From Anaerolineae bacterium (GTDB lineage: Bacteria; Chloroflexota; Anaerolineae; Anaerolineales; Villigracilaceae): DNA of 64,000 bases. Below are positions 1 to 64,000 of this stretch, one piece after another; position 1 is the first letter of the stretch; every line of letters starts with the position of its first letter. The translations under genes were made by a program, and so were the position numbers. The notes beneath the pieces were generated by a model. It did not search any database and was not told the origin of the DNA. It was given only the letters and a program-made list of their open reading frames with translations. The stretch is taken from contig JAJPIZ010000025.1 in NCBI GenBank assembly GCA_021324435.1, positions 62,001 to 126,000 of the forward strand. Reading direction: 5' to 3'.

Positions 1-1287
1 GTGCAACCCGGCTTCATCAAAAAACCCGGCGCGACCGAAGACGATGATGCGCAACAGATGAAAGTACGCGTGGCGCAGATTGCCAGCCTTCAAAAAGATT
101 TGGCGCTGGCGCTTTCGGCGGAGCGTTTGCGAATCGAGGCGCCTGTGCCCGGCAAACCGTACGTGGGAATCGAAGTGCCCAACCCGCATTCTTCGGTGGT
201 GCGCATGAAACCGATTTTGGAGAGTGAATCGTTCCATCGAATCGGCGCGCCGCTGACCATTGCGTTGGGACGCGATGTGTCGGGTAATCCGCTTGTGGCG
301 GACCTTGCGCGTATGCCTCATCTGCTGATTGCCGGCGCGACAGGCTCTGGCAAATCAGTCTGCATCACCGCGCTGGCCGCCTGTCTGGCGATGAACAACG
401 CGCCCGAAGAACTGCGCATGGTGATGATCGACTCCAAGATGGTGGAACTCCTGCGCTTCAACGGCCTGACGCATCTTTATGGAAAAGTCGAAACCAACAT
501 TGACCGCATCCTCGGCGTTTTGCGCTGGGTGGTGGTGGAGATGGAGCATCGCTATCGCCTGCTCGAAGCGGCTCACGCGCGTGACCTTGAAAACTACAAT
601 CGCAAGCAGGCCCGCAAAGAAGACGGAGTGACCCTGCCGCGCATTGTGGTGCTGATTGATGAGTTGGCGGATTTGATGATGTCCGCGCCGGATCAGACCG
701 AACACAATCTCGTTCGCCTCGCGCAAATGGCGCGCGCCACTGGAATTCATCTGGTGGTCGCGACTCAGCGTCCCTCCACAGACGTGGTGACGGGTCTCAT
801 CAAAGCCAACTTCCCGGCGCGGCTGGCTTTTGCAGTCGCCTCCGGCGTGGACTCGCGCGTCATTCTTGACACCACTGGCGCGGAGACTCTGCTTGGCCGC
901 GGCGATATGCTATTCTTGAATCCGGAGATCGGAAATCCGATTCGCGCGCAAGGCGTGATGGTCACCGACATGGAGATCGAGCGCATCATTGACTTCTGGC
1001 AGAAGAACAGCGAACTGGAAATTGAAGACGTCCCGCCGTGGGAGAAATTGCTGACCGAGCCGGACGAAGATGAAGACGATGGGTTGATCGAGCAAGCGAT
1101 CTCCATCGTGCGCCAAACTCAGCGCGCCTCCGCTTCGTTGTTGCAACGCCGCTTGCGGATCGGGTATCCGCGCGCCGCGCGTCTGCTCGATCAACTGGAA
1201 GAGATGGGAGTCGTGGGTCCCTCACAGGGCGGCGGCAAGGAACGCGATGTCATGCCGTTCGATGAAGAAGAGGAAGAGGGAGAATAA
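1..1287 (+). CDS. ftsK: DNA translocase FtsK/SpoIIIE, C-terminal part (5' end outside window)
   Basis: ATP-driven double-stranded DNA pump that moves chromosome termini through the division septum. The visible 428 residues hold the motor: Walker A GATGSGKS near residue 112, Walker B VVLIDELAD near 215, and a C-terminal winged-helix gamma domain of about 65 residues (from about 360) of the kind that reads polar DNA motifs. The N-terminal membrane domain is missing because the frame is open at base 1, so the GTG at position 1 is probably an internal Val codon. A very acidic tail (DEEEEEGE) ends the protein. The next gene, a phospholipid synthase, begins about 110 bases on. Confidence 0.93.
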   Translation: MQPGFIKKPGATEDDDAQQMKVRVAQIASLQKDLALALSAERLRIEAPVPGKPYVGIEVPNPHSSVVRMKPILESESFHRIGAPLTIALGRDVSGNPLVADLARMPHLLIAGATGSGKSVCITALAACLAMNNAPEELRMVMIDSKMVELLRFNGLTHLYGKVETNIDRILGVLRWVVVEMEHRYRLLEAAHARDLENYNRKQARKEDGVTLPRIVVLIDELADLMMSAPDQTEHNLVRLAQMARATGIHLVVATQRPSTDVVTGLIKANFPARLAFAVASGVDSRVILDTTGAETLLGRGDMLFLNPEIGNPIRAQGVMVTDMEIERIIDFWQKNSELEIEDVPPWEKLLTEPDEDEDDGLIEQAISIVRQTQRASASLLQRRLRIGYPRAARLLDQLEEMGVVGPSQGGGKERDVMPFDEEEEEGE

Positions 1288-1314
1288 GTGTTGGTCATCG
1301 GCGAGACCACAAGC

Positions 1315-1368
1315 GCGCAAAGAAGAAAAAAGAACCTTGTGTTCTCTGTGCTCTTCGTGGTGAGTTTT
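1315..1368. repeat. Degenerate copy of CTCTGTG/CACGGAG intergenic repeat
   Basis: The spacer after ftsK contains words such as TTCTCTGTGCTCTTCGTGGTGA. The two-armed element at 21584-21657 has the same vocabulary. Words of this type (CACAGAGAACACGGAG and its complement) are known as scattered repeats in many environmental bacterial genomes. A possible -10 (TATGAT, near 1372) follows it and may serve the next gene. Confidence 0.5.
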
Positions 1369-1399
1369 CGGGTATGATTGGACAATCTGGCAATCGAGG

Positions 1400-2017
1400 A
1401 TGAGAGTGAAGAAAACATTCACGGATTTTTTGCGTGTGACTTTCAAATGGATACTTGATCCCATCGGCGGGTTCCTCAACAAGATCGGGCTGACGCCCAA
1501 CTCGGTGACGTTGATCGGCGTGGCCGGAAACGTGGCCGCGGCCTACTTTGTCGCACGCGGAGAATTGGTGACCGGCGGCATCATCATGTTGATTGCCTGG
1601 CCGATTGACGCGCTGGATGGCACAATGGCGCGTCTGCGCGGCGAAGCCAGTGATTGGGGTGCCTTCGTTGATTCTGTGAGTGACCGTTATTCCGAATTGA
1701 TTATTCTGGGCGGCCTGCTCTATCATTTCTCAATGACCAATCAGGACGTTGCCTCAGTTGTCACTTTCGCCGCCGCGGCCGGTTCGATTTTGGTCTCGTA
1801 TGTCAAGGCGCGAGCCGAGGCGCAGAGTTTCAGCGCCAAAGAAGGATTGCTCACTCGCGCGGAACGTTATCTTGTTTTGGGTCCATCGCTGGTGTTTGGC
1901 TTTCCCGTCATCGGCGTGTGGATCATTGCTGTGCTCGCCAATTTCACCGCGCTTCAGCGCATCTGGGTTGTCCGTGCTCAGGCGCATCGGAGAGCAATTG
2001 AATCAAAAGGAGTCTAA
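1400..2017 (+). CDS. CDP-alcohol phosphatidyltransferase (PgsA-like)
   Basis: Integral membrane enzyme that transfers a phosphatidyl group from CDP-diacylglycerol to an alcohol, probably for phosphatidylglycerophosphate or phosphatidylinositol-phosphate synthesis. The family signature D-x2-DG-x2-AR-x8-G-x3-D-x3-D is complete around residues 72-97 (IDALDGTMARLRG, then GAFVDSVSDR), so all metal-binding Asp residues are present. It has 205 residues and about six hydrophobic segments, normal for the family. The ATG follows a GAGG-like site. It ends three bases before lgt, so the two are probably co-transcribed as a membrane-lipid pair. The acceptor alcohol cannot be decided from sequence. Confidence 0.88.
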   Translation: MRVKKTFTDFLRVTFKWILDPIGGFLNKIGLTPNSVTLIGVAGNVAAAYFVARGELVTGGIIMLIAWPIDALDGTMARLRGEASDWGAFVDSVSDRYSELIILGGLLYHFSMTNQDVASVVTFAAAAGSILVSYVKARAEAQSFSAKEGLLTRAERYLVLGPSLVFGFPVIGVWIIAVLANFTALQRIWVVRAQAHRRAIESKGV

Positions 2018-2020
2018 TTC

Positions 2021-3163
2021 ATGAGCGACGGCTTTTCCATACCATCTATTATTTTGAAAGTGGCAATATTTGCTTTTGCCATAATTGGGGCAGTAGCATC
2101 GGCGCGGGACCTTGCTCGAAGCCGAAGAAGCCTAGATTTATGGAGAGATGTTTTTCCGTGGATAGGTGTTTTCATAGTGGGGATTATCGTTTGGATATTG
2201 GTTACCTCACCAACAATCTACATTCGGTACTATGGCATCATTCTGATGCTTGGTGCAGTGACGGGCGGTTGGCTTGCCACTAATGAGATGAAGCGCCGCG
2301 GCTATGACCCTGAACTCGTTTGGGATTTGCTGGTTTACCTCATCATTGGTGGTGTGATCGGCGCGCGCTTGTGGCATATCTTTACTCCGCCGCCCTCGTC
2401 CATCGCGCAGGGATATACTACAGCTTTTTATCTGACGCATCCTCTGGATGCTATTGATGTTCGCAATGGCGGCCTTGGTATTCCCGGTGCGGTCATGGGC
2501 GGTTTGATCGCGTTGTATATCTATGTCCGCAGCAATCCATTGGTTAGTTTCGCTGAATGGATTGACATCGGCGCGCCGAGCCTCGCGCTGGGTCAGGCCA
2601 TTGGTCGCTGGGGTAACTTCTTCAACCAGGAACTCTATGGCGCGCCGACCGACCTGCCGTGGAAGATCTATATTGATCCGGCGCACCGCATGGCCGGCTT
2701 CGAGAATCAATCCTATTATCACCCGCTCTTCGCGTACGAATCGATTCTTAATTTATTGAACATGCTTCTCTTGATGTATGTTGGGCGTCAATATTCTGAC
2801 AGACTCAAAAAAGGCGACGTCTTCAACATCTATCTGATCACATATCCCATTATCCGCTTCTCTCTTGACTTTTTGCGGCTCGATGCCTCCCAGGTTTTTA
2901 GCATCAATATCAACCAGACTCTGATGGCCGTCGTCGCGGTTTGCGCTGTGGGCGTTTTCATCTGGCGGCATCGCGCAGGCGCAGGCGAAGAACAAATGAC
3001 GGTTCAAACCGCGGAAGGACGGTATCCCGTCCGCGCCTCCGCAAGCGCCGGCTCCAAACCTGCTGTGCGGCGCACTGTGAAAAAGTCAGCCGTGCAAAGG
3101 AAGGCTGGCGCCTCTGATAAGAAACCAATGAAGAAACCGGCTTCCAGGAAAACAAGCAAATGA
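2021..3163 (+). CDS. lgt: Prolipoprotein diacylglyceryl transferase, extended
   Basis: Transfers diacylglycerol from phosphatidylglycerol to the lipobox Cys of prelipoproteins in the membrane, the first lipoprotein maturation step. Several lipobox proteins in this window would be its substrates. Lgt signatures are IRYYGI near residue 69, GGVIGARLWH near 112, NGGLGIPGAVMGG near 150, GQAIGRWGNFFNQE near 190 and YHPLFAYES near 234. Two features are odd. About 65 residues with extra membrane segments precede the usual Lgt start, and a Lys/Arg/Ala-rich tail of about 65 residues follows the last helix; the usual length is near 270-300. The segment that carries an essential His in E. coli Lgt (SFHGG) reads GIPGA here. 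AAGGAG lies before the ATG. Confidence 0.9.
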   Translation: MSDGFSIPSIILKVAIFAFAIIGAVASARDLARSRRSLDLWRDVFPWIGVFIVGIIVWILVTSPTIYIRYYGIILMLGAVTGGWLATNEMKRRGYDPELVWDLLVYLIIGGVIGARLWHIFTPPPSSIAQGYTTAFYLTHPLDAIDVRNGGLGIPGAVMGGLIALYIYVRSNPLVSFAEWIDIGAPSLALGQAIGRWGNFFNQELYGAPTDLPWKIYIDPAHRMAGFENQSYYHPLFAYESILNLLNMLLLMYVGRQYSDRLKKGDVFNIYLITYPIIRFSLDFLRLDASQVFSININQTLMAVVAVCAVGVFIWRHRAGAGEEQMTVQTAEGRYPVRASASAGSKPAVRRTVKKSAVQRKAGASDKKPMKKPASRKTSK

Positions 3164-3165
3164 TC

Positions 3166-3270
3166 TTTCTGCCGCCGCTCATTGCCAAAATCGCTGAGGG
3201 CGGCAGATGCTTATTATGGTAAATTTCATCGAAAACCCAATGTTTACCAATGTTCATCTGTGGTTAAATG
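3166..3270. repeat. Inverted repeat after lgt plus a 'TTCATCTGTGGTTAA' repeat word
   Basis: CTGCCGCCGCTC (3169-3180) pairs with GAGGGCGGCAG (3196-3206), a strong hairpin with no T-run. It may end or stabilise the pgsA-lgt message. From 3240 the spacer reads ACCAATGTTCATCTGTGGTTAA, a word type that recurs as an intergenic repeat in many bacteria. The open frame of the following ATPase gene runs back through this stretch, but it is not likely to be coding. Confidence 0.45.
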
Positions 3271-3283
3271 CTTTGAATGTGAA

Positions 3284-4231
3284 ATGATCGAAACACGCGA
3301 TTTGAGCAAGCAATTTAATGACTTCTGGGCGGTGGACGGCGTGACCATCTCCGTACAACCTGGCCAAATCCTCACGCTCCTCGGCCAGAATGGCGCAGGC
3401 AAGACCACCACGGTCCGCATGTTGACCGCCTTGCTGAAGCCCACGCGCGGTTGGGCGCGCGTGGCGGGTTACGATGTAATGAGTCAGGGTGACCGCGTCC
3501 GCGCTTCGGTCGGCGTGTTGACCGAACAACATGGCCTGTACATGCGCATGACCGGAATCGAATATCTTGATTTCTTTGGCCGCATCTATCGTCTAAGCGC
3601 AAAAGCGCGCGAGTCGCGCAGTGATTATTTGTTGAACTATTTCGGTTTGTCGCAGGCCGCGTCGCGACGCATCGGTGAATATTCAAAAGGGATGCGCCAG
3701 AAGCTTGCCCTGGCTCGCGCCTTGATGCACGAACCGCCGGTTCTTCTGCTCGACGAACCCACCTCCGCCATGGACCCTGAGTCGGCGCGGCTTGTGCGTG
3801 ACGAGATCGCGAGGCTGAGGTCGTCGCAACGCACGATTGTGATTTGCACACATAACCTGGCTGAGGCTGAAATACTGGCCGATAAAATCGCCATCATTTA
3901 CCGAGGCCGTATTCTCATGGTGGGCACGCTAAACGAGTTGAAACAGAAAGTTTTGGGAACGGCAGAATACGAAGCAAAATTTTCGTCGGCATGGCGCGGC
4001 AATGGTTTCAATCTGCCGAATGGTGTGACCTTGATCGAACGGCGCGATATGAGTTTGCGATTCAGCGTTGAGAATCCGTCGGAGGCCAATCCATTGCTTC
4101 TGCATTCATTGACGGATTCGCGCGCGCCGCTGGTTGCTTTTCAGGAAGTGCCGCGCAGTCTGGAACAGGTTTATCTCAAAGTGATGGCCGACGCGCAAGC
4201 GCCGAGCGCGGAGGCTGTCCATGCTGGCTGA
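3284..4231 (+). CDS. ABC transporter ATP-binding protein
   Basis: ATPase subunit of an ABC-2 type exporter, cytoplasmic and paired with the membrane subunit encoded immediately downstream. Walker A is GQNGAGKTT near residue 39, the signature is YSKGMRQKLALARA near 130, Walker B is VLLLDEPTSAMD near 150, and the switch His is in THNLAEAE near 187. The family is CcmA/NatA-like, and the 315 residues include a divergent domain of about 90 residues at the C-terminus. The start at 3284 is chosen because the protein there begins in the normal family way (MIETRDLSKQF); an upstream start at 3182 would add residues encoded by repeat sequence. The stop overlaps the next start by 11 bases, indicating coupled translation. 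The substrate is unknown. Confidence 0.9.
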   Translation: MIETRDLSKQFNDFWAVDGVTISVQPGQILTLLGQNGAGKTTTVRMLTALLKPTRGWARVAGYDVMSQGDRVRASVGVLTEQHGLYMRMTGIEYLDFFGRIYRLSAKARESRSDYLLNYFGLSQAASRRIGEYSKGMRQKLALARALMHEPPVLLLDEPTSAMDPESARLVRDEIARLRSSQRTIVICTHNLAEAEILADKIAIIYRGRILMVGTLNELKQKVLGTAEYEAKFSSAWRGNGFNLPNGVTLIERRDMSLRFSVENPSEANPLLLHSLTDSRAPLVAFQEVPRSLEQVYLKVMADAQAPSAEAVHAG

Positions 4232-5654
4232 TTTGCAGATGGTTTGGCTCGTGGCGCAACGCGAACTGCGTGACCAGTTCCGTGACTGGCGCATTCTGAC
4301 GCCGCTCATCGTCTTGACCTTGTCCTTCCCGTTTCTGATGAATCAAGTGGCGCACGAAGCGGTCGGCTTTTTTTCCCGTTATGGCACGACCCTGATCGCA
4401 GACCGGCTGGTTCCCTTTTCGGTGTTGATCATCGGATTCTTCCCGATCACGATCTCGCTCGTGGTCGCACTCGAGTCCTTCGTCGGCGAAAAAGAACGGG
4501 GGACGATTGAGCCGCTATTGAGCGCGCCGATGCAAAACTGGCATTTGTATTTTGGAAAACTGTTGATTGGCATCCTTACGCCCCTGGTTGCCAGTTATGC
4601 CTCCATTGCTTTTTATCTGGCGATGGTCTCTCACCAGCGTTTGCAAATGCCGAGTGTGTACACCTTGACCCTGCTTTTCATGCTCACCACGGCCCACGCG
4701 GTGTTGATGGTCAGCGCGGCGATTGTGATCTCGGTGCAATCCACCTCGGTGCGCGCCGCCAATTTGCTGGCGTCGTTCATTATCATTCCGGTGGCGCTCA
4801 TGATGCAGGGAGAAAGTGTGCTGATGTTCTGGGGCACGGATAAAGTCTTGTGGCTGGCAATTGTCGCGGTGGTCATCATGGCTGGACTGCTTGTTCGCCT
4901 GGGCCTGTCGCATTTTGAACGTGAATATTTGCTCGGACGCGAATTCGACTCGTTGAATCTGCGCTGGATGGGGCGTACATTCTGGGGTTCATTTCGAGGC
5001 GAGTCAAAATCTCTGTTTGGCTGGTACCGGTTCGAGGTCCGGAAAGCGATGCGGCAGTTAATCGTCCCAATGCTCATTGTTGCCGGGATCGCCGTTGTGG
5101 GTTACTGGCTCAGTTATCATTGGGTCACAGTCAATATTCCGAAGATGCTGTCTGATGCAACACCGAGCGATTACGCAGACATTATTCAGGATGCGCGCCA
5201 ATCGGTTGGTTTGGTGCAGGCCAACCAGCATATTTCCGCGCTCGCAATTTTTGCAAATAACATTCGTGTGACATTTCTGATTTTTCTGGGCGGCATTGTT
5301 TCCTTCAGTGTGCTGGGTGTGATGACTTATTTGATCAACATCGGTCTGATCGGGACCGTGCTGGGAATCTTCAAACTGATCGGCGTTTCTCCGACCCTGT
5401 TATTTCTCGCGGGCTTGCTGCCGCACGGAATTTTTGAGATCCCGGCACTGATGTTTGCCAGCGCGATTGTGTTGAGAATCGGCGCGGTGCTCGTGACGCC
5501 GCAGATCGGCAAATCCATGGGACAGGTGATTCTTGAGTTGGCGGCAGATTGGGTCAAAGTGTTTTTCGGCGTGGTGATTCCCTTGCTGGCAATTGCTGCG
5601 CTGGTGGAGGCATACATTACGCCGTCTATTTTGTTCGCCGTCCTTCCAAAATAG
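4221..5654 (+). CDS. ABC-2 type permease fused to a SpoIIM-like (DUF95) membrane domain
   Basis: Membrane subunit of the exporter whose ATPase overlaps it by 11 bases. Residues 1-240 look like an ABC-2 permease: a cytosolic start (QRELRDQFRDW), about six helices, and the loop FVGEKERGTIEPLLSAPM typical of NatB/ABC-2 proteins. From about residue 265 a second module begins, with a helix near 275-295, then ANNIRVTFLIFLGG, LINIGLIGTVLG, and LPHGIFEIPALMFASAIVLRIG near 395-417. That last stretch matches the SpoIIM/DUF95 family (LPHGxxExPA motif). The fusion has no frameshift at the join. SpoIIM in spore formers works in septal peptidoglycan remodelling; a sporulation role here is not implied. The cargo cannot be read from sequence. 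Confidence 0.82.
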   Translation: MLADLQMVWLVAQRELRDQFRDWRILTPLIVLTLSFPFLMNQVAHEAVGFFSRYGTTLIADRLVPFSVLIIGFFPITISLVVALESFVGEKERGTIEPLLSAPMQNWHLYFGKLLIGILTPLVASYASIAFYLAMVSHQRLQMPSVYTLTLLFMLTTAHAVLMVSAAIVISVQSTSVRAANLLASFIIIPVALMMQGESVLMFWGTDKVLWLAIVAVVIMAGLLVRLGLSHFEREYLLGREFDSLNLRWMGRTFWGSFRGESKSLFGWYRFEVRKAMRQLIVPMLIVAGIAVVGYWLSYHWVTVNIPKMLSDATPSDYADIIQDARQSVGLVQANQHISALAIFANNIRVTFLIFLGGIVSFSVLGVMTYLINIGLIGTVLGIFKLIGVSPTLLFLAGLLPHGIFEIPALMFASAIVLRIGAVLVTPQIGKSMGQVILELAADWVKVFFGVVIPLLAIAALVEAYITPSILFAVLPK

Positions 5655-5661
5655 GTGCTGT

Positions 5662-6420
5662 ATGGCCAAAGTCATTGTCCTCGGCTCGTCGAATGCCATC
5701 CCCACCACAGACCATGAAAATACGCACATGGTCATCGTTGGAGAGGAGCGCGTCGTTTTGGTGGATTGTGTGAGCAATCCGATCCTGCGATTGGAAAAGG
5801 CCGGGCTTGACTTTAACAACCTCACCGATTTGATCGTGACTCATTTTCATCCCGATCATGTCTCCGGCCTCCCGCTTCTTCTCATGGACATGTGGCTGAT
5901 GGGACGCCGCAAACCGCTCAATATCTACGGTCTGCATTTCACGCTTGACCGCGTGGAGGACTTGATGGGCTTTTACGGCTGGGCCGAATGGCCGGACTTT
6001 TTCCCGGTGGCTTTTTATCGCCTGCCCGCGCAGGAGATGACTCCGGTCATTGATTGTCCGGACTTCCGCATCTTTTCGTCCCCGGTTCGGCATCTGCTTC
6101 CGACGATTGGTCTGCGCTTCGAGTTCAATCACTCCAAAAAGATCATGGCCTATTCAAGCGACACGGAACCGTGCGCGCAAGTCATTCGCCTGTCGGAAGG
6201 CGCGGATATTCTTATTCACGAATCCGCGGGCGCTACGCGTGGACATTCCTCCGCGGCGCAGGCTGGCGAGATTGCCAGTCAGGCCGAGGTCGGCAAGTTA
6301 TATTTGATTCATTATCCAACAGGGAAATTCGCCAGCGGCGATCTGGTTGCCGAGGCGCGCCAGCGGTATCAGGGAGAAGTCGGTTTGGCTGAAGACTTTA
6401 TGGCATTGGACTTCAATTGA
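5662..6420 (+). CDS. Metallo-beta-lactamase fold hydrolase, RNase Z-like
   Basis: Cytoplasmic zinc hydrolase of 252 residues. The metal motif THFHPDHVSG lies near residue 63, a further His is in SPVRHLLPTIGLRFEF near 143, the bridging Asp is in YSSDTEP near 163, and the closing motif HESAGATRGHSSAAQAG near 184 and LIHY near 213 match the layout of tRNase Z (ElaC) and its relatives. The HST loop and GHS..A.A segment favour the RNase Z branch over true lactamases, but the protein is shorter than typical RNase Z (about 300) and the flexible arm is not obvious. The start at 5662 gives the standard MAKVIVLGSS beginning and lies seven bases after the permease stop. Confidence 0.78.
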   Translation: MAKVIVLGSSNAIPTTDHENTHMVIVGEERVVLVDCVSNPILRLEKAGLDFNNLTDLIVTHFHPDHVSGLPLLLMDMWLMGRRKPLNIYGLHFTLDRVEDLMGFYGWAEWPDFFPVAFYRLPAQEMTPVIDCPDFRIFSSPVRHLLPTIGLRFEFNHSKKIMAYSSDTEPCAQVIRLSEGADILIHESAGATRGHSSAAQAGEIASQAEVGKLYLIHYPTGKFASGDLVAEARQRYQGEVGLAEDFMALDFN

Positions 6421-6432
6421 GTCCGCGATAGA

Positions 6433-6470
6433 GCGTTTAACGCAAAGGCGCGAAGACGCTGGGATTTTTC
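6433..6470. repeat. Degenerate 'ACGCAAAGGCGC' intergenic repeat
   Basis: TTTAACGCAAAGGCGCGAAGACGC resembles the near-tandem ACGCAAAGRCGCAAAG words scattered through many bacterial genomes. It lies between two convergent genes and codes for nothing visible. Confidence 0.4.
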
Positions 6471-6497
6471 ACTAAATAAAGCGAACTTATTATTTAT

Positions 6498-6537
6498 CTG
6501 TGTTTAAAAACAAGTCGGGCAGTTCAACTGTCCGACT
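6498..6537 (-). terminator. Rho-independent terminator of the HNH gene
   Basis: AGTCGG (6513-6518) pairs with CCGACT (6532-6537) and the inner GCAGT/AACTG arms extend the stem. Read on the minus strand, it is followed by TTGTTTTTAAA, a T-rich run. It lies directly after the HNH stop codon at 6545. Confidence 0.8.
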
Positions 6538-6544
6538 AAAATTT

Positions 6545-7048
6545 CTACCAACCATTGATGTATTGCGCCCAGTCGCCGTTTTCTGCCAGATGCCGTCCAA
6601 AGATATAAGCGGCGTTCGCTGGTGGTTCCTTCGGAATATGCAGAAGATTCATATGCGCTTCCTCCGGGCTTCGTCCGCCTTTGCGGTGATTGCAGGCAGG
6701 GCAGGCCGCCACAACGTTCGTCCAGACGTGGAGGCCGCCCTGATACCGGGGGAGGACATGATCAACAGTCAGGCCGCCGTCGTGTCGTCCGCAATACTGG
6801 CAGGTATAATTGTCTCGTCTGAAAACTTCGCGCCGCGTCAACTTGACGCGCGGGCGCGGGCGATGCACCTGCGCTTCAAGGCGAATGACCGATGGCCGCG
6901 GAATCAACTCTTTGACTGTTCGGATGTAGCCGCGTCCGTTTGCCACCATGGCCGCTTTTCCTCCAAAGATCAGGCCAATGGCTCGCCGTGTGGAACATAC
7001 GTTGATCGGCTCGAAGTTCGCGTTGAGCACTAGAACGGGCTCTTGCAT
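6545..7048 (-). CDS. HNH endonuclease family protein
   Basis: Small nuclease of 167 residues. An N-terminal half (VLVLNANFEPINVCSTRRAI) is followed by an HNH module at about 80-135: FRRDNYTCQYCG, LTVDHVLPRYQGG, WTNVVAACPACNHRKGGRSPEEA. The four Cys form the zinc knuckle, and DH with the later Asn and His are the catalytic set. This is the common solitary HNH type of Chloroflexi, Deinococcus and Cyanobacteria, whose biological target is unknown. The start at 7048 is preferred because GGAG sits eight bases upstream and the conserved region begins there; a frame extension to 7105 lacks such a site. TATAAT at 7071-7076 is a likely promoter. Divergent from the epimerase gene. Confidence 0.85.
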   Translation of the reverse strand: MQEPVLVLNANFEPINVCSTRRAIGLIFGGKAAMVANGRGYIRTVKELIPRPSVIRLEAQVHRPRPRVKLTRREVFRRDNYTCQYCGRHDGGLTVDHVLPRYQGGLHVWTNVVAACPACNHRKGGRSPEEAHMNLLHIPKEPPANAAYIFGRHLAENGDWAQYINGW

Positions 7049-7103
7049 AAAGGCTCCGTAATCGGCATGATTATAGCATAATGGCCGATGGAGAGAATCT
7101 GAC

Positions 7104-7994
7104 ATGAAAATTTTGGTGGCTGGCGGCTCAGGCTTTATGGGGACCGCCTTTTCGAAGTCTCTTCAATCAAATGGACACGAAGTTTGGATTTTGACCCGGC
7201 GCACGCCGAAAGGTCCAAACCAGATTCGTTGGGATGGCGTCACGACCAAAGGCTGGGGCGAACGCGTCAATGAGATGGACGCGATTGTCAACATGACCGG
7301 ATATGGCCTCGAACATTGGCCGTGGACGAAATCTCAAAAGAAACGCTTTCTCGACTCCCGCGTCCTTCCCGGACTTGCGCTGGCTTCCGCCATAAAAGAG
7401 TCGACGCGCCGCCCGCGCGTGTTCCTGCAAATCTCCGGCATCAATCACTACGGCTTGCGTGGCGAAGGCATCGCCGATGAATCCACGCCTCCCGCTGATG
7501 ATTTCCTCGCACAACTGACGGTCAAATGGGAGGATGCGACTCGCGCGGTGGATGATCTGGGCGTTCGTCGCATTGTGGCACGGACGGCAGTTGTGCTCGC
7601 CTCGCGCGGCGGTTTATTCCCGTTAATGGCCTTGCCTGTGCGTCTGTTCGCGGGCGGTCCGCTTGGCAGTGGCAAACAAGCCATGCCGTGGATTCACATT
7701 GCAGATCACCTCAACGCGCTCCGCTTTTTGCTGGAAAATGACAAAGCGAGCGGAGTCTTCAATCTAATCGCGCCCACCCCGACATCCAGCGCCGAATTCG
7801 TCCGAGCCATCGCGAAGACTCTCCATCGGCCATACTGGTTTCCGGCGCCTGCTTTTTTGCTTCGGGCGCTTTTGGGTGAAATGAATGTCTTGATTCTCGA
7901 AGGACGTTATGCTCGACCGAAGCGCTTGCAGGAATTGGGCTACCAGTTCCAATTTCCGAATATTGAGACTGCGCTTGCAGATTTGATTGGATAA
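7104..7994 (+). CDS. TIGR01777-type NAD-dependent epimerase (SDR39U1/YfcH family)
   Basis: Atypical short-chain dehydrogenase of 296 residues. The nucleotide loop is GGSGFMGTA near residue 7. INHYGLRGE near 114 carries the Tyr region, and the C-terminal DUF1731 segment is recognisable as RPYWFPAPAFLLRALLGEMN followed by LLEGRYARPKRLQELGYQF-type sequence. The substrate of this family is not established; homologues are often encoded near division or chlorophyll genes. GGAGAG stands before the ATG. The start region is divergent from the HNH gene with a shared spacer of about 55 bases. The downstream lipoprotein gene starts nine bases after the stop and is probably co-transcribed. Confidence 0.85.
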   Translation: MKILVAGGSGFMGTAFSKSLQSNGHEVWILTRRTPKGPNQIRWDGVTTKGWGERVNEMDAIVNMTGYGLEHWPWTKSQKKRFLDSRVLPGLALASAIKESTRRPRVFLQISGINHYGLRGEGIADESTPPADDFLAQLTVKWEDATRAVDDLGVRRIVARTAVVLASRGGLFPLMALPVRLFAGGPLGSGKQAMPWIHIADHLNALRFLLENDKASGVFNLIAPTPTSSAEFVRAIAKTLHRPYWFPAPAFLLRALLGEMNVLILEGRYARPKRLQELGYQFQFPNIETALADLIG

Positions 7995-8003
7995 GGAGAA
8001 AAA

Positions 8004-8681
8004 ATGAAAAAACTGATTGGGCTTCTCGGCTTACTTGCCATGCTGACTGTTGCCTGTGGAACCTCCGTACAGCCGCCGGTTTTCCAACCACCGGTTGCCA
8101 CTCCGATGATTGATGCGACAAGTTATCCAACGGTTCAAGCCCCCGAAGTGAACACCAGCCAATCGGCAAGCGGATTTTCCGTCAGCCTTCAGCGCGCCTG
8201 GCGCGATGGCAAACAGGTCTATGCGGATGTGTGCTACAGCCTTCCCGATTCTTCCGATTGGACAATCTGGGCCGCGCATTTTGAATATGGCGGGCAGGCC
8301 GTCTCAGAGTTTAGTTCCACCATGTTGAGTAAGCAGGACTCCGTTGGTGGTCAGCCCGGACAGCGTTGTGATGAACTCGGTTTTTATGTCCCCCCCGATG
8401 CAGATTTATCGTCTGCATCGCTGACGATTGAATCGCTTGGTGCCTATCCAACGGGTGATGAGTATTGTTCGCTTTACATGCCAAAAATCCAGCAGAAGCT
8501 GAATGAACGCAACTTGGGAATCACGTTGGGTTGCGCGGCAGATGCCAACGGGGCAATGACCATGCAAATCGTTGGGAAACCCGATGCCATGTCCGAGCAG
8601 GACGCGGAACAAATCGTGTTCAGCGATGAGTTCTACACAGTGCCCGGACCATGGTTGTTCCCGGTTAGTCTGGGACAATAA
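8004..8681 (+). CDS. Lipoprotein of unknown function
   Basis: 225 residues. A short basic start and hydrophobic core end in the lipobox LTVAC (Cys 18), so the mature protein should be anchored on the outer face of the membrane by Lgt and LspA. The mature part begins with a Pro/Thr-rich linker and then a mixed beta-like domain with four Cys (CYSLPDS, RCDELGF, YCSLYM, GCAADAN) that could form two disulfides. No family was recognised. An AAGGAG site precedes the ATG and it follows the epimerase by nine bases. Confidence 0.75.
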   Translation: MKKLIGLLGLLAMLTVACGTSVQPPVFQPPVATPMIDATSYPTVQAPEVNTSQSASGFSVSLQRAWRDGKQVYADVCYSLPDSSDWTIWAAHFEYGGQAVSEFSSTMLSKQDSVGGQPGQRCDELGFYVPPDADLSSASLTIESLGAYPTGDEYCSLYMPKIQQKLNERNLGITLGCAADANGAMTMQIVGKPDAMSEQDAEQIVFSDEFYTVPGPWLFPVSLGQ

Positions 8682-8684
8682 ATT

Positions 8685-8693
8685 TGGTATAAT
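8685..8693 (+). promoter_or_regulatory. Extended -10 promoter of the tyrS attenuator
   Basis: TGGTATAAT (8685-8693) is a full TGn extended -10. No good -35 is present at the expected distance. Transcription would begin at about 8699-8701, which coincides with the ATG of the leader peptide. Confidence 0.75.
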
Positions 8694-8699
8694 GCGCCC

Positions 8700-8744
8700 A
8701 TGTTGAATATATTTTCGTTCGTCTATTATTATTCCCGCGCATAG
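8700..8744 (+). CDS. tyrS leader peptide MLNIFSFVYYYSRA
   Basis: A 14-codon reading frame, ATG to TAG, with three consecutive Tyr codons (TAT TAT TAT, 8724-8732). It starts at the predicted transcript 5' end, so it would be translated leaderless. It stands directly upstream of the tyrosyl-tRNA synthetase gene. The third Tyr codon overlaps the first arm of the pause hairpin, so a ribosome stalled for lack of Tyr-tRNA would cover that arm. E. coli pheM-pheST is a known precedent for a leader peptide controlling a synthetase gene. That this peptide is made is an inference. Confidence 0.8.
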   Translation: MLNIFSFVYYYSRA

Positions 8745-8790
8745 TTCTTTGCGAGGGAATATGAACGCGCCCTCGCGGCGCGTTTTTGTT
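8731..8790 (+). promoter_or_regulatory. Transcription attenuator of tyrS (pause, antiterminator and terminator arms)
   Basis: Three pairings are seen by eye. Pause hairpin 1:2 joins ATTCCC (8731-8736) to GGGAAT (8755-8760), with CGCA/TGCG inside. Antiterminator 2:3 joins GCGAGGG (8751-8757) to CCCTCGC (8770-8776), seven perfect pairs. Terminator 3:4 joins AACGCGCC (8764-8771) to GGCGCGTT (8777-8784) and is followed by TTTTTGTTT. Arm 2 cannot pair with arm 1 and arm 3 at once, and arm 3 in the antiterminator uses the terminator's loop and top pairs. The order and the position of the Tyr codons fit the trp-operon logic: Tyr starvation should give read-through into tyrS. Confidence 0.85.
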
Positions 8791-8816
8791 TGCCATCATC
8801 TTGAGGAGGTTTTGTG

Positions 8817-10028
8817 ATGAACATTGATGAACAAGTTGAATTATTGATGCAGGGCACCGAATACGGCGATGAGGAATTGAAAAAAGCCATGACTGCCGAA
8901 CTGCGCGCGCGTTTGATCGAATCCGAGAAAACCGGGCGGCCTTTGCGCGTCTACTGCGGTTACGACCCCACCTCGACGGATCTGCATCTTGGTCACACCA
9001 TCAGCATGCGTAAATTGCGTCAGTTTCAGGATCTGGGTCACGATGTGACGTTTCTCATTGGAAGTTACACTGCGCTGGTGGGCGATCCGTCGGATAAGAA
9101 CAAGGCGCGTCCGATCTTGACCGAGGAACAGGTCGCCGAAAACGCGAAGACCTACGCTGAACAAGCCTTCCGCGTGCTCGACCGCGCCAAGACAAAGATT
9201 CGTTACAACGGTGAATGGCTCAGTGAACTCTCGCTGGTGGATTTGATCCGCCTCGGGCAGAACTTCACGGTGCAACAATTTTTGGCGCGCGAGAACTTTG
9301 CCAGGCGGCTTGAAAAAGACGAGCCGATCTTTCTGCACGAAACTTTCTACGCGCTGATGCAGGGTTACGACGCTGTCGCGCAACAAACCGATGTCCAGGT
9401 GGGCGGCACGGACCAGTTGTTCAACATCATCGTCGCCGGTCGCAAACTTCAGGAGGCGATGGGGCAAAAGCCGCTGGTCGGTGTGATCACCGGTATCCTG
9501 CCCGGTACGGACGGCGTCCAGCGTATGTCCAAATCCACAGGTAATATCGTGCCGATCAACACCGGCGCGGAGGATATGTACGGCAAGTTGATGTCCGTGC
9601 CCGACTTTGCGATGGAAAAATATATGCGCCTGGTGACGCGCTGGTCGCCGAGGGAGATTGACGCGTTGCTCAAAGAAGTCGAATCGGGCCGGGTCCATCC
9701 GCGGGACGCAAAGATGAAACTGGCGCGCGAGATTGTCAGCATTTTCTATAGCGATGACGAAGCCAGGTCCGCGGAGGAGGCCTTTGTGCGCGTATTTCAG
9801 CAGAAAGAGAATCCGGAAGATATGCCGGAGTTTGCGCTCAAAGCTGGAGCGACGGTGCTGGATGTTTTAATGGAAGCCGGTTTGGTGTCCAGCAAGAGCG
9901 AGGCGAAACGCTTGATTGATCAAAAAGGCGTGCGCTTGGATGGCGATCTGCTGGAGCGTGGCGATCAAGTGTTTCCGCATCCCGGTGTTTTGCAGGCGGG
10001 CAAACGCCGTTTTGTGCGCGTCAAGTGA
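8817..10028 (+). CDS. tyrS: Tyrosyl-tRNA synthetase
   Basis: Charges tRNA-Tyr with tyrosine in the cytoplasm. The class I motifs are clear: HLGH at residues 57-60 (HIGH) and RMSKS near 243 (KMSKS), with the Tyr pocket segment [17 protein letters not shown] between. A C-terminal S4-like RNA-binding domain ([21 protein letters not shown]) covers the last 65 residues. The length, 403, is typical of the TyrZ-like branch. The ATG at 8817 is preferred over the GTG at 8814 because AGGAGG (8804-8809) is better spaced. Expression appears to be controlled by the attenuator just upstream, and a terminator follows the stop. Confidence 0.95.
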
Positions 10029-10031
10029 ATC

Positions 10032-10064
10032 AACAAGACGGGCTTAGGCCCGTCTTGTTTTTTT
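10032..10064 (+). terminator. Terminator of tyrS, embedded in the end of the convergent gene
   Basis: AACAAGACGGGC (10032-10043) and GCCCGTCTTGTT (10048-10059) form a 12-pair stem with a TTAG loop, followed by a T-run to 10064. The loop contains the complement of the TAA stop of the minus-strand HD-GYP gene, so the hairpin doubles as that gene's last codons and stop region. Confidence 0.88.
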
Positions 10065-13000
10065 GTTATTGCCTTCCATCATTTTCAAGAAGACTTCCAC
10101 GATGTCCGGATCGAAATGCGACCCTGATTGTTCGCGGATATGTTTCATTGCTTTACGCTTCGTCCATGCCTTGCGATAAGGCCGGTTATAGAGCAGGGCA
10201 TCCCAGACGTCAACTACCGCAAATATTCGCGCGGCCAATGGAATCTGCTCGCCTTTCAAACCGCGCGGGTAGCCAGTGCCATCCCAGCGTTCGTGGTGGC
10301 AAAAGGCAATGTCCAGCGCGGGGCGCAAATACGGAATCGGATACAACAAGTCGAACGCATATTGCGGATGCTTGCGCATCTCAGCCCATTCTTTTTTCGT
10401 GAGCGGGCCTTTCTTGTGCAAGATATGATCTGGAACGCCCATTTTGCCGATGTCGTGGACGAGCACGCCGCGTCGAATCTTGACCAATTCCTCTTTGCTC
10501 AGCCCCATCTTGCGCGCCAGTTTGAGAGTCAATTCGCTGACGCGCTCCGTATGACCCTGAGTTTCCTTATCTTTTAATTCCAGCGCCTTGCCCCAGCCTT
10601 CGAGTGTAGTATCGTATGCCTGAGATAATTCGACATTCGATTTCTGCAGGTTTTCAAATAACTCTGCGTTTTCGATGGCGACCGCCGCCTGGTGCGCAAA
10701 AGACTGAGCAAGGGAGGCGGAGTTTTCATCAAACGCTCCGATACGGTAACTATCGAGGGTAATATAGCCGATGATTTGTCCGTGAGTCATCAACGGAACT
10801 CCCATCCAACCGCGGACTTCATCGGCGGCGGCCCACTTTTCGAAACGCGAATCGGCATGGGCATCTTTAAGGATCAACGGAAAACCGCTGTCATGGATAG
10901 CGTTCAGGAGGGCATTGTTGGCAGGGAAGAGGCTGTTGATGGCATCCTCCATGTTGGGAAGCCCGTGCGCGGCCTTGATTCTGACTCGGTCTTGCTCGAT
11001 CAAAAATATACTGGCGCTGTCGTATTGCACAACCTGTTTGAGAGACGACAGGATTGTATTTAGAACATTTTCCAAATCCAGCGAGGAACTGATGGCCCCA
11101 GTAGCGGCGCGAAGCGCTTCCGCCTCCTGACGCCGTTTTTGCTCAGAATTGAATAGGCGGGCATTTTCGATGGCGACTGCCGCTTGCTGCGCGAGTCCGA
11201 TAAGAAAATCTAGTTCGGAAGATTTGAACTCTTGTCCCTCTCCGCTGCGCCAGACGACTAATAACCCGGTAAGTTGACCCTTTGAAAGAACGGGCGCGCC
11301 CATGATGTGCTCGAGCGGATTGACATGAGTCCCCTTAATTACAATCGCGCGCGAATCCGATGCCGCCCGATTAACAATTTCGCCGGCCTTGTTCAAGGCG
11401 ATGCTCCCAAGAATGCCTCTCCCGATAGTCAATGGATCGCTTTTGATTTCTTCTTCATCTATGCCGATGGCCGCGACGGCATGAAGGATGGGGTTGTTGG
11501 GTTCAGCCAGGTATACTGCACTGGTTTCTGCCTGCAATAAGTCCTTGGCATAGACCGCGATTCGCTTTAGCACAATATCCGGCTGGAGGGTAGCCGATAT
11601 TTCACGCCCAACTTCGGCAATCGCTTTGGCTTCCTCGGCGCGGCGCACTGTTTCCTCGTAAAGCTGACCCGACTCTATGGCTATGGAGGCCTGATGGGCG
11701 ATACTGTTTAAGAAGTTCAGTTCCGACTCGTTGAACAGGCCCTCAGACCTTAATCGCCAGGCATTAATGGCTCCGATTGGTTTGCCGCGCAGAATCAAAG
11801 CGGCGGACATCATGGTTTCAATTCGATTGTCTTCTTCCGGCGTGCCGGGGACCACTTTGCGGCGCGGATCTTTTGCGGTGTCGTTTATGATTTCTGATTT
11901 GCCCCTGGCAATAATGTCGCCGGTGATGCCCTGGCCCAATTTAATGGAGTGCGATAACAACTCTTCGCGGTATGATCCGTGAGCAGTGACGACCTTGATC
12001 GTCTCATTATCATCCTGAAGCAGATAGATCGCCACATTCCTGGCTTTGAGGAGGACGGTTGACTGACGCGCGATCTCATCGAGCGCATTTTTCGTATCCC
12101 GCGTCGTTGCGATGACGTTGGCGATGTCTGCCAGCGCCTCGATGATTTTCGCACGGCGACTTTCTTCTTCTCCGAGGCGAATCCGCTCAATGGCCGTACC
12201 GAGCGCGCCTGCAATGGTAATCAATACGCGTTCATCTTCTTCGTCAAACGCATTTCGCTTCCGGCTTTCCGTGTTGAATACTCCAATGATTTTCTCGTTC
12301 ACTCGAATAGGGACACACAATTCGGAATGAACGCCTTCGGTGGTCTTGATGTAGGCCGGATCGGAGTGCACATCATTGATTCTGGCTAGTTGTCCCGTGC
12401 GGGCAACTCTTCCGGTGATGCCCATGGATATGGGAAATTCTGCGATGACGCTGTCTTCTATCACGCCTCGGTATGATAGGTGAGGCTTCAAGGTATTTCC
12501 GTCGCGGCTCAACAGCAGAACGCCGCAGTTCTCCGGATAGAGCATTCCGTTTACGATCTGAGTCGTGCGTTCAATGACCTCGTCTTCCGTGTAGCTTTGA
12601 GAACCTGCCATGGCCACTGCGTGAAATACAGTCAGCTCGGCAATATGTCGCTCAAGCCGTTCTTCTGCTTCTTTCCGTTCGGTGATGTCGGTGAGGGCGC
12701 CCACAATGGCGACTGTTTTCCCGTCTCTGACCACGGGTGTTTCGCGCACTTCGGCCCATACATGCCTCCCGTCCTTGGCTCTGAGTTCGACCACATAGTG
12801 CTCTTGCGGCAGACCTGTGTCAATGGCTTTTTGTGTCAGATTGATGCCCTGTTGATTGATCGGATGATCGGTGAGAAATTTATGCCATTTAATCAGTGCC
12901 TCTTCAGGCTCATAGCCGAGAATGTTTTTGATCTGGGCGCTGACGTAGGTCAGAACATGGTCGGGTGTATGCGAATAGTAGATATTTTGAGTATGATCCA

Positions 13001-16000
13001 CGATAGCGCGCAGTCTCTCTTCGCTGGCGCGGAGAAGCTCTCTCGAGCGATTTTCCTCTGTCATGTTGTAGAACATGGACAAAATACAGGCCTCACCGCC
13101 AACCTCGATCAACTCATAAAAAGCGGCCACGTCCAACGCCTCGCCTGTTGAGGTGACGAAAGTGTCCTGCGCACCCTGAGTGATTTCATTATTCAGGAGT
13201 CTCTTGATGAATTCCGCGCGCCCCCCGTGTGGATAAATATTCAATTCCTCCGCTGTTCGGCCAATCACATCCTCGCGTTTCCAGTTGGATAGTTTCAAAT
13301 AAGCCTGGTTGACGTCTAAAAAGCGCCCATCCTCCAGAGTTGTGATGCAGGTAGGAATCGGGCTGGAATGAAAGGCCTTGGAGAATCGCTCTTCGCTGGC
13401 CTGAACGGCCTGTTCTGCCTGCTTCTGCTCGGTCAAGTCACGAATAACGACCTGGACTGCCTGTCTGTTTTGATAAATGAACGGGTAAGCCGTGACCTCG
13501 ACAGTCACCGCCGACCCATCGCGACGCACGAACTTTTCCTCCAATGGGGAAGCTTCCTTTCCCTCGCTCAGCTCCTTGAGGCGTTGGATAACTCTCGGAC
13601 GCGAATCCGGGTGCACAAAGTCAAGGATGGGCGTGCCGTAAAGTTCCTGGGCGGTTTTTGCGCCAATCAGTTTGACTCCGGCCTGATTCAAATAAACTAA
13701 AATGCCCTGGCTGTGAATGGCAACGGCGTACGGCGAATGTTCCACAAGGTGACGATATTGCTCTTCGCTTTCCCTGAGAATCTTTTCCGCTTCTTTTCGC
13801 TCAGTAATATCGCGGTAATTGGCCACAAGCGCCTGGACCCCAGGCTCACTTAGTTTATTGCTGATGATGATTTCCAGCCAGCGATACGAACCATCCTTGT
13901 GTCGGACTCGCGCCTCGGTTGTGATTGCCTCGGCAGGTGATTCCAAAACCTTTTGATATATCTCGCCAATCCGGTCGCTATCTTCGGGATGGACAAACTC
14001 AGCGACGTTCTTGCCGCGCACCTCATCCGGTTCATAGCCAAGAATCCTTTTTATCGCCGGACTTTGGTACAAGATATTCGCGTCAGCAGAGTAGAGCGCC
14101 AATCCGTCTGTGCTGTTTTCGATCATGGAGCGGAATTTCTTCTGTTCTTCCAGCCGAATTTCCTCGGCACGAATCCGTTCGGTGATATCGCGGACAACGC
14201 CCAGGACTCGTCCATCTGGCAGTAGTTGCGAGCTGACCTCTGCCGTGAATCGGGAGCCGTCTTTTCTGCGGAACTTGCGTTGCGCGATGACGGTCTTGCC
14301 TTCTCTCATTTCACGCATTCGCAATGGCTGGGTTTGTATTTCCTCCGGCAGAATCAGGTCGCGGATATTTAGCCGAAGGATTTCCTCGGGCTTGTATCCC
14401 AGCATGGTGCAGCCGCTGGTGTTGACTTCTTTATAATTGCCCTGCATATCGCTGATGAATATGCCGTCGGAGGCTTGTTCGACCAGTGTGCGATAGCGCT
14501 GTTCGCTTTCGCGCAGCGCCTCTTCTGCTTTCTTTTGTTCGCTTACATCCTCCACCATGGCCTGAATTGCAGGTTGCCCATTGAACTGGATAGAAGTTAA
14601 AGTGAGCAGGGCGTCGTACGGTGTCCCATCCTTGCGTTTAAATTGGACGGGATATTTCTTGACCGGCTTGTGTTCCTCCAGCATCGCCAGGATTTTCTTC
14701 CTGTCGTCCGGATTGAAGTACAGATTCTCGACATTTTCCAATTCCAAAATATCTTTTCGCGAATATCCGCCGGCAAGCAAGATGGCCTCGTTGAAGGCCA
14801 GGAATTTGCCTGTGAGATCAACTACGCCCAGACCGACCGGCACATTGCCAAACAGGGAGCGATATTGTTCTTCGCTCGAGGCCAATGTTTCTTCTGCCTG
14901 CTTGCGTTGAATTGCCATGGCCACTTGAGATGAAACAAATTGGAGAATCTCAAGTTCGCGTTGACCGTAGCGAATTCCCTCTTCGTATGTTTGCACAACC
15001 ATAACGCCAATTGTTTTTTCTGCAACAGTCAGTGGGACGCCCACCCAGTCCAGCGAGGGAACGCCGACGGTCGTCACTTCGCCCGCTTTGAGAAGTTCTT
15101 GGAAGATTTCGGGCGAGGCAAGCAAAGGCTTTTGAGTCCGCAAAACATATTCGGTCAGGCCATGATTCGGCGGAGCGGGCGGGGATGGCTTGTCGTATTC
15201 ATCCACAAAATACGGAAAACTCAAGAGATTCGTGTCTTCGTCATAAAGCGCAATATAAAAATTTCTGGCCGGTATGATGCTTGCCAGAACCCGATGGATG
15301 GAGCGATAAAGTTCATCGAGATGAGGCGCAGTGATGGCGGCAGAAGCAATTTGATACAGCGCTTCCTGTTCGATCTCAACTCGTTTGCGTTCGCTGATAT
15401 CCTGGCAAACGACAAGTACATGCAGTGTGCCGTCAGGGCCGGTGACTGCCCTCGCGAATTCCTCCACCCACAGCAGACTCCCGTTTTTGCGGATTTTGCG
15501 GAATTGCCATTGGAAGGCTTCGCCGGGATTTTGCAAACATTTTTCGAATTGTTCCAGAACGGCGGGCCGATCTTCTTCATAGAAGACCTTAAGCACCGAT
15601 TCCCCTTCAAGCTCTTCAACCGTATAGCCTAATTGACTCGCGCCAAAGTCATTGACTGCGATGACTTTGGCGTCTGTGTCGAGGGTAAAGAACATGGTGG
15701 GATTGTCATGATACAGAGCGCGATAGCGTTCTTCGCTTGCACGGGTTGCCATCTCAGCCTGTTTGTGCTCGGTGATGTCGGCCATGACGCCGATCAGGCC
15801 GATGACCTGCCCCGCTTCGATTTGTTGTTGGCTGAAGGTCATTACGTGACGAATACTGCCATCTTTTGCCAGCACGCGGAATTCGTATGGCTCTTTTACG
15901 CCTGCCAATGTACGTTTATAACTGGCTTGAAGCCCCGGCAGATCGTCAGGGTGAACATATTGAGCAAAGGCATGCCCAATCACTTCTTCTGCGGTGTATT

Positions 16001-16529
16001 GAGCAAGCCGCTCGATGGCCGGGCTGATGTAAGTAATGCGTCCCTGAGTATCAACAGTAAAGATGGCCTCATTGACGCCGATGCCGGTGATGAGCAGGCG
16101 ATATTTTTCCTCGGACTGCCTTAATGCCTCCTCGGTCAGTTTGTGGTCAGTGACGTCAGTGGTGAATCCTTCAAAATATAACGGCGACCCGTCCTCGTCC
16201 CGGACGAGGCGGGCGTTCGTCGAAGTCCAGATGATGCTTCCATCTTTGCGGTAATTCTTGGCTTCGAAATGTTCCACCCTTCCTTGTTTGAGCAGGATCT
16301 CCGCGAACAGTTTGCGCGTTTCCGTGTTGACGTGAATCTGCCGGCTGATGTCCGTAATGGCTGTAAGCATTTCGGCGGGATCGTTGTATCCGTAGATGCG
16401 CGCCATGGCTGGGTTGACGTTGATGTAACGTCCATCCAGTGTGGATTGGAAGATCCCGACGGGTGCATATTCAAATGCATTGTCGAAATTTGTTTTGGGC
16501 GCGGCCAACGGCAGGCGCAAACCTTTCAT
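10044..16529 (-). CDS. Multi-PAS/GAF HD-GYP signalling protein, 2161 residues
   Basis: A giant soluble sensor with no membrane segment. Order, approximate: PAS 14-132, 140-257 and 266-381; GAF 386-541; six PAS at 555-667, 678-785, 797-911, 922-1035, 1046-1160 and 1169-1286; four GAF at 1296-1450, 1460-1620, 1634-1788 and 1806-1956; HD-GYP 1965-2155. Most PAS units end in the DITERK-type linker. The output domain has VHDIGKMGVPD near 2024 and HHERWDGTGYP near 2078, so it should be a cyclic-di-GMP phosphodiesterase, known from family work. There is no histidine kinase or GGDEF domain. The ATG at 16529 with GAGGAG upstream is chosen over a TTG at 16553. TATAAT lies at 16569-16574. The ligands of the domains are unknown. 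Confidence 0.93.
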   Translation of the reverse strand: MKGLRLPLAAPKTNFDNAFEYAPVGIFQSTLDGRYINVNPAMARIYGYNDPAEMLTAITDISRQIHVNTETRKLFAEILLKQGRVEHFEAKNYRKDGSIIWTSTNARLVRDEDGSPLYFEGFTTDVTDHKLTEEALRQSEEKYRLLITGIGVNEAIFTVDTQGRITYISPAIERLAQYTAEEVIGHAFAQYVHPDDLPGLQASYKRTLAGVKEPYEFRVLAKDGSIRHVMTFSQQQIEAGQVIGLIGVMADITEHKQAEMATRASEERYRALYHDNPTMFFTLDTDAKVIAVNDFGASQLGYTVEELEGESVLKVFYEEDRPAVLEQFEKCLQNPGEAFQWQFRKIRKNGSLLWVEEFARAVTGPDGTLHVLVVCQDISERKRVEIEQEALYQIASAAITAPHLDELYRSIHRVLASIIPARNFYIALYDEDTNLLSFPYFVDEYDKPSPPAPPNHGLTEYVLRTQKPLLASPEIFQELLKAGEVTTVGVPSLDWVGVPLTVAEKTIGVMVVQTYEEGIRYGQRELEILQFVSSQVAMAIQRKQAEETLASSEEQYRSLFGNVPVGLGVVDLTGKFLAFNEAILLAGGYSRKDILELENVENLYFNPDDRKKILAMLEEHKPVKKYPVQFKRKDGTPYDALLTLTSIQFNGQPAIQAMVEDVSEQKKAEEALRESEQRYRTLVEQASDGIFISDMQGNYKEVNTSGCTMLGYKPEEILRLNIRDLILPEEIQTQPLRMREMREGKTVIAQRKFRRKDGSRFTAEVSSQLLPDGRVLGVVRDITERIRAEEIRLEEQKKFRSMIENSTDGLALYSADANILYQSPAIKRILGYEPDEVRGKNVAEFVHPEDSDRIGEIYQKVLESPAEAITTEARVRHKDGSYRWLEIIISNKLSEPGVQALVANYRDITERKEAEKILRESEEQYRHLVEHSPYAVAIHSQGILVYLNQAGVKLIGAKTAQELYGTPILDFVHPDSRPRVIQRLKELSEGKEASPLEEKFVRRDGSAVTVEVTAYPFIYQNRQAVQVVIRDLTEQKQAEQAVQASEERFSKAFHSSPIPTCITTLEDGRFLDVNQAYLKLSNWKREDVIGRTAEELNIYPHGGRAEFIKRLLNNEITQGAQDTFVTSTGEALDVAAFYELIEVGGEACILSMFYNMTEENRSRELLRASEERLRAIVDHTQNIYYSHTPDHVLTYVSAQIKNILGYEPEEALIKWHKFLTDHPINQQGINLTQKAIDTGLPQEHYVVELRAKDGRHVWAEVRETPVVRDGKTVAIVGALTDITERKEAEERLERHIAELTVFHAVAMAGSQSYTEDEVIERTTQIVNGMLYPENCGVLLLSRDGNTLKPHLSYRGVIEDSVIAEFPISMGITGRVARTGQLARINDVHSDPAYIKTTEGVHSELCVPIRVNEKIIGVFNTESRKRNAFDEEDERVLITIAGALGTAIERIRLGEEESRRAKIIEALADIANVIATTRDTKNALDEIARQSTVLLKARNVAIYLLQDDNETIKVVTAHGSYREELLSHSIKLGQGITGDIIARGKSEIINDTAKDPRRKVVPGTPEEDNRIETMMSAALILRGKPIGAINAWRLRSEGLFNESELNFLNSIAHQASIAIESGQLYEETVRRAEEAKAIAEVGREISATLQPDIVLKRIAVYAKDLLQAETSAVYLAEPNNPILHAVAAIGIDEEEIKSDPLTIGRGILGSIALNKAGEIVNRAASDSRAIVIKGTHVNPLEHIMGAPVLSKGQLTGLLVVWRSGEGQEFKSSELDFLIGLAQQAAVAIENARLFNSEQKRRQEAEALRAATGAISSSLDLENVLNTILSSLKQVVQYDSASIFLIEQDRVRIKAAHGLPNMEDAINSLFPANNALLNAIHDSGFPLILKDAHADSRFEKWAAADEVRGWMGVPLMTHGQIIGYITLDSYRIGAFDENSASLAQSFAHQAAVAIENAELFENLQKSNVELSQAYDTTLEGWGKALELKDKETQGHTERVSELTLKLARKMGLSKEELVKIRRGVLVHDIGKMGVPDHILHKKGPLTKKEWAEMRKHPQYAFDLLYPIPYLRPALDIAFCHHERWDGTGYPRGLKGEQIPLAARIFAVVDVWDALLYNRPYRKAWTKRKAMKHIREQSGSHFDPDIVEVFLKMMEGNNKKTRRA

Positions 16530-16661
16530 AAAGGAAAAACTCCTCGCGAACAATGAAAATACTATTTTATTATAGGGCTATTCGGTGGGGAGGTGTAGTA
16601 GGCACAGCCGACTGCAAGTCAATTGATATAAAGTAAAAATCGCGTTGACCTGCCGTGATTC

Positions 16662-16686
16662 AAAAGAAAAGACGCCGCCAGGCGTC
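16662..16686 (-). terminator. Terminator of the tRNA Phe-Gly-Cys operon
   Basis: GACGCC and GGCGTC (16671-16686, loop GCCA) form the stem. On the minus strand a TTTTCTTTTG run follows. It lies 35 bases past the tRNA-Cys gene. Confidence 0.88.
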
Positions 16687-16720
16687 AGTTCGATTTCAAG
16701 AGTGCAAGGTGCGGATGTTG

Positions 16721-16791
16721 AGGCGTCGACGGGATTCGAACCCGTGATGAGGGTTTTGCAGACCCTTGCCTTACCACTTGGCCACGACGCC
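16721..16791 (-). tRNA. tRNA-Cys (GCA)
   Basis: 71-base cloverleaf. The acceptor is GGCGTCG/CGACGCC with discriminator U as expected for Cys; the D-arm is GCCAAGTGGTAAGGC; the anticodon arm is AGGGTCTGCAAAACCCT with GCA; and the T-arm contains GGTTCGAATCC. No CCA is encoded. It is the third gene of the tRNA cluster. Confidence 0.95.
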
Positions 16792-16803
16792 ATTGAACAA
16801 AAG

Positions 16804-16875
<72 letters not shown>

Positions 16876-16904
16876 AATTCTTGGCCGTTCGTACTGGCCG
16901 AGAG

Positions 16905-16977
16905 TGCCGAGACCCAGGATCGAACTGGGGACACCGCGATTTTCAGTCGCGTGCTCTACCAACTGAGCTATCTCGGC
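16905..16977 (-). tRNA. tRNA-Phe (GAA)
   Basis: 73-base cloverleaf with acceptor GCCGAGA/TCTCGGC and discriminator A. The anticodon arm CGCGACTGAAAATCGCG has GAA, and the D-arm is GCTCAGTTGGTAGAGC. It is the first gene of the cluster, about 20 bases after the predicted transcription start. Confidence 0.96.
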
Positions 16978-17004
16978 CAGATATTTGTTTGTTAAGCGTG
17001 CGGA

Positions 17005-17033
17005 ATTTTACTAGACGGCTAGGGGATTGTCAA
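17005..17033 (-). promoter_or_regulatory. Promoter of the tRNA operon
   Basis: On the minus strand TTGACA (17028-17033) and TAAAAT (17005-17010) are separated by exactly 17 bases, a near-perfect sigma-70 type promoter. Confidence 0.85.
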
Positions 17034-17044
17034 GCAAGGGATTC

Positions 17045-17072
17045 AACGCGAGTGCGTCGCACCCTCAGAGCC
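17045..17072. repeat. GTGCGTCGCACCC palindromic word, copy 1
   Basis: GAGTGCGTCGCACCCTC is a near palindrome that recurs in variant form at about 18558, 36404, 36525, 36601 and 51303, always between genes. Confidence 0.5.
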
Positions 17073-17123
17073 GCCTCTTCTCTTGACCTCAACCTGCTTC
17101 CACACTACAATCTTTATCAACGC

Positions 17124-17220
17124 TGACGTCATTGCGAGGGCGTTCTTTGCCCGAAGCAATCTCCTCATCAGGTTGGAGATTGCTTCGTCGGGAACTACAC
17201 CCTCCTCGCAACGACATGTC
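17124..17220. repeat. CATTGCGAG palindromic repeat, copy A
   Basis: Inverted-repeat element. The outer ends are GTCATTGCGAGG and CCTCGCAACGAC, and the inner arms are GAAGCAATCTC and GAGATTGCTTCG. Two more copies lie at 22500-22592 and 30048-30130. This copy ends six bases before the ffh start codon, so it would form a long hairpin in the ffh 5' leader. Confidence 0.8.
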
Positions 17221-17225
17221 GTTCT

Positions 17226-18548
17226 ATGTTTGAAACTCTCACCAACCGACTCAACCAAGTTTTCGATCAGATCCGACGACGCGGCAAACTCTCCGAAGCG
17301 GACGTGGATGCCGCCATGCGCGAAGTGCGCCTTGCGTTGCTTGAAGCGGATGTGCACTTCGGTGTTGTCAAAACATTCATGGCGCGCGTGCGCGAACGCG
17401 CTGTCGGTGCTGAAGTATCGAAGGCGTTGAATCCCGGACAGCAGGTTATAAAAATTGTCAACGAGGAATTGATTGCGACTCTCGGCGAACCCGCGCCGTT
17501 GAATCTGAGCGGTCCAAAGCCGCGCGTCATCATGCTGGTCGGCCTGCAAGGTTCAGGCAAAACGACTGCCGCGGGCAAGTTGGCGCGTCTGCTTCGCTCG
17601 AAAGGGGAGCGCGTCATGCTGGTCGCGGGCGATCCGTATCGTCCCGCGGCTGTACAGCAGTTGCAACAACTCGGTGAGCGACTCGATGTACCCGTCGAAT
17701 CGGATTTGAATCTCAAGCCGCCCGAACTTGCCAGGCGCGCTTTTGAAAAAGCTGAAAAGGGTGGATTCGGCGTCGTGATTTTGGATACCGCCGGACGGTC
17801 GCAGTTGGACGCGGAATTGATGGGTGAGTTGAAGTCCATCGTGGCGAACGTCCCGCCTGTGGAAACTTTGCTCGTCGTTGACTCGATGCTCGGTCAGGAA
17901 GCATTGAACATCGCGCAGGGATTTCGCGATAACGTCTCGATCACCGGTTTGATTCTGACCAAGATGGACGGCGACTCGCGCGGCGGCGCGGCCATCTCGA
18001 TTCGTTCGGTGACCGGCGTGCCAATCAAGTTCATCGGCACGGGCGAAAAGCTCGACGCGCTCGAAGTGTATGACCCGGCGCGTCTGTCGTCGCGCATTTT
18101 AGGCATGGGCGACATGCTTGGCTTGATCGAAAAAGCCGAAGCCGCCTTCGACGCGCAGACCGCGCAGAAGACCGCCGAGCGCATGATGAAGGGACAGTTC
18201 ACGCTGGAGGATTGGCTAGAGCAGATGAAGCAGGTCAAGAAGATGGGATCGCTCAGCCAGGTGATGGACATGTTGCCCGGGCAATTCGGGCAAGCCGCGC
18301 GTCAGGCGGACCCAAAAGACATTGAAAAAAACATGAAGCAATCGGAGGCCATCATCTTTTCGATGACGCTCAAAGAGCGGCGCAACCCGGATTTGTTGAA
18401 CGCCTCACGTCGCCGTCGCATCGCGGCCGGCTCGGGCACGGACGTGCAGGATGTGAACCGCTTGATCAAGCAATTCCGTGAAATGCAGAAATTGATGAAG
18501 ACAATTCAGAAAACGGGCGGAAAGGGATTGGGGAAATTGTTTGGGTAG
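17226..18548 (+). CDS. ffh: Signal recognition particle GTPase Ffh
   Basis: Binds signal peptides on ribosomes with 4.5S RNA and delivers nascent chains to FtsY and SecYEG. The N domain spans 1-85 (MFETLTNRLNQVFDQIRRRG). The G domain has GLQGSGKTTAAGKLA near 102, GDPYRPAAVQQL near 136, DTAGRS near 185 and TKMDGDSRGG near 243. The M domain from about 300 is Met-rich and contains the RNA-binding motif SRRRRIAAGSG near 395. At 440 residues the length is normal. The usual downstream neighbour rpsP lies 2.7 kb further on because a two-component cassette intervenes. No clear ribosome site precedes the ATG; the repeat element abuts it. Confidence 0.97.
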   Translation: MFETLTNRLNQVFDQIRRRGKLSEADVDAAMREVRLALLEADVHFGVVKTFMARVRERAVGAEVSKALNPGQQVIKIVNEELIATLGEPAPLNLSGPKPRVIMLVGLQGSGKTTAAGKLARLLRSKGERVMLVAGDPYRPAAVQQLQQLGERLDVPVESDLNLKPPELARRAFEKAEKGGFGVVILDTAGRSQLDAELMGELKSIVANVPPVETLLVVDSMLGQEALNIAQGFRDNVSITGLILTKMDGDSRGGAAISIRSVTGVPIKFIGTGEKLDALEVYDPARLSSRILGMGDMLGLIEKAEAAFDAQTAQKTAERMMKGQFTLEDWLEQMKQVKKMGSLSQVMDMLPGQFGQAARQADPKDIEKNMKQSEAIIFSMTLKERRNPDLLNASRRRRIAAGSGTDVQDVNRLIKQFREMQKLMKTIQKTGGKGLGKLFG

Positions 18549-18658
18549 GCCGGCTGGAGGGTGCGTTTCAACCGCGCCTATTTTTCTCCCTCCTCACTTC
18601 ACATCCAATTCACAACCGAATCCTATACTCCGTTCAGAATTCACACAAAGGAGTGAAA

Positions 18659-19078
18659 ATGAACGGAAATAACATTGCTTTACGTATCCTCTCCGCGCTG
18701 GTGCTGATCGCCGCGATTGCAGGCATCGGATTCTTCGCCTATCAGGCCGGAGTCGCGCACGGATCGCCGATCACCCTGCAAGCGCCGAGCGGTCAGACCG
18801 CGCCTTATCCATACTATGGATATGGAATGCCGTGGCACGCCTTTCCCTTCTTCGGCTTCGGATTTGGTTGCTTCGGCCCGTTGATTGCGTTGTTCCTGCT
18901 CTTCATCGCTCTGCGCGCCTTCCGCTTTATGTTCTGGGGTCCGCGCTGGGGCTGGTGGGGACATCACATGCATGGTCCATGGCGGCATGGATGGAATGGG
19001 GAAGGTGATGTTCCGCCGATGTTCAAGGAAATGCACGACCGCATGCACGGCAAACAGCCGGAAGAAAAGAAAGAATAA
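18659..19078 (+). CDS. Small Trp/His/Gly-rich membrane protein
   Basis: 139 residues: an N-terminal helix (about 8-27), a Pro/Tyr/Gly-rich stretch, a second helix (about 70-90) and then an unusual Trp/His run (WGPRWGWWGHHMHGPWRHGW). It ends in a charged tail with more His and Met. No family is recognised with confidence; similar Trp/His-rich membrane proteins occur next to two-component systems. The His/Met residues could bind metal or heme, an inference only. AAAGGAG lies six bases before the ATG; a GTG at 18653 is in frame but too close to that site. TATACT at 18624-18629 is a possible -10. The response regulator and kinase genes follow. Confidence 0.72.
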   Translation: MNGNNIALRILSALVLIAAIAGIGFFAYQAGVAHGSPITLQAPSGQTAPYPYYGYGMPWHAFPFFGFGFGCFGPLIALFLLFIALRAFRFMFWGPRWGWWGHHMHGPWRHGWNGEGDVPPMFKEMHDRMHGKQPEEKKE

Positions 19079-19100
19079 GAACGTATAATTGTTTTACCTT

Positions 19101-19178
19101 GGTCTCGATACGGCGGCGGTGATCGAGTAGGACGCTAGTCCGTATCGGGACCCCGCCGCCTACTCGACCGGCGGCACG
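19101..19178. repeat. Inverted repeat GGTCTCGATACGG ... CCGTATCGGGACC
   Basis: The outer arms at 19101-19113 and about 19139-19151 match with one mismatch. A GGCGGCG...GAGTAG arm matches CCGCCGCCTACTC further on. Palindromic words of the CTCGATACG...CTACTCGACC type are known scattered repeats. It sits directly before the response regulator start, and a TATAAT at 19084-19089 lies upstream of it. Confidence 0.6.
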
Positions 19179-19184
19179 ACTCTT

Positions 19185-19871
19185 ATGAAAACCATCCTCG
19201 TTGTAGACGACGAACCCAAGATCACTCAGCTCGTGCGCGATTATCTTGAAGGCGCGGGCTTTGCTGTCCATGTGGCGCATGATGGCAAGTCCGCGCTCTC
19301 GCACGCGAAGACAGACAGGCCGGATCTGATCGTCCTCGACCTCGGCCTGCCGCAAATGGATGGCCTTGATTTCACCCGCGAGTTTCGCAAAGTATCCAAC
19401 GCGCCGATCATTATGCTCACCGCCCGCTCCGAAGAATCCGATAAACTCATCGGGCTCGAACTCGGCGCGGACGATTACATCACCAAACCGTTCAGCCCAA
19501 AGGAATTGGTGGCGCGCGTGCGCGTCGTCTTTCGGCGAATCGAGAACGCGACCACCGCCGCAACTGACATGATTCGCGTTGCTGATTTGACCCTGGACGT
19601 GCCGCGTCTGCGCGTGACTGCCAGCGGGCGCGACCTCGAGGAACTGACTCCCACCGAATTTGAATTGCTGGCCGCACTGGCGCGCCAACCGGGACGCGTC
19701 TTTACCCGCGCGCAACTTCTCGACGCGATCCACGGCGTAGCCTTTGAATCCTACGAGCGTGCGATTGACGCGCACATCAAAAACATTCGCCGCAAGATCG
19801 AAGTCAAGCCGGGCGAGCCGAAGTATGTGCTGACCGTATATGGCGTTGGCTATAAGTTTGTGGATAAATGA
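19185..19871 (+). CDS. OmpR-family response regulator
   Basis: 228-residue transcription factor. The receiver domain (1-115) has the acidic pair DDE at 8-10, phosphoacceptor Asp 52 (VLDLGLP), Thr in MLTARSE near 80 and Lys in ITKPFSP near 103. The winged-helix DNA-binding domain (about 130-228) has the LTPTEFELLAALARQPGRVFTR and VDKHIKNIRRKIE-type motifs (here IDAHIKNIRRKIE). It should be phosphorylated by the kinase encoded 60 bases downstream. Its targets probably include the adjacent Trp/His-rich protein, by context. No clean ribosome site is seen before the ATG. Confidence 0.93.
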   Translation: MKTILVVDDEPKITQLVRDYLEGAGFAVHVAHDGKSALSHAKTDRPDLIVLDLGLPQMDGLDFTREFRKVSNAPIIMLTARSEESDKLIGLELGADDYITKPFSPKELVARVRVVFRRIENATTAATDMIRVADLTLDVPRLRVTASGRDLEELTPTEFELLAALARQPGRVFTRAQLLDAIHGVAFESYERAIDAHIKNIRRKIEVKPGEPKYVLTVYGVGYKFVDK

Positions 19872-19883
19872 GGCTCGATTTTG

Positions 19884-19926
19884 AAGGGTGAGATGCTTCG
19901 TCGCTTCACTCCTCAGCATGACAAGT
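19884..19926. repeat. Degenerate GATGCTTCGTCGCTTC...CAGCATGACA repeat
   Basis: A short fragment between regulator and kinase (GAGATGCTTCGTCGCTTCACTCCTCAGCATGACA, 19889-19922) with the look of the ATTCTGAG/GTGACA repeat class also seen at 32390, 51418 and 52126. Confidence 0.4.
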
Positions 19927-19932
19927 TAACCA

Positions 19933-21117
19933 ATGAACCATCCATCCGATTCTCCTCCTGATCCTCCTTCCTGGCGAGACTATTTTCCCCGCCACTCCCA
20001 TTGGCGCGAGCATCGCCCCCCGTGGTGGCCTGAGAATGAAGAATGGCCGCCGCGTGATCGGCGTCAATGGCGAAAGTTCGGCAGGCACAACCCCTTCTTC
20101 CGCAGATTGGGTTGCATGTTTCTGCTATTCAATCTCCTCACCTTTACGATCTTCGCTGGAATCCTCGCCTTTGCTCTGAATGCTTTTGGCGTCATTCGTT
20201 TTTCGTTCGGCGAGTTTCAGTGGTTTCGACCCTTCGCATTCATCCTGGCCTTTATTGTTTTGGTGGTGATTGCCCGCTTTGCGTTGAGCTTGCGCCGTAT
20301 GTCCATGCCGCTGGACGATTTGTTGGATGCATCCAATCGAGTGGCAAACGGGGATTTTTCTGCGCGCGTGGAAGAACGACCAGGGCCTCCTGAGATTCGA
20401 TCCCTGATTGACGGTTTCAATTCGATGGCGGAGCAGTTGCAAATCAATGACCGGCAGCGCCGCGCCATGCTGGCGGATATTTCGCACGAACTTCGCACGC
20501 CGCTGACGATTATTCAGGGAAATGTGGAGGGCATTCTCGATGGCATGTATCCCGCAGATGAAGCGCGGCTGAAATCCATCGTCGAGGAGACTCAGGTCCT
20601 TTCGCGGCTGGTGGATGATCTGCGGACTCTCTCGATGGCTGAAAGCGGCGCGTTGCAATTGAAGCGTGAGCCGACTGATTTGCCCGCGTTGATTCGCGAA
20701 ACGATCGCGGCGTTTGAGTCGCAGGCTGATGAAGCAGGCGTAAGCATCGAAACATCGCTGGTGATGAACGGGTCGTCACTAGAGATGGATCCAGAACGAA
20801 TCCGCCAGGTGCTGACCAATCTGCTCGCGAACGCTTTGCGTTACACCCCGCGCGGGGAGGAGATCAAGGTCAATTTGACGGAGTCCGCTAACGGGGCGGA
20901 ACGACGCGCTCTCGTCTCCGTTGAAGATCGCGGCCCGGGCATCGCGTCCGCTGATTTGCCGCATGTCTTCGATCGGTTTTATAAATCCGCTGATTCGCGC
21001 GGGATGGGCCTGGGTCTATCCATCGCGAAGTATATCGTTGAGGCGCATGGGGGTGAGATCAAGGCTGAAAGTGAAGCAGGCAAGGGGACAAAGATTTCTT
21101 TTTCACTGCCGTTGTAA
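19933..21117 (+). CDS. Sensor histidine kinase with HAMP domain
   Basis: 394 residues, membrane bound. An unusual cytosolic N-terminus of about 55 residues is rich in Pro, Trp, His and Arg (PPSWRDYF, HWREHRPPWWPENEEWPP). Two helices (about 59-86 and 98-120) flank only about ten exposed residues, so there is no real extracellular sensor domain. HAMP spans about 120-172, the phosphoacceptor is His 185 (DISHELRTP), the N box is LANALRY near 297, and the G boxes are EDRGPGI near 327 and GMGLGLSIAK near 355. The signal is probably sensed in the membrane or through the Trp/His tail; this is inferred. Partner of the preceding regulator. Confidence 0.93.
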   Translation: MNHPSDSPPDPPSWRDYFPRHSHWREHRPPWWPENEEWPPRDRRQWRKFGRHNPFFRRLGCMFLLFNLLTFTIFAGILAFALNAFGVIRFSFGEFQWFRPFAFILAFIVLVVIARFALSLRRMSMPLDDLLDASNRVANGDFSARVEERPGPPEIRSLIDGFNSMAEQLQINDRQRRAMLADISHELRTPLTIIQGNVEGILDGMYPADEARLKSIVEETQVLSRLVDDLRTLSMAESGALQLKREPTDLPALIRETIAAFESQADEAGVSIETSLVMNGSSLEMDPERIRQVLTNLLANALRYTPRGEEIKVNLTESANGAERRALVSVEDRGPGIASADLPHVFDRFYKSADSRGMGLGLSIAKYIVEAHGGEIKAESEAGKGTKISFSLPL

Positions 21118-21122
21118 ATCTC

Positions 21123-21131
21123 TGGTAAAAT
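21123..21131 (+). promoter_or_regulatory. Extended -10 promoter of rpsP
   Basis: TGGTAAAAT is a TGn extended -10, giving a leader of nearly 100 bases before rpsP. The leader holds a small hairpin (GCGTG...CACGC, about 21159-21174) and ends in AAGGAG. Confidence 0.65.
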
Positions 21132-21235
21132 ATGCGCCTGTGGGTTTCGGCTGGCGAGCGCGTGTCCTTTCACGCAACCCCTCTCTCGTTTGCTTGAACC
21201 AATCAAATAGAAAAATTTGAAGGAGAACGTTTTCG

Positions 21236-21580
21236 ATGGTTCGTATTCGTTTTCGTCGCATCGGTTTAAAAGGACAGCCCTCGTATCGCATTGTCGCCGC
21301 TGATAAAGAAGCGCCGCGCGATGGCCGCTTCCTTGAAATTTTGGGATTCTATAATCCGCGCACCGAGCCGTCCACCTTGAACATCAAGGAGGACCGCGTC
21401 TATCATTGGATGAAGAACGGCGCTCTGCCGACTGAGTCTGTGGAGCAAGTTTTCAAGAGTGTGGGCGTGCTGGATCGCTTTGAGCGCTTCAAGAAGGGCG
21501 AGACAGTAGAGACTCTTCTGAAAGAAGCCGCGGAAGCCTCCGCTAAGCGCGCCGCGCCGGTCAAGACGCGGAAGGATTAA
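21236..21580 (+). CDS. rpsP: 30S ribosomal protein S16
   Basis: Structural protein of the small ribosomal subunit. The S16 signature is at the start (MVRIRFRRIGLKGQPSYRIVAADKEAPRDGR, split as MVRIRFRRIG and YRIVAAD) with LGFYNP near 40 and WMKNGALPTESV near 62. At 114 residues it is slightly longer than the usual 80-90 because of an Ala/Lys tail. AAGGAG lies nine bases before the ATG. It heads rpsP-khpA-rimM, a conserved cluster; the usual trmD and rplS do not follow here. Confidence 0.97.
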   Translation: MVRIRFRRIGLKGQPSYRIVAADKEAPRDGRFLEILGFYNPRTEPSTLNIKEDRVYHWMKNGALPTESVEQVFKSVGVLDRFERFKKGETVETLLKEAAEASAKRAAPVKTRKD

Positions 21581-21583
21581 TGG

Positions 21584-21657
21584 TCGCCACGGAGATCACA
21601 GAGAACACGGAGAGAAATAATAAAGAAGCTCTGTGGTCTTCGTGCGCTCTGTGGTGA
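21584..21657. repeat. Two-armed CCACGGAGA...TCTGTGGTG repeat
   Basis: Arm one, CCACGGAGATCACAGAGAACACGG, and arm two, CTCTGTGGTCTTCGTGCGCTCTGTGGTG, are imperfect complements separated by an A-rich centre. Single-arm relatives lie at 1340-1366. It separates rpsP from khpA. Confidence 0.65.
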
Positions 21658-21665
21658 ATATCAAG

Positions 21666-21905
21666 ATGAAAGACCTCATCGAATTCATTGCCAAGTCGTT
21701 GGTCGAGCATCCTGAACAGGTTGAAGTTCGCGAATATGGAACCGGGGATCGCATCCGCCTGGAGTTGAGCGTTGCCAAAGATGACATGGGCCGCGTGATC
21801 GGCAAGGGCGGCAAAGTCGCGAACTCCATTCGCGCACTTCTGCGCGTGGCCGCCGAACGCGAAGGCAAGCAGGCCACACTCGACGTGGTCGAGCCGCAGG
21901 AATGA
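21666..21905 (+). CDS. khpA: KH-domain RNA-binding protein KhpA
   Basis: 79 residues, essentially one KH domain. The nucleic-acid loop is VIGKGGKVANSIR near residue 43, and the start MKDLIEFIAKSLVEHPEQVEV is typical. Homologues pair with KhpB (Jag) and act in RNA binding and cell elongation control. The start at 21666 gives the standard length; an upstream in-frame ATG lies in the repeat. Its stop overlaps the rimM start. Confidence 0.92.
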   Translation: MKDLIEFIAKSLVEHPEQVEVREYGTGDRIRLELSVAKDDMGRVIGKGGKVANSIRALLRVAAEREGKQATLDVVEPQE

Positions 21906-22468
21906 CCGCGAAGAAGCCAAACAGTGCTGGTTCAGGCTCGCCGTCCGCTGGCGAGCCTTTGTATTTGGCCGTCGGCTCATTGCGTCGTTCGCACGGTGTG
22001 CGCGGCGAAATGGTGATGGAGGTCATCACGGATTTTCCTGAACGACTCAAACCGAATACAAAGGTCTTTGTGGGCGATTCACATCAACCGATGACTCTCG
22101 CGGGTACGCGCTTTCATAACGAAGGTCTATTGGTAAAATTCAAAAACATTGACACGCCTGAAGATGCGGCGCGCTATCGAAATCAACAGGTTTATGTTTC
22201 CGCGGCGGATCGTCCGAAATTGCCAAAAGGTCAGTATTATTATCATGAACTGATCGGCTTCGATGTTGTAGATGAGGCGGATCACTCCATCGGCATACTG
22301 AGCGCCATCATGCAGACCGGCGCAAACGACGTCTATGTTGTGACGCAGTCGGACGGTAAAGAGATTCTACTGCCTGTCATTTCTTCGGTCGTTCTGGACA
22401 TTGCAACGGACCGCCGTTTAATTCGCGTGCGACTCATCCCTGGTCTGCTTGACGAATCTGACCTTTGA
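21902..22468 (+). CDS. rimM: Ribosome maturation factor RimM
   Basis: Assists maturation of the 30S head and binds S19. The RimM N domain starts near residue 20 (LYLAVGSLRRSHGVRGEMVMEVITDFPERL), the PRC-barrel part near 105 (YYYHELIGFDVVDEA), and the end is typical (ILLPVISSVVLDIATDRRLIRVRLIPGLL). 188 residues with a short Ser/Gly-rich N-terminal tail. It overlaps khpA by four bases (ATGA), so translation is probably coupled. Confidence 0.95.
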   Translation: MTAKKPNSAGSGSPSAGEPLYLAVGSLRRSHGVRGEMVMEVITDFPERLKPNTKVFVGDSHQPMTLAGTRFHNEGLLVKFKNIDTPEDAARYRNQQVYVSAADRPKLPKGQYYYHELIGFDVVDEADHSIGILSAIMQTGANDVYVVTQSDGKEILLPVISSVVLDIATDRRLIRVRLIPGLLDESDL

Positions 22469-22499
22469 GTTCATCATATCAGGGAATGGACGGTCAAAG

Positions 22500-22592
22500 A
22501 TGTCGTTGCGAGGAGGCCGAAGGCCGACGAAGCAATCTCCTCTTTTGTGAGAAGGGGATTGCTTCGGGCGCTACGCGCCCTCGCAATGACGT
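22500..22592. repeat. CATTGCGAG palindromic repeat, copy B
   Basis: The outer ends are GTCGTTGCGAGG and CCTCGCAATGAC. GAAGCAATCTCC pairs with GGGGATTGCTTC. It lies between rimM and dprA, ten bases before the dprA start. Confidence 0.8.
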
Positions 22593-22602
22593 GTAAATCA
22601 AC

Positions 22603-23730
22603 ATGGATGAAAAACAATTCTGGGTTGGATTCAACCTGGTACGCGGCATCGGCGCTGTGCGATTGCAGGCGCTGATTGATCATTTCGGCGATGCGGCTTC
22701 CGCGTGGAGAGGCTCGCCGGATGATTTTCGCGCCGCGGGGCTTGGATCAAAAGTCATCGAGCGATTGCTCGAAGTCCGCAAAGGTGTTGATCTCGAAAAA
22801 CTGTGGGACAAGATCACCGCCCAGGGAATCAAAATCCTCACCTGGAAGGATGAACTCTATCCGCCGCGATTAAAAGAAATCGAACAGCCTCCGCCCGTGT
22901 TGTATGTGCGCGGAGAGATTCTTGCTGAAGATCATTTCGCGGTCTCGATTGTCGGCACACGCAAAGTCACGCCGTATGGAAGACAGGTCGCGGAAGAGTT
23001 ATCCGCATTTCTCGCGGCAAATGGAATCACAGTCATCAGCGGTCTGGCGCGCGGCGTGGATGCGGTGGCGCATTCAGCGGCGTTGAAAGCCGGAGGGAGA
23101 ACGGTGGCCGTTTTAGGGTCCGGTGTGGATCGGATCTATCCGCCCGAGAATCGCGCGCTCGCCGAACAAATGATGTCGCGCGGCGCGGTCATCAGCGATT
23201 ACGCGGTCGGCACTCCGCCGGACGCGTCGAATTTTCCTCCGCGCAATCGAATCATTTCCGGGCTATCATTGGCGGTCGTTGTGATCGAAGCGGGCGAGAC
23301 CAGCGGCGCGTTGATCACGGCGGAATTCGCGGCGGAGCAGGGACGCGAAATATTTGCAGTGCCGGGAAGCATCCTTGCGCCGCAATCGAAAGGCACGAAC
23401 AAGTTAATTCAAAACGGCGCGCTGCCGATGTTAACTCCTGCCGATCTTTTACAAACTTTGAATCTCACGCGTGTCGGCGCGCAGAAAGCCGCACGAAAGA
23501 TTTTACCTACCGATGAAGTCGAAGCGCAGTTGATGAACGCGCTGGGAAGCGAGCCTTTGCACGTGGATGAGATTCGCAATCAGACCGGACTGCCTGTCGA
23601 AAAAGTTTCTGCGGCGCTGGTGATGATGGAACTTAAGGGAATGGTAAGGCAGGTCGGTGGAATGAATTACGTGGCCGTTCGTGAGGTACAATCGGGCTAC
23701 TTTGTGCAAGGAATGACCGAAGATGAATGA
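22603..23730 (+). CDS. dprA: DNA-processing protein DprA
   Basis: Loads RecA on incoming single-stranded DNA in natural transformation. An N-terminal SAM/HhH-like region (LVRGIGAVRLQALIDHFG) is followed by the Rossmann-like DNA-binding core: VSIVGTRKVTPYG near 111, VISGLARGVDAVAHSAAL near 142, FPPRNRIISGLS near 207 and SGALITAEFAAEQGREIFAVPGS-type sequence near 229-250. The C-terminal winged helix (about 305-365, LHVDEIRNQTGLPVEKVSAALV) is present. 375 residues, typical. The last eight bases overlap the next gene. Confidence 0.95.
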   Translation: MDEKQFWVGFNLVRGIGAVRLQALIDHFGDAASAWRGSPDDFRAAGLGSKVIERLLEVRKGVDLEKLWDKITAQGIKILTWKDELYPPRLKEIEQPPPVLYVRGEILAEDHFAVSIVGTRKVTPYGRQVAEELSAFLAANGITVISGLARGVDAVAHSAALKAGGRTVAVLGSGVDRIYPPENRALAEQMMSRGAVISDYAVGTPPDASNFPPRNRIISGLSLAVVVIEAGETSGALITAEFAAEQGREIFAVPGSILAPQSKGTNKLIQNGALPMLTPADLLQTLNLTRVGAQKAARKILPTDEVEAQLMNALGSEPLHVDEIRNQTGLPVEKVSAALVMMELKGMVRQVGGMNYVAVREVQSGYFVQGMTEDE

Positions 23731-24814
23731 GCATTCGTACGCGGTGATCATGGCCGGAGGCGGCGGGACTCGCTTGTGGCCTGTGTCCAGAAAAGACCGC
23801 CCAAAACAATTACTGCCTTTGCTTGGCGAAGAGACGTTGTTTCAAAGCACGGTCGCGCGGTTAACCGATTTATTTCCATTTGAACGCATTCTGGTTGTGA
23901 CGGTCGAAGAGCAGGCGCGCGAGATGCAAAAACAAGTCGCTGCCATTCCCGCCGATAATTATTTGATCGAACCGGAGCCGCGCGGCACCGCCGCCGTGGC
24001 AGGCCTCGCCGCGACTGTGTTGAAGCAACGCGATCCGAACGCAGTCATGGCGGTCTTGCCGTCCGACCATTTTATTCGTAATCGCAATTTATTTCATTAT
24101 TTGTTGCGCGCCGCGTTTGAAGTGGCGGCTCGAAATTATCTTGTTACATTGGGGATCACGCCGTTATATCCCTCTGCCGCGTATGGATATATCCAGCAGG
24201 GCGAGCCGTTGACCGGTGATTTGAAATATCCGGTTTACCGCGTGCTTCACTTCAAAGAAAAACCGGATGAAAAGACCGCGCAGGGCTTTCTCCGCTCCGG
24301 CGATCATTCGTGGAACAGCGGCATGTTCATTTGGCGCGCCGACGCGATCTTGAATGAGATTCAAAGACAGATGCCGAAACTGGATGCGGCGTTGAAAAAG
24401 ATTTCCAGTGTCTGGGGCTCGGCGAAACAAACCGAAGTGTTCGCATCTTGTTGGCGCGACCTGGAAACGGTCACCGTTGATTATGGCGTGATGGAACACG
24501 CCGAAAACGTCGCCGTTCTGCCCGCAGGCGGGCTGGGCTGGAACGACGTCGGCTCATGGGACACGCTGTTCGAGGTGCTGTTCCCAGACATGGACGGCAA
24601 CGTATCTGCGTCCGTTCAGCATCTCGCATTCGAGACTCATAATACGCTTGTGTATGGAAATAATCATGAGCGTCTGATTGTGACCATCGGCATGGATGAT
24701 ACAGTCATCGTGGATACGGGCGATGTCCTGCTGGTCTGCAAAGCGGATCAGGCGCAAAAAGTCCGTGATGTGGTGGAGCACCTCAAAAAACATCAAAAGG
24801 AAAATTATTTGTAA
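23723..24814 (+). CDS. manC: Mannose-1-phosphate guanylyltransferase
   Basis: Makes GDP-mannose from mannose-1-phosphate and GTP. This would supply the mannosyl transferase near 45.3 kb and any wall polysaccharide. The nucleotidyltransferase start is MAGGGGTRLWPVSRKDRPKQ near residue 10, with LIEPEPRGTAAV near 80, VLPSDHFI near 110, FKEKP near 175, WNSGMFIW near 193 and VDYGVMEHAENVAVLP near 255. 363 residues, so the type without the C-terminal isomerase domain. It overlaps dprA by eight bases. Confidence 0.92.
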   Translation: MNEHSYAVIMAGGGGTRLWPVSRKDRPKQLLPLLGEETLFQSTVARLTDLFPFERILVVTVEEQAREMQKQVAAIPADNYLIEPEPRGTAAVAGLAATVLKQRDPNAVMAVLPSDHFIRNRNLFHYLLRAAFEVAARNYLVTLGITPLYPSAAYGYIQQGEPLTGDLKYPVYRVLHFKEKPDEKTAQGFLRSGDHSWNSGMFIWRADAILNEIQRQMPKLDAALKKISSVWGSAKQTEVFASCWRDLETVTVDYGVMEHAENVAVLPAGGLGWNDVGSWDTLFEVLFPDMDGNVSASVQHLAFETHNTLVYGNNHERLIVTIGMDDTVIVDTGDVLLVCKADQAQKVRDVVEHLKKHQKENYL

Positions 24815-24922
24815 AACCCTCGCCTAACCCCCTCCTGGCCTTCGGCCATCCTGCCTTTCCCTCTCCGAAAATCGGAGGAGAGGAAAGGGCAGGAAAGGGT
24901 GGGGTAGGGTGAGGGAGGAGTG
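24815..24922. repeat. Large inverted repeat CCTCGCC...GGTGAGG
   Basis: TGCCTTTCCCTCTCC pairs with GGAGAGGAAAGGGCA around a GAAAATCGGA centre. The outer stretches (CCTCGCCTAACCCC and GGGGTAGGGTGAGG) also pair approximately. It follows a known class of CTCTCC...GGAGAGG palindromes. The right end lies a few bases before the topA ribosome site, and the element would fold into a long hairpin in the topA leader. Confidence 0.72.
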
Positions 24923-24925
24923 TAA

Positions 24926-27238
24926 ATGGAAGCATATTGCATGAAGTGCAAGACCAAACGTGAGATCAAGGACCCGGTCGCTTCGTTCAACGCGAAGGGT
25001 TCGCCGATCACGGTTGGAATTTGCCCGGTATGCGGAACAAAACTTTATCGGATGGGCAAGACGCCCGCTCACGAGGGTTTGACTCCGCCGCAGAAGCCCG
25101 AAAAGATAGAAAAACGCGATGGACGATTGGTAATTGTCGAGTCGCCTGCAAAAGCCAAAACGGTTGCGCGATTCCTCGGCAAAGGGTACACGGTGAAGGC
25201 CTCGGTGGGACACGTGCGCGATTTACTCAAGTCGCAGTTGTCTGTGGACGTGGAGAACAATTTCACGCCCAAGTATCGCGTGCCAAATGAAAAGAAAGAA
25301 ATTGTCAAAGAGATCAAACAATTGGCAAAGAAGTCTGAAGAGATTTATCTCGCCACCGACCCCGACCGCGAAGGAGAATCAATTTCGTGGCATTTGATCG
25401 AAGCCGCGGAAATCGAACCGGAGCGCGCCAAGCGCGTGGAGTTCCATGAGATCACGGAGCCTGCTATCAACGAGGCTTTTTCCAATCCACGCAGCATCAA
25501 CATGGACCTGGTCAATGCCCAGCAGGCGCGCCGCGTGCTGGACCGTCTCGTGGGTTACAGCATCAGCCCGATTCTGTGGGAGAAGGTGCGTGGCCGCCTC
25601 TCGGCAGGTCGTGTTCAATCGGTGGCGCTCCGCCTCATCGTCGAGAGAGAACGGGAGATCGAGGCCTTTGTCCCGGTTGAATATTGGACAATCCATGCTG
25701 AGTTCAAGCCCGAGGGATTGAACTCAACGTTTGTCGCGAAGTTAGCCAGGATTGACGGGAATGATCCCAGCCTGCCGAACGAGGCCGCGACCAAACCGGT
25801 TCTCGTTGATATGGAGTCCGCCGTGTACACGATCTCGAAGATCAAGCGCGGCGAACGCAGGCAGAAACCTTCGGCGCCGTTCACAACCTCCACTCTGCAA
25901 CAGGAAGCCTCACGCAAACTTGGGTTCACGGCCAAACGCACGATGGCGCTTGCGCAGGGTTTATATGAAGGTCAGGATGTCGGCAATGGCGGCACGACCG
26001 GTTTGATCACATACATGCGCACGGACTCGACCAATGTTTCTCAACTGGCACAGAACGAAGCGCGACAATATATCAGTGGCAAATACGGGAATGACTTTTT
26101 GCCTGCGGAGCCGCCTCAATACAAGACGAGATCGGCCAACGCGCAGGAAGCACACGAGGCCATCCGTCCAACGTCCGTGATGCGAACGCCGGAACAGGTC
26201 AAGCCATTCCTCGAGCCGGCGATGTACAAACTCTATAATTTGATCTGGCAGAGATTTGTCGCTTCTCAAATGGAAGCCGCCGTGTACGACACTTTACAGG
26301 TTGAAGTGACGGGTAAATCGAACGAACATGAGTACCTCTTGCGCGCCGCGCACTCCGTGGTGAAATTCGCAGGCTTTCTTGTTGTCTATCAGGAGGCTAA
26401 AAGCGAAGATGTAAAGGCCGAAGAGGAAGAAGAGGACGTCAAGATTCCCGACGGCATTGCAGAGGGGCAGAAGCAGGAATTGGTGCGGTTGATTCCCGAA
26501 CAACATTTCACCCAGCCGCCGCCGCGTTACACCGAGGCCACGCTGGTGAAGGCGCTCGAAGAAGATGGCATTGGCCGTCCGTCCACGTACGCGCCGACCA
26601 TTTCGACGATTCAACAACGCGGATATGTGGTACGCGAAGAGAAGCGCCTCGTGCCGACCGAGATCGGCATCCAGGTCAATGACTTGATGGTGCAATATTT
26701 TCCCGACATTGTGGACTTGAAGTTCACCGCGCGTATGGAAGAAGACCTCGACATGATCGCTTCCGGCCAGGCCGAATGGTCCGAGGTGATGTACGAGTTC
26801 TATCGTCCGTTTGCCGAGGATGTGAAAAAGGCCCAGGCCGAGATGCCCGTTACAAAGTCCGGCCCCGAACCGATTGGCCGCAAATGTCCTGAGGATGGCG
26901 GCGAACTTGTCATCCGCTATGGCCGCTTCGGGAAGTTCATTTCCTGTTCCAATTTCCCAACCTGCCGCTACACCGAGCCGTGGCTGGAAAAGATCGGAGT
27001 CAAATGCCCGAAAGACGGCGGCGAATTGGTCGAACGCAAGACGCGCAAGGGCCGCACATTTTATGGATGCGCGAATTATCCCGCCTGTGATTTCACTTCA
27101 TGGAAAAAACCGCTGGCTCAACCCTGTCCGAAATGCGGCGGGCTGTTGGTGATCGCCAATAAACGCGAAGCCCAGTGCACGAATTGTCAGGAAACGTTCC
27201 TGCTCGAAGAGATTGTGCCTGAAACCACGGCAGATTGA
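24926..27238 (+). CDS. topA: DNA topoisomerase I with N-terminal zinc ribbon
   Basis: Relaxes negative supercoils through a 5'-phosphotyrosyl intermediate. Residues 1-45 form a separate zinc ribbon with CMKC and CPVC pairs (DUF5679-like). The TOPRIM domain starts near 66 (RLVIVESPAKAKTVARFLG) with the acidic DPDREGE near 150. The catalytic residue is Tyr 363 in ITYMRTDST. The C-terminus carries three zinc-ribbon-like repeats from about 650 (CPEDGGELV...CSNFPTC, CPKDGGELV...CANYPAC, CPKCGGLLV...CTNC); the first two lack one of the four Cys. 770 residues. An acidic run EEEEEDV near 498 is unusual. The GGAGTG site is weak. Confidence 0.96.
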   Translation: MEAYCMKCKTKREIKDPVASFNAKGSPITVGICPVCGTKLYRMGKTPAHEGLTPPQKPEKIEKRDGRLVIVESPAKAKTVARFLGKGYTVKASVGHVRDLLKSQLSVDVENNFTPKYRVPNEKKEIVKEIKQLAKKSEEIYLATDPDREGESISWHLIEAAEIEPERAKRVEFHEITEPAINEAFSNPRSINMDLVNAQQARRVLDRLVGYSISPILWEKVRGRLSAGRVQSVALRLIVEREREIEAFVPVEYWTIHAEFKPEGLNSTFVAKLARIDGNDPSLPNEAATKPVLVDMESAVYTISKIKRGERRQKPSAPFTTSTLQQEASRKLGFTAKRTMALAQGLYEGQDVGNGGTTGLITYMRTDSTNVSQLAQNEARQYISGKYGNDFLPAEPPQYKTRSANAQEAHEAIRPTSVMRTPEQVKPFLEPAMYKLYNLIWQRFVASQMEAAVYDTLQVEVTGKSNEHEYLLRAAHSVVKFAGFLVVYQEAKSEDVKAEEEEEDVKIPDGIAEGQKQELVRLIPEQHFTQPPPRYTEATLVKALEEDGIGRPSTYAPTISTIQQRGYVVREEKRLVPTEIGIQVNDLMVQYFPDIVDLKFTARMEEDLDMIASGQAEWSEVMYEFYRPFAEDVKKAQAEMPVTKSGPEPIGRKCPEDGGELVIRYGRFGKFISCSNFPTCRYTEPWLEKIGVKCPKDGGELVERKTRKGRTFYGCANYPACDFTSWKKPLAQPCPKCGGLLVIANKREAQCTNCQETFLLEEIVPETTAD

Positions 27239-27298
27239 TTGAGATTGAACGAGAGAGAATATGCCTGTATAATTGGGCTGGATGCATAAAGGAGCCAC

Positions 27299-28309
27299 AT
27301 GAATTCTCCGCTCGATCTTTTGAAAAGACCGCTCGTCGCCGCAATCCTCGCTTTGGTGGCAGGCATCATCATTGGTTTGATCTGGGGGTGGCTGATTCAG
27401 CCCGTGACTTATTCTGACGTAACCCCCGAACTCCTGCGTTCTGATTTGCAGGTGGATTACATGCGCATGACCATCGATTCGTTTCGCGTCAATCGGGACC
27501 CGAATCTGGCTGTGCAACGTTGGGTTTCTCTTGGCCCTTCGGCTTCGTCCGCGTTTGTCGCGGTCAAAAAGGATCCGCGCGGCATGGACCCGGCAGTCAT
27601 TGACGCGTATGGTCAGGTCATTCAGACTGTGCTGAAGATTGATCCGATGAAACAATCCTCGGCGGCTCAACCGTCGAAGGGTTCGGGAGGAATCGTTCTC
27701 CTGATTTCACTTTTCGTTCTCCTGCTCGTCGGCGGCGCGGTCGGCTTCTTCTTCCTGCGGCCCTTGCTGGCGAAACGTTCGAGCGGTGAAGTGACGCCGG
27801 CCATGCAGGCCACTGCCGTCAATCGCGAAGCCGCCAAGAGCAAGACCAATTTTGAATCCATGGGTGTCGCGCCGCCGATCACTCAAAACATGACGACGTA
27901 TGTTTTGGGCGATGACCTTTACGATGAGTCGTTCAGCATTGACACGGCCAGCGGTGATTTCCTCGGCGAATACGGCGTCGGCGTTTCTGAAACCATCGGT
28001 GTGGGCGATCCGAAAAAAGTCACTGCGCTGGAGATTTGGCTCTTCGACAAGGAAGACATCAAAACGGCCACGAAAGTTTTGATGAGCGCGCATGCCTTCA
28101 ATGATCCCGGCAGTCGCTCCCGGCTGGAAGCCAAAGGCGAACTGGTACAGGTTGAGCCGCAGAAACAAGTGATGCTCGAGACTCAAACTTTGCAACTGCT
28201 TGCCACTGTCGTGGACTTGCAATATGGCAACGGCGCCATGCCGGAAAAAAGTTATTTCGAGCGCGTGACGCTCGAACTGGCGATCTGGCGTAAAGCGGAT
28301 CAACAATAA
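27299..28309 (+). CDS. Two-helix membrane protein of unknown function
   Basis: 336 residues with a hydrophobic helix at about 12-34 and a second at about 130-155, separated by about 95 probably exposed residues. The cytosolic or exposed C-terminal domain of about 180 residues contains FDESFSID-like and EIWLFDKEDIKTATKVLMSAHAF motifs. No family name is recognised; the pattern resembles a conserved Anaerolineae protein. AAGGAG lies before the ATG and TATAAT at about 27270. It is convergent with greA. Confidence 0.7.
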   Translation: MNSPLDLLKRPLVAAILALVAGIIIGLIWGWLIQPVTYSDVTPELLRSDLQVDYMRMTIDSFRVNRDPNLAVQRWVSLGPSASSAFVAVKKDPRGMDPAVIDAYGQVIQTVLKIDPMKQSSAAQPSKGSGGIVLLISLFVLLLVGGAVGFFFLRPLLAKRSSGEVTPAMQATAVNREAAKSKTNFESMGVAPPITQNMTTYVLGDDLYDESFSIDTASGDFLGEYGVGVSETIGVGDPKKVTALEIWLFDKEDIKTATKVLMSAHAFNDPGSRSRLEAKGELVQVEPQKQVMLETQTLQLLATVVDLQYGNGAMPEKSYFERVTLELAIWRKADQQ

Positions 28310-28349
28310 AAACACGCTCAAGATGCCGAGAGCATAATAATCAATAATG

Positions 28350-28383
28350 ACAAAAACGGGCTGGTCAATTTGACCAGCCCGTT
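28350..28383 (-). terminator. Terminator between the unknown membrane gene and greA
   Basis: AACGGGCTGGTCAA (28355-28368) and TTGACCAGCCCGTT (28370-28383) form a very long stem. The minus strand follows with TTTTTG, so it best fits greA; it may also serve the convergent gene. Confidence 0.85.
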
Positions 28384-28400
28384 CGCTTCTTTCCGGATCT

Positions 28401-28865
28401 TTATTCTATTTTCAAGATCTTGAACTTGATCTTTCCTCCGGGCGTCTCCGCTTCGACCACATCCCCAACTTTGTGACCCATCAATGCACGCCCGATAGGG
28501 GATTCGTTTGAAATCTTCCCGCTACGCGGGTCAGCCTCCTTCGCGCCGACCACGTGATATGTCTCAGGCGAAGAGCCATCCTCCTGGATTGTGATATGCG
28601 CGCCAACGTCAACCACATCGTTGTTGGCTTTCTTTTCAATGAGCACGGCGTTCCGCAGAATGAACTCGATCTCCTGAATGCGGCCTTCGAGGAAGCCCTG
28701 ATCTTCCTTGGCCTTGTGATAATCGGCGTTCTCCGAAAGGTCGCCCATTTGAATCGCCGAGCGCAGGCGTTTGGCAAGTTCCTCGCGACGCGGCCCTTTC
28801 AGTTCTTCCAGTTCGGCCTTGAGTTTGGCTTGGCCTTCTGCCGTTAGGTAAGTGGGTTCTGGCAT
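28401..28865 (-). CDS. greA: Transcription elongation factor GreA
   Basis: Rescues backtracked RNA polymerase by stimulating transcript cleavage. An N-terminal coiled coil (about 1-75) carries the acidic tip SAIQMGDLSENADYHKAKE, and the C-terminal FKBP-like domain ends in SPIGRALMGHKVGDVVEAETPGG near 120. 154 residues from the ATG at 28865, the typical size; a longer frame to 28925 overlaps the upstream gene. It starts ten bases after dgt ends, so the two are likely an operon. Confidence 0.95.
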   Translation of the reverse strand: MPEPTYLTAEGQAKLKAELEELKGPRREELAKRLRSAIQMGDLSENADYHKAKEDQGFLEGRIQEIEFILRNAVLIEKKANNDVVDVGAHITIQEDGSSPETYHVVGAKEADPRSGKISNESPIGRALMGHKVGDVVEAETPGGKIKFKILKIE

Positions 28866-28875
28866 GAGGGTATTC

Positions 28876-30027
28876 CTAAGGTTTTTCCATTGGATTAAAT
28901 AATTTTTGATGTTCTTCGATGGCAAACCGGTCGGTCATCCCGGCAATGTAGTCGCATATTGTACGCTCCAGCCCGCGTTTGTCAATGGATTTTTGCACGG
29001 TGTCCGGCAGAATGGCAGGTTCGGCTTTGTAGGCCTGGAACAAATCCGATATGACCCGCTCTGCTTTAACTGCCATGCGAATGACGCGGTAATGGCTGTA
29101 CATATTCTTGTAGAGAAAGTCTTTCAATTCGCGGTTGCGGCGTTGCATGTCTTCGCTATAGCCAATGACATTGGTTTTAAGTTTTTGAATGTCCAGCGGA
29201 GACTTGACGGCGCTGTCCTTTAAACGTTTGTCGGTGGCCTCGATCATATCTGTGACCAGCATGCCAACCAGCTGGCGGATCATGCGGTGACGTTCGAGGT
29301 CATCGAGGGTCGGGCCGGCCCAGTTGAAGGTTTGGCGCAGAATTTCCCACAGCGCGATGCCGTCCAGCATTTGGGGCGTGATCGTGCCGGAACGCAGGCC
29401 GTCGTCGAGATCGTGAGTCGTGTAGGCCATTTCATCGGCCACATTGCAGATCTGCGTTTCAAGATTCCCGCGTAGACTTGGATCATAATCGCGCGCATCG
29501 GAGATGTCGTACTCTGATTCATGCTTGACCATGCCTTCGCGCACTTCCCACGTCAGGTTGAGGCCGGGAAACTCGGGATAACGTTGCTCGAGTTCGGTCA
29601 CAATTCGCAGAGATTGCTTGTTATGGTCAAAGCCGCCGTAATCTTTCATGAGACGGGCAAGCGCGACTTCACCCGAATGCCCGAAAGGCGAATGGCCGAG
29701 ATCGTGCGCGAGGCAAATCGTTTCGACCAGGTCTTCGTTCGCCCCGAGGGCGCGCGCCAGCGTCCGTCCAATCTGCGCGACCTCGAGGGTGTGAGTCAAG
29801 CGCGTTCGGAAGTAATCGCCTTCAAAGTTGATGAAGACCTGTGTTTTGTATTCGAGTCTGCGGAAGGCGGTGGTGTGGATAATGCGGTCGCGGTCGCGTT
29901 GAAACGCCGTGCGGTAATCAGGCTCATCGTCGAGGTAGGCGCGGCCTTTGGTGTCTTTGCTTCGCACTCCGTAGGGCGCGAGCGCTTTGTCTTCCAGCTC
30001 TTCCAGTTTTTGGCGGTCGAAGTACAT
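28876..30027 (-). CDS. dgt: dGTP triphosphohydrolase-like protein
   Basis: HD-superfamily enzyme that hydrolyses dNTPs to nucleosides and triphosphate. The motifs are FQRDRDRIIHTTAFRRLEYKTQVF near 42, TRLTHTLEVAQIGRTLAR near 75, CLAHDLGHSPFGHSGE near 104 (the HD metal site) and DEMAYTTHDLDDGL near 197. 383 residues from the ATG at 30027, chosen for an AAAGG site; 30045 is an alternative. The tail of about 60 residues is typical of the dGTPase-like bacterial class. It precedes greA by ten bases. Confidence 0.92.
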   Translation of the reverse strand: MYFDRQKLEELEDKALAPYGVRSKDTKGRAYLDDEPDYRTAFQRDRDRIIHTTAFRRLEYKTQVFINFEGDYFRTRLTHTLEVAQIGRTLARALGANEDLVETICLAHDLGHSPFGHSGEVALARLMKDYGGFDHNKQSLRIVTELEQRYPEFPGLNLTWEVREGMVKHESEYDISDARDYDPSLRGNLETQICNVADEMAYTTHDLDDGLRSGTITPQMLDGIALWEILRQTFNWAGPTLDDLERHRMIRQLVGMLVTDMIEATDKRLKDSAVKSPLDIQKLKTNVIGYSEDMQRRNRELKDFLYKNMYSHYRVIRMAVKAERVISDLFQAYKAEPAILPDTVQKSIDKRGLERTICDYIAGMTDRFAIEEHQKLFNPMEKP

Positions 30028-30047
30028 GATTGACCTTTCAGGCATAA

Positions 30048-30130
30048 CATCATTGCGAGCCGCCGCAGGCGGCGTGGCAATCTCATCTATGGAGATTGCT
30101 TCGCCTGCTAAAGCAGGCTCGCAATGACAT
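30048..30130. repeat. CATTGCGAG palindromic repeat, copy C
   Basis: The outer ends are CATCATTGCGAGC and GCTCGCAATGACAT. GGCAATCTC pairs with GAGATTGC, and two smaller GC hairpins (GCCGCCGCAGGCGGC, GCCTGCTAAAGCAGGC) form the shoulders. It lies between the dgt start and tRNA-Leu. Confidence 0.82.
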
Positions 30131-30139
30131 ATCGCTTCA

Positions 30140-30223
30140 TGGGGCGAGAGGGGGTCGAACCCTCAAGGTGTTTCCACCGGAGGATTTTAAGTCCTCTGCG
30201 TCTGCCGATTCCGCCATCGCCCC
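30140..30223 (-). tRNA. tRNA-Leu (TAA)
   Basis: 84-base class II tRNA with acceptor GGGGCGA/TCGCCCC and discriminator A. The anticodon arm AGGACTTAAAATCCT has TAA. A long variable arm (CGGTGGAAACACC) and T-arm GGGTTCGACCC are present. TACAAT on the minus strand (30234-30239) is a plausible -10 for it. Confidence 0.95.
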
Positions 30224-30336
30224 GGCGGCGATAATTGTAACGCAAAAAATTGTCAAACGCGACGGTGCGATTGAGTCAGTGCGAAGAGAAAATTATTTTG
30301 CGCTGACCGGTTCGAGGTCCGGATGGAAGCGGCGCT

Positions 30337-31065
30337 TTATGCCGTCGCGTGTTTGGCGCGCCAGTCCTTGACGATGAACGGGGTGTAGAGCAACAGGCAG
30401 GTCGCAACGCCGATGAGTTCCATGTAGATGATGTAGATCGGCCACGGCGGAAGCAGGTCGAGAAGGCTGGGGGTATCCGGCTTGGCGTTGATCATCAGAT
30501 AGTTACTGCCGATGGCGGAGTTGATGAAGTAGACGATGACCACATAGATGTTCATCCAGAGCGCGACGCGCAGAATGGATTTCCATGTGGGGCGGAAGCC
30601 TTCAACGACAGTCATGTAAATGCCGGAAGTGATGATGAGGCCGTGGGAGATGAAAGTTTGGAAAAAGCGGAAATGTGGGAAGCCGTAGATGCCGAGATCG
30701 GGGGTCATCACCGCCTGAAATGCGCCGCCGATGCCTAGAAAATAACTGAATTCATAGATGGAATAGTTTTTTGTGACCAGCATCAGCGCGCCGGTCCACA
30801 CGAGGACACTGCAAAGATGAAGCGGCAACATGGTTTGGATCGTCCACGTGCCGGTGAGGATGTGCCAAAGATGCCAGGCGACTTCATTGCCCCATAAAAT
30901 GAGGGCGAGAGTCCAGCGAATGTTGTGCTTGGTTTTGTCACTGGCGTTTTTGAAACGAATGAGATATAGATTGAGCAAAACGATCGCGGCCAATGCAATG
31001 ATGTGCGCGGGGCCGAAAAATTGAAATGCCGGGCCGGGGTAGTCCACTGCAAAGAATTGTCCCAC
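30337..31065 (-). CDS. YwaF/TIGR02206-type integral membrane protein
   Basis: 242 residues with about seven predicted helices. Family features are WGNEVAWHLWHILTG near 58, LPLHLCSVLVWTGALML near 80, YFLGIGGAFQAVMTPDL near 108 and FRFFQTFISHGLII near 132. The conserved His residues in HLWH, LPLH and ISHG are present. Function is not known for the family. The start follows a GGAGGT-like site. Confidence 0.83.
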   Translation of the reverse strand: MGQFFAVDYPGPAFQFFGPAHIIALAAIVLLNLYLIRFKNASDKTKHNIRWTLALILWGNEVAWHLWHILTGTWTIQTMLPLHLCSVLVWTGALMLVTKNYSIYEFSYFLGIGGAFQAVMTPDLGIYGFPHFRFFQTFISHGLIITSGIYMTVVEGFRPTWKSILRVALWMNIYVVIVYFINSAIGSNYLMINAKPDTPSLLDLLPPWPIYIIYMELIGVATCLLLYTPFIVKDWRAKHATA

Positions 31066-31083
31066 GATGACCTCCTGAGAGAT

Positions 31084-31114
31084 TTATCCGCAGATTAAGC
31101 AGATTTCACAGATT
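31084..31114. repeat. Degenerate 'CCGCAGATTA.GCAGATTTCACAGATT' repeat
   Basis: ATCCGCAGATTAAGCAGATTTCACAGATT is a near-tandem CAGATT word array of a kind scattered in many bacterial genomes. It lies upstream of the YwaF-like gene. Confidence 0.45.
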
Positions 31115-31136
31115 TTGAATCACTGGTTATGATAGA

Positions 31137-31172
31137 GGAAACCCGCCTTGATAGATTTCGAGGCGGGTTTCC
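31137..31172 (-). terminator. Terminator downstream of the heme A synthase gene
   Basis: GGAAACCCGCCT (31137-31148) pairs perfectly with AGGCGGGTTTCC (31161-31172). The T-run after it is short on either strand. The 130 bases between it and the ctaA stop show no gene with a start codon. Confidence 0.65.
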
Positions 31173-31301
31173 TTGATGGTGTGTTGGGCGATGATTCAAT
31201 CGGCGTCCGTTAAATCCAGTGCAGGATTCGGGCGAAGACGATCAGTGCGAGGATGTCGAAAGCCCGGATTGATATTGCGTTAAATCTCTGAGCGAATAAG
31301 A

Positions 31302-32345
31302 CTAAGTTGCTGATGCATGGTCTGCGGCGCGCAGGCGGTGAAGAGTGTAGATAGTCGCTGAAAATAAAACAAGGGCGTTGGCCTGGTGCAAAAGCGCCAG
31401 CGCGATCTGCACGTGATTCAAGATGACCAAAATTCCGAGCGTGATTTGTGTGATGACTAGAATGAGCACCGCGTTGATTCCGTTCATCGCGTCGCGAGGA
31501 AAGTTGCGTTTGCGAATCAGCCGGTAAATCCAGGCCGCCGCGGCGAGACCGATGAATGCAAACCAGCGGTGGATGAAGACAACCGTCGTCGGCGTTTCAA
31601 TGAGATTCAGGATTGCGGGTCGTACTTCGCTCAATAAGCCTTTCGGAATCAATTGCCCGAACATCAGCGGCCAGGTATCGGAAATAAATCCAGCTTTGAG
31701 TCCCGCCGTGAACCCCCCATACGCGATTTGGATGAGCAGGATGACAAGCCCCAGCAAAGTCACTTTGCTGGCGGCGGACCATTTTGCTTTTTTGGCGGGG
31801 AAGCCATAGAGGTGGCCGAAAGCCGTCCATAGCGAAAGCCCGATCAAGGTCAAGGCAAGGAAAAGGTGGGCGGTCAGCAAATAGTGACTTACCGATGGCC
31901 GGTCCACCAAGCCGGAAGCGACCATGATCCAGCCCATGATGGCCTGCGCGAGGAACAGGAATCCCATCACGATGTAGAGTCCGATTTCATTCCATGGAAT
32001 GATCTTCTTGACGAAGAAAACGAAAAATGGGATGGCGAAGATCAACCCCGCGATACGCGCAATGAAGCGATGGAGCCATTCGATCAAATAGATTTCCTTG
32101 TATTGGTCGAGGGTCATGTCGAAGTTGATTTTCTGGTATTCAGGCGATTGCTGGTATTTTGCGAACTCCGCCTGCCAGGCTTGTTGACTGAGCGGCGGCG
32201 CCGCGCCCATAACGGGATTCCATTCGACGATGGAGAGACCGGAGCGGGTGAGACGGACGAAGCCCCCGAAGACGACGAGAAAGGCCGCGACGGAGGCGAA
32301 GGCGAAGATCCAGTTCATCACCGCGCGGTTTTGAGTTTTTGGCAT
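31302..32345 (-). CDS. ctaA: Heme A synthase, COX15/CtaA family
   Basis: Oxidises the C8 methyl of heme O for aa3-type cytochrome oxidase. Its presence implies aerobic respiration somewhere in the genome. 347 residues and about eight helices. VVFGGFVRLTRSGLSIVEW near 23, LIEWLHRFIARIAG near 90, SHYLLTAHLFLALTL near 150, FIHRWFAFIG near 255 and ALLHQANALVLF near 315 carry the four heme-ligand His. The long loop with EYQKINFDMT is of the mitochondrial/alphaproteobacterial COX15 type. The ATG at 32345 follows GGAG; a frame extension to 32459 reads through a repeat. TATAAT lies at about 32372-32377. Confidence 0.9.
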   Translation of the reverse strand: MPKTQNRAVMNWIFAFASVAAFLVVFGGFVRLTRSGLSIVEWNPVMGAAPPLSQQAWQAEFAKYQQSPEYQKINFDMTLDQYKEIYLIEWLHRFIARIAGLIFAIPFFVFFVKKIIPWNEIGLYIVMGFLFLAQAIMGWIMVASGLVDRPSVSHYLLTAHLFLALTLIGLSLWTAFGHLYGFPAKKAKWSAASKVTLLGLVILLIQIAYGGFTAGLKAGFISDTWPLMFGQLIPKGLLSEVRPAILNLIETPTTVVFIHRWFAFIGLAAAAWIYRLIRKRNFPRDAMNGINAVLILVITQITLGILVILNHVQIALALLHQANALVLFSATIYTLHRLRAADHASAT

Positions 32346-32387
32346 TTGTTCTCCGATGATTGAAATCGCCGGGATTATAGCACTTGC

Positions 32388-32436
32388 GCACCTGTCATTC
32401 TGAGCGACCGCTTCGACATTAGCGAATGACGCAAAA
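32388..32436. repeat. GTCATTCTGAGCGA repeat
   Basis: CCTGTCATTCTGAGCGACCGCTTCGAC followed by AGCGAATGACG. The word CATTCTGAG recurs at 51418-51432 and as GTGACA...CTCAGAG at 52126-52238. It lies between divergent ctaA and pbpC. Confidence 0.5.
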
Positions 32437-32449
32437 TCCGGCTTGGCAG

Positions 32450-32455
32450 TAGAAT
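32450..32455 (+). promoter_or_regulatory. -10 box seven bases before the pbpC GTG (leaderless candidate)
   Basis: TAGAAT is followed by seven bases and then the GTG at 32463. Transcription would start at or within a base of the start codon. Confidence 0.55.
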
Positions 32456-32462
32456 TCATAAT

Positions 32463-34934
32463 GTGAAGAATCGACTCGCCTCAATTTTGCGGAAGAAATC
32501 AACGCGGATTATTTTATCTATCGTTGCGGTTTTCGTTGGCTTGCTTGTTTATATCTTTTGGGATTTGCCCTCGGTGGATTCGCTTCCCAAAAATCTGAAC
32601 ACGCCCAGCGCCCGCATCACGGACCGGAACGGGCGATTGCTGTATGAAATCCTCCCAACCGAGGGCGGACGTCACGCCGTGCTTTCGTTCGAGGGTATCC
32701 CGCAATGTATGAAGGACGCCACGATTGCTGTCGAAGACAAAAATTTTTACACGAATCCCGGCGTGGATTTGCAGGGAATCATCCGCGCATTGTGGATCAA
32801 CCTTCAGGGCGGCGAGACCATCGCCGGCGGAAGCACCATCACGCAACAGGTAGCGCGCAATCTGCTGCTGAGTCAAAATGAGCGCACCGAGCGGACTCTG
32901 CGCCGAAAATTGCGTGAAGCATTTTTAGCGTGGGAGTTGACTCAGAAATTATCCAAGAATGACATCCTGGCTTTGTATTTGAATCAAGTCAATTATGGCG
33001 GCATGTCGTACGGCGTGGAAGCCGCCTCGCAGACTTATTTTGGCAAGCCTGCCTCCGATTTGCTTTTGCCCGAATGTGCCTTGCTGGCCGGCCTGCCGCA
33101 AGCGCCGGGAATTTACAACCCCTTCACCAATCCTGATCTTGCCAAAGAGCGGCAGAAAATTGTGTTGGGCCTGATGGAGGATCAAGGTTACATCACGCAC
33201 GCGCAACGCGTCGAGGCCGAGTCCGCGCCGGTGAGTTACAACCCGGCCCCGTATCCGATTGAGGCGCCGCACTTTATCTGGATTGTCAAAGATCAAATTG
33301 ACGCGTTGATCGCGGAGGGAAAACTCAGTCCGAGTCAAAGTCTGGTTGTGCGAACGACGTTGGATTTGGATGACCAGCATGTGGCCGAACAAATTGTGGC
33401 GCGGCGCATCGAAGGCTTCAAGCCGAAAGAAGGCGAGATCAGCCACAACGTCAATAACGCCGCGTTGGTCGCGCTCGATCCGCGCACCGGAGAAATTCTG
33501 GCATTGGTCGGGAGCGCGGGATACTTCAACGCCTCCATTGACGGCGCGCTGGATATGGCGACTGCGCCGCGTCAGACGGGATCAGCCTTCAAGCCTTTCA
33601 TCTACGCTCTGGTCCTGGACCCGACGCGTCCCAACTTCTGGACAGCGGCCACGCCCATCATGGATGTCACCACAACTTTCATCACACACGATGGCGCGCC
33701 ATACACGCCGAAGGATTATGATGGCCGCGAACATGGCCCGGCCTCCGTGCGCGAGGCGCTGGCTTCATCGTTGAACATCCCGGCGGTGAAAACACTCAAG
33801 GAAGTCGGTATCGAGAACACGTTGAATCTTGCAGAGCATCTCGGCATCACCTCGCTCGGCGACCCGCAAAGTTATGATCTCTCGCTGGCGCTTGGCGGCG
33901 GGCAGATGAGTCTGCTGGAACTCTCGACGGCGTTCGCTTCGTTTGCCAACGATGGATATTTCACAGGCAATTATGCGATCCTTGATATTCGTGACGCGGA
34001 TGGAAATCTGATTTACACACAGGATAAAAAACCGCCGCTTCAAGTCTTTGACCCGAGAGTGGCGTGGCTCATCAGCGATATTCTCAGCGACGACCGCGCC
34101 CGCCAAACCGGATTCGGACTCAACAGCACGCTCAAACTGGACCGTGTGGCGGCGGTCAAGACCGGAACCACGACCAACTTCCACGACAACTGGACAATTG
34201 GGTATACGCCCGATCTGGTGATTGGCGTGTGGGTGGGCAACAGCGGATACGAAGCCATGCACAACGTGACGGGTCTCACCGGCGCCGCGCCCATCTGGCA
34301 TGACGCCATGCGCGCTTTGTTGAACGGTCAGCCTGATAAACCTTTTGTGAGACCCGATGGGTTGAAGCAAGTTGAAGTGTGCGATCTTTCGGGTCTGCTC
34401 CCGACTCAATTCTGTCAGCACACCAAAATGGAATGGTTCATCGCCGGGACCGAACCGACTCAGCCCGATACTGTGTATCAGCAAGTCTTCGTGGACGCGT
34501 TGACCGGCCTGCCTGCGGACGATTCGACTCCGCCGGAGCGCCGCAAGCCAATCATCGTTTTGGATTTGCCGATTGACGTTCAGGCTTGGGCACGGAGTCA
34601 AGGCTGGCCGTTGCTGAGTGATTTCAATCAAATGACGGTTTCACAAAATGCGAATGGGTTGATGCTCGTCTCGCCGCAACCGAACACAACCTATCGCATC
34701 ACACCGAATCTCGATCTGGCCTCCCAGCAAATCTCGGTCGAGGCCGCGGCAGGCGGCAGTTTCTCGCAAGTCACCATTTATGTAGATGGAAATATTTTGC
34801 AGACGTTTACGGCCTCACCGTATCAAACCTGGTGGCAGTTGAGCGAGGGCGAGCATCGCTTTTGGGTGGAAGGCGTCAACATGAATGGGGAGGTGGTGAA
34901 GAGCGATGTGGTGGTAATTACGGTCGTTAGGTGA
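32463..34934 (+). CDS. pbpC: Penicillin-binding protein 1C-like transglycosylase/transpeptidase
   Basis: Bifunctional peptidoglycan synthase of 823 residues anchored by a helix at about 15-33. The glycosyltransferase domain (about 55-230) has EDKNFYTNPGVD from Glu 91, GGSTITQQVARNLLL near 122 and a KLREAFLAWELTQ segment near 147. The canonical EDxxFxxH motif has Asn for His here. The transpeptidase domain has Ser374-AF-Lys377, Ser436-L-Asn438 and Lys566-Thr-Gly568, all intact. The last 90 residues form a BiPBP_C-like beta domain. Sequence around 430-500 (SSLNIPAVKTLKEVG, LSLALGGGQMSLLELSTAFA) and the nearby alpha-2-macroglobulin gene support the 1C class. GTG start. Confidence 0.9.
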   Translation: MKNRLASILRKKSTRIILSIVAVFVGLLVYIFWDLPSVDSLPKNLNTPSARITDRNGRLLYEILPTEGGRHAVLSFEGIPQCMKDATIAVEDKNFYTNPGVDLQGIIRALWINLQGGETIAGGSTITQQVARNLLLSQNERTERTLRRKLREAFLAWELTQKLSKNDILALYLNQVNYGGMSYGVEAASQTYFGKPASDLLLPECALLAGLPQAPGIYNPFTNPDLAKERQKIVLGLMEDQGYITHAQRVEAESAPVSYNPAPYPIEAPHFIWIVKDQIDALIAEGKLSPSQSLVVRTTLDLDDQHVAEQIVARRIEGFKPKEGEISHNVNNAALVALDPRTGEILALVGSAGYFNASIDGALDMATAPRQTGSAFKPFIYALVLDPTRPNFWTAATPIMDVTTTFITHDGAPYTPKDYDGREHGPASVREALASSLNIPAVKTLKEVGIENTLNLAEHLGITSLGDPQSYDLSLALGGGQMSLLELSTAFASFANDGYFTGNYAILDIRDADGNLIYTQDKKPPLQVFDPRVAWLISDILSDDRARQTGFGLNSTLKLDRVAAVKTGTTTNFHDNWTIGYTPDLVIGVWVGNSGYEAMHNVTGLTGAAPIWHDAMRALLNGQPDKPFVRPDGLKQVEVCDLSGLLPTQFCQHTKMEWFIAGTEPTQPDTVYQQVFVDALTGLPADDSTPPERRKPIIVLDLPIDVQAWARSQGWPLLSDFNQMTVSQNANGLMLVSPQPNTTYRITPNLDLASQQISVEAAAGGSFSQVTIYVDGNILQTFTASPYQTWWQLSEGEHRFWVEGVNMNGEVVKSDVVVITVVR

Positions 34935-35123
34935 CAGTCACTTTCGCGAAGCACCCCTTTAGGGGTTGACCCGCGCCATTGAGTGACCGAAAGTCTCAAT
35001 CATTTAGAACTTCGGTCAAAGAACTCGGCGGGGACAGGAGTCCCACGCGGAGCAGAGAAGTCGTTGGCACTTACACCTGATCTCCCTTTATAAAGCAAAT
35101 GCAAGGCGCTCGCCAAGCCGCTT

Positions 35124-36254
35124 TCATGGCGCAGGTGTGAGGGCAAGAAAGCTGGTCGTGATCGTGAAACTGACACCGGTGTTTAAATTGCGGACGGATA
35201 TGCCTGGACCGGCAAGGCTACCGTAGTGCCCGTAGTTCATAATCCAATTACCGCTTTCGTTTGAGTTCCGGCCTTCCAGCAATGCTTGCAATAGGAAGAG
35301 TATATCCCCGCGGAAAGCTCGTTCCCGCCGCACTACCGTCGAACCCAAGCGCTTGGGATTCGCAAGCTCCGCCCTCTCGGGTGCGCCAGCCGCCACCACG
35401 GCGATTAGCTTGCCGTTCTTCACCAGCGTCTTCCAGTAGAAGGCGTTGGCGCCATTCCAGAAGGAGTGGAACATGGCGGGGTCTTGTTGCGCGGTGGCTT
35501 CGCCAATCCAGAGCACATCATAGCCCTTGCGGGGTTGCCACAAGTCATCCCCAACATGGATGCCCCCGCTACCGTTCATCGCGCTGACAAAGGCTATCCA
35601 GTCGCTATTCATTTGGCGTCCATCCTCTGGGGTGGGTGTACCATCCGGCCCGGCCTGAAACTTCAAGTAATTGTCCCAACTGCGGAGCGGATCGCCTGGG
35701 CCATCTGCATACGCATCATAATAGGTCAAGAATAAGTCGATTACGATCTTGGTAGATAGTGTGTCACCGGCACTGCCATACTTTACCCAGTCGGACGTTC
35801 CATCCGGATGGTAGAGGTAGCCGATCTTGTCCAAGTCGTGCAGGTCGTGGATGGCGTACACAGTCAGCGGCAGGTGAATGTCGCCGTAGGCGTTGCGCCA
35901 GTTGTTCTCGCCGTAGCCGGTAAGATCAATCGGGCCATCCACCATGCGCGACTCGAACCAATGTCCTTTGACGCCAGTAATGGCGTCGTCCCCAATCTGT
36001 ATCTGCTTCCAGTAGTACTTCGTCGTCTTGCCGTTCTCCTGGACGATCTTAATGTACTCGCCGCTATACGCATCCTTCCAAGCGGCGTCGGGCGGCATAT
36101 TGGGATCCACGGTTGCGGTGGGCTTCGGGGTTGCTGCTGGAACTGGTGTGGAGGTGTCAGTTGGAATGGCAGTATGTGTAGAAGTTGGGGTTACATGGGT
36201 AACACAGGCTGTAACAATCAGGCTGAGCGTCATTAAGATAATGAATATTCGCAT
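35124..36254 (-). CDS. Lipoprotein of unknown function
   Basis: 376 residues. The signal peptide ends in the lipobox IVTAC (Cys 17 from the chosen start), followed by a Thr/Pro/Ala-rich stalk (about 18-52) and a globular domain of about 320 residues rich in Trp, Tyr, Asp and Gly (GHWFESRMVDGPIDLTGYGENNWRNAY, read in parts). No catalytic motif or family is recognised. The start at 36254 follows GGAG; an extension to 36272 contains that site. It stands between pbpC and the alpha-2-macroglobulin gene, so an envelope role is plausible by context only. Confidence 0.75.
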   Translation of the reverse strand: MRIFIILMTLSLIVTACVTHVTPTSTHTAIPTDTSTPVPAATPKPTATVDPNMPPDAAWKDAYSGEYIKIVQENGKTTKYYWKQIQIGDDAITGVKGHWFESRMVDGPIDLTGYGENNWRNAYGDIHLPLTVYAIHDLHDLDKIGYLYHPDGTSDWVKYGSAGDTLSTKIVIDLFLTYYDAYADGPGDPLRSWDNYLKFQAGPDGTPTPEDGRQMNSDWIAFVSAMNGSGGIHVGDDLWQPRKGYDVLWIGEATAQQDPAMFHSFWNGANAFYWKTLVKNGKLIAVVAAGAPERAELANPKRLGSTVVRRERAFRGDILFLLQALLEGRNSNESGNWIMNYGHYGSLAGPGISVRNLNTGVSFTITTSFLALTPAP

Positions 36255-36622
36255 ATCACATTCTCCGCGCATTAACTACACCAAACGGTTGTAGGTTATA
36301 GAAATAGGCGAAAACAAACCGCCTTCAACATCTTCATTTTAGCAGACTTCATCCTCTATAAAAAATTTCTCTATGCAGGCGTTTTCACGGCTGGATCACC
36401 ATATGGGGTGCGACGCACCAGCTCGAAATAAGCCCCATCCGTCACTGCGTGACTGCTTCGCGATCTCCAAATTCCAAAGGAATTTCAAAATACAGGTTGG
36501 TATGTCATCTCGACCTACATCGCGGGTGCGTCCCACCAGCCTGACGGGAAAATCCGCTTCGGCAGATTAAGCCTTGGGTGAGACGAGTCCCGTTTTGAAA
36601 GTTGCGACGCACCCTCTGTGCG
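36255..36622. repeat. Intergenic region with several GGTGCGACGCACC-type repeats
   Basis: 368 bases without a gene. It holds three related words: GGGGTGCGACGCACCAG (about 36405-36422), GCGGGTGCGTCCCACCAG (about 36523-36541) and TTGCGACGCACCCTCTGTGCGTC (36601-36624, running into the end of the next gene). The region 36480-36600 also contains GACGGGA and TCCCGTT arms. The first 100 bases are AT-rich and may hold the promoter of the lipoprotein gene. No frame with a ribosome site was seen. Confidence 0.6.
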
Positions 36623-39600
36623 TCACGGCTTCACTGCAAACTCACTTCCTGCGCCGCGCCCGCCGACATCAGGGAAGTAGAACTCGATTGCGGTGGGCGG
36701 GATGACCTTGAACGTCCCTGCGGTGCTGGCGCGTGCCAGGTACGTGAACACATACGTTCCCGCGGGCAGGTAATCGCTGGAGAGAGTCACTTTCTCGTCA
36801 TGCAATTCGATGTTCAGGAAGTACCACCAACCCCAGCCGCGTTGATCGAAATCTTGAATCGTGTACGAGGTTGGCACGGCGGTATCCGTGGCAAGAGTCG
36901 CGTCAATCGCTTCGAGACCCGCCGGGAGCGGATCGTCCACCACCACATAGTGCATGTCTTCAGAAAGCACCATCGTCAAGCGCACGCGCACCAACTCGCC
37001 GCGCTGGATTTCGGTGATGGGATGCTTCGGGTCATTCAGCGTGAAATACTGGCGCGAGAGAGTCATGCCCTGATCCAGCGGCTGGATTGATTCAATGGGC
37101 AGGGTCGTTTTGAGATAGGCGCTGTAATACAAGTTGCCCGGGCCATCGCCGCGCGTGAAGACCAGATAATTGGCCGAGTCTTTAATCAGGTCTTTCATCT
37201 CGACTTGCAGTTTCACCGTCTCGGTCAGATGATTCTTGTCTGTTTGGCCTTGCGTGAGCAATTCGCCATTCAAACCAATGGCGTAGGAATAATGTGTGTC
37301 GTATTCCTTCGAGGCGGTCATCCAATTGGTCAGCGCCATCAGTGACCAGGCTGTCTCTTGAGTCGAATGCCAGTGTCCGCTTTCGCGGTGGGCCATCAGC
37401 CAGCGCACGGCTTTGGACGCCAGATCGTTTTGCGGATCAATCTGCACGAACGCGTTCAGGATAATGGCCGTCGTGCGCGTGTCCGAGTTCCAGTTCCAGT
37501 AGTCGTTGTAGGATTCTTCCCAGTGTGCGCCGGAGGCCGAAAGCACGGCGGCCGTTTCGAGGTCCGACATGAGCGAGTTGAGGCGCGTATCGTTCGGATC
37601 AAGGATGTAAATCGCCTGCGCCAGGTAGGCTTTACCGAATAAACTCAACGACGTCCGATGATCGTAAATGTAGTTCGTGCGGCTGGCATACAATCCATCG
37701 CCTCGCGCCAGCACATAGATCATGAACGCGTAGCGGTTATATTCCCAATGTGCGTCGTTATCGCGCAGGCTGGTCAGATTGTCCTGCAGATATTTGATGC
37801 CGTTGTTGAGCGCACTGTTTGAGATCGAATAGCCAGACTCTTTTGCTTCGAGCAGTCCGAGCACGACATACGCGCTCGTGTAAGGGTCGCTTTTATCGCC
37901 GTTCCACCAATTCCATCCGCCATCGGGAAGTTGCTTGGCATAGATTCTCTGCAGGGCCGCGCTCACTTGTCCATCGAGATCGCTTTGCAAAGCGACCGCG
38001 GGAATGTTTGCAGATTTCAACGCGCGGGTTGTGACCACGTTGGGCAGGAAGCGCGAGATGGTCTGCTCCATGCAAAGATATGGATAATCTTCGAGATAGG
38101 TGAGACCGTTTTGCAGAGACGCGGCCAGCGATGGCGACATCTCGATGGACAACTCTGCATTAGTGTACGGAATCGTTGTTGGGAGTTGAATGCTTTCCGT
38201 GGCAGAATCCGCGAGCGGAATCAGGCCGGATGTGCCGACAGTTTCAGGTGCTGAATAGGTGAAGACCGGCAAACCTTGATTCGACAACGTGCCCAGCGCG
38301 GGTTTGCTCGCGTCGCTGAATGACCCGCTGGTGGCGGTGGCGGTCAGGTCGACGCGCGACGCGCCCGGCGTGACGGTCACATCCCATGTGACGTAAGCCT
38401 GTTGCTTCGCAGGGACATCAACCGTTTGCGCCGCATTTGATTTTAGATCCACGCCCTGCGCGTCGAGTCTTACTTCGACTTTGAGCGGGCTCTCACCATT
38501 GTTGTGAATCGTCGCTCCCAGCCTGGCCTCATCGCCCGCCGTGAAGAAACGCGGCGTTTGCAATTCGATGAACAGCGGCTTCGTGCTGACCAGTTCCTGC
38601 GTGGCCTGCCCGAACTTGCTGTCGGTCGTTGCGGCGCGCGCGTCCGCGACCCATGTGGTTAGATTCTCTGGAAGTTGAACCGTCACTTGCGCCATGCCGC
38701 TGGCGTCCGTGGTGATTTGTCCGCGAAATGCGGCGGTGTCTTTGAAATCCTGTCGCACGGTGATAATGCCGAGGTCGCCGCCTCCGCCTCCGCCGCTCCC
38801 TCCACCCTCGGGGATGCTCTGACGATATTGCGCGTTGAAATCATCTGCACTGGAGACAAGACCCAGCGCGGTTTGCACGTTCAGGTTTTGCGCGGAATAG
38901 AAACTGGTGAGAATCGGCGCGGAATTGGACGGCGCGAGGGCCAGCGCGGCCTTGTCCACGACGGCCAGCGAAACGTCCGCGGAAACCGGCTTGCCGCTCG
39001 CGTCTTTGGTCGTGATGGTATACGTGACTTTATCGCCGGGCCCCGCGCTCTTTTTATCGGCGCTGATCTTCACGTCCAGAGTCTGCTGGCTCGTGTCTAT
39101 ATTGATGCGCGTCATGCCGATCTTGAAATCGGGAGTCTTTGTGTCCTCTGCGCCGCTGATCACCGTGACCGAGACATACATGTTCGGAGCCATGTCTGCG
39201 GTGATGGGCAGTTTGTAAACGATGCTGTTGCCTTTGAGTAGAACGACATCGTGTTTGTAGATATGTCCGCGCTCGTAGGTGACCAACGCGTACACATCGT
39301 TTTGGAAGGGCTGGGCGATCAGAATTTCCGCTGTGTCGCCGGGCGCGTAGGAATCTTTGTCGGCGATCACGTTGAAGGAGCGGTCATTGGTCTGTCGCCA
39401 TGGAACAAACTGGTCGCTCGTCACCCAAATGTACGCGGACGCGAATTGGCTGTGACCCTTTGAGTCGGTCACTGTCACCATGGCTTTGTACACGCCGCCC
39501 GCGGGTGGGATGAACGAAACTTGCGCGGTGCCGTCTGCGCCCGTCGCAAGCGTTTTCTGTGCAACGGGAATTTCCTTGACGGAAGTGACCCAGCGCAGTT

Positions 39601-42553
39601 GACCTTGTTTATCCTGTTCCTGCGCGCTGTACCAGCGTCGCTCCACAAACTTGACGGTCACGGTTTGATTCGCAACCGGATTCGAATCCCAATCGAGCAC
39701 AACAATTTGGAACGGTTGCTCCTCACCCTGCTTGCCAATGTATTGCGTCGAGCGGATGCCCGCGTAGACCTGACTCTGATGCACGATCACGCTGGTTTGT
39801 CCACTGACCAGGTTCCCTGCCGCGTCTGTGACGTTGGCGTTGAAGGTCACTTGCTGGCTGGCCTTGCTCTTGCCAAAGTCAACGCTTTGCGAAAGATCGA
39901 AGTGACCGTTCGCGTCGGTGGCGCCTTGTCCCTCCGCCAGTGTGCTGGAATAGTTTGGATTGTTCGGCGACCAGTAAATGTCGCGGTCCCAATCCATGAA
40001 GTTGTATTGGCTGTATTTTGGTTTCGGCTCAAAATAATAGGGAGCCGATTGCATGAACCAGTTCACGGTCCCCTTGCCCACATTGCCGCCGGAGTAATAG
40101 GTCGCATCCAAACTGAAATCGAGTTTATCGCCGAGGAGAATGTTGGAACTCTTAGGCGAGGCATACACTTGAAATTCCGGTTTGTGATATTCCGCCACGC
40201 GGAAGGAGACATAGCCAAGCGCGAGGCTATCCGGCGCGGAGGTCTCGCGCACAGAAATGTTGTAAGTTCCCAGCCCGGCGTCATCCGCGAGTTTGAATGA
40301 ATTGTTGAAACTTCCCATTTCTGAAATGGGGAGGTAGTTCTCGAAGACGTTCTCACCGTCATGTTCGATGACCACGTAGGCTTTTATCTCGGTGGGCAGG
40401 CTGTAATGTAAGTCGTCGTTCTGGCGGACGATGCCTTTGAAGTACACATCCTGCCCGGGGCGGTACACGGGACGGTCTGTGTACACGTAGGCAAACGAGC
40501 CTGTCGAAGGGCCGTAATATTTTTCGTAAATTCCAAAGTCGCCGGTCCATACGCCGCTTCCCCAATTGAGCGCGGTAAGAGCGACATGATTCGCTCCCTC
40601 GGCGCGCGCGTAGATCGCGGACTTCATTTGATCGAGATAGACCAAGCCGTTCTGGTCAGTTGTTGCACTGCCGACTTGTTTGAGATGATCGTCGTAGAAC
40701 GCAACCTTCACATTCGCCTGCGGCTGTCCGCTTTCAAGATCGGTGATCCAGGCCAGGCCCTCGGTTGGCGTGGCTTTGAACGTAATGTTGTCCGTCGCCA
40801 CGATGAACAGACCGGTTTGATAGAAGGTTGTTTTGTAATCCAACGGTCTGCCCTTCACACCGAGCAAATAATATCCCGGAGGCAGTGCATTGCCTTTTTG
40901 GTCTTCCAATTTGATATGCAGGCGATTAAGTTGATTGCGCGCAACTTGTGTGTTTGGCGACCATTCGTTGAGGGGCCCGGTTTGCGGCTTGAAATTCGCG
41001 GTGGATTCGCCAATGTTCAGCAACATACTGAATTCATCGAAGGTCAGCGAATAGAGCGAGACCGTAGCAAAATCCACGTTGGTGTACTCGAAGTAGACTT
41101 CTTGTGGTCCGTGGGCGCGATAGACCAGCGGCGTCCACGGTAAAACCAAATTCGCGTACGGTTGCATGTCGCCGGTTTTGAACGAGAACGAATATTCGTT
41201 CTTGATGGTGTTTCCGTACAAATCACTCATGCCCGGCAGGATGCGTACAACGTAATCAGTTCCCGGTTCGAGGCCCCAAATGTTGAGGGAATAGTCGTAA
41301 TCGTTGTAATAATATTGTGGCTCGGTTTTCGGCGCGGGCGTGATCTGCACTTTTCCTTTCATGCTGGCAAACTTCATCGGCGAACTAAACTGAATCGTCA
41401 TGTTCGAATTGAAATCCGCGCCGACCGAATTCGGTTCAGGTGTGACCTTCACAATCGAGGGCAGGGGCACGGTGCTGAATCTCAGCGACAAACCGCTTTT
41501 CAATCTTCCGCCATCCTGCGCCAACGCGGAGTCCGCGATGTTCAGTTGATAAAAACTTGCGATCTGGAATTTTCCTGAAGGCTTAATGGTCAGAATCGAA
41601 GATGTCTTGTCCCATGTAAGTTGGGCCGGGAAATTCTGGCCTGTTTCGCGGTTGGTCAGCGTCACCGCCTGCGCCACGCTCTTTTGATCCATCGCCTGCG
41701 AGAATGTGATGATGAAAGGCTGATCCAGCAAAACATTTTCGATGACGTTGCCTGGATTGTACGGCCCGTTCTGCAATGCGTAATTTTGGATGTAAGGCGC
41801 GCTCGTCTGGAATTGCCACACGAAGGACTTCTCCAGAGAATCGCCATTGATGTCTTTGAGCGCCGGGTCCACGCGGACCGTGTAGCGGGTTCCGCTTAAT
41901 AAGGCTTGATCCGGCTGATACACATACACCGACGAACTGACCCATTCGCCATGACCTGCCAGCGCGGGAGTGATTTCGAGCGGTTGAGGCAAGCCGCTTT
42001 GCTCTTCGCGGATGGCAACCGGAATGACCGGGCGATTGAAGATGACGGTGATGTTGGTAGCCCCGTTCACGTTCGTCGCGTCAACGGTTGGAAAAACCTG
42101 TCCAACGGCCAATTGGTCAACCGTCTTGAATTGGAGCTCAATTGATTCTTTGGGAGTGCTTCCATCTATAGCCGCGGCTTGAGGGGTGAACACGGCTTTG
42201 TAGACCGTGGAAGGTTTCAGTTTGGCGTTTGGGGTGAATTCAAAGGTTCGGGTGTTGGGCCAGTTAATTTGACCGGCGACCGGCTGACGGTCCGGGCCAA
42301 GAAGCGAGAATGCCTGGCTTGTTTTTCCCTGATCCATGTCGCGGTCAAAGATGATTTGGATGTATTGATTCAATCCAAGTCTTTGCCCGGCAATTGGATT
42401 TTGCCGAATGACTTGCGGCCCCGCTTTCTGTTGTTGGGCCTCAATCGAAAGTGGTGTGGCTTCTGGCCGGATCACAGACTGACGCTGAGTGATGGAGAGC
42501 GCCAGCGTGATCACAATGAGAACGGGAATGAGCCAGAGAAGTTTCTTTTTCAT
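36623..42553 (-). CDS. Bacterial alpha-2-macroglobulin
   Basis: 1976 residues, exported and membrane-anchored by an N-terminal helix (about 4-22) with no lipobox Cys. Several SbsA/Ig-like domains (about 45-500) are followed by MG domains (VYTDRPVYRPGQDVYFKG near 685), a Gly-rich bait-like stretch near 1250 (PEGGGSGGGGGG), the ANA-type segment DTAAFRGQITTDASG and LPENLTTWVADARAAT near 1265-1305, and a thioester domain with Cys1494-Met-Glu-Gln1497. Intact CxEQ means it should trap proteases or targets covalently, as established for the family. In bacteria this protein is classically linked to PBP1C, whose gene is convergent 1.7 kb away. Confidence 0.94.
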   Translation of the reverse strand: MKKKLLWLIPVLIVITLALSITQRQSVIRPEATPLSIEAQQQKAGPQVIRQNPIAGQRLGLNQYIQIIFDRDMDQGKTSQAFSLLGPDRQPVAGQINWPNTRTFEFTPNAKLKPSTVYKAVFTPQAAAIDGSTPKESIELQFKTVDQLAVGQVFPTVDATNVNGATNITVIFNRPVIPVAIREEQSGLPQPLEITPALAGHGEWVSSSVYVYQPDQALLSGTRYTVRVDPALKDINGDSLEKSFVWQFQTSAPYIQNYALQNGPYNPGNVIENVLLDQPFIITFSQAMDQKSVAQAVTLTNRETGQNFPAQLTWDKTSSILTIKPSGKFQIASFYQLNIADSALAQDGGRLKSGLSLRFSTVPLPSIVKVTPEPNSVGADFNSNMTIQFSSPMKFASMKGKVQITPAPKTEPQYYYNDYDYSLNIWGLEPGTDYVVRILPGMSDLYGNTIKNEYSFSFKTGDMQPYANLVLPWTPLVYRAHGPQEVYFEYTNVDFATVSLYSLTFDEFSMLLNIGESTANFKPQTGPLNEWSPNTQVARNQLNRLHIKLEDQKGNALPPGYYLLGVKGRPLDYKTTFYQTGLFIVATDNITFKATPTEGLAWITDLESGQPQANVKVAFYDDHLKQVGSATTDQNGLVYLDQMKSAIYARAEGANHVALTALNWGSGVWTGDFGIYEKYYGPSTGSFAYVYTDRPVYRPGQDVYFKGIVRQNDDLHYSLPTEIKAYVVIEHDGENVFENYLPISEMGSFNNSFKLADDAGLGTYNISVRETSAPDSLALGYVSFRVAEYHKPEFQVYASPKSSNILLGDKLDFSLDATYYSGGNVGKGTVNWFMQSAPYYFEPKPKYSQYNFMDWDRDIYWSPNNPNYSSTLAEGQGATDANGHFDLSQSVDFGKSKASQQVTFNANVTDAAGNLVSGQTSVIVHQSQVYAGIRSTQYIGKQGEEQPFQIVVLDWDSNPVANQTVTVKFVERRWYSAQEQDKQGQLRWVTSVKEIPVAQKTLATGADGTAQVSFIPPAGGVYKAMVTVTDSKGHSQFASAYIWVTSDQFVPWRQTNDRSFNVIADKDSYAPGDTAEILIAQPFQNDVYALVTYERGHIYKHDVVLLKGNSIVYKLPITADMAPNMYVSVTVISGAEDTKTPDFKIGMTRINIDTSQQTLDVKISADKKSAGPGDKVTYTITTKDASGKPVSADVSLAVVDKAALALAPSNSAPILTSFYSAQNLNVQTALGLVSSADDFNAQYRQSIPEGGGSGGGGGGDLGIITVRQDFKDTAAFRGQITTDASGMAQVTVQLPENLTTWVADARAATTDSKFGQATQELVSTKPLFIELQTPRFFTAGDEARLGATIHNNGESPLKVEVRLDAQGVDLKSNAAQTVDVPAKQQAYVTWDVTVTPGASRVDLTATATSGSFSDASKPALGTLSNQGLPVFTYSAPETVGTSGLIPLADSATESIQLPTTIPYTNAELSIEMSPSLAASLQNGLTYLEDYPYLCMEQTISRFLPNVVTTRALKSANIPAVALQSDLDGQVSAALQRIYAKQLPDGGWNWWNGDKSDPYTSAYVVLGLLEAKESGYSISNSALNNGIKYLQDNLTSLRDNDAHWEYNRYAFMIYVLARGDGLYASRTNYIYDHRTSLSLFGKAYLAQAIYILDPNDTRLNSLMSDLETAAVLSASGAHWEESYNDYWNWNSDTRTTAIILNAFVQIDPQNDLASKAVRWLMAHRESGHWHSTQETAWSLMALTNWMTASKEYDTHYSYAIGLNGELLTQGQTDKNHLTETVKLQVEMKDLIKDSANYLVFTRGDGPGNLYYSAYLKTTLPIESIQPLDQGMTLSRQYFTLNDPKHPITEIQRGELVRVRLTMVLSEDMHYVVVDDPLPAGLEAIDATLATDTAVPTSYTIQDFDQRGWGWWYFLNIELHDEKVTLSSDYLPAGTYVFTYLARASTAGTFKVIPPTAIEFYFPDVGGRGAGSEFAVKP

Positions 42554-42785
42554 CGTGCCCGCCTTTCCTGATGTATTCAGTCAAGTTCATTGAAGCAAAA
42601 AAAGTATGCCTTGTCTCGAAAGCGCTGTCAAGCGACCTTTTTTGGGTAGACGAGCTTTCGACGGTTTTTGTTTCTTGGCGCAAAAGTAATGGCTAAAGGC
42701 ATAGAGATATTTTATTGTTTCTTTGTGGCTTTGCAACTTCCCGTTGATAGTTTGCATACTCTTTGTAGAGGAAACGGTGAAGTTT

Positions 42786-42813
42786 AAACAAAAAACATCC
42801 CATGCGGGGATGT
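42786..42813 (-). terminator. Terminator of tRNA-Asp
   Basis: ACATCCC (42795-42801) and GGGATGT (42807-42813) form a stem. On the minus strand TTTTTTGTTT follows. Ten bases separate it from the tRNA. Confidence 0.88.
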
Positions 42814-42822
42814 CTTCGCTGG

Positions 42823-42896
42823 CGGTCCCGACGGGATTCGAACCCGCGATCTCGGCCTTGACAGGGCCGCATGTTTGGCCGCTACACCACGGGACC
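42823..42896 (-). tRNA. tRNA-Asp (GTC)
   Basis: 74-base cloverleaf with acceptor GGTCCCG/CGGGACC and discriminator G, as expected for Asp. The anticodon arm GGCCCTGTCAAGGCC has GTC, and the T-arm contains GGGTTCGAATCCC. Confidence 0.96.
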
Positions 42897-42915
42897 ATTT
42901 AATTGAGCGGGCAGT

Positions 42916-42944
42916 AGTTTATCATACGCACTAAGGCATGTCAA
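42916..42944 (-). promoter_or_regulatory. Promoter of tRNA-Asp
   Basis: On the minus strand TTGACA (42939-42944) and TAAACT (42916-42921) are 17 bases apart. The -35 overlaps the stop codon of the L,D-transpeptidase gene. Confidence 0.78.
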
Positions 42945-44083
42945 TACGCGCCGCCTTTATACAGCGCGGGATCGGTCGGTGTTTGGCCTGTAGGATCATG
43001 CACCCAAACCCAATCGCCTTCATGCGCCCAATCAAAAAGCCAATGCGCGTCGCCGACGGATAGATTCACGCATCCGTGCGATTGTGGATAACCGAAGCGT
43101 GTACGCCAGTACGCCCCATGCAATGCGCGCGGGCCATCGTAGTACATCGTCCATGGGACATTATCCAGATAATAAAAATCCGTTGGGTCGTTGTTGCGCA
43201 TGGTCTCAGTTTCTTTTTTCTGTTGAATCTGGAATAAACCGGGGCGCGTCCAGAATGGTTCCACGCCGGTGGCGACGACTGTTGCAAAGATGAGTTGGTT
43301 ATTTTCATACACTGCAACAGTTTGCTCCGCAAGATTGACATCAATCCAGCGCCTCGTGTTGTTTGATCCATCCGGCGGCGTGGCGCTGACATTCACTTGC
43401 GCCACCTTGCGCGCTTCCACCCATTGGTCGGGGCCGATCATATTCCAGTCCGCGCCGTCTACATTTTGCGTATCGTAAATTTGGATGACGGTGAACGGAT
43501 ACAATCTTCGACCTGTGACCGGTTTGTTGTATCCCGGCGCAGTTTGCACGGGGATGTCTTCGAACGTCCAGCCGAAGTCATTGCGCGGCGTGGATGTAAA
43601 TTGCAATCCCTGAAACGCAGATATTTCCCCCACGCGCGCGCCTTTGCCGGGAATCCATCCGCCGGATTGAAGCAGATAATAAACGCCATGGCCGGTATCC
43701 ACGCGGTCAACGTAAGAAACATAAACAAAGCCGGGCAAAAAAGTTTGTCCGCCCGCGGTATCGCCGGGGGCGGCGACGACAGGCACGTAATCTTTATCTA
43801 GGCGGAAGTATCGGTATGGCAATTGTGTGAGTGATTTATCTGGCTTGAAGGCGGGCAGGGGAGTCGGTGGAATCGTAAGGCCAAGGCGCGCCAAATCGGT
43901 TAGATAAACCGATGGGCCAAGCGGCAGGCAGTTATCGGGTTGGGTTAAATAAACGCCCGGTTGGCACACGACCGCTCCGCTATCCGGTTCGGGAGGCGGA
44001 TTTGTATCCTGCGCCTGAGCGGATTTAATACTGAAGGGCATCAGGAGCAAGCTTATGATTAAAATCCAAATCCGTTTTCTCAT
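42941..44083 (-). CDS. L,D-transpeptidase (YkuD domain), secreted
   Basis: Forms 3-3 cross-links or anchors proteins in peptidoglycan. 380 residues. A signal peptide (MRKRIWILIISLLLMPFSIKSAQA) is cleaved after about residue 24. A long SH3-like middle region with Trp/Tyr-rich units follows, then the YkuD domain from about 245 (RWIDVNLAEQTVAVYENN) with the catalytic HGAYWRTRFGYPQSHGCVNLS near 328-348, whose His and Cys are intact. It starts with the ATG at 44083. TATAAT ends seven bases before that ATG and no ribosome site exists, so it is probably leaderless. Confidence 0.9.
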   Translation of the reverse strand: MRKRIWILIISLLLMPFSIKSAQAQDTNPPPEPDSGAVVCQPGVYLTQPDNCLPLGPSVYLTDLARLGLTIPPTPLPAFKPDKSLTQLPYRYFRLDKDYVPVVAAPGDTAGGQTFLPGFVYVSYVDRVDTGHGVYYLLQSGGWIPGKGARVGEISAFQGLQFTSTPRNDFGWTFEDIPVQTAPGYNKPVTGRRLYPFTVIQIYDTQNVDGADWNMIGPDQWVEARKVAQVNVSATPPDGSNNTRRWIDVNLAEQTVAVYENNQLIFATVVATGVEPFWTRPGLFQIQQKKETETMRNNDPTDFYYLDNVPWTMYYDGPRALHGAYWRTRFGYPQSHGCVNLSVGDAHWLFDWAHEGDWVWVHDPTGQTPTDPALYKGGAY

Positions 44084-44090
44084 GCGCGTG

Positions 44091-44096
44091 ATTATA
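44091..44096 (-). promoter_or_regulatory. -10 box seven bases before the L,D-transpeptidase ATG (leaderless candidate)
   Basis: TATAAT on the minus strand, then CACGCGC, then ATG. No Shine-Dalgarno sequence fits in between. Confidence 0.65.
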
Positions 44097-44160
44097 CTGC
44101 CGCTCAAAGGCGCGATTTCGGCCTACCGTTCTGTTAATCAGCGGCGCGTGTTCCGTCAAC

Positions 44161-44188
44161 TTGACAGAGCCTTGCCGTGTGCTAAAAT
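44161..44188 (+). promoter_or_regulatory. Promoter of the Roadblock-V4R operon
   Basis: TTGACA (44161-44166), 16 bases, then TGCTAAAAT (-10 TAAAAT 44183-44188 with TGn extension). It is the best promoter match in the window. The start would be at about 44195. Confidence 0.85.
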
Positions 44189-44204
44189 TGCTTCACTATC
44201 GCAG

Positions 44205-44240
44205 AGGACAGCCCCAGCACCTGGGTGGTCTGTCCTTTTT
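44205..44240 (+). terminator. Terminator-like hairpin in the leader of the Roadblock operon
   Basis: AGGACAG (44205-44211) pairs with CTGTCCT (44230-44236) and CCCAG (44213-44217) pairs with CTGGG (44221-44225). TTTTT follows (44236-44240), and then the ribosome site GGAGGG. It begins about ten bases after the predicted transcription start, so it could attenuate, protect or pause the message. No leader peptide was found. Confidence 0.7.
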
Positions 44241-44253
44241 ATGGAGGGTTGTT

Positions 44254-44625
44254 TTGACCAAGAATCGCACGCAACAAATGGTGGATCGCCTGCGCGAATT
44301 GCAGGCTTCATCCCCTGATATTGAAGCCTCTGCTATTGTGAGTGTGGATGGGTTGAGCATTGCCTCCGCGTTGCCACAAGGCGTGGAGGAGGATCGCGTT
44401 TCGGCCATGTCTGCCGCCATGCTGTCGTTAGGCGAGCGCATTGCCACTGAATTGGGGCGCGGCTCCCTCGAGCAGGTTTATATCAAAGGTCAAAAAGGAT
44501 ATGTGGTTCTGATGTCAGTCGGCGAAGAAGCCGTTCTGACTGCCCTCGCTCGCGAACAGGCTAAGCTTGGCCTGATCTTCCTCGACATGCGGCGCGCCGC
44601 CGAGGACTTGGCGAAGCTGATTTAG
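44254..44625 (+). CDS. Roadblock/LC7 domain protein
   Basis: 123 residues, one Roadblock/LC7 domain (MglB-like fold). AIVSVDGLSIASALPQGVEEDRVSAM-type sequence spans 28-53, with LSLGERIATELG near 58 and VYIKGQKGYVVLMSVGEEAVLTAL near 72-95. Such proteins dimerise and act as GTPase regulators or scaffolds; no partner GTPase gene is next to it. The start is TTG at 44254, chosen because GGAGGG lies five bases before it; no upstream ATG in frame exists in the leader. It is followed by the V4R gene after ten bases. Confidence 0.85.
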   Translation: MTKNRTQQMVDRLRELQASSPDIEASAIVSVDGLSIASALPQGVEEDRVSAMSAAMLSLGERIATELGRGSLEQVYIKGQKGYVVLMSVGEEAVLTALAREQAKLGLIFLDMRRAAEDLAKLI

Positions 44626-44635
44626 TGGAGACGGT

Positions 44636-45271
44636 ATGAGCCCAGTTCAAAAGAGTGGTTTGCATTATCCCAATAAATTTGGCCTGATCACCATCAAGTC
44701 GCTGGAGGAGGTGATGGGCAAGAACGGTCTGAACGCAATTCTCAACCTGGCCGGATTGAACCAATATATTGATAATTACCCGCCGGATAACCTTGAGAAG
44801 GGATTCGACTTTGCAGAGTTATCCGCGATTGGAGTGGCGCTGGAGGAAATGTACGGTCCGCGCGGCGGACGCGGGCTGGCGCTTCGCGCGGGACGCGCGA
44901 CCTTTTCCGACGCCCTGAAAAATTTCGGCGCCCTTGCCGGCGTGGCGGATTTGGCGTTTGTGGTTCTTCCGCTTCATGCTAAACTACGCATTGGCGTCCC
45001 AGCTATGGCCAAGATCTTCAGCCAGCTCAGTGACCAATTGAGTACGGTTGAGGAAAAAGATAACGAATTCGTTTACACGATCCACAAGTGTCCTGTCTGC
45101 TGGGGACGCCATAACGCGGACAAGCCCGTGTGCTTCATTGCAACTGGCCTGTTGCAGGAAGGCCTCAAATGGGTTTCGGGCGGCAATGAGTTCCGCGTGA
45201 ATGAGTCCAAGTGTGTGGCTATCGGTGATGAGGTGTGCGAATTCATCATCCAGAAAGAGCCGATCGCCTAA
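44636..45271 (+). CDS. V4R domain protein
   Basis: 211 residues. The C-terminal half is a V4R (4-vinyl reductase-like) small-molecule binding domain with the Cys pattern HKCPVCWGRHNADKPVCF near 150-167, a later ESKCVAIGDEVCEFII near 189-204, and the GLLQEGLKWVSGG helix between. The N-terminal half is helical (FADLSAIGVALEEMYGPRGGRG-like). V4R domains bind hydrocarbons or metals in regulators such as XylR and are also found alone; the ligand is unknown. GGAG precedes the ATG. The fixed pairing with Roadblock suggests a sensor-scaffold unit, an inference. Confidence 0.8.
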   Translation: MSPVQKSGLHYPNKFGLITIKSLEEVMGKNGLNAILNLAGLNQYIDNYPPDNLEKGFDFAELSAIGVALEEMYGPRGGRGLALRAGRATFSDALKNFGALAGVADLAFVVLPLHAKLRIGVPAMAKIFSQLSDQLSTVEEKDNEFVYTIHKCPVCWGRHNADKPVCFIATGLLQEGLKWVSGGNEFRVNESKCVAIGDEVCEFIIQKEPIA

Positions 45272-45282
45272 CGAGAATTTCC

Positions 45283-46026
45283 TTGCGCATCGCAGTTGTG
45301 ATCCCAACCTATAACGAAGCGGAGAACCTGCCCAAACTGGTCTCCGCTTTATTTGCGCTTCCGCTCGATTTGCACGTGCTGGTGGTGGATGATAACAGTC
45401 CCGATGGAACGGGTCGCATCGCGGATGAACTGGCCGCGCGCGACTCGCGATTGCATGTCTTGCATCGCGAAGGGAAGTTCGGGTTGCGATCCGCATATTT
45501 GAACGGTTTTCGCCTCGCCCTGGACCGAGGGGCGGATGCCGTTTTACAAATGGACGCGGACTTTTCGCATGATCCCGCTAAAATTCCTGAAATGGCCGAA
45601 AGCCTGAAAACAAATGATGTTGTGCTTGGTTCGCGTTACGTCCGCGGCGGCTCGGTGGATGAGCGCTGGCCATTGTGGCGCAAATGGCTCTCCGCCTTTG
45701 GTAACTTCTACGCGCGTACCATCCTTGGGATGCCGTTGCGCGATGTAACGACTGGTTTTCGTCTGTGGAAGCGCGAAACCCTGTTGGGAATGCCGTTGGA
45801 TCGGATTCAATCCAGCGGTTATGTTTTTCAGGTTGAGATGGCGTATCTTGCTCATTGCCTCGAATACAAAACTGGCGAGGTGCCGATTTATTTTGCGGAC
45901 CGCCGCTGGGGAAAATCCAAAATGTCGCTCAAGATTCAGGCAGAGGCCGCCTTTCGCGTTTGGCAGGTGCGCGGACATTTCCGCGACTTGCGCCGCCGCG
46001 GGAAGATGGCAAGGGTGGATTCCTAA
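45283..46026 (+). CDS. Dolichyl/polyprenyl-phosphate mannose synthase-like glycosyltransferase
   Basis: GT2 family enzyme of 247 residues that moves a sugar (typically mannose from GDP-mannose) to polyprenyl phosphate at the inner membrane face. The start VVIPTYNEAENLPKLV, VVDDNSPDGTG near 42, QMDADFSHDP near 89, GSRYVRGGS near 118, RDVTTGFRLW near 156 and the end WGKSKMS near 217 match the DPM1 family. There is no C-terminal membrane segment. The start at TTG 45283 gives the normal protein; the ribosome site is poor, so 45235 remains possible. It follows V4R by 11 bases. The GT-C-like gene next door could use its product. Confidence 0.87.
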   Translation: MRIAVVIPTYNEAENLPKLVSALFALPLDLHVLVVDDNSPDGTGRIADELAARDSRLHVLHREGKFGLRSAYLNGFRLALDRGADAVLQMDADFSHDPAKIPEMAESLKTNDVVLGSRYVRGGSVDERWPLWRKWLSAFGNFYARTILGMPLRDVTTGFRLWKRETLLGMPLDRIQSSGYVFQVEMAYLAHCLEYKTGEVPIYFADRRWGKSKMSLKIQAEAAFRVWQVRGHFRDLRRRGKMARVDS

Positions 46027-46027
46027 T

Positions 46028-48124
46028 TTATGGCTTGGGGGCGGGCAAGAGCCGCAACAAGTCTTTTCCGCCCCACTCAACAACCAGCTTCAATCGTTTC
46101 ATGTATTGGCGGCGGTAGGGTGGCTGATTCATTATGTCTGGGTTGGCAAAAACATATCTCATACCGGTATCATAAAGATAATCTGAGCCTGTGCCATTTT
46201 TTGACGCTTGGAAATAGTCATAGCTGTTGATCAAGCCGTCCATGTTGACGATGGTTCTGTCGTGAATGAAGTAGCCGATGTTCCCGCCACCGGTCATGCC
46301 GATTACATCGCCCGGCTTGGTGTTCGCCTCCAGAAAGGGAATCGCCTCGAGGTAGGGTGTGCCGACAGGCGTCTGGGCGTAAGGCATTCTCGCAGAAATA
46401 TCTCTCCAATAGCCCCATGCTGCAAAGATGCTAATCGCTCCGACCAGTGCCCAAATAATTTTTTCGTCAACGAGTTGTTTCTGGCGTAAACCGTACAAGA
46501 GATTTACAAACAACGCGATTAAGATAACAAACAAAACCTGCTCTATGAGCCAGTACCATTCCTTCAAGGAGGCATAACCGGTGCTGTTGTAGGAAAGGAC
46601 TTGAATCCAACCGGCGACGCCTAACGGGATTAACGCCGTTTGGACAATGGCCCTTTTTGCCTGCTTTCTTTTCAGCAAAAGGATTCCATACAAGAAGATC
46701 AGGCACAGGACGAGCGAAATCAGGAAATACTTTTGCCATATTGAAAATGGAATACTTTCCGGATTGATATGGAAAAGCCTGCTGATCCATTTGCTCCACA
46801 CATCTGTAAAAGGACTCCACGCGTTGAAATCTGATGTTGGATTCAGCATGAAGAACGAAATAAAGTTTCTCGCCGCTCCGCCGTAAACATTACTCTCGAA
46901 AGTTCCCCACCAGCGCTTGATCTGCCCGCTGACCGGGCTGAAGGTGCCGAACGTCAATTTGTTCCAGAGCACGTAAATAGCCAGTGTCCCACCAACGATG
47001 CCATAATACACCGCACCTTCTTTTAGCCATTTTTTCCAGTATGCTCGTAAAAGCGCCAGGGGCTTGGTTGGCTGTACATCAACATTTGTGTCGCGAAACA
47101 GAAAAGCCATAGTGCGGATGATAAGAATGAAACCGAGGGTGAAAAGCGAGTCCAATGAAAGAACGACGAGCGAAAAAGCGGGCAGGATATGGATGGCATT
47201 CCCCGCCCATAAGATGACAGATAGACATGCACTGCTGAGCGCAGTGGCCAGAAAAATATTCTGCAGTGTTTTTATGGGTCGTAAGTGGACAGAACGTTGG
47301 TAGAGGTCAAATAAATAGAAAGCTGGGATTTTAATAACCAGTCCCACGCCAATCATAATGAATGCAGAATTTGTGACCAAATAATATTCTGCAATTCCCA
47401 GCCGCAGAATGAAAGCCAGAAGTGCAGATACGGGGACCGCCAGAATGTCCAGCGGCAGGAGGTAACGCAGGGGCGTTTCGCGAAAAACGATCCAGAGTCC
47501 GACGATGCCCGCAAAAAATATCAGGTCGAGGCGGCTGAAAACAGTCAGGCTTGCTACGAGTCCGAGCAGAGCGATCTGCCAGAGGCTAACTTCTTCCTTG
47601 CGCCAGTTTTGCTCCAGCCGATAGAGCATGTAAAGAAGCGCAACGATGCAAAGTAGAGCGATTCCGGATTCAAGTCCCGGCTGGTAGAACAGTGCTTGCA
47701 GGGTGGGATTGAAAATCCAATAGGCGGCGGCTAACGTTCCTGCCGCGCGCGACATCGCCCCGCTGATCAGCCTGTACAGCAGAATGGCAGTGACCAGATC
47801 AATGATGCTGATTACAACCAAAAGAACGCGCAGCGGAAGAATCAGGTCAAAGCGTGCCAGGGCAAAAACAGGAATGCAGACCAGAAGCCAAAGCGGATGA
47901 TAGCCGTTCGTGGAATGGATACCGTCAAATGTACTGCCAAGCCCCTGGCTGATATTCTGGGCCACTTTGAAATAGTAATAGGCGTCGTCGCGATTGAACC
48001 ATTTGTTGGGAAAATTATTTGCGTCGGAGAACGCCGCGTAGAATTGAATCGTTAGAAAAACGATCGCCAGAATAATTTCAAACCAAGGGAATTTTTTCAT
48101 TGACATCTTCATTGTGAGAGGCAT
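46028..48124 (-). CDS. GT-C-like multipass membrane protein
   Basis: 698 residues with many helices, probably 12 or more. An early exposed loop (NKWFNRDDAYYYFKVAQN) carries the acidic DD seen in GT-C glycosyltransferases at the end of the first helix, and GIHSTNGYHPLWLL follows. The last 130 residues are outside the membrane (GGGNIGYFIHDRTIVNMDGLINS). It probably uses a polyprenyl-phosphate sugar, by fold only. The start at 48124 lies just after the rsmA stop; other Met codons at 48112-48100 are possible. It is the last gene of the minus-strand operon and convergent with the glycosyltransferase. Confidence 0.75.
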   Translation of the reverse strand: MPLTMKMSMKKFPWFEIILAIVFLTIQFYAAFSDANNFPNKWFNRDDAYYYFKVAQNISQGLGSTFDGIHSTNGYHPLWLLVCIPVFALARFDLILPLRVLLVVISIIDLVTAILLYRLISGAMSRAAGTLAAAYWIFNPTLQALFYQPGLESGIALLCIVALLYMLYRLEQNWRKEEVSLWQIALLGLVASLTVFSRLDLIFFAGIVGLWIVFRETPLRYLLPLDILAVPVSALLAFILRLGIAEYYLVTNSAFIMIGVGLVIKIPAFYLFDLYQRSVHLRPIKTLQNIFLATALSSACLSVILWAGNAIHILPAFSLVVLSLDSLFTLGFILIIRTMAFLFRDTNVDVQPTKPLALLRAYWKKWLKEGAVYYGIVGGTLAIYVLWNKLTFGTFSPVSGQIKRWWGTFESNVYGGAARNFISFFMLNPTSDFNAWSPFTDVWSKWISRLFHINPESIPFSIWQKYFLISLVLCLIFLYGILLLKRKQAKRAIVQTALIPLGVAGWIQVLSYNSTGYASLKEWYWLIEQVLFVILIALFVNLLYGLRQKQLVDEKIIWALVGAISIFAAWGYWRDISARMPYAQTPVGTPYLEAIPFLEANTKPGDVIGMTGGGNIGYFIHDRTIVNMDGLINSYDYFQASKNGTGSDYLYDTGMRYVFANPDIMNQPPYRRQYMKRLKLVVEWGGKDLLRLLPAPKP

Positions 48125-48129
48125 TGTTT

Positions 48130-48963
48130 CTATTGTCGAAGTTGTTCGCTCAACGCTTTCCATTCTTCGATGGAAAGCGTTTCTGCGCGTCGTTGTGGAT
48201 CAATTTTGGAGTTGGCAAGCAGGGCTTCTGCTTCCCTGGTTGAAATCTTCAGCCCCGCGGCCAGCGAATTTCGCAGTGTCTTTCTTTTCTGTCCGAACCC
48301 GGCTTTGCTCAATTTGAAAAAGACAGGCAGCAGAGGAGAGGGGATGAGAGGTTCGGGATAGATTTCAATTTTTACTATTGCCGAGTCGACTTTGGGTGTG
48401 GGAAAGAACGCGCCGGCTGGAATGCGCGCTGAGATGCTTGGCTTGCCATACACCTGTACGCTCAATGCCAGCAGACTCATGTCGGGCGGAGTCTCACAAA
48501 TCCGCTCGGCTACTTCCTTTTGAATGGTCAGCACGATGCGCCGCGGCTTGGGTTTGGATTCGAGCAAATGCCGAATGATGGCCGAGGTGATATTGTAGGG
48601 AATATTGGCCGCGACGATGTAATTTTCAGGAAGCCCGAGTTCTTTCGGCGAGCAACTCAAGATGTCGGCCTGGATTAAACGGACATTGGCACAGGATTTG
48701 ATCACGCCCTGCAAAACGGCGGCCAGTTTCGGGTACAGTTCGACCGCTACGACGTCGCGGGCTGTGACTGAAAGATAGCGCGTCAAACTTCCAAGACCCG
48801 GTCCAATTTCGAGCACGCTGTCTGTTTTTTGGATTTCAGCCGCGGCAACAATCTTTTCCAGCGCGAGCGGGTCTTGTAGAAAATTCTGTCCGAGATTTTT
48901 ATCAGCGCGGAGACGGTGCTGTTTGAGCAAAGCCGCGGCATTGAGCGGAGGGATGTTGTTCAT
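48130..48963 (-). CDS. rsmA: 16S rRNA dimethyladenosine transferase
   Basis: Dimethylates two adjacent adenines near the 3' end of 16S rRNA. The motifs are KNLGQNFLQD near 22, VLEIGPGLGSLTRYL near 50, VVAVELYPKLA near 71, NIPYNITSAIIRHLL near 120 and FFPTPKVDSAIV near 187. 277 residues, full length. The start overlaps the LCP gene stop by four bases (ATGA). Association of rsmA with a G5/3D (YabE/RpfB-like) gene is also known in Bacillus and Actinobacteria. Confidence 0.96.
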   Translation of the reverse strand: MNNIPPLNAAALLKQHRLRADKNLGQNFLQDPLALEKIVAAAEIQKTDSVLEIGPGLGSLTRYLSVTARDVVAVELYPKLAAVLQGVIKSCANVRLIQADILSCSPKELGLPENYIVAANIPYNITSAIIRHLLESKPKPRRIVLTIQKEVAERICETPPDMSLLALSVQVYGKPSISARIPAGAFFPTPKVDSAIVKIEIYPEPLIPSPLLPVFFKLSKAGFGQKRKTLRNSLAAGLKISTREAEALLANSKIDPQRRAETLSIEEWKALSEQLRQ

Positions 48964-50084
48964 TGACAGAAGGAAATGTTCTGATCAGGCTCAGGCGTGC
49001 TTTCGGGCGTGAAGTTTATGGGCCACGAACCTGCCTGGAAATATGAGACATAACTTCGCAGGAGATCAAAATTGACGTCCCAGACGAAAACTCTTTTGTT
49101 GAAGACGGGATCATAAATTCGATCGCCTGTGAAAAGTTCTTGGGGGAAACTATACAGGCTGATGTTTTGGCGCGGCAGTTGTTGACCGATGCAGGCGAGT
49201 TGACTCATCAACTCCGGGCTGAGATCGGTCTGAACGTTATCTTGAAACGATTCGATCAAGTCCGGAATCTTCGTGACCACTTTGGGGCTGGCGAGTTTCT
49301 TTTGCAGGGCGCACAAAACGATGTTCTGATTATCACCGCGTGAGAAGACGCCATCGGTGCGATTGCGAGCCAGGGCCAGCGCCTCCGTGCCGTTGAGGTG
49401 ATGTGTGCCTTTTTTGAACATCGGATCATCGGTCCCGTCCACGTCGTGCTGGAAGGTGACATCAATCCCGCCGACCGCGTCCACGATTTTGACAAAGGTC
49501 TTCATGTTGACCGCGATGTAGTGATCGGCTTTCACGCCGAAGTTAAGATCGAGGGTGCGCGCCAGCAATCCCGGGCCGGCGCTGGGATCGTCCCAATAAT
49601 GAAAGCCATCGCCCGGGTTGCCATAAAGATAGGCTTGATTCAATTTTTCGTGATCCTGCCCATCGAGATTGTCCGAGATGTACGGAATTTCGACCCAAAG
49701 ATCGCGGGGAAAATCCAGCACGGTCACGCGCGGAGTGACAAAGTCGACGCGCACAACGCGGATCACATCCGCCAGCCCCCACGTGTAGCCTGTACTGCGC
49801 GTGTCCGAGCCGATGGCAAGAATCGTCATCACGCGCGGCCCTCCACAGCGCGGCGTGCTGATGGGTGTGCTTGCACGTACAGGAAAAACGCTGAGACCGC
49901 CGGGCGTTGGAGTCCAGGTGGGAGGTAAAGCAATAGGGGTGTATGGCGACGTGGGCAGGGCCGCGCCGAGCGGTTGACCGGTCCAATCTTCATAAACTTG
50001 CCAGCTTGCGAATCCCACCGCTACCGTGAGCGCGCAAACCAGCACCGATAAAATTCCGATGATGAACTTTTGCGGTTTGGTCAT
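48960..50084 (-). CDS. LytR-CpsA-Psr (LCP) family protein
   Basis: Membrane-anchored phosphotransferase that joins undecaprenyl-linked glycopolymers to peptidoglycan in monoderm bacteria. 374 residues with a helix at about 7-29, a Pro/Thr linker, and the LCP domain from about 85: MTILAIGSDTRS, VLDFPRDLWVEIP near 123, KLNQAYLYGNPGDG near 147, GGIDVTFQHDV near 205, HHLNGTEALALARNRTDGVFSRGDNQ near 228-253. The Asp and Arg residues of the active site are kept. It starts directly after the stop of the G5/3D gene (TAAATG). Confidence 0.93.
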   Translation of the reverse strand: MTKPQKFIIGILSVLVCALTVAVGFASWQVYEDWTGQPLGAALPTSPYTPIALPPTWTPTPGGLSVFPVRASTPISTPRCGGPRVMTILAIGSDTRSTGYTWGLADVIRVVRVDFVTPRVTVLDFPRDLWVEIPYISDNLDGQDHEKLNQAYLYGNPGDGFHYWDDPSAGPGLLARTLDLNFGVKADHYIAVNMKTFVKIVDAVGGIDVTFQHDVDGTDDPMFKKGTHHLNGTEALALARNRTDGVFSRGDNQNIVLCALQKKLASPKVVTKIPDLIESFQDNVQTDLSPELMSQLACIGQQLPRQNISLYSFPQELFTGDRIYDPVFNKRVFVWDVNFDLLRSYVSYFQAGSWPINFTPESTPEPDQNISFCQ

Positions 50085-51284
50085 TTATTCCAGCACATAA
50101 TAAACATTGGGCGGAACAGGGACGAGAAAATAAACCGTCACCCATTTGCCCCATTGGTCGCCTTCTTGAGTATATTGTGCGTCGGTATAACCCAAATCAA
50201 CCCAGGGCTTGCCCACGCATCCGCCGCACACGTCTTCAATTGTGGCAAAGCCATAGCCGGGAATGTAAAGCGGCTGTCCTTGCATGGCAAGATACCAACT
50301 GTACTTCACAGCCACCACGCCTTTTTGAACCGGTTTCCCGCTGGATGTGCCCGGATAACATCGGTCTGCCGCGGAGTTGCAGGGTGAATACGCGGTCGTG
50401 AACATCGAGACCGCGCGCCAGTATTGAATTTGAACACCGTCCACCACTGTGGTGTGCACGACGACTTTTGTCCCATATCCAACAATGCGATTTTGGGGCG
50501 GCCTCACTGTTGTTTCAGATTCGGTGACGCGCGAAACTTCTCTTCCATCTTCGTATCGAATACGCACGCGGCTCACAGCCAGCCCGGCCTGACCGGGTTG
50601 CAGGACTTCCTGATGATCGAGTTCCACATCAGCAGATGAAACAAGTTGACTTGTGAACGGAATGGATTTCTGCGCCAGCACCACGGACTCAGACACGCGC
50701 ACGACGCGGATTTGCCCATCTTGAGGAAACGCTTCGTTCTCGGACGGTTGGCTGGAGTCCAGCCCGAGGAGCGGAATCCCCGCCGCGGCCAGCGCCTCGC
50801 CAACGGTCCGCGCCGTGGAGCGGACGCGAATCTGTTTGCCATCCGCGGTCACAGTCAACTCCTGCGACGGCGTGTATGTGATTGCCATCGCGCTCGCGAT
50901 GGGTGTTTCGACCGGGGGATTAACTTCATCCGCCGCGTAGAGTTGTGCGCCTGTTTCTGTCAGCGCTTCGCCGACCGTGCGCGCCGCGGTGTGAACTGGC
51001 TGGCCATTGACTGTGACCGTCACCGCGCGGCGGATTTGAAGAGTGTATGTTTTTGCAGATGGAAGCGGTTGGTCGAGCGGAACGCGAGCGCCATTGAACA
51101 ACACAACATCTTTCGGCGAAAAAATGATTCCCGCCTGAGCCATGATCTTAGCCGGAATCCGCTCACTCGTGGTAACGATCTGTGCTTGGCCGCCATCAAG
51201 AATTGTGACGGTGGTGGGGCTTTGCGGCTGACATGCAAGGAGAAGAAGAAAAATGGCAGGCGCCAGCCAGCGAAGAAATTTCAT
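50085..51284 (-). CDS. Lipoprotein with DUF348/G5 and 3D domains (YabE/RpfB-like)
   Basis: Cell-wall protein of 399 residues. Lipobox LLLAC (Cys 18). DUF348-like repeats occur near 30-185 (the TARTVGEALTETGAQ and TARTVGEALAAAGIP pair is clear), with a G5-like domain near 190-280 and a C-terminal 3D domain from about 300: SMFTTAYSPCNSAADRCYPGT, VVAVKYSWYLAMQGQPLYIPGYGFATIEDV, WVDLGYTD. The 3D fold is related to MltA-type lytic transglycosylases. It heads an operon with LCP, rsmA and a membrane protein. TATAAT lies seven bases before the ATG, so translation is probably leaderless. Confidence 0.88.
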   Translation of the reverse strand: MKFLRWLAPAIFLLLLACQPQSPTTVTILDGGQAQIVTTSERIPAKIMAQAGIIFSPKDVVLFNGARVPLDQPLPSAKTYTLQIRRAVTVTVNGQPVHTAARTVGEALTETGAQLYAADEVNPPVETPIASAMAITYTPSQELTVTADGKQIRVRSTARTVGEALAAAGIPLLGLDSSQPSENEAFPQDGQIRVVRVSESVVLAQKSIPFTSQLVSSADVELDHQEVLQPGQAGLAVSRVRIRYEDGREVSRVTESETTVRPPQNRIVGYGTKVVVHTTVVDGVQIQYWRAVSMFTTAYSPCNSAADRCYPGTSSGKPVQKGVVAVKYSWYLAMQGQPLYIPGYGFATIEDVCGGCVGKPWVDLGYTDAQYTQEGDQWGKWVTVYFLVPVPPNVYYVLE

Positions 51285-51291
51285 AGAGGCA

Positions 51292-51297
51292 ATTATA
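51292..51297 (-). promoter_or_regulatory. -10 box seven bases before the G5/3D gene ATG (leaderless candidate)
   Basis: On the minus strand TATAAT, then TGCCTCT, then ATG at 51284. No ribosome site is possible in the seven bases. Confidence 0.65.
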
Positions 51298-51302
51298 ACG
51301 TG

Positions 51303-51440
51303 CTCGGAGGGTGCGTCGCGCCTGACGGAGTTAGTTTCGCCCTGAACAGAATGGCGCAAAACGCCATGAAGTCGAAGGGCGTTTTGCGGATCGCGCTTCG
51401 ACTTCACTGCGATGTTTTGTCATTCTGAGCCACAAGATTT
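51303..51440. repeat. Cluster of GGGTGCGTCGCGCC, GAAGTCGAAG and GTCATTCTGAG repeats
   Basis: GGAGGGTGCGTCGCGCC (51306-51322) is related to the words at 17047 and 36404. ATGAAGTCGAAGGGC and CGCTTCGACTTCACTG (about 51366-51411) are inverted to each other, and TGTCATTCTGAGCC (51417-51430) follows. No gene is present. Confidence 0.5.
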
Positions 51441-51450
51441 TAAAAGAAAA

Positions 51451-52104
51451 TTATTTTTTCTCATCCTCACAACAATCATCCATCCCCTCCGCCTTTTCAA
51501 AGGACTCTTTGCCCTCGTTGTACGAGAAATAGATCAACCCAATCGCGCCGAGGCTATCGGCAAAGCCAAAGCCCGTGAACTGATAAATCAAACTGGCCGC
51601 CAGCAAAATCAGCGACATGTAAATGCAGACCATTGTGCAATTTGCGTCCGCCAGAATCGGCGCGGAGTTGAGGGCGCGGCCCACTTTGCGCTTGCCTGTG
51701 ACCAATGCCCACATGCTGGCAATCGAAATCAGCGAGATGATCGTGCCGCTGAGCGTCGCGGTCGGTTTGTGGCCGGTGAGCAAGTTGTAAACGGCGGTGA
51801 TGAACAGTCCCGCCACGAGCAGATAAAAACTCCAGCCCGTGACGCGGAGCGCGGTGCGCTCAAATTGCCCGCGCGGGGTATCGGGATGCTGACGGATGCG
51901 AAGCACCATCGCCAGAATCCCGATGCCGGACATGACCTCGATGAACGAGTCCACGCCGAAGCCGAAGAGAGTTAGCGCTTCATCCTGCGCGCCGAAGTAG
52001 ACCGAAACCAGTCCCTCCAGCAGATTGTAGAGAATCGTAAGGATCGCCAGCCACAGGGCGTAAGTGTAGTAGCGATTGGTGGATGATTGAGTCAGTGTGG
52101 TCAT
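51451..52104 (-). CDS. CDF-like cation transporter without the C-terminal domain
   Basis: 217 residues with five or six helices. The cation-efflux core is recognisable: EGLVSVYFGAQDEALTLFGFGVDSFIEVMSG near 34-65 (DxxxE-type site) and ADANCTMVCIYMSLILLAASL near 154-175, then DSLGAIGLIYFSYNEGKESFEKA. A normal CDF has His/Asp in both sites; here two Cys sit in the second (CTMVC). The cytosolic C-terminal dimerisation domain is absent, and the chain ends in DDCCEDEKK, which may bind metal. Substrate unknown. AGGAG precedes the ATG at 52104. Confidence 0.78.
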   Translation of the reverse strand: MTTLTQSSTNRYYTYALWLAILTILYNLLEGLVSVYFGAQDEALTLFGFGVDSFIEVMSGIGILAMVLRIRQHPDTPRGQFERTALRVTGWSFYLLVAGLFITAVYNLLTGHKPTATLSGTIISLISIASMWALVTGKRKVGRALNSAPILADANCTMVCIYMSLILLAASLIYQFTGFGFADSLGAIGLIYFSYNEGKESFEKAEGMDDCCEDEKK

Positions 52105-52125
52105 GGATACTCCTAAAGATTGAAG

Positions 52126-52238
52126 TGTCACCCCGAGTTTCGCCCTGAGCGAAGTCGAAGGGGAAGCGAAGGGTCTCGTTCTTTTGTTCCATGAGACTCT
52201 TCGGTCGCTAGCCTTCGGCGGCTTCCTCAGAGTGACAC
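52126..52238. repeat. Inverted repeat GTGTCACCCCGAG ... CTCAGAGTGACAC
   Basis: The outer arms GTGTCACCCCGAG and CTCAGAGTGACACC pair with mismatches. The inside holds GAAGCGAAGGGTCTC and GAGACTCTTCGGTCGC arms. It belongs to the CCCTGAGCGAAGTCGAAGGG-type class of repeats. It separates the transporter from the aminotransferase. Confidence 0.68.
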
Positions 52239-52240
52239 CA

Positions 52241-53362
52241 TCACTTCAACAACTCCCTCAGTGCCGCGAGGAGGAGCGTGATGTTTTCTTTGCGACTCGA
52301 ATAACCCATCAGCCCGATACGCCAGACCTGATCCTTCAGCGCGCCGAAGCCTGCCGCGATTTCGATATTGTACTCGTTCAACAGCCGCGCGCGTACCTGA
52401 TGCGGGTCGCATCCAGCCGGGACTTTGGCCGTGGTCAGCATGGGCAGGCGATACTCCACCGGAATGAACGGCGGGATGTCCATGTCCTCGAGTCCATTCC
52501 ACAACATTTCGGCATTGGCGCGCAAGCGGGCAAATGTGGACTCCAATCCCTCCTCGGCGATCACTCGCAATCCCTCGCGCAAGCCAAAATGCAAACTAGC
52601 TGAAGCGGTGTGATGGTAACCGTGCCCGCCGCCCCAGTAATTTGCATATTGTTTCAGGTCGAGATAAAACGAACTGACCGGCGATTTACGATTTTCGATG
52701 GCCGATCTTGCGCGTGGCCCGACTGTGATCGGCGCGAGCCCCGACGGCGCGCCGAGGTTCTTTTGCGAGCCGGAGTAGGCCATGTCAATTTCCCATTCGT
52801 CAATCTTGACCGGAATCCCACCCAGCGATGTGACGGTATCCAGCACGATCAGCGCGCCGTGTTTGTGGGCCACGGCGGCGATCTCTTGGATGTGCAACTG
52901 TTCCGCGCCGGTGGATGTTTCGGCGTGGACAATCGTCATCAGTTTGTATTTCTTCTTTTTCAGCGCAGATTCGATTTCGTCCACGCTGAAGATCTGGCCA
53001 AGCGGCTTTTCGATTCGGTCCACGCTCGCGCCAAGTCGTTCCGCAATTTCCGCCAGCCGCGCGCCGAAGTATCCATGAATGCAGGCCAGCACGGAATCGC
53101 CCGGCTCGATCAAATTCGTCAGCGCGGCCTCCATGCCGGAAGTCCCTGTGCCGGAGAGGGCGAAGGTCCATTCGTTTTTGGTCTGGAACACGTATCGAAG
53201 AAGTTCCTGTTCTTCGCCGTAGATTTTTAGCAACTCCGGGTCGAGGTGGCCGAGAGTCGGGGCGCTCAAAGCGCGGACAACGCGCGGGTGGGTCATGCCC
53301 GGCCCGGGTCCAAGCAGGATGCGGGTGGGCGGATTCAAATCTGGGAAACGAGGGGTAGTCAT
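52241..53362 (-). CDS. Alanine-glyoxylate aminotransferase family protein
   Basis: PLP enzyme (class V fold) of 373 residues that moves an amino group between small amino acids and glyoxylate or pyruvate. The start RILLGPGPGMTHPRV is typical, SGTGTSGMEAAL near 70 holds the phosphate loop, HAETSTGAE near 146 and LDTVTSLGGIPV near 174 the cofactor Asp, and GSQKNLGAPSG has Lys 201 for the Schiff base. Serine-glyoxylate, alanine-glyoxylate and serine-pyruvate activities cannot be told apart. No operon partner is seen. Confidence 0.9.
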   Translation of the reverse strand: MTTPRFPDLNPPTRILLGPGPGMTHPRVVRALSAPTLGHLDPELLKIYGEEQELLRYVFQTKNEWTFALSGTGTSGMEAALTNLIEPGDSVLACIHGYFGARLAEIAERLGASVDRIEKPLGQIFSVDEIESALKKKKYKLMTIVHAETSTGAEQLHIQEIAAVAHKHGALIVLDTVTSLGGIPVKIDEWEIDMAYSGSQKNLGAPSGLAPITVGPRARSAIENRKSPVSSFYLDLKQYANYWGGGHGYHHTASASLHFGLREGLRVIAEEGLESTFARLRANAEMLWNGLEDMDIPPFIPVEYRLPMLTTAKVPAGCDPHQVRARLLNEYNIEIAAGFGALKDQVWRIGLMGYSSRKENITLLLAALRELLK

Positions 53363-53549
53363 GTTGGCTTATCCTGTTGGGAGTTTTTTTCCAAGTGTAC
53401 AGCAGAATGTGTTCGCCGTGTGTTTGACTCCGAGCGCAAGTCAAAATGATTACTAAGCGCATCCAAAATGGGTGATTAAAGGCAATTACGAAAAACATAG
53501 GGCGATGACATAATCACAACCATTCGCCAATGGTTGCGAAAGGAGAAAA

Positions 53550-53948
53550 ATGAAAAAATTTGCTGTTTTCTTAATCGTTGTCTTGAGCCTTTCGTTCGTG
53601 CTGTCCGCATGTGGCCCCAAGACCACCACTTTGAATGTAGTGGTGAATGATTTTAGTTATACTCCCAACACATTCACCGTTCCCGCGGGCGCGCCCGTGA
53701 ATCTCGTCGTCAAGAACGATGGATCTGTCGAGCACGAATTCGCCATCATGAAGAAAGGCACTTCCGTGACCCCGCCGTTCGGCGACAAGGACGAAGGCAA
53801 CATCTTTTGGGAGCTGGATGAGATTGGCCCGGGCACGACCAAGACCGGAACCTTTACGGCTCCGACCGAACCCGGGGAATATGAGGTAGTCTGCGGTCTG
53901 GCTGGGCACATCGAAAAAGGCATGGTCGCTACATTAATCGTCAAATAA
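53550..53948 (+). CDS. Cupredoxin lipoprotein 1
   Basis: 132 residues. Lipobox LSAC (Cys 21), then a plastocyanin-like beta domain with the type I copper set His 62, Cys 115, His 120 and Met 125 (VEHEF, VVCGLAGHIEKGM). It probably carries electrons or buffers copper on the outer membrane face. AAAGGAG precedes the ATG; a possible -10 (CATAAT) lies about 40 bases upstream. Paralog of the next gene. Confidence 0.9.
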   Translation: MKKFAVFLIVVLSLSFVLSACGPKTTTLNVVVNDFSYTPNTFTVPAGAPVNLVVKNDGSVEHEFAIMKKGTSVTPPFGDKDEGNIFWELDEIGPGTTKTGTFTAPTEPGEYEVVCGLAGHIEKGMVATLIVK

Positions 53949-53971
53949 AAATCGAAACACGTTCAATTCAT

Positions 53972-54003
53972 AACTTCCCACGCTCGCGGTGGGAAGTTTG
54001 ATT
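53972..54003 (+). terminator. Terminator after cupredoxin 1
   Basis: AACTTCCCAC (53972-53981) and GTGGGAAGTT (53989-53998) form a ten-pair stem followed by TGATTCTT. Confidence 0.75.
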
Positions 54004-54095
54004 CTTAGGATTAGATAAAAACATAAATACACCAAGGTATTGATTTATGCGGTTTTTTCTGCTATGCTCCTCCGCTGGAAGGAGAGAAATTACCA

Positions 54096-54509
54096 ATGAA
54101 GAAAATCCTGTTTGTTTTCGCGCTAAGTCTTGCGCTGACCCTGAGTGGATGCGGCGGCGCGGGCGGCGGCGCATCGAAGTCCATAAATGTTACGCTGACC
54201 GACTTTCAGTTCAGCCCGAACACGTTCACGGTCCCGGCGGGAGCGCAAATCTCGTTCAGCGCCACAAACAATGGCGCGGTCCAACACAGTTTTGTTGTAA
54301 TGAAACTAGACTCCAAGGTGCAAACCCATTTCACCGAGGCCGATAAAGCGAATGTGTTCTGGGAGAAACTCGCCATTCAACCCGGCCAAACCGTCACCGA
54401 CTCGTTCACCGCGCCGACCGAGCCGGGCGAATATGAAATTGTGTGCGAAGTCGGCGGTCACTTTGAAGCGGGCATGGTCGCCAAGTTGATCGTGGTGCAA
54501 CAACCCTGA
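54096..54509 (+). CDS. Cupredoxin lipoprotein 2
   Basis: 137 residues. Lipobox LSGC (Cys 19), a short Gly/Ala linker, and a domain nearly parallel to the previous protein (DFQFSPNTFTVPAGA against DFSYTPNTFTVPAGA). Copper ligands His 64, Cys 117, His 122 and Met 127 are all kept. A tandem duplicate with its own GGAGAG site; the terminator between the two suggests separate expression. Confidence 0.9.
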   Translation: MKKILFVFALSLALTLSGCGGAGGGASKSINVTLTDFQFSPNTFTVPAGAQISFSATNNGAVQHSFVVMKLDSKVQTHFTEADKANVFWEKLAIQPGQTVTDSFTAPTEPGEYEIVCEVGGHFEAGMVAKLIVVQQP

Positions 54510-54524
54510 TCAAATTTCTTTGGG

Positions 54525-54530
54525 TACAAT
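54525..54530 (+). promoter_or_regulatory. -10 box six bases before the methyltransferase GTG (leaderless candidate)
   Basis: TACAAT, then GGGGTC, then GTG at 54537. GGGG could weakly mimic a ribosome site but is too close to the start. Confidence 0.55.
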
Positions 54531-54536
54531 GGGGTC

Positions 54537-55334
54537 GTGAATCAATTTCTGATTACCAGCCTGTCCAATCCGCTTGTCAAAAAAGTGCGCGCACTGCGTC
54601 AACGCAAGGCGCGCACTGAGTCAGGCCTGTTTCTCGTGGAAGGGATTCATCATGTCGGCGAAGCCGTGGAAGCAGGATGGGATATCGAGACGATTCTTTA
54701 CGCGCCGGATAATTTGACCAGTGACTTTGCGCGAGACTTGGTTTCCCGCCTCGCGACCGCCCCGCAAGCGGTCTCCGCGCAAGTGATGGAATCATTGGCT
54801 GATAAAGAAAACCCGCAAGGCATCCTCGCCATCGTTCGACAGCGACAAACGAAAATTGCTGATCTCAAATCAATTCGTTGCGGCGCGGCGCTTGTCTCGC
54901 CGCAGGACCCCGGCAACGTTGGGACAATTCTCCGCACGCTCGATGCTGTCGGCGCGGACGCGCTCTTCCTGCTCGACGGCGGCGTGGACCCGTATCATCC
55001 CACCTCCGTCCGCGCCAGCATGGGGACGATCTTTTGGAAACCAATCGCGCAAACCTCGTTCGATGATTTTGTGGATTGGACGCGCCGCGGCAGGTATCAC
55101 TTGATTGGCACTTCATCTCATGCTTCGACCGATTATCGCTCATTCACCCCAACATCGCCGTTCATCCTTCTGCTTGGCAGTGAGCAAAAAGGACTTTCGC
55201 CCGAACAGATCAACGCTTGCAATGCGACGATTTCCCTGCCGATGCGCGGGCGCGCCAGTTCGTTGAATCTGGCCGTCGCCGCGGGGATTTTGCTGTATCA
55301 ATTTGCAGATCACGCTGAGAAATATTCTCAATAA
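54537..55334 (+). CDS. TrmH/SpoU family RNA 2'-O-methyltransferase
   Basis: 265 residues. The N-terminal substrate-binding part (ITSLSNPLVKKVRALRQRKARTESGLFLVEG) is followed by the SPOUT knot with the three SpoU motifs: VSPQDPGNVGTILRTLDAVGADALFLLDGG near 120-150, GSEQKGLSPEQ near 217 and LPMRGRASSLNLAVAAGILLYQ near 235-256. Target is probably 23S rRNA or tRNA ribose; the subgroup is not fixed. GTG start. Confidence 0.92.
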   Translation: MNQFLITSLSNPLVKKVRALRQRKARTESGLFLVEGIHHVGEAVEAGWDIETILYAPDNLTSDFARDLVSRLATAPQAVSAQVMESLADKENPQGILAIVRQRQTKIADLKSIRCGAALVSPQDPGNVGTILRTLDAVGADALFLLDGGVDPYHPTSVRASMGTIFWKPIAQTSFDDFVDWTRRGRYHLIGTSSHASTDYRSFTPTSPFILLLGSEQKGLSPEQINACNATISLPMRGRASSLNLAVAAGILLYQFADHAEKYSQ

Positions 55335-55338
55335 ATCA

Positions 55339-55369
55339 AGAGACCCTCTCATCCCGAGCGGGTCTCTTT
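55339..55369. terminator. Terminator between convergent genes
   Basis: AAGAGACCC (55339-55347) pairs with GGGTCTCTT (55361-55369). The T-run is short on both strands. It lies between the methyltransferase stop and the small acidic protein gene. Confidence 0.7.
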
Positions 55370-55389
55370 GTGCAGTTATTCAATTGATT

Positions 55390-55617
55390 CTATAACTCGT
55401 CTTCGTCTTCGTCCCAGGCTTCTTCTTCCTCGTCTTCTTCTTCATCGTCATCCCATTCATCACCCTCTTCCTCTTCATCCCATTCCTCGTCCGCGGCCTC
55501 GTCGGTCGGGGAATACGTGGCGCATCCCGTATCGGGGTCTATCTCCACTGCGGCGGCAGAACAGTATCCTTCGTCGAGGAAGACACAATCTGCGTAGTGA
55601 CATCGAATGCGGGCCAT
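55390..55617 (-). CDS. Small Cys-rich protein with long acidic tail
   Basis: 75 residues. The first 35 hold four Cys (RCHYADC, YCSAAA, TGC), a possible zinc or metal knot loosely like DUF1540. The rest is almost only Glu, Asp and Trp (EEWDEEEEGDEWDDDEEE and on). No family was assigned. AGGAGG lies six bases before the ATG. It is ten bases downstream of the VKOR gene, so the three genes moeA, VKOR and this one form a likely operon. Confidence 0.78.
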   Translation of the reverse strand: MARIRCHYADCVFLDEGYCSAAAVEIDPDTGCATYSPTDEAADEEWDEEEEGDEWDDDEEEDEEEEAWDEDEDEL

Positions 55618-55627
55618 GAAGCTCCTC

Positions 55628-56071
55628 CTAATTTGTGGGCTGGCGTACCAGCCGAATCACTGAAAGTATAAAAAGTATGGTCATTGTGATCTGCGATGTA
55701 ACGCAAAACGGGCAGTAGGCACGGATCAGCGCGGTTTCAACGTAGATCAGATAAAGCGTGAATAGAAATCCGAAAAGCGCAAGCCCGAAGACAATCATCG
55801 TTCCATTTTTCTTCAGAAATCCACTGCGGTTTTCAAATAAAAGAAGAACGAGAATGGTTAGGTATCCTCCAACACCGATCACAGCCACGGGAACGCCGTT
55901 TACTTCCGAATAAACGCTGGCATTGACCGTCGCGCAATCTCCGCTTCCCAAGCACATGCTGTTGTTTTCTGTCAATTTGTAGACGGTCATGTAAGCCGAT
56001 ACAAGAACGCCCAGAACGGACAGGGCAATCGAGATTCGATACAACCATTTGTTCATCAATGTCTGCCTCAT
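55628..56071 (-). CDS. Vitamin K epoxide reductase (VKOR) family protein
   Basis: 147 residues and four helices. It reoxidises a disulfide-forming partner using quinone. The loop pair Cys 40 and Cys 46 (CLGSGDC) and the active CxxC Cys 120-Pro-Phe-Cys 123 are present, with SEVNGVPVAVIGVGGY between them. No fused thioredoxin domain. The start overlaps the moeA stop (ATGA). Disulfide supply would serve the Cys-containing exported proteins nearby. Confidence 0.92.
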   Translation of the reverse strand: MRQTLMNKWLYRISIALSVLGVLVSAYMTVYKLTENNSMCLGSGDCATVNASVYSEVNGVPVAVIGVGGYLTILVLLLFENRSGFLKKNGTMIVFGLALFGFLFTLYLIYVETALIRAYCPFCVTSQITMTILFILSVIRLVRQPTN

Positions 56072-57297
56072 ATCAACCAGGCGTCTATCTGGTCGCCAAT
56101 GGCAAGCGATTTTACACCAGCGGGCACGATAAGTAAAGCGTTTGCCTGAACAAGTGAAAGTAAATTGCCAGACCCCTGATGGCCGGTCAATTTTGCGGAT
56201 AAAACTCCATCGCGTTCTTCGACAATTGCGCGCAGATAACTTTCGCGCCCATCGGACTCTATTGCTTCAGCGAGTCTCACCTTGACCTTTGATCGGGCCA
56301 CCGTTTTCAAACCGGCCAGTCGGCCCAAAGCGGGACGCACGAAAACTTCAAACCCAACGAAGGCCGACACAGGATTTCCTGGCAATCCGATAAATCGCAC
56401 ACCGCGATATTCGCCGAAAGCCAGCGGTTTGCCCGGCCTCATGTTCACGCGCCAGAAATCCAACTTGCCATTCGACTCGATAATATCTTTGACAAAATCG
56501 AACGCGCCCACGCTGACTCCCGCAGTGGAAATAATTGCATCTGCGTTCATGCCGATGGCCTGGTCAAATAGGAACTGAATTACTTCACGGCTATCCGGCG
56601 CGATGCCGAGCGGCAGGACCTCGCATCCCGCCTCTGCAATCAAAGCCGCGATGGTGTATGAATTTGTATCTCTGATCTTGCCGGGTTCGAGGGGCAGCTC
56701 GACCGGCGTCAGTTCATCTCCGCTTGAAAGCAAAGCGACGCGCGGCTTTCGGAACACAGCCACGTTTGCCACGCCCAACATCGCGAGCAGACCCAAATCC
56801 TGTGGACGCAATTTGTGTCCCGCGAATAAAACCTTGCGACCTCTTTTCACGTCCATGCCGCGCGTGCGGATGTTTTCACCGCTCTTGATTTTCTTGAAGG
56901 CTTTTACTTTTTCCGGCGCGGCCAGCCCCGACGCACCGTGATCGAAATCGGTGTCTTCGACCATGATGACCGCATCCGCGCCTTTGGGGATCGGCGCGCC
57001 GGTCATGATGCGCGCCGCCTGTCCTGGCGCGAGGGTGATGTTCGGTGCGGAACCGGCGGGTATATCGGCGACCACGCTCAAAGTCCGGGGGGATGCGGCG
57101 CTTGCATCAACCAGATCGCGCGCCTGAACCGCGAAGCCATCCACAGATGAATTGTCGAAGAGGGGGAGGTCCGAAGAAAGAATGTCCGCGGCGAGGACGC
57201 GTCCCGCGCACTGATTCAGAGACAGCGTTTCAGTCTCGGTTGGTTTGAAATGATGGATGATGCGCTCTTGCGCCTCTTGCACACTGAGCAAAGACAT
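56068..57297 (-). CDS. moeA: Molybdopterin molybdenumtransferase MoeA
   Basis: Inserts molybdate into adenylated molybdopterin. 409 residues. VRAFDNSSVDGFAV-like sequence (PLFDNSSVDGFAVQA near 44), IMTGAPIPKGADAVIMVED near 96-115, LLSSGDELTPVE near 190, DTNSYTIAAL near 210 and STAGVSVGAFDFVKDII near 258 mark the domains, and FIGLPGNPVSAFVGFEVF near 303 is the MPT-binding site. Implies molybdoenzymes elsewhere in the genome. No other cofactor genes are adjacent. Confidence 0.95.
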   Translation of the reverse strand: MSLLSVQEAQERIIHHFKPTETETLSLNQCAGRVLAADILSSDLPLFDNSSVDGFAVQARDLVDASAASPRTLSVVADIPAGSAPNITLAPGQAARIMTGAPIPKGADAVIMVEDTDFDHGASGLAAPEKVKAFKKIKSGENIRTRGMDVKRGRKVLFAGHKLRPQDLGLLAMLGVANVAVFRKPRVALLSSGDELTPVELPLEPGKIRDTNSYTIAALIAEAGCEVLPLGIAPDSREVIQFLFDQAIGMNADAIISTAGVSVGAFDFVKDIIESNGKLDFWRVNMRPGKPLAFGEYRGVRFIGLPGNPVSAFVGFEVFVRPALGRLAGLKTVARSKVKVRLAEAIESDGRESYLRAIVEERDGVLSAKLTGHQGSGNLLSLVQANALLIVPAGVKSLAIGDQIDAWLI

Positions 57298-57325
57298 TTC
57301 TAAAAAGCGGGCGCATTATACCACC

Positions 57326-59548
57326 TCACCCGCTAACTCTGTGCGCTTCAGTTACGTTTGGAACGTTCTCGAGTTTGGTGAGTATCTTGCTGAGTTGAGA
57401 AATATCCTGCACTTCGACGATCAATCTCAGTTCTGCCAGGCTTCGATTTACATTCACCTTCACATCCGCGATGTTCACGCCTTCGTCATCGAGAAGGTTG
57501 GAAATGTCGCCCATCAAGCCCTGGCGATCATAGGCTCGAATGCGAATCGAAACCGGATACGTGCGGACCTGCGTTCCCCAGTCCACGCGCACGAGGCGCT
57601 CGCGGTCCTGCAAACCGAGCCGCAGAATGTTTGGACAGTCCTGCCGATGAATGGTCGCGCCGCGCCCGCGTGTGATGTAACCGATGATCTGATCGCCGGG
57701 CGCGGGATGACAACACTTGCCCATTGTTGTTAGCAGACCTTTTAAGCCCACCACATTGACTGCATCGGTAACTGTCTGTTCTGTTGTAGGCGCGCCTGCA
57801 GTAAGAAGGTTGGCGTTTTCTTCTCTCTGAGAAATTTCGTGAATGATCTTACTGACCGACAAATCGCCTGTGCCGAGGTCAACGAACATTTCCTCCGGTG
57901 CTTTGTAGCCGAAGTCGCGCGCCATCTTTTCAAAGTTGGTTTCGGGAATGCCAAGCCTTTGCAGTTCGCGCTCGAGCAGTAAGCGTCCCTGCGAAAGATT
58001 TTGCTGATAGTCTTCCTTCTTGAACCACAAACGGATTTTGGATTTGGCGCGCTGAGTCTTGACCAACCCGAGATTCGAATTCAACCAATCGCGGCTTGGC
58101 CCGCCCCGCTTCGCGGTCAGGATTTCGACCTGGTCGCCGGTTTTCAGTTCGTGATACAACGGGACGAGTTTTCCGTTGACTTTCGCGCCGCGGCAACGGT
58201 GACCGATGTCTGTGTGGACGTGATAGGCAAAGTCAATCGGCGTGGAGCGCGCCGGCAGGTCAATGATGTCGCCGCGCGGGGTGAAGACATACACGCGATC
58301 CTGGAACACGTCCGAACGCATTGACTCAACGAATTCCGTCGCGTCGTTCACGTCTGAGCGCCATTCCATCATGTTGCGGAGCCAGTTGATGCGTTGCTCG
58401 TAGGATTTGTCGCGCTTTGTGCCTTCCTTGTAACGCCAGTGCGCGGCGATGCCATACTCCGCGTTCTGATGCATTTCAAAGGTTCGAATCTGAACTTCCA
58501 GCGGCTTGCCGTCATCCCATATCACCGCGGTATGCAGGGACTGATAAAAATTATCCTTCGGCGCGGCGATGTAGTCATCGAATTCGCCGGGGATCGGACG
58601 CCAATGAGTGTGGATCAGGCCGAGGGCAGTGTAGCAGGCCGCCACGTCCGGGACGATGAGGCGGACCGCGCGCACATCACGCACAGACTCGAAGGCTTTT
58701 CCTTTTTCCTGCATCTTTTTGTAGATCGAATAAATATGTTTTGGCCGCCCGCTGAGTTCCACCTTGATGTTGTGTTCGTCGAATAATTTTTTCAGGCTTT
58801 CGATGATGGCTTGAATCTGTGCCTCGCGGTCGGGCCGGCGTTCCGCGAGTTGCTCTGCGATTTCCTTGTATTTCTCAGGGTTGACGTAACGGAAGGCGAG
58901 GTCTTCGAGTTCCCACTTGATTTGCCAGATGCCGAGGCGGTTGGCGAGGGGAGCAAAAATATCGAGCGTTTGCTGGGCAATGCGTTTGCGCTTGCTTTCC
59001 GGCATGTGGCCCAGCGTACGCATGTTGTGGAGGCGGTCTGCCAGCTTGATCAACACCACGCGGACATCGTCGCCCATGGCAAGGAATGTCTTGCGCAGAG
59101 TCTCCGAAGCCATGTCTGGGCGGCGGCCAAGACTCGCGGCCTTCGCTTCAGGCTCGGAAGCGCCGCCGTGATTCTTTTCCGCGTGTTGATCGTCGCGCGA
59201 GACACGCGGCAGGTTGGTCAGCTTGGTGACACCGTCTACGAGATTCGCAACCACGTCACCAAAGTCATTTTGTATATCGTTTAGCGTGACGGTCGTATCC
59301 TCGACGGTATCGTGCAAGAGTCCCGCGGCCAGAACCTCCGGCGGGACGCGTAGTTCGGCCAGGATTTGCGCGACGGCCAGGCAGTGATTGATGTACGGCT
59401 CACCCGAGATGCGTTTTTGATCCCGATGCGCTTCCTCTGCCACGCGATACGCGCGCTGGATTAATTCCTTGTCTGCTAGGCTGTAGGTTTCAGGGAGTTG
59501 TTCCAGCAATTTTTCCAGGGGAATGGCAGGCGTGGTGGCCGATTTCAT
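57326..59548 (-). CDS. rel: Bifunctional (p)ppGpp synthetase/hydrolase Rel
   Basis: Stringent-response enzyme of 740 residues. The hydrolase HD domain has YINHCLAVAQIL near 52 and LLHDTVEDT at 78-85, both intact. An extra stretch of about 24 residues (126-150) lies before LRKTFLAMGDDVRVVLIKLADRLHNMRTL. The synthetase has RPKHIYSIYKKM near 258, DVRAVRLIVPD near 280 and EVQIRTFEMHQNAEYGIAAHW near 352. TGS begins near 423 (VYVFTPRGDIIDLP) and ACT covers the last 75 residues. The ATG start has no strong ribosome site. Confidence 0.95.
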   Translation of the reverse strand: MKSATTPAIPLEKLLEQLPETYSLADKELIQRAYRVAEEAHRDQKRISGEPYINHCLAVAQILAELRVPPEVLAAGLLHDTVEDTTVTLNDIQNDFGDVVANLVDGVTKLTNLPRVSRDDQHAEKNHGGASEPEAKAASLGRRPDMASETLRKTFLAMGDDVRVVLIKLADRLHNMRTLGHMPESKRKRIAQQTLDIFAPLANRLGIWQIKWELEDLAFRYVNPEKYKEIAEQLAERRPDREAQIQAIIESLKKLFDEHNIKVELSGRPKHIYSIYKKMQEKGKAFESVRDVRAVRLIVPDVAACYTALGLIHTHWRPIPGEFDDYIAAPKDNFYQSLHTAVIWDDGKPLEVQIRTFEMHQNAEYGIAAHWRYKEGTKRDKSYEQRINWLRNMMEWRSDVNDATEFVESMRSDVFQDRVYVFTPRGDIIDLPARSTPIDFAYHVHTDIGHRCRGAKVNGKLVPLYHELKTGDQVEILTAKRGGPSRDWLNSNLGLVKTQRAKSKIRLWFKKEDYQQNLSQGRLLLERELQRLGIPETNFEKMARDFGYKAPEEMFVDLGTGDLSVSKIIHEISQREENANLLTAGAPTTEQTVTDAVNVVGLKGLLTTMGKCCHPAPGDQIIGYITRGRGATIHRQDCPNILRLGLQDRERLVRVDWGTQVRTYPVSIRIRAYDRQGLMGDISNLLDDEGVNIADVKVNVNRSLAELRLIVEVQDISQLSKILTKLENVPNVTEAHRVSG

Positions 59549-59602
59549 CCCCTCTATTTTACTGTACGTCGGAATTTTTCAATCTTCTTGATTGCTCGCT
59601 GC

Positions 59603-61429
59603 TTACTTCCAAAAGACAATATATTTTCCTACGGTCGCTTTGTTTACAAACCCCTTTGACCTTAGGAACGAATTTAATTGGTTAGAGTCATATTTCTTGT
59701 ATACAGCTCTATCGAGGACAACCGAGTAAACTTCAGTATATTGATCCAGCAATTTGGCGATCCCATTCATGTCTTGTAGGTCGCCTGACAGGAATCGGTT
59801 GGCTTGTATTCGGAACTCGGCATCCATCTCCCTGTCTTGTATGCTTAGGTAGTAATACATCATATCTTCTCTAGTGATCATTTGGGGATAATCACTAGAG
59901 AGCATGCGTATTGCACCTGATATGGGATACGGGGAGAGCATGATCCCCTTTGGTGTTTTTGAAATTATCTTCTCTGCGGCCATATACTCCTCGTGTTGCC
60001 TCCAGCTTCCAGTTGCATAAATCTTGTTGCGGAATATAGAAGATGGTATTACCAGAGTTGACAGCGCAAATATTCCAATGATTAGCCCATTTCCAATCGT
60101 GGAAATGCGCTTGCGTTTGATCTTTGCCACGTGACTAGATAAGTCTGATATAAAAACCCCAGCGGATATTGGAAATGGCAGGATGTAGAACATTCTATAG
60201 AAGATACCTTTGAACGGGACAATCAATATATTGCTGGTGACCGGGTTAAGAGCTAGTAGGATTGATAGCCCAATCCACCAGCCTAAGAATGTCCTTTTGA
60301 AGCCTGTCGCTTGGAACAAGGCTCCAAGAGTAAAAAAAATTGTCAATAAAGGAGTTGGGGCAGTGATGGGGCCGAAGAAAGCTAGATACCCTTGAAAGTC
60401 GGTTGGATAGGACATGCTAAAAGCGGCGGTTCTCAGCCCGTCTTTTGCAATTATGAATGTTGCATACAAGGCGAGATAGAGATAGCAAAGTAGATAATCT
60501 ACCACATCTTTCATGAGCGGCCTTAAGGATGTATCCCATCTTTGTTGCGCGATCATATAAGCAATAGGGATAATTGCTCCAAGCATCGGCAATATCATCA
60601 ACGATGTTGTTGTTGCGCCGGACAGTGCTGTTATCAGGAGAAATAATTTAACTTGGGAAAAGCGTGTCCTAAAATGAAAAAAATCTATGGCGTATGTTAT
60701 AAAAAGCGGTATTCCCAGAGCTAACATAATAGACTTTCCTTCATAAATGCGGATAAAAGCGAAGCCGCCGGGTGTAACGGCGCTCTCTGCTGTTATGATC
60801 TCCACAGTAATTACAGCGACCGTTCCGATCAGAGCAGACAGCGCGTCTGTTGAGAAGTGATTTAGTAGAAGAAAAATTGTCATAGGCAGGAGGAATGCCG
60901 CTGTGCCTGCCGCCAGCTGATAGTAGATGCTCAGATAGTAGATCCCGGTCAGAGAGCTGAAGACGGCTAAAGAATATTCGTAAGCACCGGCGGTAAGATA
61001 AGCCACACTGTGAAAAGGCCTATCCCCGCTATAAAAGACTCTCGTTTCGAAGCTCATTGGCTGGCTTTGATTGTTCAGGTAGAAAGTCGGATTGGCAGTC
61101 GAGTAGAATTCATCAACGGCGATTCTGCCCACTCGATAGTAGGAAAGAGCTATGAATACAGATATTGTTCCCAATAAAGCAAGACCAATTAAATTTATGT
61201 AATCATTCCTTACAATTGTTTTGAGACCTTTCTTTGCATTGACCAGAACAAATCCACTGACGCTAAAAGATACAATTGAGGCAACAATACTGTATTCTTT
61301 AAACTGGATGCCCGCAATTTGGGAAATCAAAGTGACGGGGGTAAGGATTGCTAGATTTGATATATAAAGCAAAAGGATTACTTGAGAGAGATATACGCTC
61401 AACGTCTCCGAGAAATTTTTTGAGCTCAA
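59603..61429 (-). CDS. AT-rich multipass membrane protein, unknown function
   Basis: 608 residues with about 13 helices, then a soluble C-terminal 110 residues (GTGSWRQHEEYMAAEKI-like onward). It may be GT-C-like: an exposed loop after the third helix (YRVGRIAVDEFYSTANPT) carries acidic residues, but no motif is decisive. Base use differs from the neighbours: a hand count of the row 60661-60720 gives 22 G+C of 60, against 37 of 60 for 57601-57660. ATA and AGA codons are common. Both flanks are AT-rich too. It could be a recent arrival. Confidence 0.7.
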   Translation of the reverse strand: MSSKNFSETLSVYLSQVILLLYISNLAILTPVTLISQIAGIQFKEYSIVASIVSFSVSGFVLVNAKKGLKTIVRNDYINLIGLALLGTISVFIALSYYRVGRIAVDEFYSTANPTFYLNNQSQPMSFETRVFYSGDRPFHSVAYLTAGAYEYSLAVFSSLTGIYYLSIYYQLAAGTAAFLLPMTIFLLLNHFSTDALSALIGTVAVITVEIITAESAVTPGGFAFIRIYEGKSIMLALGIPLFITYAIDFFHFRTRFSQVKLFLLITALSGATTTSLMILPMLGAIIPIAYMIAQQRWDTSLRPLMKDVVDYLLCYLYLALYATFIIAKDGLRTAAFSMSYPTDFQGYLAFFGPITAPTPLLTIFFTLGALFQATGFKRTFLGWWIGLSILLALNPVTSNILIVPFKGIFYRMFYILPFPISAGVFISDLSSHVAKIKRKRISTIGNGLIIGIFALSTLVIPSSIFRNKIYATGSWRQHEEYMAAEKIISKTPKGIMLSPYPISGAIRMLSSDYPQMITREDMMYYYLSIQDREMDAEFRIQANRFLSGDLQDMNGIAKLLDQYTEVYSVVLDRAVYKKYDSNQLNSFLRSKGFVNKATVGKYIVFWK

Positions 61430-61548
61430 ACTGTCCTCCAGCGGAGATTTTTACGGCCTGTATCTTTTGGTTGTGATTTTGCCTAATCAAATAAATTCAG
61501 ATGTTATTGCTAGATCATTGTATGAACTCTAGATCATAATTATATTGT
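61430..61548. other. AT-rich spacer
   Basis: 119 bases between the AT-rich membrane gene and the C69 gene stop. They include TCTAGATCATAATTATATTG-like sequence and a repeated TAGATCAT word (61511-61518 and 61527-61534). No gene is seen. Confidence 0.4.
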
Positions 61549-62874
61549 TTAGCGTGGTATCTTTGCAACTCGGTTGAATCTCTTCCATGCCGTCGCGTGA
61601 TGCCAACTTTGACTTGGTTTTGCGCCTTTCACTTGTTCCAGCCATTTTGCTTCGGCTTCGTCAGCGCGGATGAAGCATTCCGCGCTGACGGTGGCTCGGG
61701 CAGTAGCGCCTTTTGTGCGTGCCGAGAACGCCGCAGCGACAAATTCATGTTCGAGAGCATCGCGCTCATCAGCAAAAATCGAGACAAGGTTTTCGTGATC
61801 GCGCAAGGTCGAACGGTGCAGGAGTTCGTGCCGCCAGAACAAAGTGGATGGATCATAAGTTTCGACAGGAGCGGGCCCGAGGTCCGGCAATGAGGCGTCT
61901 ACCCAAACCGGTTTGAAAATGCTGGTGCATGGCGCGGCGGTGGCAGTCACGAAATGGAGCGGGGCTTTCGCGTCCACATAGGAAACCATTGAACCGGTCG
62001 TCTGCGAAATCCGAATCGGACCAAACCCGGCGTGCATGCAAATATCCGCGCCGGCGAGGCTTTGGTCGGCAGCACGTTGTGAACCATCTGCCTGGCCATG
62101 GTCGCGTAGTGCGGACATCATCGTTTCAACTGTAATCTGCCCGCGTTGTGAATTGAGCAGATCCATGCTTCGAGCGCGGCGTTTGCGGCAGTCGGAGAAG
62201 CGCGTAAAAATTAGATCGGAATAACAGCGTGCAAAATTGAAGTCGGCTTCGTTTTTGCACCAACCCTGTTTAATTGCGAAGGAAACAAGTTCGGGCGAGC
62301 CGAGATCGAAGTTGTTCTCGATGGTGATGCCGTTCGAGATGGAATAGATGCCCTTGATCTGTTTCGCGGCCCAGTGCGGTCCGGCCGTTTCGAGCACCCA
62401 GGCGTCATGCGGATCGGCAAGAATGTAACTGTTATGGTAATAGGTTTCGTGTGCCAGGCCGTGATTCCCGCCCTGCCCGAATTTTGCCGTCAAATCGGTA
62501 ATGACTTGTACGCCGTCGCGCGCGGTGGCGGCGCGCTCAAGCGCCAGACGTAACAAGTCCATGCCGAGTAAACCGCCATCTTTCTTGTATGGGATGCGCG
62601 TGAACAGGGCCTCGTTGCCGATCACCAATCCATGTTCGTTGGCGCCCATCTCCGCGCCCCAAATCCAAAATGGTTTAGCGAGCAAAACTGCGTACGTATG
62701 CACAACCTGGGGGATTTCGATGTATGTGCATTTGACGCGGCTATCGGGTGCGTGATCCATTGCCGGATACCTGACCACATGATGTGCTTCGTTCGGCTCA
62801 CGGTCCGAGTTTTTGCCAAAGATCATTACGCCATCTTTGGTTGTTTCGGGAGTAGCGACCAGTGTGTCACACAT
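61549..62874 (-). CDS. C69-family dipeptidase/secernin-like hydrolase
   Basis: N-terminal nucleophile hydrolase of 441 residues. The start MCDTLVATPETTKDGVMIFGKNSDREPNEAH, seen in parts, places Cys 2 as the nucleophile after Met removal, as established for the C69/U34 family. Later motifs are WGAEMGANEHGLVIGNEALFTR near 74, GMDLLRLALERAA near 103 and DPHDAWVLETAGPHWAAKQI near 154. No signal peptide, so it is cytoplasmic. The start at 62874 rather than 62910 is fixed by Cys 2. TATAGT ends seven bases before that ATG. Confidence 0.9.
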   Translation of the reverse strand: MCDTLVATPETTKDGVMIFGKNSDREPNEAHHVVRYPAMDHAPDSRVKCTYIEIPQVVHTYAVLLAKPFWIWGAEMGANEHGLVIGNEALFTRIPYKKDGGLLGMDLLRLALERAATARDGVQVITDLTAKFGQGGNHGLAHETYYHNSYILADPHDAWVLETAGPHWAAKQIKGIYSISNGITIENNFDLGSPELVSFAIKQGWCKNEADFNFARCYSDLIFTRFSDCRKRRARSMDLLNSQRGQITVETMMSALRDHGQADGSQRAADQSLAGADICMHAGFGPIRISQTTGSMVSYVDAKAPLHFVTATAAPCTSIFKPVWVDASLPDLGPAPVETYDPSTLFWRHELLHRSTLRDHENLVSIFADERDALEHEFVAAAFSARTKGATARATVSAECFIRADEAEAKWLEQVKGAKPSQSWHHATAWKRFNRVAKIPR

Positions 62875-62881
62875 GGCCGCT

Positions 62882-62887
62882 ACTATA
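62882..62887 (-). promoter_or_regulatory. -10 box seven bases before the C69 gene ATG (leaderless candidate)
   Basis: On the minus strand TATAGT, then AGCGGCC, then ATG at 62874. Confidence 0.55.
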
Positions 62888-62945
62888 TCCTGAAATTTGA
62901 AGAACGGCAATCTCCCCAGGTTATAATTCTGATGCGAGGAAAGCC

Positions 62946-63428
62946 ATGCCGATTGTCAACAACGTGACGCGACTATTGGACTCGCGTAAGATTAAATATA
63001 CAGCCTATGAATTGCCCGCTGAAAAACTTGGCGCGCTCGAGACGGCTCGTCTCCTCGACGTGGAAGCGGCTTCCGTTTTCAAGACCATCGTCGTGACCCG
63101 AGATAAACCCAAGAAACCGCTTCTGGTCGTCGTCCCAGGTAATTCGAATGTGGATTTAAAACTGTTGGCCGCCGCGCTGGGCGAGAAGAAAGTATATTTA
63201 CCCACTGAACGCGAAGCGGAGGCTCTGACTGGTTTGCAGGCGGGCGGCATCTCTCCGCTGGCGTTGATCAACAAAGGCTTTCAGGTTGTGATTGATTCGT
63301 CGGCGCAAAACTATGAAGAGATTCATGTCTCGGGCGGGCAACGCGGATTGAATATTAAGTTGCCGGTTTCTGATTTGGCAAAGCTGACGAATGCGCGCTT
63401 TGCTGCGATCGGCCAAAATAAGCTATAG
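62946..63428 (+). CDS. ybaK: YbaK/EbsC-type aminoacyl-tRNA deacylase
   Basis: 160 residues. Removes wrongly attached Cys (or similar) from tRNA-Pro. YbaK motifs are VFKTIVVTRD near 44, LLVVVPGNSNVDLKLLAAALG near 58 with the catalytic-region Lys, GLQAGGISPLAL near 97 and VIDSSAQNYEEIHVSGGQRGLNI near 118-138. Family length is normal. TATAAT at about 62923 and a GAGGAAAG site precede the ATG. Divergent from the C69 gene. Confidence 0.93.
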   Translation: MPIVNNVTRLLDSRKIKYTAYELPAEKLGALETARLLDVEAASVFKTIVVTRDKPKKPLLVVVPGNSNVDLKLLAAALGEKKVYLPTEREAEALTGLQAGGISPLALINKGFQVVIDSSAQNYEEIHVSGGQRGLNIKLPVSDLAKLTNARFAAIGQNKL

Positions 63429-63483
63429 AGTTGGTACTTTCAAAATTGTGGTGAGACGCGAAGGAAATAGGCTGTTTGGGGTC

Positions 63484-63512
63484 TTGTAAACTCCGCGCCT
63501 TTCCTGTACAAT
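63484..63512 (+). promoter_or_regulatory. Promoter of the secreted-protein gene
   Basis: TTGTAA (63484-63489) and TACAAT (63507-63512) are 17 bases apart. The predicted start at about 63519 gives a leader of some 175 bases. Confidence 0.6.
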
Positions 63513-63518
63513 GATTAA

Positions 63519-63695
63519 AATGTAGGAGTTTTTCAAAGCATGGTGGAAATGACAAAAAGCTTCTCTGTTACTAATCAAATACCATCATCACCCTGCTTGG
63601 GAAAGGAGGGCTGAGATAGGGTCTGTTATACCCGCCTGTGCATCCTGGATATTTCGTTCATTTTACGTGTTCATAAATTAAAAAAGGAGGATCTA
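63519..63695 (+). promoter_or_regulatory. Long 5' leader with hairpins, function unknown
   Basis: About 175 bases between the promoter and the next ATG. Several short complementary arms can be seen (CCCT...AGGG around 63592-63612, GGGT...ACCC around 63619-63633), followed by an AT-rich stretch and AAAGGAGG. It has no convincing reading frame. No known riboswitch consensus fitted. Confidence 0.4.
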
Positions 63696-64000
63696 ATGAA
63701 GGTATTAGGCAAGTCAAGGACCAAGATCGGCGCCCTAAATGTCCTGATGTTGATCGTTTTAGCGCTGACTTCGGTGGCGTCGGGACGCTATCAATACGGC
63801 GGCGGGACTGGCTGGTCAATGCCCAAAACCAAACGCGCGAATTTGAACGCGAACGCTGCCAGCAAACCGGTATTGGAGAGCGAGCGCCCCTCATCGCAGA
63901 CGGTGATGACGGCAAATACCATGAAGGCCTTTCTGCCCAAACTAAGTTCTGATGCGGCCGCTGTGGTTGCTAAAAAGCTAGGCGTTAACAAACTGAGCGG
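63696..64000 (+). CDS. Secreted protein, N-terminal part (runs off the window)
   Basis: 101 codons are visible. A signal peptide (MKVLGKSRTKIGALNVLMLI, then VLALTSVASG) is followed by a Gly/Tyr turn (RYQYGGGTGW) and a Lys/Ala-rich segment. No family can be named from this part. The start has a strong AAAGGAGG site six bases upstream and a long leader. Confidence 0.7.
   Translation, partial: MKVLGKSRTKIGALNVLMLIVLALTSVASGRYQYGGGTGWSMPKTKRANLNANAASKPVLESERPSSQTVMTANTMKAFLPKLSSDAAAVVAKKLGVNKLS

Follow-up and report, generated by a model that had tools for sequence, protein, structure and literature searches.

The Leader of tyrS in the Window

The window is a 64,000-nucleotide stretch from a 3.1 Mb, 97% complete assembly of an Anaerolineae bacterium. 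In it, tyrS is preceded by a compact set of sequence elements, all on the forward strand:

8688-8693, + strand: -10 element TATAAT, by direct reading; with the TGG at 8685-8687 before it, an extended -10
8700-8744, + strand: putatively leaderless leader-peptide frame MLNIFSFVYYYSRA and stop; 14 codons, Tyr codons at 8724-8732, TAG stop at 8742-8744
8730-8761, + strand: 1:2 hairpin (pause or protector), arms 8730-8741 and 8750-8761, from RNA folding and covariation
8749-8778, + strand: 2:3 antiterminator, seven Watson-Crick pairs between 8751-8757 and 8770-8776, from sequence, duplex prediction and covariation
8763-8787, + strand: 3:4 intrinsic terminator, arms 8763-8771 and 8777-8785, then a T-run, from RNA folding and covariation
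8804-8809, + strand: Shine-Dalgarno sequence AGGAGG of tyrS, by direct reading
8814-10028, + strand: tyrS, tyrosyl-tRNA synthetase; open reading frame with PF00579 (E 5e-69) and an S4 domain

The initial annotation had read this set as a complete Tyr-codon attenuator in front of tyrS, and its anatomy was recovered with small adjustments. The 14-codon frame is present, with its three consecutive Tyr codons and its ATG (8700) six bases downstream of TATAAT. The pause hairpin, first placed at 8731-8760, and the terminator with its T-run, first placed at 8764-8790, take in the computed fold the positions listed above, the T-run ending at 8787. The antiterminator, described as a perfect seven-pair match, is one: GCGAGGG at 8751-8757 is exactly complementary to CCCTCGC at 8770-8776. 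Duplex prediction extends this pairing by two U.G pairs (8749-8750 with 8777-8778) to 8749-8757/8770-8778, in which case the antiterminator would take in bases of both terminator arms. AGGAGG is followed, as proposed, by tyrS, which starts at GTG 8814 or, by homology, at ATG 8817 (homologues begin MNI). The segment 8700-8800 folds with -32 kcal/mol (z -3.61), and none of 200 shuffles was equally stable. No fitting -35 hexamer was found for the leader promoter, and a sigma-70 scan did not list the -10 at 8688-8693. At the other end of tyrS, a strong terminator-like hairpin (10032-10059, 12 pairs and a T-run) lies between it and a large convergent gene, by eye of PAS/GAF type.

Conservation within the Order

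tyrS is present in 136 of the 152 genomes of the window's family. DNA upstream of the gene was collected for 133 family loci, 50 of them from the single genus g8, and for 18 loci from other families of the order (151 in total). A locus scored as positive where a terminator has a stop codon a short way upstream and at least two of the last nine codons are Tyr. This pattern occurs at 116 of the 131 evaluable family loci, two of the 133 being on contigs too short, and is lacking at 15; thus, the leader is not unique to the window's genome. Ninety-eight of the 116 carry a short leader frame of their own, hereafter the mini-gene, and 18 show no nearby leaderless start. The total includes two doubtful loci, L013 (degenerate) and L111 (at a contig end), and 16 of the 18 loci without a mini-gene, the tail type described below, are clear. 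The pattern spans 21 of the 25 family genera, g9 being counted only through L013, its sole locus. It recurs at nine of the 18 loci from other families of the order, and at three of six in family f13. By the best-scoring terminator of each locus, it was seen at none of 34 loci from other orders of the class, which had been hand-picked from many matches to spread over families.

The family loci that fail the pattern are of several kinds. Reading by eye found a weaker form with one Tyr at L020, L024, L045 and L149, and terminators that the script had missed at L036 (T-run two bases past the stem) and L069 (long loop); at L012, L016 and L068 no such leader was seen upstream of tyrS. A search of 396 genomes of the class with an RNA model of the leader, R1, gave at E<=0.01 33 match rows in 30 genomes. 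All 20 strong matches (E <= 1.3e-11) precede tyrS, several of them being the model's own training sequences, and one of the 13 weaker rows (G425) also lies at tyrS. R1 is insensitive beyond the closest genera, so that its silence in a genome is no evidence of absence.

Specificity of the Leader for Tyr Codons

The choice of residue was assessed over stops in any frame lying 18-34 nt upstream of the best terminator, for which 129 of the 151 loci qualify. At least two Tyr occur in the last nine codons of 122 of these 129 leaders; Ser follows with 31, Ala with 16 and Arg with 15. Two Tyr stand in a row at 115 of the qualifying loci, two Ser at six. A chance origin of the Tyr run is rejected by the distance between 122 and 31. 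Among 123 leaders, Tyr is encoded by TAT 252 times and by TAC 108 times; since both codons occur, it is the residue and not the DNA that is conserved. The Tyr codons lie mostly four to seven codons upstream of the stop, and the remaining residues of the leader peptide vary among loci.

A Predicted Leaderless Start

An in-frame start codon (ATG in 97) lies 6-9 nt after a -10 hexamer in 100 of 123 leaders, when spacings of 4-9 nt are allowed. The spacing equals 6 in 74 of these 100, and 99 of the hexamers read TATAAT. The extended -10 of the initial annotation is present in the window as TGG-TATAAT at 8685-8693, yet only its hexamer is widely conserved: TGG precedes the hexamer in eight of the 94 leaders among the triplets listed, out of 100, and TGn is a feature of near kin. 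In family f13, L213 and L215 could use a GTG seven bases past TATAAT, and L212 an ATG eleven bases past it.

With TATAAT six bases upstream, the predicted first base of the window's transcript is the A of the ATG (8700) or one close to it, and the leader would be translated from a leaderless 5' end. The window's genome holds 45 copies of TATAAT-N6-ATG and four of the reversed pattern. Of the 45 sites 30 were read, and most of them open long frames; among these 30 only the window's own site has a short frame with an attenuator. Leaderless starts thus seem common here, and leaderless genes are probably frequent in this organism. For the leader to work as proposed below, leaderless initiation in these bacteria would have to proceed efficiently and in tight coupling with RNA polymerase.

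Alternative Pairings and Their Covariation

The three pairings were examined by a duplex test on 123 of the 151 loci (28 dropped), reduced to 62 representatives with less than 75% identity. Segment 2 pairs with the terminator loop and 3' arm of its own locus at a mean of -13.58 kcal/mol, versus -10.87 kcal/mol for swapped partners (z -9.0); the advantage of the own partner gives z -7.8 for 1:2 and -13.5 for 3:4. None of 5000 permutations reached the own-partner score of any of the three pairings, figures that are strong indications rather than strict probabilities, since the representatives are related.

Covariation was measured in an alignment (A1) of 42 of the 45 mini-gene representatives, L047, L049 and L055, which have another terminator, being left out. 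The 2:3 pairing reaches 0.297, versus 0.227 for shuffled alignments (0 of 500 as high) and 0.168 for the best slide; all ten of its pairs vary, eight of them on both sides somewhere. The 1:2 and 3:4 pairings also exceed shuffles and slides. Pairing holds in 74.4% of the alignment cells for 2:3 and in 64.5% for 1:2; part of the remaining 25.6% and 35.5% reflects segments that shift between lineages. Unconstrained RNAalifold predicts the 3:4 terminator alone, without 1:2.

When a ribosome is placed by hand on the modelled RNA, the predicted fold depends on where it stands. With a 15-nt footprint and the ribosome stalled on the Tyr codons, 2:3 folds in 58 of the 62 representatives; with the ribosome at the stop codon, 2:3 folds in 14 and the complete terminator in all 62. 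The stall-versus-stop contrast for 2:3 varies with footprint, from 58 versus 35 at 12 nt to 58 versus 6 at 18 nt. With no ribosome placed, the complete terminator forms in 52 of 62. The computable conditions that would have refuted the original attenuator reading did not come true: Tyr codons, alternative pairings and leaderless spacing are all kept across the window's family and across several more within the order.

The Tail of an Upstream Gene as Proposed Sensor

About 22 loci have no mini-gene and carry the Tyr run instead in the C-terminal tail of an upstream gene, a second architecture that the initial annotation had missed. This gene has about 170 codons with hydrophobic stretches visible by eye, and its product is probably membrane-bound. 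We call it bPH-like, as two members score 15.6 and 21.6 bits against bPH_6 (PF10756), below the cut-off of 22 bits; a CYTH identity was rejected by Pfam domain search. The gene occurs in 32 of the 152 family genomes and adjoins tyrS in 29 of 33 match rows.

We define a sensor tail as one directly followed by the attenuator, and a non-sensor tail as one separated from tyrS by an intervening mini-gene, lying away from tyrS, or followed by no attenuator. Across 37 proteins the final Tyr of the tail never varies. All 22 sensor tails have another Tyr at the position just before it, as do none of the 12 non-sensor tails; in one of the latter (L103) a second Tyr stands three residues earlier. Three of the 37 tail rows are uncounted, namely L158 (terminator lost), L019 (terminator, one Tyr) and L014 (lengthened tail), and L156, which is L036 and carries the terminator missed by the pattern script, was entered as a sensor by eye. 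By manual count, TATAAT lies 6-8 bases before an in-frame start at the head of the bPH-like gene at 22 of 23 distinct sensor-type loci (L011 being the exception) and at five of 12 non-sensor loci; in the sensor form the gene is thus usually predicted to be leaderless too. The association between tail and attenuator is suggestive rather than a test, because there are only two switches on the tree and a sign test cannot reach significance.

On a TyrRS tree the tail-sensor label, which includes the doubtful L312, needs seven changes, five of them forced by well-supported branches, in a tree built by a quick method and with many weak forks. The tail-sensor form occurs in families f6, f7, f8, f12 and f1, and for this reason an old pairing of the bPH-like gene with tyrS is likely. 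We lean, if only slightly, toward a history in which the sensor moves between genes: the Tyr-rich tail of a leaderless bPH-like gene would ancestrally have signalled the supply of Tyr-tRNA to tyrS downstream, a leaderless mini-gene of 12-17 codons, possibly a remnant of that gene, would have replaced it in several lineages, and a surviving tail would then lose its extra Tyr. If this is true, selection has acted twice on the end of a structural protein, for its role in the protein and for its role in sensing an amino acid. In the tail form the final codons of a structural gene would plainly serve as a regulatory leader, and with so many loci the passage from gene tail to mini-gene can be tested.

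Three loci with other arrangements may be recorded here. L017 retains YYYS and L014 retains YY within its lengthened tail, both with the terminator absent, and each is possibly a decaying tail-sensor locus. L024 is a candidate for a third sensor type: an acidic upstream frame ends in ..EEDEY, with its one Tyr at the stop, and the usual terminator comes next.

Probable Transcription Attenuation and Its Alternatives

The leader has the sequence features of a classical leader-peptide attenuator: a frame with cognate codons, mutually exclusive 1:2, 2:3 and 3:4 pairings (predicted, and co-varying), an intrinsic terminator upstream of the regulated gene, and a gene, tyrS, that belongs to Tyr metabolism. 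Very probably, tyrS is controlled by ribosome-mediated transcription attenuation, and in this respect the initial annotation is supported. RNA polymerase would begin close to the leader ATG, followed by a ribosome that would load on the leaderless 5' end and translate the 14 codons. With ample Tyr-tRNA, the ribosome would reach the stop and cover segment 2 (8751-8757), the 3:4 terminator would form, and tyrS would not be transcribed. With scarce Tyr-tRNA, it would stall on the three Tyr codons and mask segment 1; 2:3 would then pair, the terminator would be blocked and read-through into tyrS would follow. In the minority of relatives with the second architecture, a similar promoter would drive the bPH-like gene, and its Tyr-rich C-terminal tail would do the sensing.

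A first alternative keeps the stalled ribosome and changes its cause. The YYY peptide could bind free tyrosine, or stall in the exit tunnel, and not report Tyr-tRNA charging; the position of the Tyr, mostly four to seven codons before the stop, would suit such an arrest, and several Tyr in succession might make peptide bonds form more slowly. Yet the rest of the peptide is variable, and the sensor ends either a 14-residue peptide or a protein some 170 residues long, whereas arrest peptides of the fixed kind carry a set N-terminal code. We regard nascent-peptide arrest as improbable. Still less credible is that the hairpins are the terminator of an upstream gene together with conserved sequence, that tyrS has its own promoter and that the Tyr codons are incidental. 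Some loci have a terminator-tyrS gap of 100-200 nt, with room for another promoter, but in the window the gap between the terminator stem and tyrS is only 28 nt; the Tyr enrichment (122 versus 31 for the next residue) speaks against incidental codons, and a plain terminator has no need of the 1:2 and 2:3 pairings, which co-vary. That the leader is a diverged T-box on which tRNA acts directly can practically be dismissed, even though T-boxes abound in relatives and the window's genome has several (counts below): the leader has about 90 nt, against 219 positions of the T-box model, and contains a conserved frame, and no T-box (RF00230) was found at the gathering score in the window, nor at 8600-8900 up to E 10, so that a T-box identity was rejected.

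T-boxes beside the Probable tyrS Attenuator

Attenuation of tyrS by a leader peptide would thus operate in a T-box-rich setting. RF00230 matches occur in 61 of 61 relatives at E<=0.001, 46 of them over the cut-off, and seven lie in the window's genome. Four of these seven, with listed positions (G000; C19, C43, C32 and C22), were re-scanned: one lies 353 nt upstream of a pheS domain match, and the other three precede frames that read, by eye, as ileS, thrS and trpB-like. The window's genome retains T-boxes for other synthetases beside the probable attenuator of tyrS. G038, a member of the order from another family, has a distant TyrRS (34% identical) directly preceded by a T-box match (L384:540-842) of 74.4 bits and E 5e-15, the cut-off being 93 bits. 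Two other order members with a distant TyrRS (L382, L383) showed no T-box at E<=0.001 and, by eye, no Tyr leader. Given this T-box on the one hand and the Tyr leaders on the other, the order may employ two different RNA devices to detect uncharged tRNA-Tyr, which suggests that two modes of sensing the charging of the same tRNA have been exchanged there.

Relation to Known Systems

The mechanism class is already known; what appears to be new is the combination of Tyr codons, tyrS and a leaderless start, together with the tail form. Like the attenuators of E. coli pheST, of the trp and his type and of Streptomyces trpS and leuS, the window leader has a run of cognate codons, exclusive hairpins and a terminator before a synthetase gene; unlike these, it uses Tyr codons and tyrS, is putatively leaderless and lies in Anaerolineales. 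The accessible part of one survey lists leader-peptide attenuation for trpS and leuS in Streptomyces and for pheST in gamma-proteobacteria, and there tyrosine appears as T-box regulated, with no tyr attenuator named (PMC1262725). The suggestion that a Tyr leader of tyrS might be undescribed has held so far, as none was recognised by title or passage in the open-access literature, a scope that covers few subscription papers. A conserved Tyr attenuator would therefore concern a gene whose RNA control appears, in the literature as accessible, as a T-box.

In Firmicutes, the tyrS T-box takes uncharged tRNA-Tyr as its signal and gives transcriptional read-through as its output. It acts on the same gene as the window leader, but its RNA reads the tRNA directly, without translation. 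The available passages of one study report T-box control of Firmicutes tyrS and, for Chloroflexi, T-boxes only at ileS and trp genes of Dehalococcoides, in two genomes (PMC2494555).

The leaderless sensor frame also has counterparts. Leaderless short ORFs with poly-Cys runs have reportedly been found in mycobacteria by Canestrari in 2020. For Sinorhizobium trpL, the part of the source at hand describes an RNA whose first bases are the start codon, ATG, for a peptide of 14 residues (PMC7298713). Both resemble the window leader in placing the sensor ORF at the first bases of the transcript, but differ in amino acid, phylum and target genes.

No case of an amino-acid sensor formed by the tail of a structural gene was found in the open-access literature, as far as its accessible text goes. 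The nearest parallel is E. coli rph-pyrE, whose attenuator is not known to have a regulatory codon run. Like the bPH-tail form, it reads the end of an upstream gene at an attenuator, but it responds to the pyrimidine level and not to an amino acid. According to the passages available, translation of the end of the upstream structural gene decides there at an intercistronic attenuator (PMC2784333).

No Rfam family over its cut-off matches the window leader. Two resemble it in general shape, a codon run followed by two hairpins, and remain below their gathering cut-offs: Phe_leader (RF01859) scores 16.8 bits in the window against the 55 needed, and P9 (RF00624) 26.4 against 43. A search with P9 in 21 relatives gave no match anywhere, the controls being equally silent, and is therefore uninformative. 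Among 72,556 plasmid records one P9 relative was found, in Pseudomonas aeruginosa (NZ_CP133752.1, L390:3468-3580); its frame reads MTFATLLTRRSIITAIPAMAG and a stop, a hairpin resembling a terminator comes next, and the whole lies before an SgcJ-ilvA gene pair. P9 was thus rejected as a Tyr leader. With this frame preceding SgcJ-ilvA, the relative looks like an Ile/Thr leader, and the Rfam entry for P9, classed as an sRNA, may in fact describe a leader-peptide attenuator of the Ile/Thr kind.
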